Origin: Cyanobacteria bacterium M5B4
Lineage (GTDB): Bacteria; Cyanobacteriota; Cyanobacteriia; Pseudanabaenales; Pseudanabaenaceae
Length of the DNA stretch: 50,677 nt
Assembly: GCA_002861535.1 (NCBI GenBank)
Contig: PHFO01000003.1
Span: 1-50,677 of the forward strand
Reading direction: 5' to 3'
The translations under genes and the position numbers were made by a program. Positions 1 to 50,677 of the stretch are shown here, piece by piece (position 1 is the stretch's first letter; the number at the start of each line of letters is the position of its first letter). A model generated the notes under the pieces. That model ran no database searches, was not told the origin of the DNA, and worked only from the letters and a program-made list of their open reading frames with translations.

Positions 1-1
1 A

Positions 2-193
2 CCATCAAAGCGAAAGCTACTTTTCTTTTACTTCTACAGAAGTGAAAGCATAGCCAGGTACCACATCCCGATCGAGGAGTTGAAAGACCAACTGGGGAAA
101 TGTTTGAAAGATTTTGTAGAAGAGGGTATCAGTTTTCAAGATGTCTGCTGGGAAAAAGTTAAGCCTAGATTACCTTATGGCGCACTCTGTTAA
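2..193 (+). CDS. 3' end of an unrecognised gene (partial)
   Basis: A frame open from the left edge of the window ends with TAA at 191-193, giving 63 residues with no start codon required. The last 40 residues (IPIEELKDQLGKCLKDF and onwards) look like ordinary soluble protein sequence, with an acidic helix and a Trp-containing tail. I do not recognise a family. The end lies three bases from the convergent stop of the DUF4351 fragment at 196, a normal tail-to-tail arrangement. An alternative reading in the next frame over the first 55 bases (YFSFTSTEVKA, then a stop) also looks protein-like, so a frameshift around position 55 is possible. Treat as a tentative partial gene. Confidence 0.35.
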   Translation, partial: PSKRKLLFFYFYRSESIARYHIPIEELKDQLGKCLKDFVEEGISFQDVCWEKVKPRLPYGALC

Positions 194-195
194 GA

Positions 196-318
196 CTAAA
201 CCTTCTCAGTCCGATCGAGCCAGGCGTAGAGGTCATCGATCGTGGTGAAGTCCAATAAGGATTCTCCTAGTTCTTCTAACCGATCGAGTCGCTGCGCCAA
301 ACGACTTAGTTGGCGAAG
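196..318 (-). pseudogene. DUF4351 C-terminal fragment of an Rpn/PD-(D/E)XK family protein
   Basis: The minus strand encodes about 40 residues ending in LEELGESLLDFTTIDDLYAW, then a short tail and a stop. This is the typical C-terminal DUF4351 signature of the Rpn-type (recombination-promoting nuclease / putative transposase) proteins common in cyanobacteria. An in-frame TAA lies just upstream (about 319-321) and no nuclease domain follows it, so only a remnant of a roughly 250-300 residue protein is left. The family match is from memory of the motif, and the fragment is short. Confidence 0.45.
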
Positions 319-406
319 TTACAAGCACCTGCGAAAGCCTGTAGCAAAGCCTCGTTGGGCAGTCAGACTTTGATAACTCAAATTTTTGGCGCACTTAGGT
401 CCGCTT

Positions 407-422
407 AACCCGAAGTCGGGTT
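407..422. repeat. Perfect 7-bp inverted repeat
   Basis: AACCCGA (407-413) and TCGGGTT (416-422) form a perfect inverted repeat separated by two bases, in AT-rich gene-free sequence. It could be the end of an older transcription unit or a mobile-element scar. A two-base loop is too short for a fully closed hairpin. Apart from this, Yfr1 and the trxA promoter, I see nothing in 320-642. Confidence 0.35.
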
Positions 423-519
423 TAATTAACCGACTAAAGTTAGGGGTATCCTTGGGAGAATTGCGTGATTTGCCAGTATAAAAGTGGTAAATTCTCTAAT
501 ATGCCATTACAATATAGGT

Positions 520-582
520 AACGGAACGAAAGTTTCCGTTCACTCCTCACACCACTTCCCGTCCAGAAATGGACGGTTTCTT
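520..582 (+). ncRNA. yfr1: Yfr1 small regulatory RNA
   Basis: Three elements in the right order define this RNA. They are a 5' hairpin (AACGGAA 520-526 with TTCCGTT 534-540), the unpaired conserved Yfr1 motif ACTCCTCACAC (542-552), and a 3' hairpin (CCGTCC 559-564 with GGACGG 571-576) followed by TTTCTT that can end transcription. Yfr1 is a roughly 55-65 nt cyanobacterial sRNA whose exposed motif base-pairs with target mRNAs, outer-membrane porin messages among them. From memory, the gene classically lies beside trxA, and the next gene here is trxA. A TACAAT box at 508-513 is placed to start transcription near 520. The motif is exact and the architecture complete. Confidence 0.93.
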
Positions 583-608
583 AATATTAAGGAAGGGCGA
601 ACAACTGT

Positions 609-614
609 TATACT
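609..614 (+). promoter_or_regulatory. -10 box of the trxA promoter
   Basis: TATACT lies 29 bases before the trxA ATG and downstream of the Yfr1 terminator-like hairpin, so trxA can be transcribed independently of Yfr1. No convincing -35 box is visible, which is common in cyanobacteria. Confidence 0.5.
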
Positions 615-642
615 CGTTACGAAAATGATTTAGGAAATCCAT

Positions 643-965
643 ATGTCAGCAGCAGTTCCTGTTACCGATGCTTCCTTCGAGGAAGATGTTCTTGCCAGTG
701 ATGTCCCTGTGCTAGTCGATTTTTGGGCGCCTGGTGCGGACCCTGTCGTATGGTAGCTCCTGTGGTAGATGAAGTTGCGGAACAGTACGACGGCAAAATT
801 AAGGTGGTCAAACTCAACACTGATGAAAACCCCAAGATTGCCAGCGAATACGGCATCCGCAGTATCCCTACTTTAATGCTGTTCAAGGACGGACAAAAAG
901 TAGACACAGTAGTAGGCGCAGTACCCAAGGCTACCCTCGCAAACACGATCGAGAAGTACCTCTAA
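643..965 (+). CDS. trxA: Thioredoxin (one-base frameshift in the sequence)
   Basis: Thioredoxin is the cytosolic dithiol reductase that keeps target proteins reduced. The N-terminal part ([15 protein letters not shown]...VLVDFWAP) starts at ATG 643, and the rest, [10 protein letters not shown] onwards, continues in the next frame. The break is at about 730, inside the active-site codons: the sequence has GCGCCTGG where GCGCCCTGG would restore APWCGPC. The repaired protein is 107 residues, the usual size, and keeps the CGPC redox motif and the conserved cis-proline region ([12 protein letters not shown]). An internal start giving only the C-terminal 80 residues would lose the first strand and helix, so it is not a credible product. 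The stop overlaps the ATG of pyrR (TAATG), suggesting translational coupling. Confidence 0.93.
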
Positions 966-1501
966 TGTCTGGGGTGGAGATTCTTTCTCCTCTAGAGCAA
1001 CGGAAAACGATCGGTCGTCTGGCATTCCAACTGGTAGAAAATATCCCTAACCTAGATGAGTTGGTGCTTTTAGGCATCAGGACTAGGGGAGTGCCCCTAG
1101 CCCAAGAGGTTGCCGCTAGATTGGGGCAGTTTGAGCAGGTGGATGTGCCGGTGGGTGCCTTAGATATTACTTTTTACCGCGATGACCTCGATCGGATTGG
1201 ACCTCGTGTGCCCGATCGGTCTGAGGTGCCCTGCGACCTCAATGGCAAGCTCGTAGTTTTGGTGGATGATGTGATTTGTAGCGGTAGGACGGCGGCGGCG
1301 GCTCTGACTGCTGTGGCGGATTTCGGTCGCCCCAGGTTGTTGCAGTTGATGGTACTGATCGATCGGGGGCATCGGGAATTGCCGATTCACCCGGACTACA
1401 CGGGCAAGCGGGTGCCCACCTCCAGGGAAGAAAAGGTCAAGGTGTTATTTCTTCCCACCGATGGACAGGAGGGGGTCATGCTATTTAAGCCCCAGGGATA
1501 G
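965..1501 (+). CDS. pyrR: Bifunctional pyr operon regulator / uracil phosphoribosyltransferase
   Basis: 178 residues, normal PyrR length. The family converts uracil and PRPP to UMP and in many bacteria binds pyr mRNA to attenuate it. The PRPP-binding signature is VVLVDDVICSGRTAAAAL at about residues 96-113, and the N-terminal region LVLLGIRTRGVPLAQ is the usual type I phosphoribosyltransferase start. The ATG overlaps the trxA stop. No pyr genes lie next to it, so in this organism the enzymatic salvage role may matter more; that is inference. Confidence 0.9.
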   Translation: MSGVEILSPLEQRKTIGRLAFQLVENIPNLDELVLLGIRTRGVPLAQEVAARLGQFEQVDVPVGALDITFYRDDLDRIGPRVPDRSEVPCDLNGKLVVLVDDVICSGRTAAAALTAVADFGRPRLLQLMVLIDRGHRELPIHPDYTGKRVPTSREEKVKVLFLPTDGQEGVMLFKPQG

Positions 1502-1561
1502 GTGGCAGGGCAAATTTTGTCAACTAAAATAAACGATCGTTAAAGAACTAAACAGAGCACT

Positions 1562-3855
<2,294 letters not shown>

Positions 3856-3960
3856 TAAGAGAATTAGTAGGTAAAATATTAACTTTTATTAAATGCCCGA
3901 CAACTATTAAACAATGTTAAGTAAAGTTTCCTAAGTGTAAGTGGGGCATCAAGATTAGCA

Positions 3961-3966
3961 TATAAT
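3961..3966 (+). promoter_or_regulatory. -10 box upstream of sulfite reductase
   Basis: A perfect TATAAT lies 19 bases before the probable ATG at 3985, in the AT-rich gap after crtB. This short leader suggests the gene starts its own transcription unit. I see no clear -35 or activator site. Confidence 0.5.
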
Positions 3967-3984
3967 TTCACAATCACTTTGGCT

Positions 3985-5871
3985 ATGGATATGACAGAAA
4001 CGGTAAGACGCTCTAGGGAAGAAGGTATTAAAGAACGCAGTGAGTTTCTGAGAGGGACTCTTCCTACGGAAATTAAGGAGCCTACCCCTGCTTTTAGCCG
4101 TGATGCTGCCCAAATCCTCAAGTTTCACGGTACCTATCAACAGCGCGATCGGGATCAAAAAGGTGATTCCCCCTATACCATGATGCTCCGCACCCGCACC
4201 CCCAGCGGCGTTGTTGCCCCTAGTCTTTACCTCACCCTCGATACCCTCTGCGATCGTTACGGCAACCATACAATCAGAGTCACCGATCGGCAGGCATTCC
4301 AACTCCATGGCGTACCCAAAGCAAACCTACAAACTGTAATTCAAGAAATTGTCCACCATATGGGTTCCACCCTGGGTGCCTGCGGCGATGTCAATCGCAA
4401 TGTCATGGCACCGCCGCCCCCCTACAAAAATTCCCCTGCCTACACCTATGCCCGCACCTACGCCCGCAACATTGCCGATCTGTTAGCTCCCCAAGCGGGC
4501 ACCTACTATGAAGTTTGGCTGGATGGGGAAAAGGCAATTACCGCCGAAGCCCCAGAAGTGACCACAGCCCGCAACCAGAGGGGCAGGGGCACTGTAGATA
4601 CTAATATCCCCGACAGCCCCGAACCGATCTACGGTCGCCAATATATGCCGCGCAAGTTTAAGGTGGCGGTGACTGTGCCTGGGGATAACTCGGTGGATTT
4701 GTTCACCAATGACTTGGCTTTGGTGGTCATTGTCGATGGGGCAGACCAACTCCAGGGCTTCAATGTCTATGTGGGGGGGGGCATGGGGCGTACCCACAGA
4801 GACGAACAAACGATCGTGCGCTTGGCTGACGGCATTGGTTTTGTGCCCGTTGACCACATCTACGAAGTAGTCAAGGCAGTAGTGGCATTACAGCGGGATC
4901 ACGGCGATCGGCTCAATCGTAAGCACGCCCGGCTCAAGTATCTCCTCCATGACTGGGGCGTAGAAAAATTCACCCAGGTTTTGCGGGACTATTACCCCGA
5001 TGAGCTAGCTCCCCTAGTAGAACTGCCCCCATTTACCTATCAGGACTATCTAGGCTGGCACGATCAGGGAGACGGGCGGAGATTTTTGGGCATTTCTATC
5101 CCCAACGGCAGAATTACCGATCGGGAGGGCTGGCAACTGAAAACTGCCCTGAAGGAAATTGTGGAGCGATTCCAATTGCCCCTCCACCTCACACCTCAGC
5201 AGAACGTCCTCATCTGTGATGTCAGCCCTGATATTGGTGGAGAAATTGAGCGCATTCTCACCGATCGGGGCGTATTGATGGCAGATGCGATCGATCGGTT
5301 AGAGCGCCAGAGTATGGCTTGTCCGGCTCTACCCACCTGTGGACTGGCGGTCACCGAGTCAGAGAGGGTATTACCCGATGTATTGCACCGCATTCGTGCT
5401 TTATTAGAGCGCCTGAATTTGGGTCAAGAAAGTTTTGTGGTACGCATGACCGGTTGCCCCAATGGTTGTGCCCGTCCCTACATGGCAGAATTAGGCTTCG
5501 TGGGCAGTGGCATCGGTGAATATCAGGTATGGCTGGGGGGCACCCTAAATAGCACCCGCTTGGCAGAGCCTTACATCGATCGGATGCCCCTAGACAAACT
5601 AGAAGTTAGCTTAGAGCCGATATTTATTTATTTTCGAGAAGAACGGCAACCAGGAGAACTATTCGGTGATTTTTGTGCCCGTAAAGGCATCGATGCCCTG
5701 CGCGAATTTGCTGCTAACTATGTCCCAAGCAAAGTCAAGGATATGCGCCACCGCGTCACCCTTTCCCCGGCGGTTTACCAACGGCTCAAGGAGAAATCCA
5801 CCAGTTCTAACCGTCCCATGAAAGACATAGTGGAAGCCGCGATCGAGCAGTATCTCAACAACTTAGGGTGA
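3985..5871 (+). CDS. sir: Ferredoxin-sulfite reductase with C-terminal helical tail
   Basis: Reduces sulfite to sulfide with six electrons from ferredoxin for cysteine synthesis. The siroheme/[4Fe-4S] ligands are C446, C452, C491 and C495 (CPALPTC and GCPNGC, spacing C-x5-C...C-x3-C), numbered from ATG 3985. A TTG at 3979 and an ATG at 3991 are alternative starts. The substrate-side sequence MGSTLGACGDVNRNVMAPP is of the sulfite rather than the nitrite reductase type. The last 41 residues (588-628) follow the catalytic body as a separate module, RHRVTLSPAVYQRLKEKS and onwards to AAIEQYL, resembling a ribbon-helix-helix unit of small DNA-binding proteins. Plant chloroplast sulfite reductase is known to bind DNA and compact nucleoids, so the tail is worth testing. 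Confidence 0.93.
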   Translation: MDMTETVRRSREEGIKERSEFLRGTLPTEIKEPTPAFSRDAAQILKFHGTYQQRDRDQKGDSPYTMMLRTRTPSGVVAPSLYLTLDTLCDRYGNHTIRVTDRQAFQLHGVPKANLQTVIQEIVHHMGSTLGACGDVNRNVMAPPPPYKNSPAYTYARTYARNIADLLAPQAGTYYEVWLDGEKAITAEAPEVTTARNQRGRGTVDTNIPDSPEPIYGRQYMPRKFKVAVTVPGDNSVDLFTNDLALVVIVDGADQLQGFNVYVGGGMGRTHRDEQTIVRLADGIGFVPVDHIYEVVKAVVALQRDHGDRLNRKHARLKYLLHDWGVEKFTQVLRDYYPDELAPLVELPPFTYQDYLGWHDQGDGRRFLGISIPNGRITDREGWQLKTALKEIVERFQLPLHLTPQQNVLICDVSPDIGGEIERILTDRGVLMADAIDRLERQSMACPALPTCGLAVTESERVLPDVLHRIRALLERLNLGQESFVVRMTGCPNGCARPYMAELGFVGSGIGEYQVWLGGTLNSTRLAEPYIDRMPLDKLEVSLEPIFIYFREERQPGELFGDFCARKGIDALREFAANYVPSKVKDMRHRVTLSPAVYQRLKEKSTSSNRPMKDIVEAAIEQYLNNLG

Positions 5872-5968
5872 CATCCTGCCGGTTCCTCAAAGGTTAAAAA
5901 ATGACAAAGAAACTAGAGATAGACCCGATCGGGTGTAGGTTGGGTTTATCCAATCAGGGTAACAACAG

Positions 5969-6366
5969 ATGAGCGAATCACAAAATCCAGTCCAAGGTTT
6001 TTTGGCAATCTCAAAGATAAGGCGCAGAACCTAACGGAAAACGTGGGCAACATGGTAGAAGGAGTTGCTGATAAGGTTTTGGGAGAAGAACGAGTAGACC
6101 AGATCAAAGACGTTTTGAATAAAGACGTAAAAGAGATTGGCAAAGACATCCAAGCCACTGTACAAGACAAGACAGAAGACCTTAAGGAAGGAACGCAAAA
6201 CCTGGCAGGCAAGGTAGGCAACATGGTAGAAGGAGCCGCTGATAAGGTTTTGGGGGAAGAACGGGTAGACCAGATCAAAGACGTTCTGAACAAGGATGTC
6301 AGAGAAGTGGCTAGCGATGTGAAAGAAAAGGTAGAAGATGTCTTAAAACCAAAGACAGACGCATAA
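5969..6366 (+). CDS. Duplicated 57-residue-repeat stress-type protein (one-base frameshift)
   Basis: A small acidic, lysine-rich, all-helical protein of unknown function. The frame starting at ATG 5969 (MSESQNPVQGF) breaks in a T run at about 5999-6003. One extra T joins it to the long frame and gives 132 residues. It holds two copies of a 57-residue unit, with the shared core NMVEGxADKVLGEERVDQIK; the DNA copies begin at about 6046 and 6217, exactly 171 bases apart. The composition and amphipathic 11-residue spacing resemble CsbD/LEA-like stress proteins, but I cannot assign a family. No signal peptide or membrane segment is present. It is followed after four bases by the DUF938 methyltransferase. 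Confidence 0.75.
6046..6308 (+). repeat. Tandem 171-bp duplication inside the repeat protein gene
   Basis: GGCAACATGGTAGAAGGAG occurs at 6046 and again at 6217. About 80 following bases are nearly identical at both places, with a few third-position changes. The nucleotide-level similarity indicates a recent duplication or ongoing gene conversion rather than only protein-level conservation. Confidence 0.8.
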
Positions 6367-6370
6367 TCCT

Positions 6371-6982
6371 ATGGACGATCGGCGCTACGCCCCTGCCACC
6401 CTCCGCAATCGCCAAGCTATTTTGGAGGTGCTGCAGCAATTTTTACCCCCTCAGGGCGTAGTTTTAGAAGTGGCAAGCGGTACGGGGGAGCATGGGGTCT
6501 TTTTTGCGCCCCAGTTAGCACCCCGATCGTGGTTGCCCTCCGACATGAGTAGGGAAGCCTTGACCAGTATAAGGGCATGGCGGCAACACATGCCCTGTCC
6601 TTTTTTACTAGAACCGATCGAGTTAGATATCAGGTCGGGAAATTTAGCGCATCCCCTCAAGGAGAAGATCACAGCGATCGTGAATATCAATATGATTCAT
6701 ATTGCCCCCTGGTCTGCCTGCGAGGGGCTGATGACCACAGCCCAAAAAATATTGCCTTCTGGCGGCATACTTTACCTCTATGGACCATTCCGGCGGGGCG
6801 GCAACCATACTGCCCCTAGTAATGCCGCCTTTGACCAGAGCTTACAACAACAAAATCCCGACTGGGGAGTGCGCAACCTAGAAGATGTGAGCGATCTAGC
6901 AGCACGCCATCAACTGTCCCTGGCGGAAATTGTCGAGATGCCTGCTAATAATCTATCAGTATTGTTTAAGAAAGTTGCCTAA
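6371..6982 (+). CDS. DUF938 family SAM-dependent methyltransferase
   Basis: 203 residues, standard length for DUF938. The glycine-rich SAM site is VVLEVASGTGEHGVFFA at about residues 30-46, followed by LPSDM (acidic loop for the SAM ribose) and the late motif GGILYLYGPFRRGG typical of this family. The substrate is unknown. ATG 6371 lies four bases after the previous gene, so the two are probably cotranscribed. Confidence 0.88.
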   Translation: MDDRRYAPATLRNRQAILEVLQQFLPPQGVVLEVASGTGEHGVFFAPQLAPRSWLPSDMSREALTSIRAWRQHMPCPFLLEPIELDIRSGNLAHPLKEKITAIVNINMIHIAPWSACEGLMTTAQKILPSGGILYLYGPFRRGGNHTAPSNAAFDQSLQQQNPDWGVRNLEDVSDLAARHQLSLAEIVEMPANNLSVLFKKVA

Positions 6983-7082
6983 CGACTCCCGACACTCATC
7001 TTCGTTGAGTAAACACAACTTCATCGACTTGTTTCTAAATCAGGACAGGAATTTCTATATCTGGGGGATTCTTACAATCTTT

Positions 7083-7188
7083 CAGGACTTACGTTGCTTT
7101 TTTTGAAATCCTCACCCTAGCCCTCTCCCAAACAGGGAGAGGGGACTCCCCTGTGGCAGAAGGGATGGAGGGATGAGGGGAATTTTTA
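7083..7188 (+). repeat. Interspersed MITE-like repeat, copy 1
   Basis: Begins with the terminal sequence CAGGACTTACG (7083-7093), then GTTGC, a T run and the family core CTCACCCTAGCCCTCTCCC with an internal GGGAGAGGGG palindrome. It ends in GGGATGAGGGGAATTTTT. The right terminal repeat is missing or decayed. It occupies most of the 238-base gap between the convergent DUF938 gene and glmU, where its palindrome could also act as a terminator. I see nothing else in that gap. Confidence 0.75.
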
Positions 7189-7220
7189 ACTATTCTTACT
7201 TGTTACTAGCGAAGTTGTCT

Positions 7221-8582
7221 TCATTTTTGTTTTTTCCCAGATGAATCATAGTAGTCCAGTTTAATCTCTGGTCTTACTCTCCCGATCACTAAGGAATTGC
7301 TTGCCACATTTTCTGTAACGATCGTGCCGGCGGCAATATTACAATTTGCTCCGATCGTGATCGGTGCAATCAAGACGCTGTTACAACCGGTTTTTGTCCC
7401 GTCTTGAATAATAGTTTTGTGTTTGGCAAAGCCATCGTAATTGGCAGTTATAGTTCCAGCGCCGATATTCACTTGGTTACCTAAAGTAGCGTCTCCCAAA
7501 TAACTGAGATGAGCGGCATTAGTACGATTGCCGATAGTGGTGTTTTTCAGTTCCACAAAATTACCGATGCGGCATTGGTCTCCCACCTGGGAATGCCCCC
7601 GCAGATGGGCAAAGGGACCAACACGACAGTTATCCCCGATCGTGCTGTCAATCATAACAGAATAACGAACTTCGCAATCGCTGCCAATTTTGCTATTTTC
7701 AATCAAACTGTTAGGTCCGATCGTGGTGTTTGCCCCCACCTGGGTTTTCCCCCGCAGATGGGTCTGGGGTTCGAGAATAACATTAGGTGCCAAAACTACT
7801 TCATCTTCCAGGGTGATAGTTTCTGGGCAGAGCATGGTTACCCCCTCCTGCATCCATTTTTGGCGCAGCCGATTTTGCAGAACTTCGTAGGCGTGGGATA
7901 GTTGCCGCCGATCGTTGATGCCCAAACTTTCTTCGTAGTCGGGTATATCCAAAGCATAGACCAAGGGCATGTAGTTAAAAACTTCGGTGAGATAGTATTC
8001 CTTCTGATCGTTGTTGGTGGTGAGCTTGGGCAGGGCTGCTGCCAACTCTTGCCAGTTGAAGCAGTACACACCGGCGCTGACGCGGCGATTTTGGCGTTGG
8101 GCGTTGGTGCAATCGCGGTCCTCAATGATACATTCAATGCGATTTTGTCCGTCACAAAACACCCTGCCGTAGCCCTTGGGATCGGGGAGTAAAGCCGTCA
8201 ATACCGTAGCCGATGCCCCCCGATGGCGGTGGGTGGTTACCAATTCCTGGATTGTTTCCTGCCGTAGTAAGGGCGTATCGCCGGTCAGAACCACTAATTC
8301 CCCTTGAAATTGCTCTAGGGGACCTAACAACTGTTGGATGGCGTGCCCCGTCCCCAATTGTTGCGCTTGCTCCACAAATTCCACCCCTGGGTCAAGGATA
8401 GACTGTCTGACCCGATCGCTACCGTAGCCCACGATCACCAACTGCCGATCGGGTTGGAGGGCTTTGGCTGTATTCAAGACCCGCTGCAATAAAGTTTTTC
8501 CGGCGAGGGGCTGGAGCACCTTGGGAATGTCAGACTTCATGCGTGTACCTTTACCTGCCGCTAAGATGGCAATTGCAAGCAT
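7221..8582 (-). CDS. glmU: Bifunctional GlmU (GlcN-1-P acetyltransferase / UDP-GlcNAc pyrophosphorylase)
   Basis: Makes UDP-GlcNAc for peptidoglycan and lipid A. The N-terminal nucleotidyltransferase domain starts [20 protein letters not shown] (residues 7-26). The C-terminal half, from about residue 250, is a left-handed beta-helix of hexapeptide repeats with the acetyltransferase motif region [25 protein letters not shown]. 453 residues is the family length and both halves are intact. It lies downstream of, and on the same strand as, recA and the HAD gene, separated by 107 bases. Confidence 0.96.
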
Positions 8583-8689
8583 AAATTTCTCCTAACTGTT
8601 CCCTAGAGTGGGCGGTCAAGTACAAAACAATATCATTATCCGAGTAAATGCCCAACCTTAATATAGAAAAAATCAAGATTTCTAAAATT

Positions 8690-9400
8690 CTAAGAAGTTG
8701 TTTGTACTAGTAAATCCACTACTTCGGCGAGGTTATTTTTGATGGCACTGGGATGATGTAGGGCTAATTGGTATTCATTGCGAATGCCGGACAAAATCCC
8801 GATCGTTGTGACTCTATACCTCTTACCGGCAATGATGTCTGCCTCCGTATCGCCTACAATCCATTGCTGGTCTGCGATCGGCAGGGTAGCTATCGCTTTT
8901 TCCATTAGCTTGGGCTTATCTCTCGTATCACCGGTCTTACAATAGTCATTGGATAGACAAAAAATCCGATCGGGGGCAAAAAAACGCTTTAAGTTAAACT
9001 GCTCTAACACTGGAAAAAGTTCCTTTTGTCGGCGCATCGTCATGACCGCCAGATCAAAACTATGGGCTTGTAGTCGTTCCAGTGCCCCAATGGCAAAGTC
9101 GTGTAACCGATCGTACTTAAAATAAGACTCACTATGCACCGTCAGACGACGTAGTTCCGCAAACTCCTCTGTCTGACCAGGCAGAGTCAAACCCGACTCC
9201 CAGCCAATCTTCCATTCCGGTATTTGCGCCCGCTTCGCCGACCAAAATTCCGCTTTACTCATAGCCACGATCGGTTGTTGAGGCAACCGCACCTGATACA
9301 AACAAAAAATATAAACCTGATAATAACGCTCGGACACATCGATCAACGGACCATCAAAATCCGTAAATAGACGCTTAGAACTCTTCCGTTGTATCTTCAT
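8690..9400 (-). CDS. HAD family phosphatase
   Basis: 236 residues. Motif I is [15 protein letters not shown] near the N-terminus, motif II is the MTMRR region, and motif IV is [13 protein letters not shown]. The presence of cap-like helical residues between motifs I and II suggests a phosphoglycolate-phosphatase-like fold. The substrate is unknown. The start at 9400 lies inside the 3' end of recA on the same strand (26-base overlap), so translation is probably coupled to recA. A later start would cut into motif I. Confidence 0.8.
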
Positions 9401-10481
9401 CTTCTTCTACATCGTCTTCATCTTTAGTTGATTTTGTCACTGACAGAGTTGCCCCTGCCGCGATCTGGTGTCGTATTTGTTCTTCAATTTCTTGGGCAAC
9501 CTCTGGATTTGTTTCTAAGTATTGCACCGTCTTATCTCTGCCCTGGGCAACGTTTTCCCCTTTGTAGCTATACCAGGCACCTTTGCGACTGACAATCTTT
9601 AACTCCTCTGCCATATCTAAAAGACAACCCTTTGTGGAAATGCCTCTGCCAAAGATGATGTCAAACTCTGCCAAACGAAAGGGAGGAGCTACCTTATTTT
9701 TAGCTACTTTCACCCTGACACGGATGCCAAACTCTTCATTTCCTTTTTTGAGGGTTTCTTTGCGGCGAATATCTAAACGCACGGAAGCATAGAACTTTAA
9801 CGCCGTCCCCCCCGTCGTCGTTTCATTGGGACCATAGCCCATACCGCCGATTTTCTGCCGCAATTGATTCAAAAACACCACCGTACAGTTAGAGTGGGCA
9901 ATATTACCGGTAATTTTGCGTAATGCCTGGCTCATCAACCGCGCCTGTAAGCCCATGTGGGAATCCCCCATCTCTCCTTCAATCTCTGCCCTGGGTACTA
10001 GCGCCGCCACCGAATCCACCGCGATAATATCCACTGCCATCGATCGGACTAACTGATCGACAATCTCTAACGCCATTTCGCCGTTATCGGGCTGGGAGAT
10101 CAATAAGTTTTCTACATCTACCCCTAATCTTTCCGCATAGACGGGGTCTAGGGCATGTTCCGCATCCACAAAGGCAGCCGTTCCCCCCTGACGCTGCACC
10201 TCAGCGATCGCATGGAGGACGAGGGTGGTTTTACCAGAGCTTTCGGGACCATAGATTTCCACAATTCTGCCCTTGGGATAGCCACCCCCCAGCGCCAGGT
10301 CTAGGGTCATTGCCCCGCTGGGAATTGTTTCCACTACCATCTGTTTGGCATCCCCCAGGCGCATAATCGAGCCTTTGCCGTAATCTTTCTCTATCTTCTC
10401 CAAAACGGACTTGAGGGCTTTTTCCCGATCGGTGGGTTCTTGTTCTTTGCGAGCAGTAGTTTTAGAAACGGGGCGTGCCAT
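9375..10481 (-). CDS. recA: Recombinase RecA
   Basis: ATP-dependent strand-exchange protein for homologous recombination and the SOS-type response. Walker A is [15 protein letters not shown], the L2 loop region is [21 protein letters not shown], and the protein ends in a strongly acidic tail ([15 protein letters not shown]). I chose the start at 10481 (MARPVSKTT, 368 residues) because upstream codons to 10517 encode a non-conserved leader. A LexA-type operator is not evident in the short divergent gap before the next gene. Confidence 0.96.
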
Positions 10482-10553
10482 AATTCTGACGTAGAAATTG
10501 TCTATAAATTGTCTCACATGGGGTAAAATTCTCCTACTGTTTCTCCCCCTGAT

Positions 10554-10949
10554 ATGGCTAACCTCAAGACTTTTTTAGAATCCTGCACCGACTTAGGCTT
10601 AGTGCGCTTGATCTGTACTAATGGAGGGGCAGTGTTAGAAGTGCGGACTGTGATCGACAAACTTTACTATGCCGAACTCCCCAAGGGCAAGTATGCCAAT
10701 ATGCACACCGAAGATTTTGAGTTCCATCTTAACCTCGATCGGATTAAAACCGTCAAATTTGAAGAGGGGGAAGCCAAGCGGGGAAATTTTACTACCTATG
10801 CTATCCGCTTGTTGAATGCCCAGGAAGAGGCGGACTTGAGCATCTTTTTGCAATGGGGGAAGCCAGGGGAATATGCCCCAGGACAAATTGCCCATTGGAC
10901 AAAGCTCAGAGATGAATACGGCGCAGTTTGGCACCCCGCTGAAGTTTAG
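10554..10949 (+). CDS. ChuX/HutX-like conserved cyanobacterial protein
   Basis: 131 residues without signal peptide or membrane segment. The pattern ([19 protein letters not shown], then alternating strands ending in [10 protein letters not shown]) resembles small cytosolic ChuX/HutX-type heme-carrier-fold proteins, but this is a fold impression from memory, not a firm assignment. No heme uptake genes are nearby. It diverges from recA with only about 70 bases between the starts, so the promoters are interleaved. Confidence 0.6.
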
Positions 10950-10991
10950 GATGTGAAAGTATAATAGGCGACAGTGTAACAGAATCTAAAC

Positions 10992-11924
10992 ATGAATTGG
11001 GCAGAGATTGGAACTTTGGGCTTGGTGGCTGGGGTCGTGTTGTATTTGGCAAGTGCTCGTCCTTACAAGTCAAAGGAGTCGGTGGCAAATTCCTACGATC
11101 AATGGACCTTGGACGGCATTTTGGAATTTTATTGGGGAGAGCATATTCACTTGGGGCACTATGGCAATCCCCCCCGCCGCAAGGATTTTATCCAAGCCAA
11201 GATTGACTTTGTCCATGAGATGGTACGCTGGGGCAATTTACCGCCAGCGGGCAAACTTCTGGATGTAGGTTGTGGTATTGGTGGCAGTAGTCGTATTTTG
11301 GCTAAGGATTACGGCTACGATGTAACGGGAATTACGATTAGTCCTAAACAGGTGGAGCGGGCAAGGGAGCTTACTCCTGCCGATGTTAAGGCGCAGTTTA
11401 TGGTGGATGATGCCATGAATTTGTCTTTCCCTGATGCCAGTTTTGATATTGTTTGGTCGATCGAGGCGGGCCCCCACATGCCTGACAAGCAGGTGTTTGC
11501 CAAGGAGCTGCTACGGGTGCTAAAACCTGGGGGCGTGTTGGTGGTAGCAGATTGGAATCAGAGGGACGATCGGAAGGTGCCCCTAAATTGGTGGGAAAAG
11601 ATCGTGATGCGGCAGTTGCTAGACCAATGGTCTCACCCCAAGTTTTCTAGTATTGAGGGTTTTGCGGAAGATTTACAGGCTACCGGTTTAGTTGACGGGG
11701 AAGTTGTCACGGCGGATTGGACGATCGAGACTCTGCCAGCCTGGCTAGATTCGATTTGGCAGGGGGTTGTGCGCCCGGAGGGTATAGCTAAATTTGGACT
11801 GACTGGCTTCATTAAGTCTTTGCGGGAGGTGCCCACCTTCCTATTGATGCGTCTTGCCTTTGGCTCTGGTCTTTGTCGTTTTGGCATGTTTCGCGCGGTG
11901 CGGGCTGACAAGACTCTTGCATAG
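10992..11924 (+). CDS. 2-methyl-6-phytyl/solanesyl-1,4-benzoquinol methyltransferase
   Basis: Methylates the benzoquinol ring in plastoquinone and tocopherol synthesis. The protein closely follows the Synechocystis Sll0418 type as I remember it. It has an N-terminal hydrophobic anchor (LGLVAGVVLYLASA), then SVANSYDQWTLDGILEFYWG, SAM motif I LLDVGCGIGGSSRILA at about residues 89-104, and AGPHMPDKQVFAKELLRVLK. The C-terminal half (WLDSIWQG, FIKSLREVPTFLLMRLAFG) is specific to this group rather than to gamma-tocopherol methyltransferase. 310 residues is normal. It would act at the membrane on lipid quinols, alongside the solanesyl diphosphate synthase encoded at 21181. Confidence 0.92.
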   Translation: MNWAEIGTLGLVAGVVLYLASARPYKSKESVANSYDQWTLDGILEFYWGEHIHLGHYGNPPRRKDFIQAKIDFVHEMVRWGNLPPAGKLLDVGCGIGGSSRILAKDYGYDVTGITISPKQVERARELTPADVKAQFMVDDAMNLSFPDASFDIVWSIEAGPHMPDKQVFAKELLRVLKPGGVLVVADWNQRDDRKVPLNWWEKIVMRQLLDQWSHPKFSSIEGFAEDLQATGLVDGEVVTADWTIETLPAWLDSIWQGVVRPEGIAKFGLTGFIKSLREVPTFLLMRLAFGSGLCRFGMFRAVRADKTLA

Positions 11925-11927
11925 TAG

Positions 11928-13309
11928 ATGAAGAATATCTTCCGGCTTACTGCTGTTTACAGCCTGGTGTTGTTGATTTGTAGTAGTGTCAGGCATATTT
12001 TATTTCAGTCTGCAGCGTGGGATTTGGCTATTTTCGATCAGGCAGTCTATTTGATTTCTCTGGGACAGGCTCCTCTCTCCTCTTTTACGGGGTTTCATAT
12101 GCTGGGGGATCACGGTGCTTTAATCCTTTATCCCTTGGCATTACTCTACAAAATCTTTCCCTCTGTGTACTGGTTGTTGGCGGTGCAGGCATTGTCTTTG
12201 GGAGCGGGGGGAACAATGGTCTGGTTGTTAGCCAAACAAAGAGGTTTAACCGATCGTTCTGCTCTTTTGGCAATGGCGATTTATTGCTTATATCCTTTGG
12301 TTTTTAATATTAATCTGTTTGATTTTCATCCTGAAGTGATCGCAGTGCCGGCGTTTTTGGGGGCAATCTGGGCGGTGCGCAACGATCGCTTAGGTCTGTT
12401 TGTAGGGGCGATCGGTGTGGTGTTGTCCTGTAAGGCGGTGTTGGCGCTGACGGTAGGAGGGATGGGGCTGTGGCTATGGGCAGAGCGCCGGACTAAGTAT
12501 GCTGCGATCGCTTTGGGTTTAGGGACTTTATGGTTTATTGTGGCGACGCAGTGGCTGATGCCAGCTTTTGCCGGTGAGCAAGCCCTCACTCGGTTTATTG
12601 GGCGTTATAGTGATTTGGGTAGTTCCTACGGGGAAATTGTGCAAAACTTTTTTCTTCGTCCCCAATTGGTGTTGTCCCGCCTGTTTTCGATCGGTACTTT
12701 GGAGTATATGGCGTTGTTATGGAGTCCGATCGTTTATGTGTTTTGGTTAAATTTAGGGGTGAAAGCCTGGACTCCCCTGCTTGCTACTTTGCCGGCTTTG
12801 ATGATGAATTTATTAGCGAATGATAGTACCCAACGGGATTTAATTCACCAGTATTCTTTGCCAATTTTGCCCTTTTTGCTGCTTATAGTAATTGAGGCTT
12901 TGCCGTCAATTCCCCGCGGCTTGATTACCTGCCGATCGGTTTTTGTGTGGGCATTGTTGGGGTTTATTTTGCTATCGCGCTTACATTTTTTGCGGGTCAT
13001 TATTGGCAAACGATCGATACCTGGCACTCTACTAAACTGGCGCTGGAGAGGATCAAAGATAAAGGTGCGGTTTTAACTACAGCGGAGATTGCGCCCCATT
13101 TAAGTCAACGTCCTACCGTAAATCTCGCTATTAGCCATCCCTATCCCCAAAATTTAGACGACTATCGCTATATTTTACTCAATAAAACCCATCCAGGCTG
13201 GCTGAGTAGCGGGGATTTAGTCGATCAACTATTGGCGGAGATTGCCCAAATTCCTGCTCTGCGCCTAGTCTTTTATCAAAATGGTATTTACCTGTTTTCC
13301 TATGAATAA
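11928..13309 (+). CDS. DUF2079 multi-spanning membrane protein (one-base frameshift)
   Basis: A polytopic membrane protein with about ten hydrophobic segments and the DUF2079 start region SAAWDLAIFDQAVYLIS, FHMLGDHGALILYPLALLY. The family resembles GT-C type glycosyltransferase membrane cores but has no proven reaction. The frame from ATG 11928 drifts into non-conserved sequence after about 12930. The next frame carries the soluble C-terminal domain (TIDTWHSTKLALERIK to FYQNGIYLFSYE). Adding one base between about 12930 and 13010 gives 460 residues. It starts three bases after the previous gene, and its stop overlaps the start of the MetF-like gene. Confidence 0.82.
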
Positions 13310-14225
13310 TTCCTTTCAAGCTGCCATCGATCGGGGAGATTTTTTAATTACTGCTGAAGTATCGCCCCCCAAGGGAACGGATGTAACTACTATGCTCAGC
13401 CATGCCCAATCTCTGCGGGGTAGGGTTCATGCTATCAATATCACCGATTCTAGTCGGGCAGTTTTGGGTATGAGTCCCCTGGCTGCCGCCTATCTGTTGC
13501 AGTCTCAGACGGGAGTTGAGGCAATTTATCAGTTGGCTTGCCGCGATCGCAATCGCATCGCTCTCCAGGGGGATTTGCTCGGTGCCCATGCCCTGGGGCT
13601 GCGGTCAGTATTAGCCCTTACAGGAGACCCAGTCAAAGCTGGAGACCATCCCCAAGCCCGATCGGTGTTTGACTACGAAGCAGTGCGCCTGTTGCAGCTA
13701 ATTAGGAAACTGAATCAGGGCAAGGATGCCAACGATCGGGACTTGCCCCAGGGAGGTACCTGTTTATTGGCGGGGGCTGCCGTTGATCCCCAATCCCCCA
13801 GTTGGTCAGGGCTGAAGGCAAGGTTTCAGCGCAAGTTAGACTCAGGGGCGCAATTTTTCCAGAGCCAGTTGATTACAGACTTCGATCGGTTTGCTAAATT
13901 TATGGATGAGATTGCCTCCCTGGGCAACAAACCAGTTTTGGCGGGCATATTCCTGCTCAAATCGGCAAAGAATGCCGTTTTTATCAATAAATATGTGCCC
14001 GGGGTCAACATCCCCGATCGGATTATCGATCGGCTGGCAAGTGCTCCAGACCCCCTCGACATGGGCATCACGATCGCAGCGGAGCAAATCCGCCAAGCCC
14101 AATCCCTCTGTCAGGGGGTGCATATCATGGCGATCAAAGCTGAACACCTCATCCCCCAGATTCTCGATCGCTCCGGCATCCTAGATTGTAAAGGTAAAGT
14201 TATCAACGATCATTCCTGGGACTAA
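13302..14225 (+). CDS. metF: Methylenetetrahydrofolate reductase (MetF family)
   Basis: Reduces 5,10-methylene-THF to 5-methyl-THF for methionine synthesis, in the FAD-dependent barrel of the MTHFR family. Visible signatures are FLITAEVSPPKGTDV near the N-terminus, HAINITDSSRAVLGMSPLAA, and LALTGDPVKAGDHP. I place the start at ATG 13302 (MNNSFQAAIDRG, 307 residues); codons from 13281 belong to the end of the DUF2079 gene. The length matches the short single-domain bacterial type. Its 3' end overlaps the convergent TldE gene by 45 bases. Confidence 0.85.
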   Translation: MNNSFQAAIDRGDFLITAEVSPPKGTDVTTMLSHAQSLRGRVHAINITDSSRAVLGMSPLAAAYLLQSQTGVEAIYQLACRDRNRIALQGDLLGAHALGLRSVLALTGDPVKAGDHPQARSVFDYEAVRLLQLIRKLNQGKDANDRDLPQGGTCLLAGAAVDPQSPSWSGLKARFQRKLDSGAQFFQSQLITDFDRFAKFMDEIASLGNKPVLAGIFLLKSAKNAVFINKYVPGVNIPDRIIDRLASAPDPLDMGITIAAEQIRQAQSLCQGVHIMAIKAEHLIPQILDRSGILDCKGKVINDHSWD

Positions 14226-15518
14226 CCTGCCCCCGATGGAGCGGTGTTCATAGGTGCTGGTTTCCGGAATAAACTCCCGATCGGTGGTGAGGGCGCAGAG
14301 ATGCTCCCCCCAGAAATTGTAAAGACTGTCATCAAAACGCATGGGGGCAATAGGGGCAACGGGCTTGCCCTCTTCCACCCAAAAACAAGCAAAACGGGTC
14401 ATGCCGGTAATTCGACCCGTAGGACGATCGCTCCAGTTGAGGTAGTGTAAGTCCGACAGATAAATACCCCGATCGAGGGCGGAGAGGACCTGATCCGGTG
14501 GTAAATCTCCTGGGCTAATTTCCGGCGCGCGGAGGCTTTCGTAGCGGTTGCCGCCGTTGGCTGTGGCGGCATATTCTGCTGCCGAGCGGCGATTGACGAT
14601 GGTATTAACTAATTTTCCCTCCACCAGTACAGGGAGGTTGAGGGGAGCCAGTTCCCCCCCTTCATTAAAACGCGGCACCACCCCCGATCGATAATTTTCC
14701 CCCAAGGTCAGGCGGGAGGAAAGGTATTTGTGCCCTTGCCAGAGGTTGACCAGGGCACTGGTACGTTGGTGCAGCTTGGCAGCACTAAACTCCCCCTCGA
14801 TCGTTGCCAACAAACTAGCTACGGCACTGGGAGCAAAATAGACGCGGTAAGACCCCCGTGGGATCGTTTTGGCAGTTTGAGTCAGAATCTCTAAGCCAGC
14901 ACGATCCCGAGCGATTTTTTGTTGATAGGTAGACTGGTGCCAAGTGCGGTCACTGTAAATTCCCTTGACCGCCTGCTCCCCCTGGTAGAGGGAATAATCG
15001 ATCAAAAAAGTTTCCGTGGCAAACCAGTGCTTTTGTCCTTTGGAGTTGGCAGTAGCTCTGATCACCATTCCCCCAGCATAGAAACCCACAAAATCTAAAC
15101 CCTGAATTGGGCTTAAAATCTGCTCTGCTACTCGATCGGAGGGCAACAATTCGCCCCTATAGACAGCATAACTAGACTCTCCATCCAGGGGCATCACCGC
15201 GTAGGGGTTGGGGGGAACCTGGTTCACTTCCTGTTGCAGTTGCTGCAGATAATCGATCGCTAGGGGCAGGTCAATCTCCCGCTCTCCCGTAAAAGGCAAA
15301 GAAAGGGCTAGTTCCCGTTGGTCTCGCAGTAAAGTTAATTTGAGATTGCCATCTTTGACTAAGCCGTTTTGACGCACTCGCCCCCGATTAAATCGAACAA
15401 AATGACTGTCCTCTGCAATTAACCCGATCGTTAAATGTTCCTGATCCTGCAATTGTTGCAAGAGAGCATCTACAACTGCGTTAAAACTATCTTCTATTTG
15501 TTGCTGATATATTGTCAT
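14181..15518 (-). CDS. TldE/PmbA-type metalloprotease-family protein
   Basis: 445 residues, modulator-of-gyrase (TldD/TldE) family. Features are the N-terminal domain with FVRFNRGRVRQNGLVKDG, the central barrel, and the conserved C-terminal stretch (ITGMTRFACFWVEEGKPVAPIAPMRF in part). The HExxxH zinc motif of TldD subunits is absent, which fits the non-catalytic TldE partner. The TldD partner is not in the window. The gene ends inside the convergent metF. Confidence 0.82.
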   Translation of the reverse strand: MTIYQQQIEDSFNAVVDALLQQLQDQEHLTIGLIAEDSHFVRFNRGRVRQNGLVKDGNLKLTLLRDQRELALSLPFTGEREIDLPLAIDYLQQLQQEVNQVPPNPYAVMPLDGESSYAVYRGELLPSDRVAEQILSPIQGLDFVGFYAGGMVIRATANSKGQKHWFATETFLIDYSLYQGEQAVKGIYSDRTWHQSTYQQKIARDRAGLEILTQTAKTIPRGSYRVYFAPSAVASLLATIEGEFSAAKLHQRTSALVNLWQGHKYLSSRLTLGENYRSGVVPRFNEGGELAPLNLPVLVEGKLVNTIVNRRSAAEYAATANGGNRYESLRAPEISPGDLPPDQVLSALDRGIYLSDLHYLNWSDRPTGRITGMTRFACFWVEEGKPVAPIAPMRFDDSLYNFWGEHLCALTTDREFIPETSTYEHRSIGGRLVPGMIVDNFTFTI

Positions 15519-15701
15519 GAGTGAGCTTATTTTTAACTAAGTAGGAATGATATGCGCCTGAGCTTGGCGATTATTTTATCAGTAACGTCAGTTCGGGATA
15601 AGCAAAGACTAACAACCTAAGTGCGATACTTCTGGAAATGTTAAAACCTTTGTCCAACCCTCTCCCGTTCCCTGAGTAGTTTGCCGGGGTATATCGAACT
15701 T

Positions 15702-15778
15702 GAGCGTTGCTTTTTCTGAAAACTTCTCTCAAAAAGGGAGAGGATGAGGGCAATTTTTTGTACTGCGTCTTAGTCCTT
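15702..15778 (+). repeat. Interspersed MITE-like repeat, copy 2 (diverged)
   Basis: GAGCGTTGCTTTTTCTGAAAAC, then the palindromic core CTCTCAAAAAGGGAGAG and GATGAGGGCAATTTTTTG, ending in GCGTCTTAGTCCTTT. Both ends are recognisable but decayed versions of ACTTACGTTGC and GCGTAAGTCCT. It sits in the 324-base gap (15519-15842) between the divergent TldE and GyrA-type genes. That gap otherwise holds no gene I can support; a pyrimidine-rich stretch at 15650-15670 may be a second eroded copy of the core. Confidence 0.6.
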
Positions 15779-15842
15779 TAGACAAAATTCTTGGTTATCG
15801 CATCTACTTGTGTTTTGATAGGAATGGGTGCGGGAGTGGTAA

Positions 15843-18263
15843 ATGACCAGGCAATTAGATTTACTAAACGGGGACTCAGAAGAGGGTGCTGTAATTCCGA
15901 CGGCGTTACACCTAGAAATGCAACAGTCCTACCTAGAGTACGCCATGAGTGTCATTGTGGGACGGGCATTGCCGGATGTGCGGGACGGCTTAAAACCAGT
16001 ACACCGCCGCATTTTGTTTGCTATGCACGAGTTGGGCTTGCTCCCCGATCGTCCCTACCGCAAATGTGCCAGGGTGGTGGGGGATGTACTGGGTAAATAT
16101 CACCCCCACGGGGATCAGTCCGTCTACGATGCTCTGGTGCGCCTCGTCCAAGATTTTTCTACCCGCTATCCGCTACTGTCGGGGCATGGCAATTTTGGCT
16201 CCGTGGATAACGACCCCCCCGCCGCTATGCGCTATACGGAGTGCCGCCTCGCTGGTATCGGTCATAACGCCCTCTTACGGGAAATTGACGAAAATATCGT
16301 CGATTTTACCGATAATTTTGACGGTTCCCAACGGGAGCCTACGGTTTTGCCCGCCCAACTACCGATGGTGCTGTTAAATGGGGCGACGGGGATCGCTGTG
16401 GGCATGGCGACCAATATCCCGCCCCACAATTTGAACGAGGTGGTGGATGCCCTGATCGCCCTGATCGACCATCCCGATCTGAGCGATGAAAAACTATTTA
16501 CCCTGATCCCAGCGCCGGACTTTCCCACGGGGGGCATTATTGTGGATGATGGCAGTGTGCAGGAGCTTTACCGATCGGGGCGGGGGAGCATTACCCTGCG
16601 GGGGGTAGCCAGCCTCGAAGAAATTGCCCTAAGTAAAACGCGCAAACGCCCGGCGATCGTGGTGACGGAGTTGCCCTTCCAGGTCAACAAAGCTGCTTGG
16701 ATCGAGAAGGTGGCAGAATTAGTCAACCAGGGCAGGTTAGAAGGCATTGCCGACCTGCGGGATGAAAGTGACCGATCGGGGATGCGGGTAGTGCTAGAAC
16801 TAAAAAAAGATGTAGTGCCGGATCATTTAATCGAACAACTGCACCGTTTAACTGCCTTGCAGATAAATTTTGGTGCGATTTTATTAGTCCTAGTTAACCG
16901 CCGTCCCTGCCAACTCAGCTTAAGACAATTGTTGCAGGAATTTCTTAATTTTAGAGAAAGTACTCTCATCCGCCGCTATAGCTATGAATTAAGCCAGTGT
17001 CAAAATAAATTACATATTGTGGAAGGTCTAGTGCTTGCCCTGGCTTCAATCGATGCCATAATTACGACAATTAGAAATGCTGATCAAACTTCCGTGGCAC
17101 GGGCGCAACTACAGGGACAATTTAATCTCAGCCAAGCCCAAGCTGATGCTATTCTGGCGATGCCCCTGCGTCGTTTGACTGGCTTAGAACAACAGAATTT
17201 GCACCAAGAACGATCGGAGTTAATAACGGAAATCCAGCGCCTAGAAAACCTCCTGCAAAACCGATCGGAACTGCTCAAAGCCCTGAAAAAAGACCTGCGC
17301 CAGCTCAAAAAACAATACGGCGATGACCGGCGTACCCGCATTATTGCCAAAACTGACCTGACAACCATTCCCCTCAAGCTGCCAGAACCAGAACCCGATC
17401 GGGAAGTAACATTAGAATTTTCCTACCGCGGCTATGTGCGCCGCTGGGATGCTAGCCCCCGTCCCCTCCCCGATGACCCCGCCCTGACGAGAATTGTGCT
17501 GAGCACCGATCGGGAATTACTACTGTTTAGTGAATCCGGTCTCGCCTTTAGCTTAAGTGTCAAGGATATTCCCCCCATGCCCCGTCAAGCCCGATCGAGG
17601 GGCATTCCCCTCCTCAACCTCCTACCCGACAAGGTCGATCGCATTGTCAGTATTTTTGCCCCCTCCCCCGATCGGGCTATGATTTTGGTCACCACCCAGG
17701 GCAGAATTAAACGCCTTGACCCCGGCGAATTTGCTGAAATTAGCGCCAGGGGCTTAGTTGCCATTAAACTCAAAGACCAGGACAGCCTGCTGTGGGCGGG
17801 CTTAGTAGAAAACAGCGCCGATGTGGTTATTGCCACCCCTAAAGGCAGAATGACCCGTTTACCTGTCGATGACGAGTTTATTCCCCTCCAGACCCGATCG
17901 GCGTTGGGGAATCAGTGCTTCAAACTTAAACAGGGGGAAACTTTGATGGGTTGTACTACCCTCCAAGAGACCGATCGGTTATTGCTAGTGAGTGCCCAGG
18001 GCTACGGCAAATGCCTCAAACGGGAGCAAATTCGCCTGGCAACCAAGGGCGGCTTGGGAGTGCAGGGGATGGGCTTCAAGAGCAGTGACGACTATTTAAC
18101 CATCCTGGCTAACCTGCCCCCCGATCGCTCAGAAGTAACCCTAATCCTCACCCCCAGCGATCGCACCACCACCGTCCCCCTCCCCCCCGTGGGAACCAAG
18201 AGCCAGGGAGAACCCCTCGTCGAACTCAGTGCCGGCGAAAGAGTAATAGCTCTGGTGTCCTAA
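15843..18263 (+). CDS. Type II topoisomerase A subunit, second GyrA/ParC paralogue
   Basis: 806 residues. It breaks and rejoins DNA together with a GyrB-type ATPase. The N-terminal part is nearly canonical ([21 protein letters not shown] and [11 protein letters not shown]), with the catalytic tyrosine at residue 131 in [10 protein letters not shown] long coiled-coil tower follows at about residues 385-500, then a beta-pinwheel C-terminal domain. Where gyrases carry the GyrA box (QRRGGKG) this protein has [12 protein letters not shown], a degenerate version, so it may relax or decatenate rather than wrap and supercoil. Cyanobacteria usually have a second, canonical gyrA elsewhere. I leave the symbol blank because gyrA and parC cannot be separated from sequence alone. 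Confidence 0.88.
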
Positions 18264-18329
18264 TCAAGCCCGATCGGTGGCAACTTGCGGTAGTCTATTA
18301 AAATAAAAATCGTCAAAACCCTCCCCAAA

Positions 18330-19659
18330 GTGATCGAATTCCTGGATAGCAGCCAAAAACTCCGCCTTTCCCCCCCGTTCCTATGGTGTCAAGGGGAAAA
18401 GAATTACAGTGCCAGGGGACAAATCCATCTCCCACCGTGCCTTGATGCTCGGTTCCCTAGCGGAAGGAGAAACGATCGTGAGGGGACTGTTATTAGGAGA
18501 AGACCCCCGTAGTACCGCCCACTGTTTCAGTGCCATGGGAGCGGAAATTTCCCCCCTAAATAGCGAATTAGTGAAAATTAAGGGCATAGGGCTGGGCAAC
18601 CTCCAGGAACCTTCCCACGTCCTCGATGCTGGCAACTCCGGTACAACCCTACGCCTAATGCTGGGCATTTTAGCCAGCCACACGGGCAGATTTTTTGCCA
18701 TCACCGGGGATGAATCCCTGCGGGCACGCCCCATGATGCGCGTGGTAGAACCCCTCCGGCGCATGGGAGCCAGTATCTGGGGCAGAGAAAACGGCGCTAA
18801 AGCTCCCCTTGCCGTTCTAGGACAGAAACTGCACCCCATTCATTACCTTTCCCCCGTTGCTTCTGCCCAGGTGAAGTCGGCAATTTTATTAGCAGGTCTG
18901 CTCACTAACGGCGAAACGATCGTGACGGAGCCTGAACAATCCCGCGACCACAGTGAACGCATGTTGCGAGCCTTTGGCGCTAATGTCGCCGTCGATCGGG
19001 ACAGCCACACCGTAGTTTTAACTGGGGGCAACCGCCTCCAGGGGCAAGAGGTGATCGTGCCTGGGGATATTAGCTCGGCAGCTTTTTGGTTGGTAGCAGG
19101 CTCGATCGTGCCCGACTCCGAAATTGTGATCGAAAATGTGGGCATCAATCCCACCCGTACCGGTGTTTTAGAAGTATTAGCCGCCATGGGGGCAGACCTG
19201 ACCCAGGAAAATCCCCGTGAAATTACCGGCGAACCCGTTGCCGACATCCGCGTCCGCAGTGCGGCTCTCAAGGGGTGCGAAATCGGCGGCGCAATCATTC
19301 CCCGTTTAATCGATGAAATCCCCGTTTTAGCAGTGGCAGCTACCTGTGCCTCCGGCAGAACCGTGATTCGCGATGCTGCTGAGTTGCGGGTCAAAGAAAG
19401 TGACCGCATCGCTGCCATGGCAGAGGGACTGCGCGCCTTGGGGGCAGAAGTAATTGAGCACCCAGACGGCATGGAAATCTTCGGCGGTAAGCCCCTCCTG
19501 GGCGCAGACGTGGATAGTTACAACGATCACCGCATCGCCATGAGCCTCGCCATCGCCGGTCTCGTCGCCCAGAAACAACCCACAACGATCGATCGGGCTG
19601 GTTGCGTCACCATTTCCTATCCCTCCTTTATTCCCACCCTACAACTACTCTATGAATGA
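18330..19659 (+). CDS. aroA: 3-phosphoshikimate 1-carboxyvinyltransferase (one-base frameshift near the start)
   Basis: EPSP synthase, the sixth shikimate step. The diagnostic start of the fold, [20 protein letters not shown], begins at 18409, but that GTG is an internal valine codon, since family members have about 25 residues before it. Those residues are present in another frame from GTG 18330 ([18 protein letters not shown]...QGEK). Removing one A from the run at about 18396-18403 joins them as [12 protein letters not shown] and gives 442 residues. Later motifs include [33 protein letters not shown] and [15 protein letters not shown]. The 3' end overlaps the acylphosphatase start by eight bases. 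Confidence 0.94.
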
Positions 19660-19930
19660 CCGGATAGTTTACCAAGTCTGGATCAGCGGCAAAGTCCAGG
19701 GGGTTGGTTATCGCTATGCCACCCAGAGAATGGCACAAAAACTGGGTGTGACGGGCTGGGTACAAAACCTCCCCGATGGCAGAGTAGAAGCCATGTTTGC
19801 CGGTAGCCGTGCCCAAGTAGAAGCAATGATCCAATGGTGCTATCAAGGCAGCCGCGAAGCAGAGGTAGAAAAAGTAGAATTTATCCCCCTCCCCGATCGG
19901 GTGTTTTACAAATTTGAGATTCGGCGATGA
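19652..19930 (+). CDS. acyP: Acylphosphatase
   Basis: 92 residues with the complete acylphosphatase signature: [20 protein letters not shown] (catalytic Arg in GYRYA) and [17 protein letters not shown] (catalytic Asn). It hydrolyses acyl phosphates such as carbamoyl or 1,3-bisphosphoglycerate. It overlaps aroA by 8 bases and lpxB by 4 (ATGA), so the three are translationally coupled. Confidence 0.93.
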
Positions 19931-21104
19931 CCTACAACATTTTTATTAGCACGGGGGAAGTTTCCGGAGATTTTCAGGGAGCCGCCCTTGCCCAGGCAAT
20001 TTATCGAGAAGCCAAACAACAAAATATCCCCCTTACCATCAGGGCGCTGGGGGGAGAAAAAATGGCAGCAGCAGGAGTAAACCTATTAGGAAATACGGCA
20101 GGAATTGGCTCGATCGGGCTATTAGAAGCACTACCCTTTATTTTGCCCTCCTTTCTCTTACAACAGAAAGTAAAGCAATATCTCCAACAAACTCCCCCCG
20201 ATCTGGCAATTCTAATTGACTATGTTACTCCTAATATCGCCATGGGACAGTTTATTAAACGCCATTTAGGCATCCCCATTGTTTATTACATTGCCCCCCA
20301 GGAATGGGTGTGGGAATTTCAAAATAATAGTCAACTTATTACCAGCTTCACCGATCGGATTTTAGCGATATTTCCCGCCGAAGCCCAGTATTACCAAAAA
20401 AAGGCGCCAAAGTCACCTGGGTGGGACATCCCCTGATCGAACTAATGGCAAAGATACCCGATCGGGATGTCTGCCGCGCCGAGTTGGGTCTTAGCGCCGA
20501 TGCCCTAGTAGTTACCCTCTTACCCGCTTCCCGCAGACAAGAACTAGAATTTTTACTGCCCGTGATGTTAGAAGTGGGCAGGATTTTACAACAACAATTG
20601 CCCCAAATCGAGTTTTTATTACCCCTTTCTCGCCCAGACTACCGCGGCAAAATGGAACAGATTATTAGTAGATACAATATCCCAGTAACCCTAATTGCTA
20701 GCAATCCCCACTACGCCATTAAAGCCGCCGATCTTGCCCTCTCTAAGTCTGGGACAGTTAATTTAGAAACTACTTTGTTGGGAGTACCCCAGGTGGTTTT
20801 ATACCGCGTCAGCGCCCTGACCGCCTGGGTAGCCAGGAAGATTTTAGGTTTCCAAATACCCTTTATGTCCCCCACCAATTTAGTACTGATGGAACCGATC
20901 GTGCCCGAATACTTCCAAGAACAAGTGCAACCAATTGCCATCGCCCAGACCTGCTTAGAATTACTCACAAATCCCCAAAAACGATCGGAGATGCTGACCC
21001 AATATAGCCGAGTCCGCCAAAATTTAGGAGAAGGCAACACCACTAGCAAAGCCGCCCAAATCATCCTAGACCTTCTCATCCATCCCTCCCCCAACTCCAT
21101 CTAG
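19927..21104 (+). CDS. lpxB: Lipid-A-disaccharide synthase (one-base frameshift)
   Basis: Joins UDP-2,3-diacylglucosamine and lipid X in lipid A synthesis at the inner membrane. The N-terminal half (IFISTGEVSGDFQGAALAQAI, YYIAPQEWVWEF) ends at a premature stop near 20436, and the C-terminal half (GHPLIELMAKIPDRD, then LPASRRQELEFLLPVML) is in the next frame. The break is an A run at about 20396-20402 in YYQKK|GAKVTWVGHP. One extra A gives 392 residues, the normal LpxB length. Programmed slippage is unlikely because both halves are needed for one active site. Cyanobacterial lpxB beside unrelated house-keeping genes is usual. Confidence 0.93.
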
Positions 21105-21180
21105 GGGGAGATTTAAGCAAAAACAGCCATGCACCGCATACAAGTTCTTCTACAATTGACATGAAGATATGTAAATTCCT

Positions 21181-22165
21181 ATGGGCACCAGCACTGTATC
21201 GATCGCCGACCTCCTCGCCCCTGTAAAGGACGATCTACAGTTATTGACCCAAAATCTTAAGAACCTAGTGGGAGCAAGCCACCCCATCCTTCACGCCGCC
21301 GCCGAACACCTCTTTGAAGCCAAGGGCAAGGGACTGCGCCCCGCCCTAGTCCTCCTTACTGCTAAGGCAACGATGGGAGACCAGGAAATCACCCCGCGCC
21401 ATCGTCGCCTCGCCGAAATTACCGAAATGATCCACACTGCCAGTCTCGTCCACGATGACGTAATCGATGAAGCTGGCGTCAGAAGGGGTATTCCCACCGT
21501 CAACTCCTTTTTTGGCAACCGCATCGCCGTTTTAGCAGGAGACTTTTTGTTTGCCCAGTCCTCCTGGTACCTCGCTAATTTAGACAACCTCGAAGTAGTG
21601 AAACTCCTCTCTAAAGTGATTAAAGACTTTGCCGAAGGAGAAATCCGCCAGAGCCTCACTGCCTTTGATGTCAACCTTTCCCTCACTGACTACCTAGAAA
21701 AAAGTTTCTATAAGACAGCCTCCCTAATGGCAGGTAGCTGCAAGGCCGCTGCCGTCCTCAGCGATTGTCCCGCCGAGGAGTGTGAACAGTTCTATAACTT
21801 TGGTAAGCACTTTGGCATTGCCTTCCAAGTGATGGACGACATCTTAGACTTCACCAGCTCCACTGAAACCCTGGGTAAGCCCGCCGGCTCCGACCTCAAA
21901 GACGGCAACATTACTGCTCCCGTCCTCTTTGCCCTAGAAGAAAAGCCCCAACTGCACACCCTAATTGCCAGAGAGTTGAAGGAGGAATTAGACCTCACTG
22001 CCGCCCTTGCCCTAATTGAGCAGAGCACCGGCATCGATCGGGCGAAGGACTTGGCTAAGCATCATACTAAGTTAGCCCTCCAGTCCCTAGAATCTTTGCC
22101 CCCCTCCCCCTACAAAAAAGTCCCTGCTGGGTTTGGCGCAATATAACATCGATCGGATTTTTTAA
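21181..22165 (+). CDS. Solanesyl diphosphate synthase (frameshift at the extreme 3' end)
   Basis: All-trans polyprenyl synthase that makes the plastoquinone side chain. It has the two aspartate-rich motifs, VHDDVIDEAGVRRG (FARM) at about residues 90-103 and FQVMDDILDFTSS (SARM) at about 217-229. As read, the frame ends at 22146 with a non-family tail (KKVPAGFGAI). Dropping one A from the run at about 22117-22122 continues as KKSLLGLAQYNIDRIF and stops at 22165, giving 327 residues and matching the usual helical C-terminus. It likely supplies the methyltransferase encoded at 10992 with its prenyl-quinone substrate. Confidence 0.9.
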
Positions 22166-22180
22166 TATTTTCTTTAGATT

Positions 22181-22303
22181 TGTGCTAAATGAGCAATTGT
22201 AAGCCTTGAAAGGCTAACTGCGAAAGCATCAGGGGGGATCAATCCTATTAATTGAAACAAAAAGTAGCACATTTCTATGCCCTATAATAAATTCACTATA
22301 ATT
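22181..22303 (+). promoter_or_regulatory. Gap before the zinc-ribbon gene: paired segments and two -10 boxes
   Basis: TGTGCTA (22181-22187) and TAGCACA (about 22265-22271) are complementary and enclose a small hairpin AGCCTTGAAAGGCT (22202-22215), so this segment could fold as an RNA domain. Two perfect TATAAT boxes follow, at about 22283 and 22298, and would transcribe the zinc-ribbon gene at 22365 without including the folded part. I match no known riboswitch. It may equally be the terminator region of the preceding gene. Confidence 0.35.
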
Positions 22304-22364
22304 ACCCTAAACTTTTTTTACAAACATTGACTTTTAATAAAAATTTTTAGAAGGACGGTTTACT

Positions 22365-22613
22365 ATGGCTCTGATAGAAATGATTCGTTGTCCCAACTGC
22401 GGCTCCCATGCGGAGCGTCATCACTTGACTTTAGCAGGTCAAGTCAAGATCGAGTGCGATGTCTGCGACTATCTGCTGATTTTAGACACCCAATCGGGGC
22501 AAGTGGTAGAATTCCAGCCCCCAGGCAACGATGCCGAATATCTGCACATGCGCAGGAAGCACCTGTTTATCAAAATTGCTGATGCTATAGCTCACAGGGA
22601 GTTAGTTCGTTAA
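22365..22613 (+). CDS. Small zinc-ribbon protein
   Basis: 82 residues with two CxxC knuckles (IRCPNCGSHAERHH and IECDVCDYLLIL), 22 residues apart, a typical zinc ribbon, then a basic C-terminal helix (MRRKHLFIKIADAIAHREL). Similar small proteins in cyanobacteria are sometimes labelled PriA-like on the strength of the zinc ribbon only. There is no helicase domain here, so I give no function. A strong Shine-Dalgarno-like AGAAGGA precedes ATG 22365. The end overlaps the convergent dacB-type gene by 29 bases. Confidence 0.8.
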   Translation: MALIEMIRCPNCGSHAERHHLTLAGQVKIECDVCDYLLILDTQSGQVVEFQPPGNDAEYLHMRRKHLFIKIADAIAHRELVR

Positions 22614-23862
22614 TCAGGGCAACCATGGCATCGATCGTGGCGCGATTTTGGGCAGGGTTTGCCAAGCTGTGATTGATCAAGATGGCGAAGATTACAGGGG
22701 GATAGTGGGGAGGTTTGAGGTAGCCCGCCAGAGTACTAATGCCCGTAAGAGTGCCTGTTTTTGCCTGGAGGTCGAGGTTAGCAAGGCGGTTGCTGAGGGT
22801 GCCGTCCTTCCCCCCGATCGGTAAACTAGCGCGGAAGGAGGAATGCTCTGCCATTTTGACTAAAAGCTCTACTATTTGCTGGGGCGTAGCTTGATTGTGG
22901 CGGGAAAGCCCTGAACCATCGGCGAGATAGAATCCCGCAGATTTCACTTGCTGAGAGAGGAAGGCTCTACCCGTCGTTTCGTAGTCCTGTCCGGGGCGGG
23001 GGTAGTGTCTGCCCACAATGCGGAGAAGTTGCTCGGCGTAGAGATTATTACTATCTTTGTTAGCAGTTTGGACTAGCTTATGGAGGGGAGGGGACAAAAC
23101 AACTGCTGTACCTGGTTTTAGCTTTTTCATGCCCCGTCTTTTTAACTCGTGGCGCAGGAGGCTAAGAAATTGCGCCCCGGGGTCTGGAATGGGGTGGGCA
23201 TACTCGATCGGCTGGGGAATTATGCCCTTGAGAATGAGGGTTTGGGAATCTACTTGAATTTCTAGGGTATCTTCCTGCCCCAATTGAGTGCTATTTTGCA
23301 CTTGCCACCCCTGCGCCCTGGAGGGATGCTTCCAACTAAAATTAGGGTCAACCTTCCATTCCAAGATGTTTTCATCGATGACCACTGCCCCGATCGGTGG
23401 GGCATAGGGTTCCTGGCGGTCTGCCCATTCCCAGCCCCTACCGTAGCTGTTGCCCCAGGGTTCGGCGGTAATTTGGAAACTTTGGATTGGTATATTGCCT
23501 GGGTTTAGTTGCCCTACCAACCGCGGTAAATCCCGATCGGAGCGGAAACTGGGATCACCGCCCCCCGTCAGTTTCAGCTCCCCCTTGTCCGTGACTGTCA
23601 AAATCGTTTTGACCCGAAAATCTGCCCCCAGGGTAGTCAATGCCCCCGCCGTCGTAAATAATTTTTGCACCGAAGCCGGGATAAAAGACTGTCCCCCGTT
23701 AATATCGACCAAAACTTCCTCTCCCGAGCGCACCACCACACCCAATCTAGCGCTAGACTGTGACCACTGGGACAGCAACGCCGACTGCAACCGATCGGGG
23801 CAAATACTCTCCCCTGGCACTGAAACGAGCAACAGGGAAAACCAGGCATAAAACAGTTTCAT
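22585..23862 (-). CDS. dacB: D-alanyl-D-alanine carboxypeptidase / endopeptidase (PBP4 family)
   Basis: Periplasmic peptidoglycan-trimming serine peptidase (S13 family). The three active-site motifs are present: SVQK (in SFIPASVQKLFTTAGAL), SNN (in DSNNLYAEQLLR) and KTG (in LQAKTGTLTG). I choose ATG 23862 because it gives a standard signal peptide, MKLFYAWFSLLLVSVPGES. Codons up to 23904 add an unlikely leader. The large insert domain between the first two motifs, characteristic of PBP4, is present. About 425 residues. Confidence 0.92.
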   Translation of the reverse strand: MKLFYAWFSLLLVSVPGESICPDRLQSALLSQWSQSSARLGVVVRSGEEVLVDINGGQSFIPASVQKLFTTAGALTTLGADFRVKTILTVTDKGELKLTGGGDPSFRSDRDLPRLVGQLNPGNIPIQSFQITAEPWGNSYGRGWEWADRQEPYAPPIGAVVIDENILEWKVDPNFSWKHPSRAQGWQVQNSTQLGQEDTLEIQVDSQTLILKGIIPQPIEYAHPIPDPGAQFLSLLRHELKRRGMKKLKPGTAVVLSPPLHKLVQTANKDSNNLYAEQLLRIVGRHYPRPGQDYETTGRAFLSQQVKSAGFYLADGSGLSRHNQATPQQIVELLVKMAEHSSFRASLPIGGKDGTLSNRLANLDLQAKTGTLTGISTLAGYLKPPHYPPVIFAILINHSLANPAQNRATIDAMVALINELTPCEL

Positions 23863-23937
23863 TGGGATGTAATTGTGATAGATTTTAGATAAAAATTCGG
23901 TCAATCAAGTTTAGCCCAAAAGCCTAGAGGTATTTTT

Positions 23938-24441
23938 ATGCAGTCAGACACGATCGGTACATCCAAGGCTGCGGTGCCTATTCCCGTCTACCGCGAACTC
24001 GCTGCCGAACTCCAAGCCGCCCAAGCAAAAATCATCCAACTGCAGAGCCAAAACGATCGGTTAGCCAAACAAAATCAAGTCCTGACCGCAGAAATTCAAA
24101 CCATCATCAACGCCCATCATCAAAGCCAAGCCATTATCAGGGAAGCCCAAGAACTTAACCAAGCCACTATTAACCAGGCGCAAGAGCAGAGCTACACCAC
24201 TATCAACCAAGCCCAAGCCAAAATCGAAGCCCTATTTCAGACACCGAAACCCAAGGAACAAGAAGAAGTAGTGATCGACGAGTCTCAAATTGCCCATCGC
24301 ACCGTAGAACCAGCTTCCATGCCAGGAGAAATGACCGAAACTGCTCCCCTCAATCGCGGCTGGCTGGTTTTACTAATTTCTGTGATTGTAATAATCTCCT
24401 TTGGGGCGGGGTACCTTATCATCAAAGCTAGTCAACGCTGA
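23938..24441 (+). CDS. Coiled-coil protein with C-terminal membrane anchor
   Basis: 167 residues, no recognised family. Residues 20-100 form a coiled coil. Within it SQAIIREAQELN, QATINQAQEQS and YTTINQAQAKI are three successive 11-residue repeats, a hendecad pattern typical of right-handed coiled coils. A linker rich in Glu and Pro follows, then one transmembrane segment (WLVLLISVIVIISFGAGYLII) near the C-terminus with only a short positive tail. This is a tail-anchored topology, leaving the coiled coil probably cytoplasmic. Its stop overlaps the start of the PBP1A gene, and this tight coupling suggests a role with that cell-wall synthase; that is inference. Confidence 0.8.
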   Translation: MQSDTIGTSKAAVPIPVYRELAAELQAAQAKIIQLQSQNDRLAKQNQVLTAEIQTIINAHHQSQAIIREAQELNQATINQAQEQSYTTINQAQAKIEALFQTPKPKEQEEVVIDESQIAHRTVEPASMPGEMTETAPLNRGWLVLLISVIVIISFGAGYLIIKASQR

Positions 24442-26345
24442 TGCTAAAAGACCACATTCAAGAGGCGGAACTTGTTGCCCCCGACCTCCGACAACTGATT
24501 TTAAGCACTGTGGGCAAGATAGCCCTCAGTTGTACTATGCTTCTAGGCTCTGCCATTGCTGGCGGTATTGTCGGGCTAGCCCTCAGTTTTCGTGACTTGC
24601 CCGATGTGCGCGTACTAAAGGTTTATGCTCCTTCCGAAACCTCCTACATCTACGATATTAACGGCGAATTGATCGCCCGCCTGCACGGCGATGTTAACCG
24701 CGAGGTGGTGCCCCTAGAGCGTATTTCTCCCAACCTCAAACGGGCAGTATTAGCGATCGAGGACTCCTATTTTTTACAGCACAACGGCATTGATCCCGTG
24801 GGTATTGCCAGGGCATTAGTGGTCAACTTCCAAAGCAAATCCACTAGGGAGGGGGGATCGACCCTGACCCAGCAATTAGTCAAAAACCTATTTCTCACTA
24901 ACGAACTCAGTATCAGTCGCAAAGCCGCTGAAGCTTTTCTATCTCTGAGGGTAGAGCAGGTGTTTGATAAAAACCAGATTTTAGAAATGTACCTCAATCA
25001 AGTTTATTGGGGCGAAAACACGAACGGCGCAGAAACAGCAGCCCAAAACTACTTCAATAAGTCGGCGGCAGAACTCACCCTCGCGGAATCGGCCATGTTG
25101 GCAGGAATTATTCAAGCCCCCTCGGTTTACAACCCCTTTGTTGACTTTAAGGTTGCCAAACAACGTCAAGCCGTAGTGCTCAAGCGGATGCTAGATATAG
25201 GCTGGATTACCGAGAAGGAATATAAAGACGCGAAAAATGAACCGATCAAACTAGGTAAGGGTATTTCCTTTGAGACATCCCGCGTGCCCTATGTCAGTCA
25301 GGCAGTGGCGGCAGAACTGGAGGAACGCTTTGGTTTGGATACGGTGCTGAAGGGAGGTTTGCGGGTTAAAACCACGATCGATTTGAAGCTACAACGGATG
25401 GCAGAGCGGGTAGCCCAGGAAAGCCATGATTCCCTAGTTTATCAGGGGGTAGGTGCAGACCAAATGGCAATGGTGGCGGTAGACAGCAGTAATGGTTTTG
25501 TCAAAGCCTTGGTGGGGGGAGTTGGTCCCTTTCAAAAGAATCAGTTTAATCGGGCAGTGCAGGCGCGTCGTCAGTTGGGTTCATCCTTTAAGCCCTTTGT
25601 GTATTACTCGGCTTTCGCGACGGGCAATTGGGCACCGGATTCTGTAATTGATGATTCCCCTGTGAGTTTTCCCGATGGCGACGGCTATTATTCGCCCCAG
25701 AATTATGACAATACTTTTTCTGGTCCCATTAGTATCCGTCAGGCGGTGGCAGTTTCACGCAATATTCCGGCGGTTTTGTTGGGGGAATATGTGGGGATTA
25801 AAAAGGTAATTGAAGATTGTCGCAAGATGGGGATCAACAGTCCCTTACCTCCTGTGATTTCTTTGCCCCTGGGAGCGGCGGACATTACGCCGATGGAGGC
25901 TGCCGGTGCCTATGCCATGTTTGCCAATGGGGGTTACAAGGTGCGGGCGACTTTAATTGCCCAGGTTACGGATAGCAAGGGCAACATTATTTTAGATAAT
26001 ACCAACCTCAAAAAGGAGGTGGCTTTAGACCCGATCGCGGTGGGTATGGTTAACGACGTTTTGCAGGCGGTAGTGAGGCAGGGCACGGGTACAGCGGCAC
26101 AGTTGGCTGATGGCAGACCTGTTGCTGGCAAGACGGGCACGACTTCGGATTTTCGGGATGCCTGGTTTATTGGCTATGTGCCCCAGATGTCTTTGGCTGT
26201 ATGGATTGGCAATGATGATTATTCGCCTATGTCCTATGGGGTGACGGGGGGGGTATTTGTAGCTCCCATTTGGCGGCGGTTTATGGAAAGGGCTATGGCA
26301 GGGCAACCAATTAAAAATTTCCCCGATCCCAGTACGATTAAGTGA
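24441..26345 (+). CDS. Class A penicillin-binding protein (PBP1A family)
   Basis: Bifunctional peptidoglycan glycosyltransferase/transpeptidase, 634 residues. A membrane anchor at about residues 25-50 is followed by the GT51 domain, with the catalytic Glu in AVLAIEDSYFLQHNGID and the signature GGSTLTQQLVKNLFLTNE. The transpeptidase domain has SxxK in LGSSFKPFVYYSA, SRN in AVSRNIPAV, and KTGTT in VAGKTGTTSDFRDAWFIG. All catalytic residues are present. It starts within the stop of the coiled-coil gene and its TGA overlaps the ATG of the next small gene. Confidence 0.94.
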   Translation: MLKDHIQEAELVAPDLRQLILSTVGKIALSCTMLLGSAIAGGIVGLALSFRDLPDVRVLKVYAPSETSYIYDINGELIARLHGDVNREVVPLERISPNLKRAVLAIEDSYFLQHNGIDPVGIARALVVNFQSKSTREGGSTLTQQLVKNLFLTNELSISRKAAEAFLSLRVEQVFDKNQILEMYLNQVYWGENTNGAETAAQNYFNKSAAELTLAESAMLAGIIQAPSVYNPFVDFKVAKQRQAVVLKRMLDIGWITEKEYKDAKNEPIKLGKGISFETSRVPYVSQAVAAELEERFGLDTVLKGGLRVKTTIDLKLQRMAERVAQESHDSLVYQGVGADQMAMVAVDSSNGFVKALVGGVGPFQKNQFNRAVQARRQLGSSFKPFVYYSAFATGNWAPDSVIDDSPVSFPDGDGYYSPQNYDNTFSGPISIRQAVAVSRNIPAVLLGEYVGIKKVIEDCRKMGINSPLPPVISLPLGAADITPMEAAGAYAMFANGGYKVRATLIAQVTDSKGNIILDNTNLKKEVALDPIAVGMVNDVLQAVVRQGTGTAAQLADGRPVAGKTGTTSDFRDAWFIGYVPQMSLAVWIGNDDYSPMSYGVTGGVFVAPIWRRFMERAMAGQPIKNFPDPSTIK

Positions 26346-26521
26346 TGAACATGATCGGTAAAATTTTGGTTTTATCTTTGGCGATTTCTGCCCTAATTAA
26401 GTACGGCTTGCCCCTGTGGCTAGATTTAGAGCAACTTTCCTCCTTGCAACGGCAGGCTGTAGCAATTGTTTGCCTGACTGTTGTACCGGTTGTATTTTTA
26501 GGGTACTTGGGACGCAAGTAA
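26345..26521 (+). CDS. 58-residue membrane protein
   Basis: Begins MNMIGKILVLSLAISALIKY and ends FLGYLGRK, with two hydrophobic stretches (residues about 5-18 and 35-53) separated by LPLWLDLEQLSSLQ. Its ATG overlaps the PBP1A stop (ATGA), and the TetR gene follows within 14 bases. This strong coupling, together with the clean membrane-protein composition, supports a real gene. I recall similar short two-helix proteins in other cyanobacteria but cannot name a family. Confidence 0.65.
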   Translation: MNMIGKILVLSLAISALIKYGLPLWLDLEQLSSLQRQAVAIVCLTVVPVVFLGYLGRK

Positions 26522-26535
26522 TTGGAGACCATTAA

Positions 26536-27206
26536 ATGAATGGTTCTTACCACCACGGGGATTTAAAGCAGGCATTGATCAGTGCGGCTTTGGAGGTGGT
26601 GGCGCAGGAAGGGGCGAAAAACTTGTCTCTACGCCAGGTGGCGAAGCGGGTGGGGGTTTCTCACAATGCGCCCTATCGTCATTTCCCCGATCGGGATGCC
26701 CTATTAGCGGCTTTGGCGGAGGAGGGGTTTAGGGGGTTAACGGCAGCCATGATCAGTGGGGGGAAGCATACCATTATCCCGTGGAACATTTAACTGCTGT
26801 TGGCTATGCCTATGTTAGTTATGCCCTGGAGCATCCCCACCACTACCGCTTGATGTTTAGTGATTTTCAGTGGGGCAGTGGCGTTTATCCTGATTTGGAT
26901 TATTGGAGTGAGAGGGCATTTCAGGTTTTACTAGATGCCATCGATCGGGGGATTCGATCGGGGGTATTCCGTCAGGTAGAAGCCCAAAGTTTGGCTTTAG
27001 TGGCTTGGTCTTTGGTGCATGGACAGGCTTTATTAGCCATCGATCGGCGTATTTCTTTTGCTTCTGAGCGGGAGTTAAAGGACTTTTTATCTTTTTCGGC
27101 TCAAATGCTGATGACGGGGATCAGCCAAAATCAGAGTGATCCACTGCCACCCGTTCATCAAAGACAAAACATTTGCCCTGCCATAAACTGCGATCGGGGG
27201 GGATAG
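26536..27206 (+). CDS. TetR family regulator with WHG-type C-terminal domain (one-base frameshift)
   Basis: The N-terminal helix-turn-helix is standard (LISAALEVVAQEGAKNLSLR, then QVAKRVGVSHNAPYRHFPDR). The frame stops at about 26793. The continuation, YHYPVEHLTAVGYAYVSYALEHPHHYRLMFSD, is in the next frame and is joined by adding one G to the G run at 26758-26763. The repaired protein is 223 residues. The HPHHYRLMFSD motif is that of the TetR_C_13/WHG ligand domain. The last 28 residues run into the convergent trhO gene and may be another frame effect. The regulated gene is unknown; the operon position suggests the envelope genes upstream. Confidence 0.85.
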
Positions 27207-27837
27207 TAGCAAGATATTGGAGAATGCCCCCTTTGAGGTGATAGACTTCCTTAAATCCCTGCTGTAGGAGATAGGCGCTGGCTTTTTCGCAACGAATGCC
27301 GCCGGTACAAAACATGGCGACTTTAGGGGGAGCGATCGGTTTAATTTTTTCTTGTACGTACTGGGGAAATTCACCAAAGCTATCTAATTCAGGATTAACG
27401 GCTCCCACAAAAGTACCTAATTCTACTTCGTACTGATTGCGGGTATCGATGACTAACACAGTGGGGTCAGAAATTAAATCATTCCAGTCTTTTGGTTCGA
27501 TGTAGGTGCCCCTTTGTTGCAGGGGATCGATGTCTTCTATTCCCATCCTAATAATCTCTTGTTTGAGTCTTACTTTCATTTTGCCGAAGGGAATGATGTC
27601 TGTCATTCCTTCTTTTGTTTCCATGGTGCGGAAACGATCGTCTTGACGCAAGAAGTTAATTACTCCGTCTATACCTTCCCTCGTACCGGCGATGGTGCTA
27701 TTGATCCCTTCTTTTGCTAATAAAATCGTGCCTTTAATCTGCCATTGGTCACATAGTTGTTTTAATTGAACTTGCAATTTCTGATAGTCGGGTAAGGGGA
27801 CAAAATGATAAAAGGTGCAAACAACGATCGGTTTCAT
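27121..27837 (-). CDS. trhO: tRNA uridine(34) hydroxylase, rhodanese type
   Basis: Adds the 5-hydroxyl to U34 of certain tRNAs. It has an N-terminal ferredoxin-like domain (GTILLAKEGINSTIAG) and a rhodanese domain (LVIDTRNQYEVELGTF) with the active-site loop MFCTGGIRCEKASAYL. It stops at FVFDERVAVDHSDFG, 238 residues, where many members continue with a cysteine-rich C-terminal segment. It may be a naturally short form or cut by an undetected frameshift. Its start overlaps the kinase gene by four bases. Confidence 0.88.
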   Translation of the reverse strand: MKPIVVCTFYHFVPLPDYQKLQVQLKQLCDQWQIKGTILLAKEGINSTIAGTREGIDGVINFLRQDDRFRTMETKEGMTDIIPFGKMKVRLKQEIIRMGIEDIDPLQQRGTYIEPKDWNDLISDPTVLVIDTRNQYEVELGTFVGAVNPELDSFGEFPQYVQEKIKPIAPPKVAMFCTGGIRCEKASAYLLQQGFKEVYHLKGGILQYLATIPPDRSLWQGKCFVFDERVAVDHSDFG

Positions 27838-28853
27838 TTATCTTCCTCCAACAGTTGTAAAAGAGCTTCTTCCATCACGATCGGGTTTGTGGTAGAAGTG
27901 CCGAACTGTCTGACGACAATACTGGCAGCCAAATTGCCCAGGATGGCTCCTTCTACATAGCTACCGCCAACGGCTAGGGTTAAACTCAGGGCTGCTACTA
28001 CTGTATCTCCCGCCCCTGTAACATCAAACACTTCGGTACGGTTAAAGGCGGGGATATGGAAGGCATCATTGTGAGTAAAGAGGCTCATGCCCTCTTCGCC
28101 TCTGGTGATCAGGACTTGCTGGGCTTGGGTGATTTGCAAGAGGTCCTGGGCGGCTTGAGCAAGATTATCAGAGATGGGGTAGCCAACGGCACGCTCTACT
28201 TCGGGGATATTGGGCGTAAAGATGGAGGCTCCGGCAAACCGATCGAGGTTTTGTTGTGCGTCTACTACCGTGAGGGGATGTTGCAACGCTTCTGCAATTA
28301 CACGGGGCATTAGTACCCCTTCGCTATAGTCAGAACAAACTAAAACAGCCACCTCTGCCCGATGGTCGCGGATGAAGTGGGCTAACTGCTGTTCTATTTC
28401 TGGGGAGGGGCTTTGGTCCGATTTGCGATCGATGCGGACGATCTGCTGGGTGACGGATTGGCGACTGTGCCCGGAAATTCGCGTTTTCGTTACTGTGGGA
28501 CGGGAGGGATCGACCACAATGCCCCTAGTGTCAATGCCCGCCTCCTGAAAGATATGTTTGAGTACCTGCCCTTGGTCATCGTTGCCAATTATGCCTACGG
28601 CTAGGACTTCACCCCCCAGGCGGGCTAAATTGTAGATGGCATTAGCCCCTCCTCCAGGAACCTGGCGCGTTTCTTCATGGCGCAGAATTAAGACTGGGGC
28701 TTCCCGCGAAATTCGCTCTGCCCCGCCGGTCACAAATTCATCTAGGGTTAGGTCCCCCACGACCATGATTTTTTGCCCCTGGAAACGGTGCAAATAACCA
28801 ATGAGTTGCTCCTTGCGTGCTAGTAAATGCTGTCTGAACGATCGTGGCACCAT
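27834..28853 (-). CDS. D-glycero-beta-D-manno-heptose-7-phosphate kinase-like (RfaE1) PfkB kinase
   Basis: 339 residues, PfkB/ribokinase fold. The substrate-side GGGANAIYNLARLGGEVLAV and the catalytic DVTGAGDTVVAALSL (base Asp) are intact. The RfaE1 hallmarks, TVTKTRISGHSRQSVTQQIVRID, point to heptose-7-phosphate as substrate for LPS-type ADP-heptose. The nucleotidyltransferase domain of fused HldE proteins is absent. ADP-heptose genes are not otherwise in the window, so substrate assignment is by family. Confidence 0.86.
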   Translation of the reverse strand: MVPRSFRQHLLARKEQLIGYLHRFQGQKIMVVGDLTLDEFVTGGAERISREAPVLILRHEETRQVPGGGANAIYNLARLGGEVLAVGIIGNDDQGQVLKHIFQEAGIDTRGIVVDPSRPTVTKTRISGHSRQSVTQQIVRIDRKSDQSPSPEIEQQLAHFIRDHRAEVAVLVCSDYSEGVLMPRVIAEALQHPLTVVDAQQNLDRFAGASIFTPNIPEVERAVGYPISDNLAQAAQDLLQITQAQQVLITRGEEGMSLFTHNDAFHIPAFNRTEVFDVTGAGDTVVAALSLTLAVGGSYVEGAILGNLAASIVVRQFGTSTTNPIVMEEALLQLLEEDK

Positions 28854-28877
28854 GAAAAATAAATTAGAGGTAAAGGA

Positions 28878-29837
28878 TTATAGTCTATCTTGGGGCAGAC
28901 GTTCCAGACGTTTTTCTATGTCATCTACTTTGGTTTTGACTCCCCGTAGGTCAGTAAACAATTTGTAAATGTCGGCAATTATTTGTGAGCTAGGGGCAAG
29001 GGGCAACTGGGCTACAGTTTTGGGGTCTGGCGGTGCAGAGGCAAAAATGGGGGCATATCTGGGGTTTTGTTGGGTTTTGGCAAGAAAAATATCGATAGCA
29101 ATCCCGCGATTGACGCAGTCCTGGGCGCAATCCCGATCGGGTTCGCCGTATTCCGCCAAGTTTTTGCCCCCGCCTCTGCCATGAATAGCAATTAGTTCAC
29201 CGCGACTATTGAAGACGGGTCCACCGCTCATGCCCCTGCGCGTGGGCGCACTGTATTGGGTGTTGTAGTCGCCGTCCTCCGGCTGTTTTAATAAAGCTCT
29301 GAGGGTGCCAGAGGTTAAACGAAACGATCGGCTGGGGAATTGGGGACCAGGGTCGGGCCAGCCCGCCACGAATACCGGCTCTTTGGTGATTTTTTGACGA
29401 TTGATCGTCACGATCGGGTAATTTTTGCCCGGGGCAGTAAAGTGCACCACTGCCAGGTCTGATCCTTCCACTTTATTTTGGTTGAGTTTGCCCAGGGGAA
29501 TGATGTTGTCGTTGGTATCTTGGTCATCGACGAAGTGAACGATGCCATCGGCTGTGCGGACACCGTAGTCTGTCCCCCTGGCACTCACCACATGGGCATT
29601 GGTCAGGACATAGTAATCGTCGTTTTTCCTGCCGATCAGTACTCCAGAACCAGGACGGAAGGCTTCCCGCAATGCCTGGTTATCTCCGTCCTTGAGGTCT
29701 TGGGCAACTACCACTGTAGTCTGTCTTGCTACCCCCAAGACTAAGTTCAAATCGATCGCTTGGGAACCCCTGCCCAGCCATAGGCAGAGGCAAAGCCCGA
29801 TCGTGGATAAACCTAGTAACTTCAGCCAGTGCTTCAT
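28878..29837 (-). CDS. Secreted trypsin-like serine protease
   Basis: Family S1 fold, 319 residues from ATG 29837, which gives a clear signal peptide (MKHWLKLLGLSTIGLCLCLW). The triad is His in YVLTNAHVVSARG, Asp in GSDLAVVHFTAPG, and Ser in RRGMSGGPVFNSRGELIAIHG. Probably periplasmic. After the protease domain a helical tail (residues about 285-319, with KTKVDDIEKRLERL) may oligomerise. No PDZ domain is present, unlike Deg/Htr proteases. Confidence 0.86.
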   Translation of the reverse strand: MKHWLKLLGLSTIGLCLCLWLGRGSQAIDLNLVLGVARQTTVVVAQDLKDGDNQALREAFRPGSGVLIGRKNDDYYVLTNAHVVSARGTDYGVRTADGIVHFVDDQDTNDNIIPLGKLNQNKVEGSDLAVVHFTAPGKNYPIVTINRQKITKEPVFVAGWPDPGPQFPSRSFRLTSGTLRALLKQPEDGDYNTQYSAPTRRGMSGGPVFNSRGELIAIHGRGGGKNLAEYGEPDRDCAQDCVNRGIAIDIFLAKTQQNPRYAPIFASAPPDPKTVAQLPLAPSSQIIADIYKLFTDLRGVKTKVDDIEKRLERLPQDRL

Positions 29838-29876
29838 GGAATTTTCTGCGCGACCTGGCATCAATGTATCATTTTT

Positions 29877-30068
29877 CAGGACTTACGCCGAATCACAAGT
29901 CCCCTTCGCCGTGGGAAAAGGGATTGAGGGATGAGGGGGATTTTCTGAAACCCTCACCCTAGCCCTTTCCCAAAAAGGGAGAGAGGACTAAAAAATTGAT
30001 CTACTTCCCTTCTCCCCTGGAAGAAGGGATTGAGGGATGAGGGGAATTTTTCCTTAGCGTAAGTCTTG
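29877..30068 (+). repeat. Interspersed MITE-like repeat, copy 3 (complete, long form)
   Basis: 192 bases bounded by terminal inverted repeats CAGGACTTACG (29877-29887) and CGTAAGTCTTG (30058-30068), with one mismatch. Inside, GGGATTGAGGGATGAGGGGGATTTT and its near copy GGGATTGAGGGATGAGGGGAATTTT occur on either side of the common core CCCTCACCCTAGCCC and its palindrome. This looks like one copy nested in or recombined with another. It fills the gap between the protease and histidine-kinase genes. No flanking direct repeat is obvious. Confidence 0.82.
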
Positions 30069-30083
30069 AATTTCTACAAGGAA

Positions 30084-31555
30084 TTACATCTGCGGTGTTA
30101 TGGGAAGGAATATTCTAAAGGTTGTGCCCCCTGCCTGATTACTTACAACATCGATCGTGCCCTGACAAACTTCGACACATTTTTGCACTAAACTTAGCCC
30201 TAAACCAGAACCATGAATACCGGCGACATTACTACCCCGAAAAAATGGCTCAAAGATATGGCTCACTTCCCCTGCGGGAATACCAATTCCCCGATCGGAG
30301 ACCATAATTTCTACCTTAGTATGATGTTTAATTACCTGCATAAATACTTCCGATTGGGAATATTTTAGGGCGTTAGTTAGTAACTGCTCCAAGATGCAAC
30401 CTAATAGACGGGGATCGCTTGTAATCAGACTTTCTCCTTCCAAGGGATAGAAATTGATCCCGTAAATATTAGTAATATCTATGCGACTAATTAAATCTTG
30501 ACAAAATTCATTTAGGTTAAGGGATTGCCAATTGGGAATAAAGAAATCTGTCTTGATTTGATAGATTGTCATCATGTTATCGATCGTCGCTAGAATCCGA
30601 TCGGAGGCATTTTTGATTCTAGCTATACTACGTTTGATTTTATTATTTTTAGTTAAATCTTCATTATTTTCTAGGGTACTAATAGCAATTGCCATTACAT
30701 TTAGGGGTGTACGAAATTCATGGGAAATCATGGCAAAAAATGCTGCTGTAGTTGATTGATTTCCTGTTCCTGCCTTAAAGCAATGGCTATAGCTTCTGAT
30801 TGTTTCCGATCGGTAATATCTCTAACTAACATCATGACCTCATTCTGTCCACTGGGGACTAAACGGGCTTCATAGTAGGTATCGGTTTTAGGATCGCTAA
30901 ACTCGATCGTTTGTAGTTGTTGCGTTGCTAGAGTAATATCAATTAACTTTAGGATACGGTCACTAATTGGCGTAAAACAGGGAAATTCTTTAAGATGGCG
31001 GTAGATTTTTTCTTGGGGTAAACGGGCATGAAAATCAATAAAATTTCCGCCCCGATCGACGATAAACATAGAGTCAGGAATACTTTCAATCAGGGCGCGA
31101 TTGCGATTTTCAAACCGCTCTAAAGTCTCCTCGATTAAGTGATTTTCTGTAATATCTCTACCTACTGCATGTACCTCTTTAGGACTAACTAGGTAATGGT
31201 TCCAGACCTGCCAGTGTACACTACGATCGGGCAATATCACGCGGCATTTATACTTAACTTGGGGAGACGATAAATCCAACCCCATTAACTTTTGTTTTAC
31301 TCTTTCTTGGTCTGTCCGGTCAATCCAACTAAAAATGTTTTGACCTACTAAATCGGACTGAAATAAATTGTATACAGCAGGATTAGCGTAAGTTACGCAG
31401 TAATCGACCTTCGACCAGCATAAAATCAACTCCTCCTGCATCTCCACGATCGATCGATAGCGATCGCGTTCCTTTGCCTTCGATTGAGATTGCCAGTAAA
31501 AATAAAAGGATGAAGCTAATAGTACCCCAGACCACAACCAGTTAACCATAAGCAC
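30084..31555 (-). CDS. PAS-containing sensor histidine kinase (one-base frameshift)
   Basis: An N-terminal membrane segment (WLWSGVLLASSFYFYW), then two PAS domains (about residues 40-150 and 160-265; the first contains YRSIVEMQEELILCW). A HisKA domain with phosphorylated His in FAMISHEFRTPLNVMA follows, then HATPase_c with N box EQLLTNALKYS, G1 DRGIGIP and G2 GSGLGLSLV. The kinase core is in a different frame from the sensor part. Adding one T to the run at about 30738-30742 joins HF|FAMISHEF and gives 490 residues. No response regulator is adjacent, so the partner is unknown; the REC protein at 35356 is the nearest candidate. Confidence 0.9.
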
Positions 31556-31583
31556 CAGGAGTGGATGCCCACCCCTCTTTCTA

Positions 31584-32594
<1,011 letters not shown>

Positions 32595-32628
32595 TTATGT
32601 TAATTGAGTGTAGCGAAAACTCGAGGGA

Positions 32629-33395
32629 TTATACCGATCGTCTAACTAAAATATCGGCATTTTGTAGATGGTGCTTTATTTCCCCGATCGTCAGTTGGCG
32701 GTAATGCAAGAGGGAAGCTAACAGGGCAGCACTAGCTTTCCCCTTTGTGAGGACATCGGCGATGTGCTGGCAATTCCCCGCCCCACCGGAGGCAATGACG
32801 GGCACCCCTACCCGATCGGCGATCGTTTGGGTCAATTCCACATCGTAGCCCGCTTGGGTGCCATCGGCATCCATACTGGTAACTAAAAGCTCTCCTGCGC
32901 CCCGTTGCACTACTTCCTCTGCCCAGGCAATGGCATCCAAACCCGTATTTTCCCTGCCCCCCCGCACAAATACATCCCAGCCGGAACGATCGGCTCTTTT
33001 TCTGGCATCGATCGCCACTACAATACATTGACTGCCAAACCGAGCGGCACTCTGATTAACTAAGTCCGGTTGCCGCACCGCTGCCGAATTGAGGCTAATT
33101 TTATCCGCTCCTGCCCTCAGTAGAGTAGCGATCGTGGTTAAATCCCGAATCCCGCCCCCTACCGTGAGGGGAATAAACACCTGTTCTGCTGTCCGTTGCA
33201 CCACATCTAGCAATATTTGCCGGTCTTCATGGGTAGCAGTAATATCCAAAAAACCAACTCGTCTGCACCTTCAGCATTGTAACGTTGTGCTAACTCTACA
33301 GGATCGCCCGCATCTTTGAGACCGACAAAGTTAACCCCTTTTACTACTCTCCCTGCTTTGACATCTAAACAGGGAATGATGCGTTTTGCTAACAT
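32629..33395 (-). CDS. hisF: Imidazole glycerol phosphate synthase subunit HisF (one-base frameshift)
   Basis: The cyclase subunit of histidine synthesis. The start is [20 protein letters not shown] (residues 2-21). The frame breaks in a T run at about 33249-33255: [18 protein letters not shown]. One extra T gives 255 residues, the normal size. The catalytic aspartates are in PCLDV near the N-terminus and in [16 protein letters not shown]. HisH is not in the window. Confidence 0.94.
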
Positions 33396-33483
33396 GTTTT
33401 TCTACTTTTTTATCTGAATTTTACCAGATGTTCGGTTAGCCCGATCGTTTTTATAGCAGAAAACCATACCCCCTGTTTTAACT

Positions 33484-33540
33484 ACCTCTGTTATTTTAGA
33501 TGTGTCACTAACAGAGGTGACAAACAAAACTTAAGGAGGT
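33484..33540 (+). promoter_or_regulatory. hsp20 leader: inverted repeat able to pair with the ribosome binding site
   Basis: ACCTCTGTTA (33484-33493) and TAACAGAGGT (33509-33518) form a perfect 10-bp inverted repeat with a 15-base loop. The ribosome binding site AAGGAGGT (33533-33540) follows. The 5' arm begins ACCTC, which is complementary both to GAGGT in its hairpin partner and to the GAGGT of the ribosome binding site. It could be a DNA operator or an RNA switch; small heat-shock genes often use RNA thermometers, including hsp17 of Synechocystis. CIRCE (TTAGCACTC type) is not present. Confidence 0.55.
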
Positions 33541-33547
33541 AAAAACT

Positions 33548-33982
33548 ATGGCTCTTATTCGTTATCAACCCTTCCGTGAACTTGACAACCTGCAAAAAGA
33601 GATGAATCGTTTGTTTGACAACTTAGTCTCTGCCAATGAAGGTGTGTCCCCCTATGCTTTTGTTCCTTCCGCAGAAATGGAAGAAAGCGGCGAGGCCATT
33701 CATCTGCGTTTAGAGTTACCAGGCATTGATCCCAAGGAGTTGGATGTGCAAGTAACCGCTAATTCTGTTTCCATTACAGGAGAACGTCGCTCCGAAACGA
33801 AAACAACCGAAGATGGTGTTACTCGATCGGAGTTTCGCTATGGTAGATTCCAAAGAGTAATCCCTCTCCCCGCCCGCGTCCAAAACAATCAAACTACTGC
33901 CGAGTATAAAGATGGTATCCTCCATCTTACCCTGCCCAAGGCAGAAGAAGAAAAGAACAAGGTCTTCAAGGTAACTCTCTAA
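33548..33982 (+). CDS. Small heat-shock protein, Hsp20/alpha-crystallin family
   Basis: 144 residues, the length of the cyanobacterial HspA/Hsp17 class, an ATP-independent holdase that also stabilises membranes. The crystallin domain runs from about residue 37 to 135 and ends with the AxxxxGxL-like element ATAEYKDGILHLTLPKAEE (here TTAEYKDGILHLTLP). The C-terminal anchor is short (NKVFKVTL), with the IxI/V-type motif replaced by VFKV. It stands alone with its own leader and terminator. Confidence 0.95.
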   Translation: MALIRYQPFRELDNLQKEMNRLFDNLVSANEGVSPYAFVPSAEMEESGEAIHLRLELPGIDPKELDVQVTANSVSITGERRSETKTTEDGVTRSEFRYGRFQRVIPLPARVQNNQTTAEYKDGILHLTLPKAEEEKNKVFKVTL

Positions 33983-33993
33983 TTTAGTCTGTT

Positions 33994-34016
33994 CCCCTCC
34001 CCAGGGAGGGGTTTTT
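33994..34016 (+). terminator. Rho-independent terminator of hsp20
   Basis: CCCCTCC (33994-34000) pairs with GGAGGGG (34005-34011) across a four-base loop and is followed by five T residues. It lies 11 bases after the hsp20 stop and abuts the convergent stop of ccs1 at 34015. Strong GC stem, well placed. Confidence 0.85.
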
Positions 34017-35354
34017 AAGTTTCTATCTGACCGACCGGTTGGTCTTTCATTTTGCCTAAAGATGCTAACAGAGTATTTAACTCTTCATAAAACGCCACCT
34101 GGGCGCGATTAGTCTTGCCGCCAAAATAAAGAGTATCGCCCATCTTTAATGCCCAAACTTGACTGTAACTGATGTAACTCATCATTACTCCCGCCATTAA
34201 CAGGGCAAACCCCGCATACACGATCGGGATGCCAGGATCGGCTTTGATCTGCAAACCCGTTGCCCCCACCAAAGATACTAATTGCAGATTGACCCCATTT
34301 ACTTCTACCCTGCTGCCTACCCTAGTCGTGTGCAGCAGACTGCCATCGGGGGCAAAAATAAGTACCGTACCCTGCAAATCCGGCACCACCAAAGAAATAC
34401 CCTCACTCAGATCGGGTTTAGTGGGAATCCAGGTGCCCCATACCCTCTGCCCCGAAGATTCTCCCTCTAGGGGCGATAGGGGTAACTCCAGCAAAGGACT
34501 CTGGTTAAAGCGAAACTGGATTTTTTTTATGTCCCAACTGGCTTGATAGAGGGTCACACCCTGGAACCGCAGCGGCTTATTCACATAAATCGTTTCCCGA
34601 TCGAGTTCCTTGCCTTGGCGATCGACAACGGAAAGATCGGAATAAAACTGGGAAATCTTCCCCTTTTCCGAATAATCAATCCAAAATCGATTTACCTTTA
34701 CTGCCCAGTCCTGGGGAATCAACCTGCGACCCAATAAACCTACCTGAGTCACATTACTGATCGTAAAAGTCTCTCCCTCTGGAATCATCTCCTGGGCGAT
34801 AAAGCCCCCTAGCGCCCCCACCACCGCACCGAGCAAAATTACAACCATGCCCCCATGCACCACAATCGGTCCAATCCTGCCCACCAGCCCTTTGCAACCG
34901 TAAAACTGCCGATCGGTTTGACTGACCCGATACCCCTGCCTCTGCAACCCCTCTATCAATACTTCAAATAGGGATGGACTGAGAGTGACAGCATAGGGCA
35001 GCTTAGTAATACTCTGGGGCTTACTGACAAAAACCAGCGCCGCGCCACCCTCAATAGGGGAATCTGCCGATAAATAGTACAGGTCACTAAACTAGCGCCA
35101 AATAAAATCAAGAGGGTGAGAAACCACCAAGTGCTATAAACCCGATCGAGACCAGCCCCTAAAATCACCCTATAGGTCAAGAAGCCAAACAACGCGGGAC
35201 GGAGGGGATAATTAGTCTGGTAAAAATCTTCAGTCTGACCCTGTTCAATCACAGTACCCGTAACACTGAAAACCGCAATCAACAGCAGTAGAACAATAGC
35301 AAATTTAAGATTTCCCAACAGCGGAACTACTTCCCTGCGCCAGAGAGACTGCAA
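34015..35354 (-). CDS. ccs1: Cytochrome c biogenesis protein Ccs1/ResB (one-base frameshift)
   Basis: Works with CcsA in system II to deliver heme to apocytochromes on the lumenal side of thylakoids. N-terminal membrane helices ([22 protein letters not shown] and [19 protein letters not shown]) are followed by the large lumenal domain and a final helix ([20 protein letters not shown]). The two parts are in different frames. Adding one T to the run at about 35025-35030 reads [18 protein letters not shown] and gives 446 residues, the family length. The REC gene ends one base upstream on the same strand. Confidence 0.93.
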
Positions 35355-35355
35355 C

Positions 35356-36010
35356 TTAATTTCCCCGCAATGCTTTCACTTCCCGCAAGATTACCATCAA
35401 GCCCTTGTTTTGATTATCTACCTGTTGCAATATCGTTTCTACCTTCTTCTCCAAATTGGCGAGGGATGCTTCCTGCCGTTGCATTTTGTTAGTAATGGCG
35501 GCTAGTCGGGCAGCTACTTCTCGTTGAATCAGACTTTCAATCCCTTGAATTAGCAGGTGTTCGGTGGCAGCCAGCTTATCAATAACGACTTGGGATTGAA
35601 CTCCAGCCTGAGCCGTTTGCATAGTGGTGGCAGGGGCAGACGCAGATACATGGAGGAGCTTTTTAATCCGATCGATCAAGACATCCGCTTCAAAGGGTTT
35701 TTCTAAAAACTCAAAGCCCTCGAAGGGTTCGGGTACATGCTCTGCCACTTGCTCCCGCAATCCAGAGATCATAATTACTGGGGTATCTTTAAGGGAGTCG
35801 ATCCGCCGCATTGCCTGCAAGGTCTGATAGCCGTTGTATTTGGGCATGACAAAATCCAGTAAAATGATGTCCGGTTCCACACTGCGGGCAGTTTCAATGC
35901 CTGACTTGCCATCACTTGCCTCCAATACCTCAAACTGATCCGACAAAATGTTTTTTACCATCTTGCGGATCATGATGCTATCGTCAATTACCAAACTTTT
36001 TTTGATCCAT
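35356..36010 (-). CDS. Response regulator: CheY-like receiver with C-terminal coiled coil
   Basis: Receiver domain of about 125 residues (acidic pair VIDDS, phospho-Asp in [15 protein letters not shown], Thr/Ser in MISG, Lys in FLEKPFEAD), then a linker and a long helical region ([21 protein letters not shown] to [12 protein letters not shown]). There is no DNA-binding domain. As read, only a TTG near 35994 could start it. The better start is ATG 36010 (MDQ...), placed out of frame by a run of seven A where six (or nine) are needed; that gives 217 residues. It follows the FHA gene by 14 bases, so the two are coupled. Confidence 0.85.
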
Positions 36011-36024
36011 TGTTCCGCTCTACT

Positions 36025-36477
36025 TTAGGTGGTGTGGAATATAAAAGTTACTTTGTCTCCCTTGCCCAGAGAAATCCGATCGCCATGACGCAGGCGGTGG
36101 CGGTTTCCGGGAGGCAGCGGGACGTTGTTAATGTAGGTTCCGTTAGAACTACCCGTATCTTCAAAGAAGAAAGCATCGCCTTCTATACGGAGGTCGGCAT
36201 GAACCCGGGACACAATATCAGCGTCAGGGTAACCAGATACATCAATATCTGGAGGGATGAGGTTGTTAGGCTTACCGATATGGAGTACTTGGGTACCTTG
36301 GGGTAGCTCGAGTTTGGCATTGGTCTGGACATGAATTAAACAGGCAGAGCTGGAAGGGCGGTGACCGTCTTCCTCGTCTACGAGTTCGTCTAGGTCTGCC
36401 TCATCATCGAGTTGCTCATCTAAGGGCATAAATTCTTCAGGATAAGAGTTTTCCATTGCCAATCTTTCTGACTGCAC
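36025..36477 (-). CDS. FHA-domain protein
   Basis: 150 residues. A very acidic N-terminus (EEFMPLDEQLDDEADLDELV) is followed by one forkhead-associated domain that binds phosphothreonine: IGKPNNLIPPDIDVSGYP, the core SRVHADLRIEGD, and the SSNGTYINN motif. ATG 36456 (MENSYPEEF) is an alternative start. With the receiver protein next to it, it may link Ser/Thr-kinase and two-component signalling; no kinase is adjacent. Confidence 0.88.
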   Translation of the reverse strand: MQSERLAMENSYPEEFMPLDEQLDDEADLDELVDEEDGHRPSSSACLIHVQTNAKLELPQGTQVLHIGKPNNLIPPDIDVSGYPDADIVSRVHADLRIEGDAFFFEDTGSSNGTYINNVPLPPGNRHRLRHGDRISLGKGDKVTFIFHTT

Positions 36478-36509
36478 ACCAATTTAATCATAGCGGTAAT
36501 GGCGACAAA

Positions 36510-36550
36510 TTTGACATACTCCCTGCCTTAAAGGGCAAGGATTCTTGTCG
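36510..36550. repeat. Palindrome resembling an IS200/IS605 end
   Basis: TTTGACATACTCCCTGCC (starting at about 36510), then TTAAAGGGCAAGGATTCTTG, is a short hairpin (CCTTGCCC/GGGCAAGG-like, imperfect) followed by GATTCTT. It is reminiscent of the subterminal hairpin of cyanobacterial IS200/IS605 elements. No transposase or TnpB is adjacent, so at most it is a scar. The rest of 36478-36595 shows no gene. Confidence 0.35.
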
Positions 36551-36595
36551 CTTCTTTGACGCATGCTGGGGAACCAGTCTCTGCTCTGATGTGAT

Positions 36596-37003
36596 TCAGG
36601 ATTCAGGCAGTCGTTGATAAATCGATCGTAGCTGGTCTGTGGTGTTCACTGGTTGTCTGGGGGGGACGGTATCGAAGTTGGGCCACAAGTTCAGGTCATC
36701 ACAGGGGCAGGGTTGCGCCGATCGGGGACCAAGGGTAAGGCTGGGCAGGGGGAGGTCACAACGGGGGCAGGATAGAAGTTCGTAGTTAGCCGAAAAAAGT
36801 TGCTCTAGGCTGATGTTTGCCCCTTCTAGGCTGGCAGCTTCGGGGCGGGCTTCGCCTTCCTGCCAAATTTCTTCAAACCGAGTGGTGTAGTGGTCACCGG
36901 CAATGACTTGGTCTAGGCTGACGACCCGATCGGATAGGATGAGTTTCCGTCCTAGCTGCATCCAATAGGCCAGATATTGTTTAACTTCATTTTTGTTCGC
37001 CAT
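36596..37003 (-). CDS. Unrecognised conserved-type protein with cysteine pairs
   Basis: 135 residues, soluble. The N-terminal part is helical (KQYLAYWMQLGRKLILSD). The middle holds CPRCDLPLP and the later CPCDDLN, four cysteines that could bind a metal as an atypical zinc ribbon. I do not recognise a family. Its ATG at 37003 lies close to a pair of inverted repeats. Codon use resembles its neighbours, so it is probably native. Confidence 0.7.
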   Translation of the reverse strand: MANKNEVKQYLAYWMQLGRKLILSDRVVSLDQVIAGDHYTTRFEEIWQEGEARPEAASLEGANISLEQLFSANYELLSCPRCDLPLPSLTLGPRSAQPCPCDDLNLWPNFDTVPPRQPVNTTDQLRSIYQRLPES

Positions 37004-37013
37004 AATGACACCT

Positions 37014-37072
37014 CCCTTAATTTCATTTTAAGGGGAATAGGGGGAATAAAATGTTGATAATTGTTTTATTCC
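37014..37072. repeat. Two adjacent inverted repeats between rfbA and the cysteine protein
   Basis: CCCTTAA (37014-37020) pairs with TTAAGGG (37028-37034), and GGAATAAAA (37043-37051) pairs with TTTTATTCC (37064-37072). On the minus strand these lie directly after the rfbA stop and before the next start. They could be an attenuating structure or weak terminator; neither is followed by a clear T run. Confidence 0.45.
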
Positions 37073-37097
37073 GTGAAGTTCTACTAAGTATATTTGT

Positions 37098-37984
37098 TTA
37101 CAAGTAAAAATCAAAGGTCTGGTCTGCGGTAATTTGTAGTAGGTATTTACCGTAGGAACTTTTTGCTAGGGGGGCGGCTAATTCTTTCACCCGATCGGCG
37201 GTAATATAACCTAAACGGTAGGCAATTTCTTCGATACATGCCAACTTTAAGCCTTGTCTTTCTTCGATCGTTTGTACAAAATTGGCGGCTTGGTGTAAAG
37301 ATTCATGGGTGCCGGTATCTAGCCAGGCATAGCCTCTGCCGAGAATTTCTACCTTGAGTTTACCTAAAGATAAATAAATTAAATTCAAATCAGTTATTTC
37401 TAATTCATTGCGTGGGGAAGGCTTTAATTGGCGGGCAAATTCTACCACTTGGTGGTCATAAAAGTAGATGCCGGGTACAGCATAGCGGGATTTAGGCAGT
37501 CTGGGTTTCTCTTCTAAACTAATGGCATTGCCCTGGGCATCAAATTCGATCACGCCGTAGCGTTGGGGGTCACTTACTTGATAGCCAAAAACTATCCCCC
37601 CCGATCGGAGTTGGGCACAGGAACGTAAAATTTCGGGCAATCCATGACCATAAAAAATGTTATCTCCTAAAATGAGACAAACGGCTGGTTACTAATAAAA
37701 TCTGCGCCTAAAATAAATGCCTGAGCTAACCCTTCAGGGCGGGGCTGCGCCACATAGCTAAATTCTAATCCCCACTGGGAACCATCCCCCAATAGTTGTT
37801 GAAATAGGGGCAAATCTTTGGGGGTAGAAATAATTAAAATTTCCCTAATGCCCGCTAACATTAACACCGATAAAGGATAGTAAATCATGGGCTTGTCATA
37901 GACGGGCATCAGTTGTTTACTGACTACCTGAGTAATAGGATATAACCTCGTTCCAGAGCCTCCTGCTAGGATAATTCCCTTCAT
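37098..37984 (-). CDS. rfbA: Glucose-1-phosphate thymidylyltransferase (one-base frameshift)
   Basis: First step of dTDP-rhamnose synthesis. Start [20 protein letters not shown] with the nucleotide-binding GGSGTRL. The frame is lost at about 37679-37681 ([24 protein letters not shown]), where one extra C restores it and gives 295 residues, the RfbA length. [19 protein letters not shown] and the C-terminal helix pair are typical. The other rml genes are absent here. It overlaps the GUN4 gene by four bases. Confidence 0.94.
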
Positions 37985-38727
37985 ATGTTATTCTTGCAGC
38001 CTAATAAGCGGTCGTGAATTGCTTTAACTACAAAAATGCCGTTGATCCAGGGCAAATGTCCTCTGGGGGCACGTAAGCTAAAGTTCAAGTCATCATATCT
38101 TTTCCAGTGGTAACTGTTAAATAAAATGTTGCTTACTCGCCATCCCACCCGATCGCCAAACATCGCCATTGCCTGATTTTGATCCCAACGCAATTGGGTG
38201 CACTGTCGCCATATTACCGCCTGGGTGGAAAAGCCAAACCGATCGTTACTGGTTTCCTGCCACAACCGATCGATGAGGAGCAAATCGGCGCAGGGGAGGT
38301 AGAGGAAATTCTGGGAATTGAGTTGCAGATGGGCGTGGCAGAGTAGTTTCAGGTTGGCAATAGTCCATTGATTAGCAGCGCCCCATTGTTTACTGCGCAA
38401 TAATTTTTGTAGGTATAGGTAATAAATGCCGCTGGGGCTGAAAAGTTGCAATGCTTGCTGGACATAGTCTTCTTTCCTCTCGCACAGCAGGCTGTAGGCG
38501 AAGATGCGTAACTCTTTGTCCTGATGACGTAAAAATTGGAGGACAATTTCGATACCTTCTCGCCCATAGTTCAAAGCCGATTGGAGAATTTCCTGCCGTT
38601 GTGTTATCGTTTCTGTACGGTAGAGCGCCTGCTTTAGTCCTGGCACCCCCCCCATGACCAAAGCCTGGTTAGGACTTGTTCCCCCCAAAACAACATCAGA
38701 TTTTTGTGGTTGGTTATGGCTGTTCAT
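37981..38727 (-). CDS. GUN4-domain protein with helical N-terminal region
   Basis: 248 residues. The C-terminal 100 residues show GUN4 landmarks: [29 protein letters not shown] and [19 protein letters not shown]. The N-terminal half is a helical, HEAT-like bundle ([20 protein letters not shown] and onwards), the same layout as Synechocystis Gun4, which binds protoporphyrins and activates Mg-chelatase. I cannot tell the true Gun4 from a paralogue. The start is uncertain: ATG 38727 overlaps the divergent murA start region, and ATG 38652 ([11 protein letters not shown]) is the alternative. Confidence 0.85.
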
Positions 38728-40077
38728 CCGTTATCATTTAGTCCATCTTGCTTGCGGAGGAAAATCCCATCGTTATTTTATACCCCCCCCCCGGAAACAA
38801 TCGTAGAAGAAAAGCAGGAATCTGTCTTGCACATTATGGGAAAAGCGCAACTGCGGGGTCATGTCCCTATCAGTGGGGCAAAAAATTCTGCCCTAGCCTT
38901 GATGGCAGCGGCGCTCCTATCCAGTGAAGGTTGCACGATCGATAACTTACCCTGCCTAGTTGATGTGCAGCGCATGGAGGATATTTTGGTGTCCTTGGGT
39001 GTAAAGGTGCGTCGGTGTCAGGGTGAGATTGAGTTAGATACGAGTTCTTTGACTAATTCCCAAGCCCCCTACGAATTGGTCAGCCAAATGCGGGCAAGTT
39101 TCTTTATTATTGGTCCACTCCTGAGTCGCCTGGGAGTAGCACAAATTCCTTTACCAGGAGGGTGTGCCATCGGTGCCCGTCCCGTAGATTTGCATGTGCG
39201 GGGGCTACAGGCAATGGGGGCAGAAGTGGAAATCAACCACGGTATCGTCCATGCCTCTTGTAGTGGCGGACGGCTCAAAGGGGCAAAGGTTTATCTGGAC
39301 TATCCCAGTGTGGGCGCTACGGAAACGATTATGATGGCGGCTACCCTCGCAGAGGGAGAAACAGTAATTCAAAATGCTGCCCAGGAGCCGGAGGTAGTGG
39401 ATTTAGCCAATTTCTGCCGCGCCCTGGGAGCAAGAATTTATGGGGCAGGTTCCAAAACGATCGTGATTTTAGGCGTGCCGCGGCTCTACGGTTGTAAATA
39501 TACGGTGATCCCCGATCGGATTGAGGCAGGGACTTACATGATTGCCGCCGCCATTACCCGATCGGAAATTACTCTTGGTCCTGTGGTACCGGAACATTTA
39601 GTAGCGTTGACAGCAAAGCTCAGGGAAATCGGTGTCACGATGACGATGGCATCCCCCACAATCATGACTGTGCAGGGGCATCAGGGCACCTACAGCGGTA
39701 TTGAGGTGGAAACTTCTCCTTTCCCCGGCTTTCCTACAGATATGCAGGCACAGTTGATGGCACTCCTCACTATCAGCGCAGGCAATAGTGTCGTGACTGA
39801 AACGGTATTTGAGAATCGTTTGCAACACGTCGCTGAACTCTGTCGCATGGGGGCAAATATCCGCACCAGGGGCAATGTAGCGATTATCACAGGGGTAGAA
39901 AAACTATCTGGGGCACCGGTAATGGCAACGGATTTAAGGGCATCAGCGGCTTTAGTTTTGGCGGGGCTGGCGGCGGAGGGGGAGACCCAACTGCGGGGAC
40001 TGCACCATCTCGATCGGGGTTACGATCGCCTGGAGGAGAAGTTACGCAATTTAGGGGCTTTACTGCACCGTGATTAA
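38716..40077 (+). CDS. murA: UDP-N-acetylglucosamine 1-carboxyvinyltransferase
   Basis: First committed step of peptidoglycan synthesis. The conserved body begins [20 protein letters not shown] and carries the PEP-binding catalytic cysteine in [15 protein letters not shown] (residue 150 from ATG 38716). The fosfomycin-target Cys is therefore present. The N-terminus is uncertain: the 30 or so residues before the body ([18 protein letters not shown]) do not look conserved and include a run of ten C. A length error there could hide a different start, and ATG 38704 is also in frame. It overlaps the 5' end of the divergent GUN4 gene. The C-terminal end overlaps the GTG of the HAD gene. Confidence 0.93.
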
Positions 40078-40690
40078 AAACATTATTTTTGATTTAGGGG
40101 GTGTAATTTATGAACTCGACTTCGATCGGTTTAATCATAATCTTGCCCTGTTACAACAGCAGGCAAACCCCCAACAAATCTATTCCCGCCTAAAACAACC
40201 CTCAGTTTTTTCCGACTATGAAAGGGGCGCGATCGATACTCCTACTTTTCGCGATCGGGTCAGGGAAGAGCTAGGAATAGCTGCTAGTGATGAAACGCTC
40301 GATCGGGCGTGGAACTCTTTATTAGTAGGGCTGTTTCCAGGTAGAAAAGCAATGCTGGAGGAATTATCCCAGCGCTATCGATTAGCTCTACTTAGTAACA
40401 TCAATTCTCTTCATTTAGAGTATATTGAGTCGGAATGTCAGGCAATTTTTCAGTTATTTGAGCACTGCTTTTTTTCCTACCAATTAGGTACAAGAAAACC
40501 AGAGCTTGAGATATTTAATCTTGTCCTCGATCGGATGAATTTTATACCGACAGAGACCCTATTTATTGATGATTCTCCCCCAAACATCGAAGCAGCTGCG
40601 TCTTTGGGAATCAAAGCAATTTTAGTTAAGGAGCCAAGTAAATTAGCAACAATCATCGACCAGCTTCCTGAGCTTGTGGAAGGGAGCTGA
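40070..40690 (+). CDS. HAD family phosphatase (YihX/epoxide-hydrolase-N type)
   Basis: 206 residues from GTG 40070. Motif I is [18 protein letters not shown], where the second aspartate is replaced by G, as in the IA3/YihX-like class. Motif II is [15 protein letters not shown], the lysine is in [12 protein letters not shown], and motif IV is [13 protein letters not shown]. The substrate is unknown; YihX dephosphorylates glucose-1-phosphate in E. coli. It overlaps the end of murA by eight bases. Confidence 0.88.
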
Positions 40691-40697
40691 GCGGAGC

Positions 40698-40770
40698 AGA
40701 GGAAAATTCCCCTCTCCCTTTTTGGGAGAGGGCTAGGGTGAGGGTTTCCGAAAAAGCAACGTAAGTCCTG
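40698..40770 (-). repeat. Interspersed MITE-like repeat, copy 4 (inverted)
   Basis: Read on the minus strand it starts CAGGACTTACGTTGC (40770 downwards), followed by the core CTCACCCTAGCCCTCTCCC and the GGGAGAGG palindrome, ending GGGGAATTTTCC. The far terminal repeat is missing. It lies between the HAD gene stop and the agmatine deiminase start. On the plus strand the CCTCTCCC/GGGAGAGG hairpin could also end transcription of the HAD gene. Confidence 0.78.
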
Positions 40771-40830
40771 TCAGACTTTAACAACTCAAGTAAGCTAAGA
40801 TAAAAAGATGCTTATTTACGATCACAAATA

Positions 40831-41826
40831 ATGGCAAAACGAAGACTTCCTGCTGAGTGGGAACATCACCAGTGTTGTTGGTTAGCTTTTCCCTCCGATC
40901 GGGATTTATGGGAAGACCAGCTAGAGGGAGCGCAACAAGAATTTTTAGCACTGGCAAAAACGATCGGTGTTTCAGAAAGGTTAGAGATTTTAGTTAAACA
41001 AAAGAAAGATGAAGAAGTTGTCTTGCGTCATCTTTCTGATTGTCAGGTGCGTTGTCATTTTATCCCCTACGGTGATATTTGGTTGAGAGATACTGCGCCT
41101 TTATTTATGAAAGATGAAACAGGTCATGATTATGCTATTCATTTTGCCTGGAACGGTTGGGGGGGAAAGTATAACTTAGAATATGACGATCGGGTTTCCC
41201 AAGCAATCATTGACCTATTACAGATCGAGTCTTTGTATTTTAATTGGGTGTTAGAAGGAGGGGCAATTGAAGTAGATGGGGAGGGAACTTGTCTGACGAC
41301 AAAACAATGTCTACTTAATCCTAATCGTGGTCTTAGTTCCGATCAATACCAAGTAGAAGATGCCCTCCGATCGGCGTTGGGGGTAACTAAAATTCTCTGG
41401 CTCGATCGGGGTTTATTAAATGATCATACCGATGGACATATTGACACGATCGCTCGGTTTGTTGCCCCTGGTAAAGTTTTGTGTATGGAGGCAATGCGCT
41501 GTGATGACCCCAATAGCGAAGTATTAACAGAAATTGCCGCAACCCTTGCCAATTATAGGGATGCCCAGGGACGATCGTTAGAAATTATCCCTATTCCTTC
41601 CCCTGGTTTAGTATTAGATCACCACCGAGAAATCATGCCAGCGAGTTACTTAAATTTTTATATCAGTAACCAAACGGTAATTGTTCCCACCTATGATGCC
41701 CCCTGGGATGAAGATGCCATTAAACTAATTAGTCAGTGCTTCCCCTACAGAAACACGATCGGTTTAAGTGCTAAATCTATTCTGACCGGCGGGGGCGCTT
41801 TCCACTGCATTACTAAGCAACAATAG
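40831..41826 (+). CDS. aguA: Agmatine deiminase
   Basis: Converts agmatine to N-carbamoylputrescine plus ammonia. 331 residues. Family signatures are ECCWLAFPSDRDLWEDQ-like near the N-terminus (read HQCCWLAFPSDRDLWED), GDIWLRDTAPLF, WNGWGGKY, and the catalytic Cys near the C-terminus in LTGGGAFHCITKQQ. All guanidine-modifying residues seem present. The substrate of this step is made by the arginine decarboxylase at 47949. The amidase AguB is not in the window. Confidence 0.9.
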   Translation: MAKRRLPAEWEHHQCCWLAFPSDRDLWEDQLEGAQQEFLALAKTIGVSERLEILVKQKKDEEVVLRHLSDCQVRCHFIPYGDIWLRDTAPLFMKDETGHDYAIHFAWNGWGGKYNLEYDDRVSQAIIDLLQIESLYFNWVLEGGAIEVDGEGTCLTTKQCLLNPNRGLSSDQYQVEDALRSALGVTKILWLDRGLLNDHTDGHIDTIARFVAPGKVLCMEAMRCDDPNSEVLTEIAATLANYRDAQGRSLEIIPIPSPGLVLDHHREIMPASYLNFYISNQTVIVPTYDAPWDEDAIKLISQCFPYRNTIGLSAKSILTGGGAFHCITKQQ

Positions 41827-41842
41827 TTTATTTTGTTTCTCC

Positions 41843-43186
41843 ATGGAAGACCAATTTTTATTACCTAATGGAGCAAATCGTGATGCCATTCGTCAGATGG
41901 GCTATGCTTTTGTGGATTTAATTGTCGATCAAGTCTTAGCAAAACAAGCAGGAGAGTTTAGCCAAAAGTTTACCTCTTTGCCATTAACTATCCCGCAAAC
42001 AGGAAGACACTGGCAAGACATATTGCAAACGATCGAGAACAAAATTTTACCAAACACGATCAATCTCCATCACCGCGGCTATATGGGACACATGGATAGT
42101 GTGCCTTTAGCCATTACAGTCTGGGCAGATGCTCTTATTGCTGCGATCAACAATAATATGCTCAGTTATGAACTATCCCCTGTCTTTACAGAACTAGAAG
42201 CTAGTTTGTTATCTTGGCTAGGTCAAAGGTTTGGTCTTTCGCCTAATTGTTTTGGTACTTTGACCGCGGGGGGCAGTTTAGCAAACATTACAGCATTTTT
42301 ATTAGCTCGCAATCACCATGACCAAACGATCATTCACAGGGGGAATACACAACTTCTTTATGCTTTTGTTTCTGAAGCTGCCCATATTTCCTTTGAAAAA
42401 GCCATGAATGTCATCGGTCTAGGAAAAGACCAACTGATTAAAATACCGACTAATCCTAAAGGTGAAATCTTAATCGATCGGTTACAAGCAGCAATAAAAC
42501 GAGTGAAACAAAATAAAGGCATTCCTTTTATGATTGTCGCCGTCGCCGGAACTACCATCACTGGCGCGATCGACCCGATCGGAGACCTTGCCCAAATCGC
42601 GCAAGATAATAACTGCTGGTTTCATGTGGATTGCGCTTATGGGGGCGCTGTCATTTTTTCCGAAAGATGGAAGCACTTGTTAAAAGACACCGATCGGGCA
42701 GATTCCATCACCTTCAATCCGCAAAAATGGCTTGGTGTTGCCCGCACTTGCGCAATGTTATTAGTGAAAGACCGCCAAGTTTTGGAAGCAGGCTTTGATC
42801 AACATCTACCTTACATGAGTTTCCATGACTTGAACTTTGGCAATCTTACCCTGCAAGGCACAAGAAGAACTGACATACTTAAACTGTGGCTTGCTCTCCA
42901 AGCTCTCGGTTTATCAGGAATTGCAGACTACATCGATCGATCGATGGCTTTCACGGCAGAGTTTTGTCAGATGATTGACCGATCGGTTTACGCCCGTATA
43001 GCAGTAGAACCAACTCTAAACATTGTCTGTTTAGAATCAAAAGACCCCAAAATAACCAACAAACAACTGCAAGAAAAACTGCAAAAGAATAACCAATACT
43101 GGCTCTCTTTACCCCAATGGCAAGGCAGAGAAATCCTGAAAGCCGTTATTCTGCACCCCTATCCCAAACTAACGGACATTCTCTAA
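41843..43186 (+). CDS. Group II PLP-dependent decarboxylase
   Basis: 447 residues. Signatures are HHRGYMGHMDSVP, the PLP phosphate site GTLTAGGSLANITAFLLAR, the ring aspartate in WFHVDCAYGGAV (Cys where many members have Ala), and the Schiff-base Lys in SITFNPQKWLGVA. This group decarboxylates L-2,4-diaminobutyrate, glutamate, tyrosine or aspartate. The substrate cannot be told from sequence. Position 17 bases after agmatine deiminase suggests a role in polyamine or diamine synthesis, which is inference. Its 3' end overlaps the convergent adaptor gene by 18 bases. Confidence 0.82.
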   Translation: MEDQFLLPNGANRDAIRQMGYAFVDLIVDQVLAKQAGEFSQKFTSLPLTIPQTGRHWQDILQTIENKILPNTINLHHRGYMGHMDSVPLAITVWADALIAAINNNMLSYELSPVFTELEASLLSWLGQRFGLSPNCFGTLTAGGSLANITAFLLARNHHDQTIIHRGNTQLLYAFVSEAAHISFEKAMNVIGLGKDQLIKIPTNPKGEILIDRLQAAIKRVKQNKGIPFMIVAVAGTTITGAIDPIGDLAQIAQDNNCWFHVDCAYGGAVIFSERWKHLLKDTDRADSITFNPQKWLGVARTCAMLLVKDRQVLEAGFDQHLPYMSFHDLNFGNLTLQGTRRTDILKLWLALQALGLSGIADYIDRSMAFTAEFCQMIDRSVYARIAVEPTLNIVCLESKDPKITNKQLQEKLQKNNQYWLSLPQWQGREILKAVILHPYPKLTDIL

Positions 43187-44626
43187 GCTCTTCGCTTTGC
43201 CAATAAACTGACTCAAGAAGATAGACATCACACTCCGCTTTCTGGTCTTTATATTTGTATTGACAGACATCCCTGCTTGCAATGGTAAAATAATACAGTC
43301 ATTTTTCTTAGCGGGATTGTCACAGTCCCCCGATCGTAAGACCTGTTGCTCTAACACAATCTTGGCAGGAAAAGCATAAAAAGGACGCTCTTGAATCGGA
43401 GGTAAAGCATCACTACCTACCCATTCCACCTTGCCCTTAATGCTACCAAACTCCAAATTAGGGAAAGAATCTACCTTTACATCCACAGGGATCGGTTCTT
43501 TACTTTCCAGCCGTTTGTTAATAAAACCAATATCGCGGTTGGTAATATAAACCTTGGCCACCAGTTTATCATTGGGGACAATCTTCATTAGCGGTTCAGC
43601 ACTGTTTTGGGGAATGACAAAGCCATTGCCTGTCACCTTAATGTTAAACACACTGCCACTAATGGGAGCTTTGATCTCCTGATACTTAAGGGTCTGGTCA
43701 GCCCGCTCTAGTTGGGCATTGACCTCATTCAACCGCTGTTGGTTAGCGGCAATCCGCTCTAAAATGTCCCGCTCCGTCTGCGCGATCGCGTTACCAAGAC
43801 GCTCCTCCGCCTGGGCAATCGCCGCTAACAGACGGGTCTCTTCCCGCGTCAACCGATCGATGTCCGCTTGAATGCTCGTAATCTGAGACCTACGACTCAA
43901 GACCTCCGCTCTGCGCGATTCCACCTCAATATCCTGCCGATCGAATTGCAAGCGCGACAGAGCACCAGAATCCTTCACAGGGCGCATTGCCTCTAGGGTT
44001 TCCTCACTCTTTTTCAAGATCGTTTCCGTCTGGGACAAAATACCCTCATTGGCGAGCAAAATCTCTTGCGCCCGACGCAATTGCTGCTGAGCCTGATCGA
44101 GTTGGGCGCGCAGTTGGGCAATCTCTTGCTCCGTCGCCGCCCTTCTCGTTTGTCGTTCTACCAGACTAGCGGTCAACAGTTTTTCCTGAGTAGCAATAAA
44201 ATCTGTCCCTGGATCAGAAGCCATCGCACTGAGGGAACCCCCATTTAACTGAGCTTCATAGAAGCTAATTTGCGCCTCCAGGGCAGCCTTTGCCTTGGTC
44301 AGGGCGCGTTTTTCTGCCTCTGTGACGCGGGTTTCTAGGGTCATTAGCACCTGTCCGGCTTTGACCACTTCATTTTCCTTGACCTTTAGCTCCTTGACCA
44401 CACCCCCCACAGGAGCCTGCACATCCTTGACTGGTCCATCCGGCTCTAGTTTGCCCGCTGCCGGTATAGATTGATCAATCTGAGCAAAACTTGCCCAGGT
44501 GACTAAGCCCGTCACAATGCCCACGATCGTCCACATGAAAAGACTAGATAGGAGGATCGGTTTTTCTAAAATAACGGGTTGTTCACTGCCTGGCAGGTAG
44601 CGGGGTTTATCAAAGGCTTTAGTCAT
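43169..44626 (-). CDS. HlyD-type periplasmic adaptor of a type I secretion system
   Basis: 485 residues. One N-terminal membrane helix (LFMWTIVGIVTGLVTWASFAQ), then a split lipoyl domain (VQAPVGGVVKELKVKENEVV). A very long coiled-coil hairpin (residues about 105-330, rich in A, Q, E, R) precedes the second lipoyl half (YQEIKAPISGSVFNI) and a beta-barrel. It would bridge the ABC transporter encoded just upstream to a TolC-like outer-membrane channel that is not in the window. Ten bases separate the two genes, so they form an operon. Confidence 0.92.
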   Translation of the reverse strand: MTKAFDKPRYLPGSEQPVILEKPILLSSLFMWTIVGIVTGLVTWASFAQIDQSIPAAGKLEPDGPVKDVQAPVGGVVKELKVKENEVVKAGQVLMTLETRVTEAEKRALTKAKAALEAQISFYEAQLNGGSLSAMASDPGTDFIATQEKLLTASLVERQTRRAATEQEIAQLRAQLDQAQQQLRRAQEILLANEGILSQTETILKKSEETLEAMRPVKDSGALSRLQFDRQDIEVESRRAEVLSRRSQITSIQADIDRLTREETRLLAAIAQAEERLGNAIAQTERDILERIAANQQRLNEVNAQLERADQTLKYQEIKAPISGSVFNIKVTGNGFVIPQNSAEPLMKIVPNDKLVAKVYITNRDIGFINKRLESKEPIPVDVKVDSFPNLEFGSIKGKVEWVGSDALPPIQERPFYAFPAKIVLEQQVLRSGDCDNPAKKNDCIILPLQAGMSVNTNIKTRKRSVMSIFLSQFIGKAKSLENVR

Positions 44627-44636
44627 TTTTTTCTCC

Positions 44637-47636
44637 TTAAGTTTGGGATTCTTGTTGCATATACAAACAATAGTAACGACCGCGCATCTGCATGAGTTCC
44701 CGATGGGTGCCCATTTCCACGATCGCTCCTTGATCCATCATTAAAATGATGTCAGCGTTTTTGATAGTGTTCAAACGGTGGGTAATAAACAATACCGTCC
44801 GACCAGCACAAGCCTCTGCCAAATTATTACATACCTGACGCTCAGAATCGTAGTCCAAAGCACTAGTTGCTTCGTCCATAATCAGCAACCTTGGTTTCTG
44901 TAAAATGGTACGGGCAATGGCAATTCTCTGCCGTTGTCCCCCCGATAAACCGGCGCCCCGTTCCCCCACGATCGTGTTGTAACCGTTGGGCAGAGCCATA
45001 ATAAATTCATGGGCAGCGGCAATGCGGGCAGCCTCAATAATCTGATCAGAAGTAGCCTCCGGGCTAGTCAGGGCGATGTTTTCCTGCACTGTACCGTTAA
45101 ATAAAAGAGTATCTTGCAAAACCATCCCCACCTGGCGGCGCAGGGAATAGAGTTCTACTTTGGCAATATCGTAACCATCGATTAAAATTCTGCCAGACAA
45201 GGGTGCGTACAAGCGCGGGATCAATTTTGTTAACGTACTTTTGCCGGAACCACTCTGTCCGACAATGCCCACAAACGCTCCCGCCGGTATTTCTAAATTG
45301 ATGTTAGACAGTTGCAATGGCCCCTGTGTGTTAAACCGGAAAGAAACCTCTTCAAACTTGATCGCGCCCTTAATTTCTGGCATGGGGATATTATCCCGAT
45401 CGATTTCGTCCACTTCTTCCCTGGCATCGACAATATCTGCCAAACGTTCGATCGACATGCCCACCTCCTGGAAGTTCTGCCACAATTGGGCGAGGCGGAG
45501 GAGGGGCTGGGTCACATAGCCGGAGATAATGCGGAAAGCGATCAGTTTACCTAAAGTAAATTCGCCGTTGCTGTTTAGCACTTCAAAGGCACCTACCCAC
45601 AGCACCGCCAGGCTAGAAAAGTTATTCAAAAAGCTACTCAAAGAACTCGCCCAACTCGAAGTTAAGACAGTACGGAAGCCAGCATTGACATAGCGGGCGT
45701 ACTTTTCTTGCCATTGCCACCTAGTTTTTAACTCGATGTTTTGCGCCTTAACTGTCTGGATACCAGAGATTGCTTCTACTAGATAAGACTGGGTATCGGC
45801 GTGGCGCTCTGCCCTTGCCCGCAGTTGCTTACGGATAATTGGCGAAGCAATAAATGCCAATCCCACAAAAAATGGCACCGTGACTAAAGCTACTAAGGTC
45901 AGCTTCCAGCTATAGATAAACATGATGATGATATACACCACCGAAAAGAAGGAATCTAATACCGCAGTCAGGGCAGTTCCTGTCGTAAACGATCGGATGT
46001 TTTCTAACTCGTTAATCCTTGTCGATAGCTCCCCTACCCGGCGTTGGTCAAAATAGGATAAAGGCAAGCGGAGCAAGTGATCGATAATTTGCGAACCCAT
46101 TGCCAGGTCAATACGATTAGTAGTATCAACAAACAAATAGGTGCGCAATGCCGTTAAGATCGATTCAAAAACCGCCATTCCCAGCATCAAGAAGCCCAAG
46201 GTATAGAGAGTATCGATCGCGTTTTGTCCTAACACCTTATCGATAATCACCTGCACGATCAGGGGTTGCGCCAAACTAAAGGCAAGAATAAAAAAGGAAG
46301 CGACAAACACCTGGATTAAAATTCCAGAATGCTGTTTCACAAAAGGCCAAAACGCCCAGAGACTAAACCTTTCTTGGTGTTCCCTCATACTGGGCTTCAC
46401 CAAAATAATCATCAGGGGATCGGGAAATTCCTGGATAATTTTGCTGATTTTTTTGATCGTTACGCCCCCCGACTCCGGGCTGGCAAAGACAATTTCTGAG
46501 GGGGTGATGCGATAAATCACAGCAAAGCTATCCTGCCACTGAATTAGGGCAGGACCCTTCAACCGATTCAAAGAAGCCAGGGGAATCTGGATCAACTGTC
46601 CGCTCAAACCCACAAGGTCTAGTAAAAAGCCACTGAATTGTAAGGATAATGCCCCCGCCCCTTGATACTGACTGACTACAATCCGTTCGATCACATCCTG
46701 TTTGAACTTGCCCCCCATGTGGGTCGCCAGCATTTTCAGGCACATCATCAAACCATCGACGGGTCCCCTGCCACTGAAGTAGGGATACTGGCGCAGGGAT
46801 TGGCGGGTAATAACTTCTTCCGGTAGGGGAATTTCTGGCGGTGCCTCCGCTACAGTCAGGGTAGGGACACCATTACTGCCATTGCTAGTAACAGGTTTTG
46901 CTCCATTGCCATTACTAGACTCGATCGGTGCCCGATAAAGCCCCAGTAATCTGGCTCCCCGATCGGATTCGACTTTGATCACCTCCTTAGAGACATCCAG
47001 CTTAGTACCTATAGCCCTTGTGCCCCCAGCGGGATCGGCAATTTCGCCGCTACTGATGATCCAATCCCATTCGGGAGACAGTCTCTGGGTTGCCACCACA
47101 CCCTTGGGCAGGTGCATCGCCTTAGCTTCCGCTAGATGGGAGAGTGCCAGAGAGCGGAGGTCATTGGTCGCCCCCTCCTCAGTACTGGTGAGGGATTTTG
47201 CCAAAAGGGAGAAAATTTCGCCAAGATGGGGAGTCTGATAAAAATAATCCTGCAATACAGGTTCCTGACGCAGTAGTTCTAAAAATTCCTTGCTAGGGAT
47301 CGCAATTACTAACATCTCCTCCGAGGCAATTATGGTTTCACAGGGGATACCCCGCACCAAACCGACCCAGCCCATAATTGCCCCTGGTTGCAACATCCCC
47401 AGACTAATGGGCACCTGTTTCCCTTCGGCATAGCCTAAAAGTCGCGCCTGCCCTTGATAAATCAAACAAATTTGAGTGGGGAGGGTATCCTGAATAAAAA
47501 TAGTTTGACCAATGCGATATTGCAAAAGTTGAATCTTGCTCAATAATTTCTGCCAAGCATTTCCCTCCAGTCTGGAGAAAGGCTCGACTTGTTTGATGAA
47601 GGATTCAACTTCAGTGAGGGTGATCGTTTGGGTCAT
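44637..47636 (-). CDS. Type I secretion ABC transporter with cNMP-binding and C39-like domains
   Basis: 999 residues. Order of parts: a cyclic-nucleotide-binding-like domain (1-150, LQYRIGQTIFIQDTLPTQI); a linker (150-280) with an asparagine/glycine-rich stretch; and a C39-peptidase-like domain (about 285-410). The position of the catalytic cysteine reads FSGRGPVDGLMMCLKM, so the enzyme is a non-cleaving HlyB-type C39-like domain. Then come six transmembrane helices (about 430-740) and the nucleotide-binding domain with Walker A GQSGSGKST, LSGGQRQR and LLIMDEATSALD. It would export a C-terminally tagged protein with the HlyD adaptor. I see no substrate gene nearby. Confidence 0.92.
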   Translation of the reverse strand: MTQTITLTEVESFIKQVEPFSRLEGNAWQKLLSKIQLLQYRIGQTIFIQDTLPTQICLIYQGQARLLGYAEGKQVPISLGMLQPGAIMGWVGLVRGIPCETIIASEEMLVIAIPSKEFLELLRQEPVLQDYFYQTPHLGEIFSLLAKSLTSTEEGATNDLRSLALSHLAEAKAMHLPKGVVATQRLSPEWDWIISSGEIADPAGGTRAIGTKLDVSKEVIKVESDRGARLLGLYRAPIESSNGNGAKPVTSNGSNGVPTLTVAEAPPEIPLPEEVITRQSLRQYPYFSGRGPVDGLMMCLKMLATHMGGKFKQDVIERIVVSQYQGAGALSLQFSGFLLDLVGLSGQLIQIPLASLNRLKGPALIQWQDSFAVIYRITPSEIVFASPESGGVTIKKISKIIQEFPDPLMIILVKPSMREHQERFSLWAFWPFVKQHSGILIQVFVASFFILAFSLAQPLIVQVIIDKVLGQNAIDTLYTLGFLMLGMAVFESILTALRTYLFVDTTNRIDLAMGSQIIDHLLRLPLSYFDQRRVGELSTRINELENIRSFTTGTALTAVLDSFFSVVYIIIMFIYSWKLTLVALVTVPFFVGLAFIASPIIRKQLRARAERHADTQSYLVEAISGIQTVKAQNIELKTRWQWQEKYARYVNAGFRTVLTSSWASSLSSFLNNFSSLAVLWVGAFEVLNSNGEFTLGKLIAFRIISGYVTQPLLRLAQLWQNFQEVGMSIERLADIVDAREEVDEIDRDNIPMPEIKGAIKFEEVSFRFNTQGPLQLSNINLEIPAGAFVGIVGQSGSGKSTLTKLIPRLYAPLSGRILIDGYDIAKVELYSLRRQVGMVLQDTLLFNGTVQENIALTSPEATSDQIIEAARIAAAHEFIMALPNGYNTIVGERGAGLSGGQRQRIAIARTILQKPRLLIMDEATSALDYDSERQVCNNLAEACAGRTVLFITHRLNTIKNADIILMMDQGAIVEMGTHRELMQMRGRYYCLYMQQESQT

Positions 47637-47769
47637 GGATGTCTAACCAGGGATTTAAGATATTAAATTGATAGCTTAACCTAAAGTCATAGGCAAGACT
47701 AGCATCACGTCAACTAGAACACAAATTTTTCCCGATCGGCAGAATATCCGACATTTTTTAGGATCGGGT

Positions 47770-47854
47770 CAGAACTTACGTTGCTTTTTCTGAAATTTGA
47801 CATGCTTCCACAAGCTCAGGGCAGGAGGGGAATTTTGCCTTAGCGTCAGTCCTA
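47770..47854 (+). repeat. Interspersed MITE-like repeat, copy 5, with flanking direct repeat
   Basis: Starts CAGAACTTACGTTGC (47770 on), ends TAGCGTCAGTCCTA (to 47854); the ends are inverted repeats with a few mismatches. ATCGGGT occurs directly outside both ends (47763-47769 and 47855-47861), which fits a 7-base target duplication. The interior (TTTGACATGCTTCCACAAGC) differs from the other copies. It lies in the 312-base gap between the secretion ABC gene and speA; besides the speA promoter I see nothing else there. Confidence 0.7.
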
Positions 47855-47913
47855 ATCGGGTGTTAACTTAATCGTCCTCCAGAAAGATTAACTAGAGGCG
47901 GCTGTTCTCTTAG

Positions 47914-47919
47914 TATAAT
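47914..47919 (+). promoter_or_regulatory. -10 box of the speA promoter
   Basis: A perfect TATAAT 30 bases before the speA ATG at 47949, with TAGGAG as the ribosome binding site at about 47934. It lies downstream of repeat copy 5. Confidence 0.55.
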
Positions 47920-47948
47920 CGGCTTGTCTTTAGTAGGAGTAGACGCAG

Positions 47949-49786
47949 ATGGGACAGTATGCCCTGGTAAAACAGCAATGGTCGATTCAAGATAGTGAGG
48001 AACTATATCGGATCAAGGGCTGGGGCGAACCCTACTTTAGTATTAACGAGGCGGGGCATGTCACGGTAACGCCGGCGGGGGAACGGGGGGGTTGCATCGA
48101 TCTGTATGAATTAGTGCAGAATCTGCGGTTACGCAATTTGCGTCTGCCTCTGTTGGTCAGGTTTTCGGATATTTTAGCCGATCGGATTGAGCGCCTCAAC
48201 GCTTGCTTTGCCCGTGCGATCGCCCGCTACAACTACAACGGGGTCTATCGGGGGGTATACCCTGTTAAGGTGAACCAACAAAGGCAGTTAGTAGAAGAAT
48301 TGGTGCGCTACGGCAAGCCCTACCAGTTTGGCTTAGAGGCGGGTTCTAAACCGGAATTATTGATCGCCCTGGCGCTGTTGCAAACTCCGGGGGCGTTGCT
48401 GATCTGCAATGGCTACAAAGACAGCAATTACATTGAAACAGCTCTATTGTCCCAACGGCTGGGGCAGACTCCCATTATTGTGCTGGAGCAGTTGGAAGAG
48501 GTGGATGTGGTGATTCGCGCGGCGGTGAAGCTGGGCATCAAACCGATCGTGGGGGTGCGGGCAAAGCTCAGTGCCAAGGGCATTGGGCGCTGGGGCGAGT
48601 CGGCGGGAGACAGGGCAAAATTTGGCTTGAGCGTCTACGAGATTTTAGAAGTTGTCGATCGGTTGCGGGATGCGGATTTGTTAGATTCTTTACAATTGTT
48701 ACACTTTCATATTGGCTCGCAAATTAGCTCTATTTCTGTCATTAAAGACGCCTTGCGGGAGGCATCACAAATTTATGTGCAACTGGCGCTCCTGGGGGCA
48801 AACATGCAATATATGGATGTGGGGGCGGCTTGGGAGTGGACTACGACGGCTCCCAGACTAACTTCTATGCCTCCCAGAATTACACAATGCAGAACTATGC
48901 CTACGATGTGGTGGCTGCCATCAAAGAAGCCTGCGCCGCCCATAATACTCCTGTGCCCACGATCGTCAGTGAGAGCGGCAGAGCGATCGCTGCCCATCAG
49001 TCCGTCTTGATTATGGATGTGGTCAGCGTCAGTGGCACTCCTACCCATGCTATTGAAGTGCCGACGGAGGATGATCCCCTCGTGCTACGCAACATCTACG
49101 AAACTTTGACCAGTATTTCTGACCAGAACTACCAAGAGGCTTACCACGATGCCACCCAATTTAAGGAAGAAGCCACCAGTCTTTTTTCTTTTGGTTATAT
49201 TTCCTTAAAAGACAGAGCCAGGGTAGAACGTTTGTACTATGAATGTTGTAGTCAGATTTTAGCGATCGTGCGGCAACAGGACTATGTACCTGATGATTTG
49301 GAAGACCTAGAGAAATTCATGGCAAAGATTTACTATTGCAACTTCTCTGTCTTTCAGTCAGTGCCAGACAGTTGGGCGATCGATCAGTTATTTCCGATTA
49401 TGCCTATCCATCGTTTACATGAAGAACCCTCCTGTAGAGCTACGATCGCTGATTTGACCTGCGACAGTGACGGCAAGATTGATAAATTCATCGATCTGCG
49501 GGATGTAAAATCGGTGTTAGAACTCCATCCTTTTATTCCTGGGGAAGACTACTTTTTAGGCATCTTTTTGGGGGGAGCCTATCAAGAGATTTTGGGGGAT
49601 TTGCACAATCTGTTTGGCGATACCGATGCTGTCCACATTCATCTCACGCCTGGGGGCTATCAGGTAGAACATGTGATTAGGGGTGACAGTATGACCGAAG
49701 TTTTGCAGTATGTGCAATACGATCGGGATAGTTTGTTAGAATGCCTGCGCCGTCAGACCGAAACAGCCCTGCAAAAAAACAGATAA
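47949..49786 (+). CDS. speA: Biosynthetic arginine decarboxylase (one-base frameshift)
   Basis: PLP-dependent conversion of arginine to agmatine, the entry to polyamines. The N-terminal half begins with WSIQDSEELYRIKGWGEPYF. The PLP lysine is in YRGVYPVKVNQQRQLVEEL. The frame breaks in a G run at about 48821-48825 (MQYMDVGG|GLGVDYDGSQTNFYA); one extra G joins the halves and gives 612 residues. The second half carries PTIVSESGRAIAAHQSVL, and HIHLTPGGYQVEHVIRGDS at the end. Its product agmatine is the substrate of the deiminase encoded at 40831. Confidence 0.94.
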
Positions 49787-49860
49787 GTCTAGCGGAAGCT
49801 AGATTGTTATTACAAAACTATGAAAGTAGTCTGAATAGCTACACCTATCTGAGTTAAGTT

Positions 49861-50475
49861 GTGCTACCGATCGTTTTAGGCATCACCGGGGCTTCGGGAC
49901 AAATCTACGCTGTCAGGGCGCTCAAATTCCTACTAGCCAACGATTTTGGGGTAGAGGTGGTCGCCTCCAAAGCGGCAATTATGGTGTGGCAGGCGGAGGG
50001 GATTGGTAAATTGCCCTCCCAGCCCCAGAAGCAAGCCGAATTTTGGCGGGAGCAGTGCCAGGAGAACGGCGGTAAGCTTAATTGCCACGGCTGGGCAGAC
50101 ATCGGTGCCACGATCGCCAGTGGTTCTTTTAAGACTTTGGGCATGGTTGTCATCCCCTGTAGTATGTCTACGGTGGGAAAGATCGCCCACGGCTTGAGTT
50201 CTGACCTAGTGGAGCGGGCGGCAGATGTCCATCTCAAAGAAGGACGGAAATTGGTGTTGGTGCCCAGGGAAACCCCCTTTAGTTTAATTCATTTGCGCAA
50301 TCTTACCCTTTTAGCGGAGGCAGGAGCCACGATCGTGCCGGCGATTCCTGCTTGGTACCACAATCCCCAAACGATCGAGGATTTGGTAGATTTTGTCGTT
50401 GCCCGTACCTTCGATCAGTTAGATATAGATAGTCAACTGATCAAAAGATGGGGAGGGGGTATCGATGCAGATTAG
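49861..50475 (+). CDS. ubiX: Flavin prenyltransferase
   Basis: Makes prenylated FMN, the cofactor of UbiD-type decarboxylases, including the one used in cyanobacterial plastoquinone synthesis. 204 residues from GTG 49861. Flavin-binding start IVLGITGASGQIYAVRAL, the ASGSFKTLGMVVIPCSMSTVGKIA region and LVPRETPFSLIHLRNL are all typical. Its last codons overlap the start of the LapA-like gene. Confidence 0.94.
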   Translation: MLPIVLGITGASGQIYAVRALKFLLANDFGVEVVASKAAIMVWQAEGIGKLPSQPQKQAEFWREQCQENGGKLNCHGWADIGATIASGSFKTLGMVVIPCSMSTVGKIAHGLSSDLVERAADVHLKEGRKLVLVPRETPFSLIHLRNLTLLAEAGATIVPAIPAWYHNPQTIEDLVDFVVARTFDQLDIDSQLIKRWGGGIDAD

Positions 50476-50677
50476 TCCCGCTCTAGTCCTTGTTGTGGTT
50501 TTAGTGCTATCGATCGTTATTCTTTTAGCGCAAAACCTGGGCACGGTTGTACAAATCTCTTTTTTAGGTTTTAGCACCCTACCCTTGCCCTTGAGTTTAG
50601 CCATGGTATTTGCCTTTTTGAGCGGCGGCATCAGTGCCGCTTTATGGAACCAGTTAGCCTTTTGGTGGAACGATCGG
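50465..50677 (+). CDS. LapA-like (DUF1049) membrane protein, cut by the window edge
   Basis: 71 codons from ATG 50465 to the edge with no stop. Two hydrophobic segments (ALVLVVVLVLSIVILLAQN and LSLAMVFAFLSGGISAALW) separated by TVVQISFLGFSTLPLPL, a layout of LipoPolysaccharide assembly A / DUF1049 proteins. The remainder, normally a cytoplasmic tail, is outside the window. Overlaps ubiX by 11 bases. Confidence 0.7.
   Translation, partial: MQISPALVLVVVLVLSIVILLAQNLGTVVQISFLGFSTLPLPLSLAMVFAFLSGGISAALWNQLAFWWNDR

Follow-up and report, generated by a model that had tools for sequence, protein, structure and literature searches.

A ribbon-helix-helix-like C-terminal tail on cyanobacterial ferredoxin sulfite reductase, a candidate module for pairing and DNA tethering

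Repressors such as CopG, ORF56, AvtR, ParG and Arc share a strand-helix-helix unit of ~43 residues, the ribbon-helix-helix (RHH) fold, and those of the CopG/Arc type are small free-standing DNA-binding proteins. PutA of the trifunctional type, a redox enzyme of metabolism, carries an RHH domain fused at its N-terminus; this addition renders PutA dimeric and able to bind DNA, with a Kd of about 58 nM, and PutA represses its own regulon (PMC5293562). A sulfur enzyme on plastid DNA is, for its part, a long-standing puzzle. The C-terminal peptides of plant sulfite reductase (Sir) reportedly are likely to form a bacterial RHH motif, and adding such a peptide is said to have moved Arabidopsis SiR to nucleoids. 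According to a review (PMC4154389), plastid DNA is bound and compacted by plant SiR (DCP68), a binding also mentioned in the first-pass annotation of our locus, but maize SiR did not turn up in the nucleoid proteome. A plant counterpart with a C-terminal peptide is already in print: according to PMC6249382, conserved C-terminal peptides matter for the nucleoid localisation of plant Sir (Kobayashi 2016, GBE evw093, as cited there). Our search of the open literature found no paper on a sulfite reductase with an RHH domain and, judged by title, none on a C-terminal extension of cyanobacterial Sir.

We analysed a window, meaning the whole 50,677-nucleotide stretch of contig PHFO01000003.1 from Cyanobacteria bacterium M5B4, in which a gene with an ATG start encodes a ferredoxin sulfite reductase that continues past its catalytic body (Table 1). 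Against TIGR02042, the full-length NCBIfam equivalog for this enzyme, the product scores 870.8 bits (cut-off 731.5) over residues 5-579, which places it in the family. Maize SiR (5h8v) aligns to its residues 6-579 and is also its best Foldseek match, at TM 0.87/0.97 and ~50% identity. The 41 extra residues described in the first-pass annotation do lie outside both alignments, and the description of a strand-like RVTLS followed by two helices is correct; only the start at 5749 fell one codon late, on the codon of residue 589.

Table 1. The sir gene of the window and the parts of its product
Feature	Coordinates	Strand	Evidence
sir, ferredoxin-dependent sulfite reductase, 628 aa	3985..5871	+	TIGR02042; Foldseek best match maize SiR 5h8v
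Catalytic body, residues 1-578	3985..5718	+	TIGR02042 match and maize SiR alignment both end at 579
Linker, residues 579-587	5719..5745	+	Low pLDDT; raised dN/dS
RHH-like tail, residues 588-628	5746..5868	+	A1 profile 64.4 bits; AF2 pLDDT 93.9; RHH domains as top PDB matches
Strand RHRVTLS, residues 588-594, presumed to face DNA and containing the invariant R590	5746..5766	+	Arg conservation
Helix A, residues 595-608	5767..5808	+	AF2 secondary structure
Helix B, residues 612-627	5818..5865	+	AF2 secondary structure

Modelled alone, the tail is predicted confidently, with an extended segment over positions 1-9 and helices over 10-23 and 27-42 (tail-model numbering); within the whole-Sir model (pLDDT 85.0) the tail blocks score 85-94. 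DSSP calls no strand in this monomer model, presumably because the partner strand is absent. The model has the strand-helix-helix unit of ~40-50 residues by which the RHH superfamily is recognised, and RHH chains lead the results of both Foldseek and VIA-align. The top Foldseek rows are PutA (2ay0 and 2gpe first), CopG, ORF56, AmrZ and ParG, all of them RHH proteins. Foldseek E-values are weak (best 0.057, for E. coli PutA; none below 0.001), and VIA-align pairs all 43/43 residues with 2ay0 and 2gpe without a gap at Z scores of 7.1 and 7.0, inside the range that the tool flags with a warning, as expected for 43 residues; we attribute these modest scores to the small size of the unit.

Sequence profiles point to the same fold. 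Among 73 representative tails, 29 match Pfam RHH_5 at E ≤0.01, 15 match RHH_1 and 15 match RHH_3, the best at 3.8e-7, and the A1 tail profile matches the solved RHH proteins ORF56 (4e-5) and AvtR (7e-5) in a PDB set. Taken as a single sequence of 42 aa, the window tail reaches 17.1 bits against RHH_1, under the cut-off of 20.5; two of ten full-length relatives scanned exceed an RHH-type cut-off, namely the near relative L036 (RHH_1, 24.7 bits) and L102 (ParG, 26.4 bits). Folding of the tail as an RHH unit is thus well supported for the predicted monomer, and the Arc/MetJ-type pattern first proposed from the letters alone is borne out by profile, predicted fold and the conservation described below.

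The tail is widespread. In a sample of the phylum comprising 291 genomes, 138 encode Sir at E ≤1e-100; all 138 genes were retrieved and 93 carry the tail. The 45 tail-less genes include 35 from family f20 (picocyanobacteria-like, with genomes of 1.6-3.7 Mb), three from families f18/f26 (L182-L184), three scattered ones (L170, L175, L178) and four from family f38, which lies outside the class. Two genes, L189 and L200, whose alignment stopped at 537, do not appear in the tail table but are counted as tail-less among the 138; a six-frame scan that took them in revealed no tail in either. Among 80 named loci, 70 have a complete tail and three are truncated by contig ends, which fall within the tail region in L084 and L100 and ahead of it in L105; the other seven are without a tail (L106, L109, L111 and the four Chamaesiphon loci L112-L115). 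Such recurrence, in 93/138 genomes and 70/80 named loci, is not due to chance. Close homologues of the window gene, in which a missing tail would have counted against the proposal, are all tailed (L036, L007, L008, L037-L039). Six-frame scanning of 53 loci for tail remnants beside tail-less genes gave only matches with E ≥1.8.

The Sir of cyanobacterium J069 (L106, 2631-4418) breaks off within the linker, whereas its relative L128 continues from that position into a tail, and a contig end lies nearby; its lack of a tail is either a recent loss or an error.

Within cyanobacteria, profile scores indicate that the tail forms a branch of the RHH fold confined to Sir. The tail profile matches 164/216 Sir proteins at E <1e-3, most of the 164 having also been used to build it, and across 116 genomes it scores 57-78 bits on Sir tails versus at most 29 bits on other, mostly small, frames. 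One 712-aa frame in the genome of the window was considered as a second RHH-tailed enzyme and set aside as a chance match: it reaches only 12.6 bits against RHH_1 and, by eye, resembles a RelA/SpoT-type enzyme.

In a tree built from catalytic bodies, with 69 tailed proteins among its 95 rows, the tail label needs 7 changes, versus a mean of 23 after shuffling. When the tree is rooted on the f38 rows, the tail-less L182 and L184 branch first, followed by the tailed clade of the window, so that the two deepest-branching lineages of Cyanobacteriia sampled (L182/L183 and L184) lack the tail. L184, from genome G174 (3.05 Mb), represents a family of its own. The shortest history would be one gain and six losses; an origin of the tail before L182 and L184 costs only 1-2 extra steps, and the preference for the shortest history is therefore weak. 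The survey of cyanobacteria shows the tail to be optional for the enzyme and repeatedly lost.

Where the tail is kept, it is under purifying selection. Pooled over 54 non-overlapping pairs of relatives, dN/dS is 0.074 in the core, 0.116 in the RHH part and 0.265 in the linker, and the value for the RHH part shows that selection acts on the tail as a protein. Linker length varies between 5 and 264 residues, with a median of 15 over 163 tails, and in the AF2 model of the window Sir the pLDDT of the linker drops below 50 at residues 585-587 (mean 59 over block 581-590). Variable length and low model confidence both speak for a tether. In the Sir proteins of Trichodesmium, Okeania and a Microcoleaceae (L070, L071, L072, L073, L107), body and tail are separated by linkers of 201-264 residues, which contain repeats and abound in Thr, Ser, Pro and Gln.

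One arginine of the strand, R590 in the window, is present in all 73 representatives and in 161/161 non-gapped rows of the 163-row tail alignment; in a 63-row full-length alignment it is invariant alongside the catalytic residues. We take the DNA-facing positions of RHH strands to be R4, T6 and T8 in CopG and residues 5, 7 and 9 in PutA. In the gapless match to PutA, R590 falls on residue 7 and T592 on Lys9, a residue which the title of Larson 2006 names for DNA recognition. The strand is also basic, with a mean net charge of +4.1 for the pre-strand and strand, against -0.8 and -1.6 for the helices and -4.2 for the core.

We propose that the tail is an RHH unit and that a flexible linker tethers it to a ferredoxin sulfite reductase of the ordinary kind. 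The tails of two Sir molecules would pair into a two-stranded basic ribbon, whose outer face, made of R588, R590 and T592, would be placed in a DNA groove, yielding a dimeric Sir able to sit on DNA. The invariant arginine at an outward position and the basic face make DNA binding through the ribbon plausible. As a whole, the reading that the tail dimerises Sir, binds DNA and most likely tethers the enzyme broadly to the nucleoid instead of repressing the sir gene is the one towards which we lean, with modest confidence. The plant enzyme on plastid DNA and the precedent of PutA also speak for it. Counted against it are the weak fold scores, the RHH-type cut-offs missed by the window tail and by most of the relatives scanned, the dispensability of the tail, with its 7 changes on the tree, and the tail-less state of maize SiR, which was solved with ferredoxin.

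Some of these features could be explained by pairing alone, the RHH unit dimerising Sir or docking a partner protein with no contact to DNA. RHH domains pair obligately, in some proteins such folds act purely as pairing modules, and the widely differing linker lengths would fit a simple tether. Adding the RHH domain of PutA to another enzyme makes that enzyme dimeric (PMC5293562). However, an outward arginine without exception in 73/73 tails, on a face whose basic charge is about +4, is not expected of a pure pairing module, and we regard this explanation as unlikely, though the strongest of the alternatives. The same basic face could instead receive an acidic partner, such as the electron donor ferredoxin, which is acidic, or else RNA or a membrane. 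Yet the maize SiR that was crystallised together with ferredoxin is tail-less, and the fold matches are to DNA-binding RHH domains, which leaves docking of this kind highly improbable.

The closest fold match, PutA, is a known enzyme-fused self-repressor, and this raises the alternative of an operator in the sir promoter to which the tail would bind, so that the state of the enzyme would set how far sir is repressed or tuned. A k-mer scan did reveal a strongly conserved element, AATTCCGACCGGATTACCGGGGAT, upstream of sir, mostly ~75 bases before the start and almost invariably on the coding strand (L021, L024 and L063 are examples, with the element about 70-80 bases before the ATG). By matrix scan it passes in 79/122 tailed promoters, 77 of the 79 on the + strand; promoter L262 was not mappable. 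Since these promoters, some tail-less ones included, had themselves gone into the matrix, a strict-pattern search allowing one mismatch gives the sole independent count: run on 143 genomes in sets of 50, 49 and 44, it places the element beside sir in 21/50, 9/49 and, by eye, 0/44, and 39 of these last 44 genomes have Sir. Matches outside sir (26/47 in the 50 genomes) are not above the reversed-pattern control, which gave 52; the element is sir-specific, a point in favour of this alternative.

The element nevertheless does not go with the tail. Four of the nine genomes with the strict pattern beside sir are tail-less (G088, G286, G182 and G174, 34-123 bases before the sir match), the tail-less L106 retains the element by matrix, and the matrix scan did not find it in the promoters of the window gene or of L036, both of which are tailed. 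We have therefore dropped AATTCCGACCGGATTACCGGGGAT as an operator of the tail; another regulator probably acts at this site, and self-regulation in the manner of PutA is not supported and, in our estimate, quite unlikely. The tail also differs from the PutA domain in being C-terminal and in having no tail-linked operator found beside it. In place of AATTCCGACCGGATTACCGGGGAT, the window has at 3915-3969 a block common to L036, made of three TAAGT repeats followed by TATAATTTC.

How the cyanobacterial tail relates to the plant enzyme is a separate matter. The likeness to the land-plant nucleoid-type Sir is twofold, as both belong to the same enzyme family and the plant enzyme too has a C-terminal extension, which matters for its placement on chloroplast nucleoids (PMC6249382). 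With maize ferredoxin Sir, the likeness is confined to the catalytic body: the 583-residue chain of 5h8v is aligned up to its residue 576 and has no tail. The suggestion in the first-pass annotation that the tail could be the ancestral link to plastid nucleoids thus finds a printed precedent in the plant peptide, whereas the maize enzyme and the two deepest Cyanobacteriia lineages are tail-less; for this reason it is neither shown nor favoured that the plant peptide descends directly from the cyanobacterial tail. A bolder version, in which the siroheme or iron-sulfur state of the body would alter DNA binding by the tail, and in which this DNA-bound enzyme would foreshadow, in bacteria, the nucleoid enzyme of plants, retained through most of the oxygenic class but abandoned by picocyanobacteria, strikes us as very doubtful.

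What is new here is the breadth of the tail among cyanobacteria, its invariant arginine and the pattern of its loss. If the tail binds DNA, the puzzle of the plastid enzyme could be addressed in genetically easy cyanobacteria with and without it, and Sir would join PutA among the redox enzymes that carry a fused RHH domain.

Downstream of sir, a small ORF (5970-6366) contains an internal tandem repeat, with two copies of NMVEGxADKVLGEERVDQIKDVLNKDV. Its likely ATG start lies in a different frame, with a run of T in between, so that the reading frame is broken here or the assembly is wrong.
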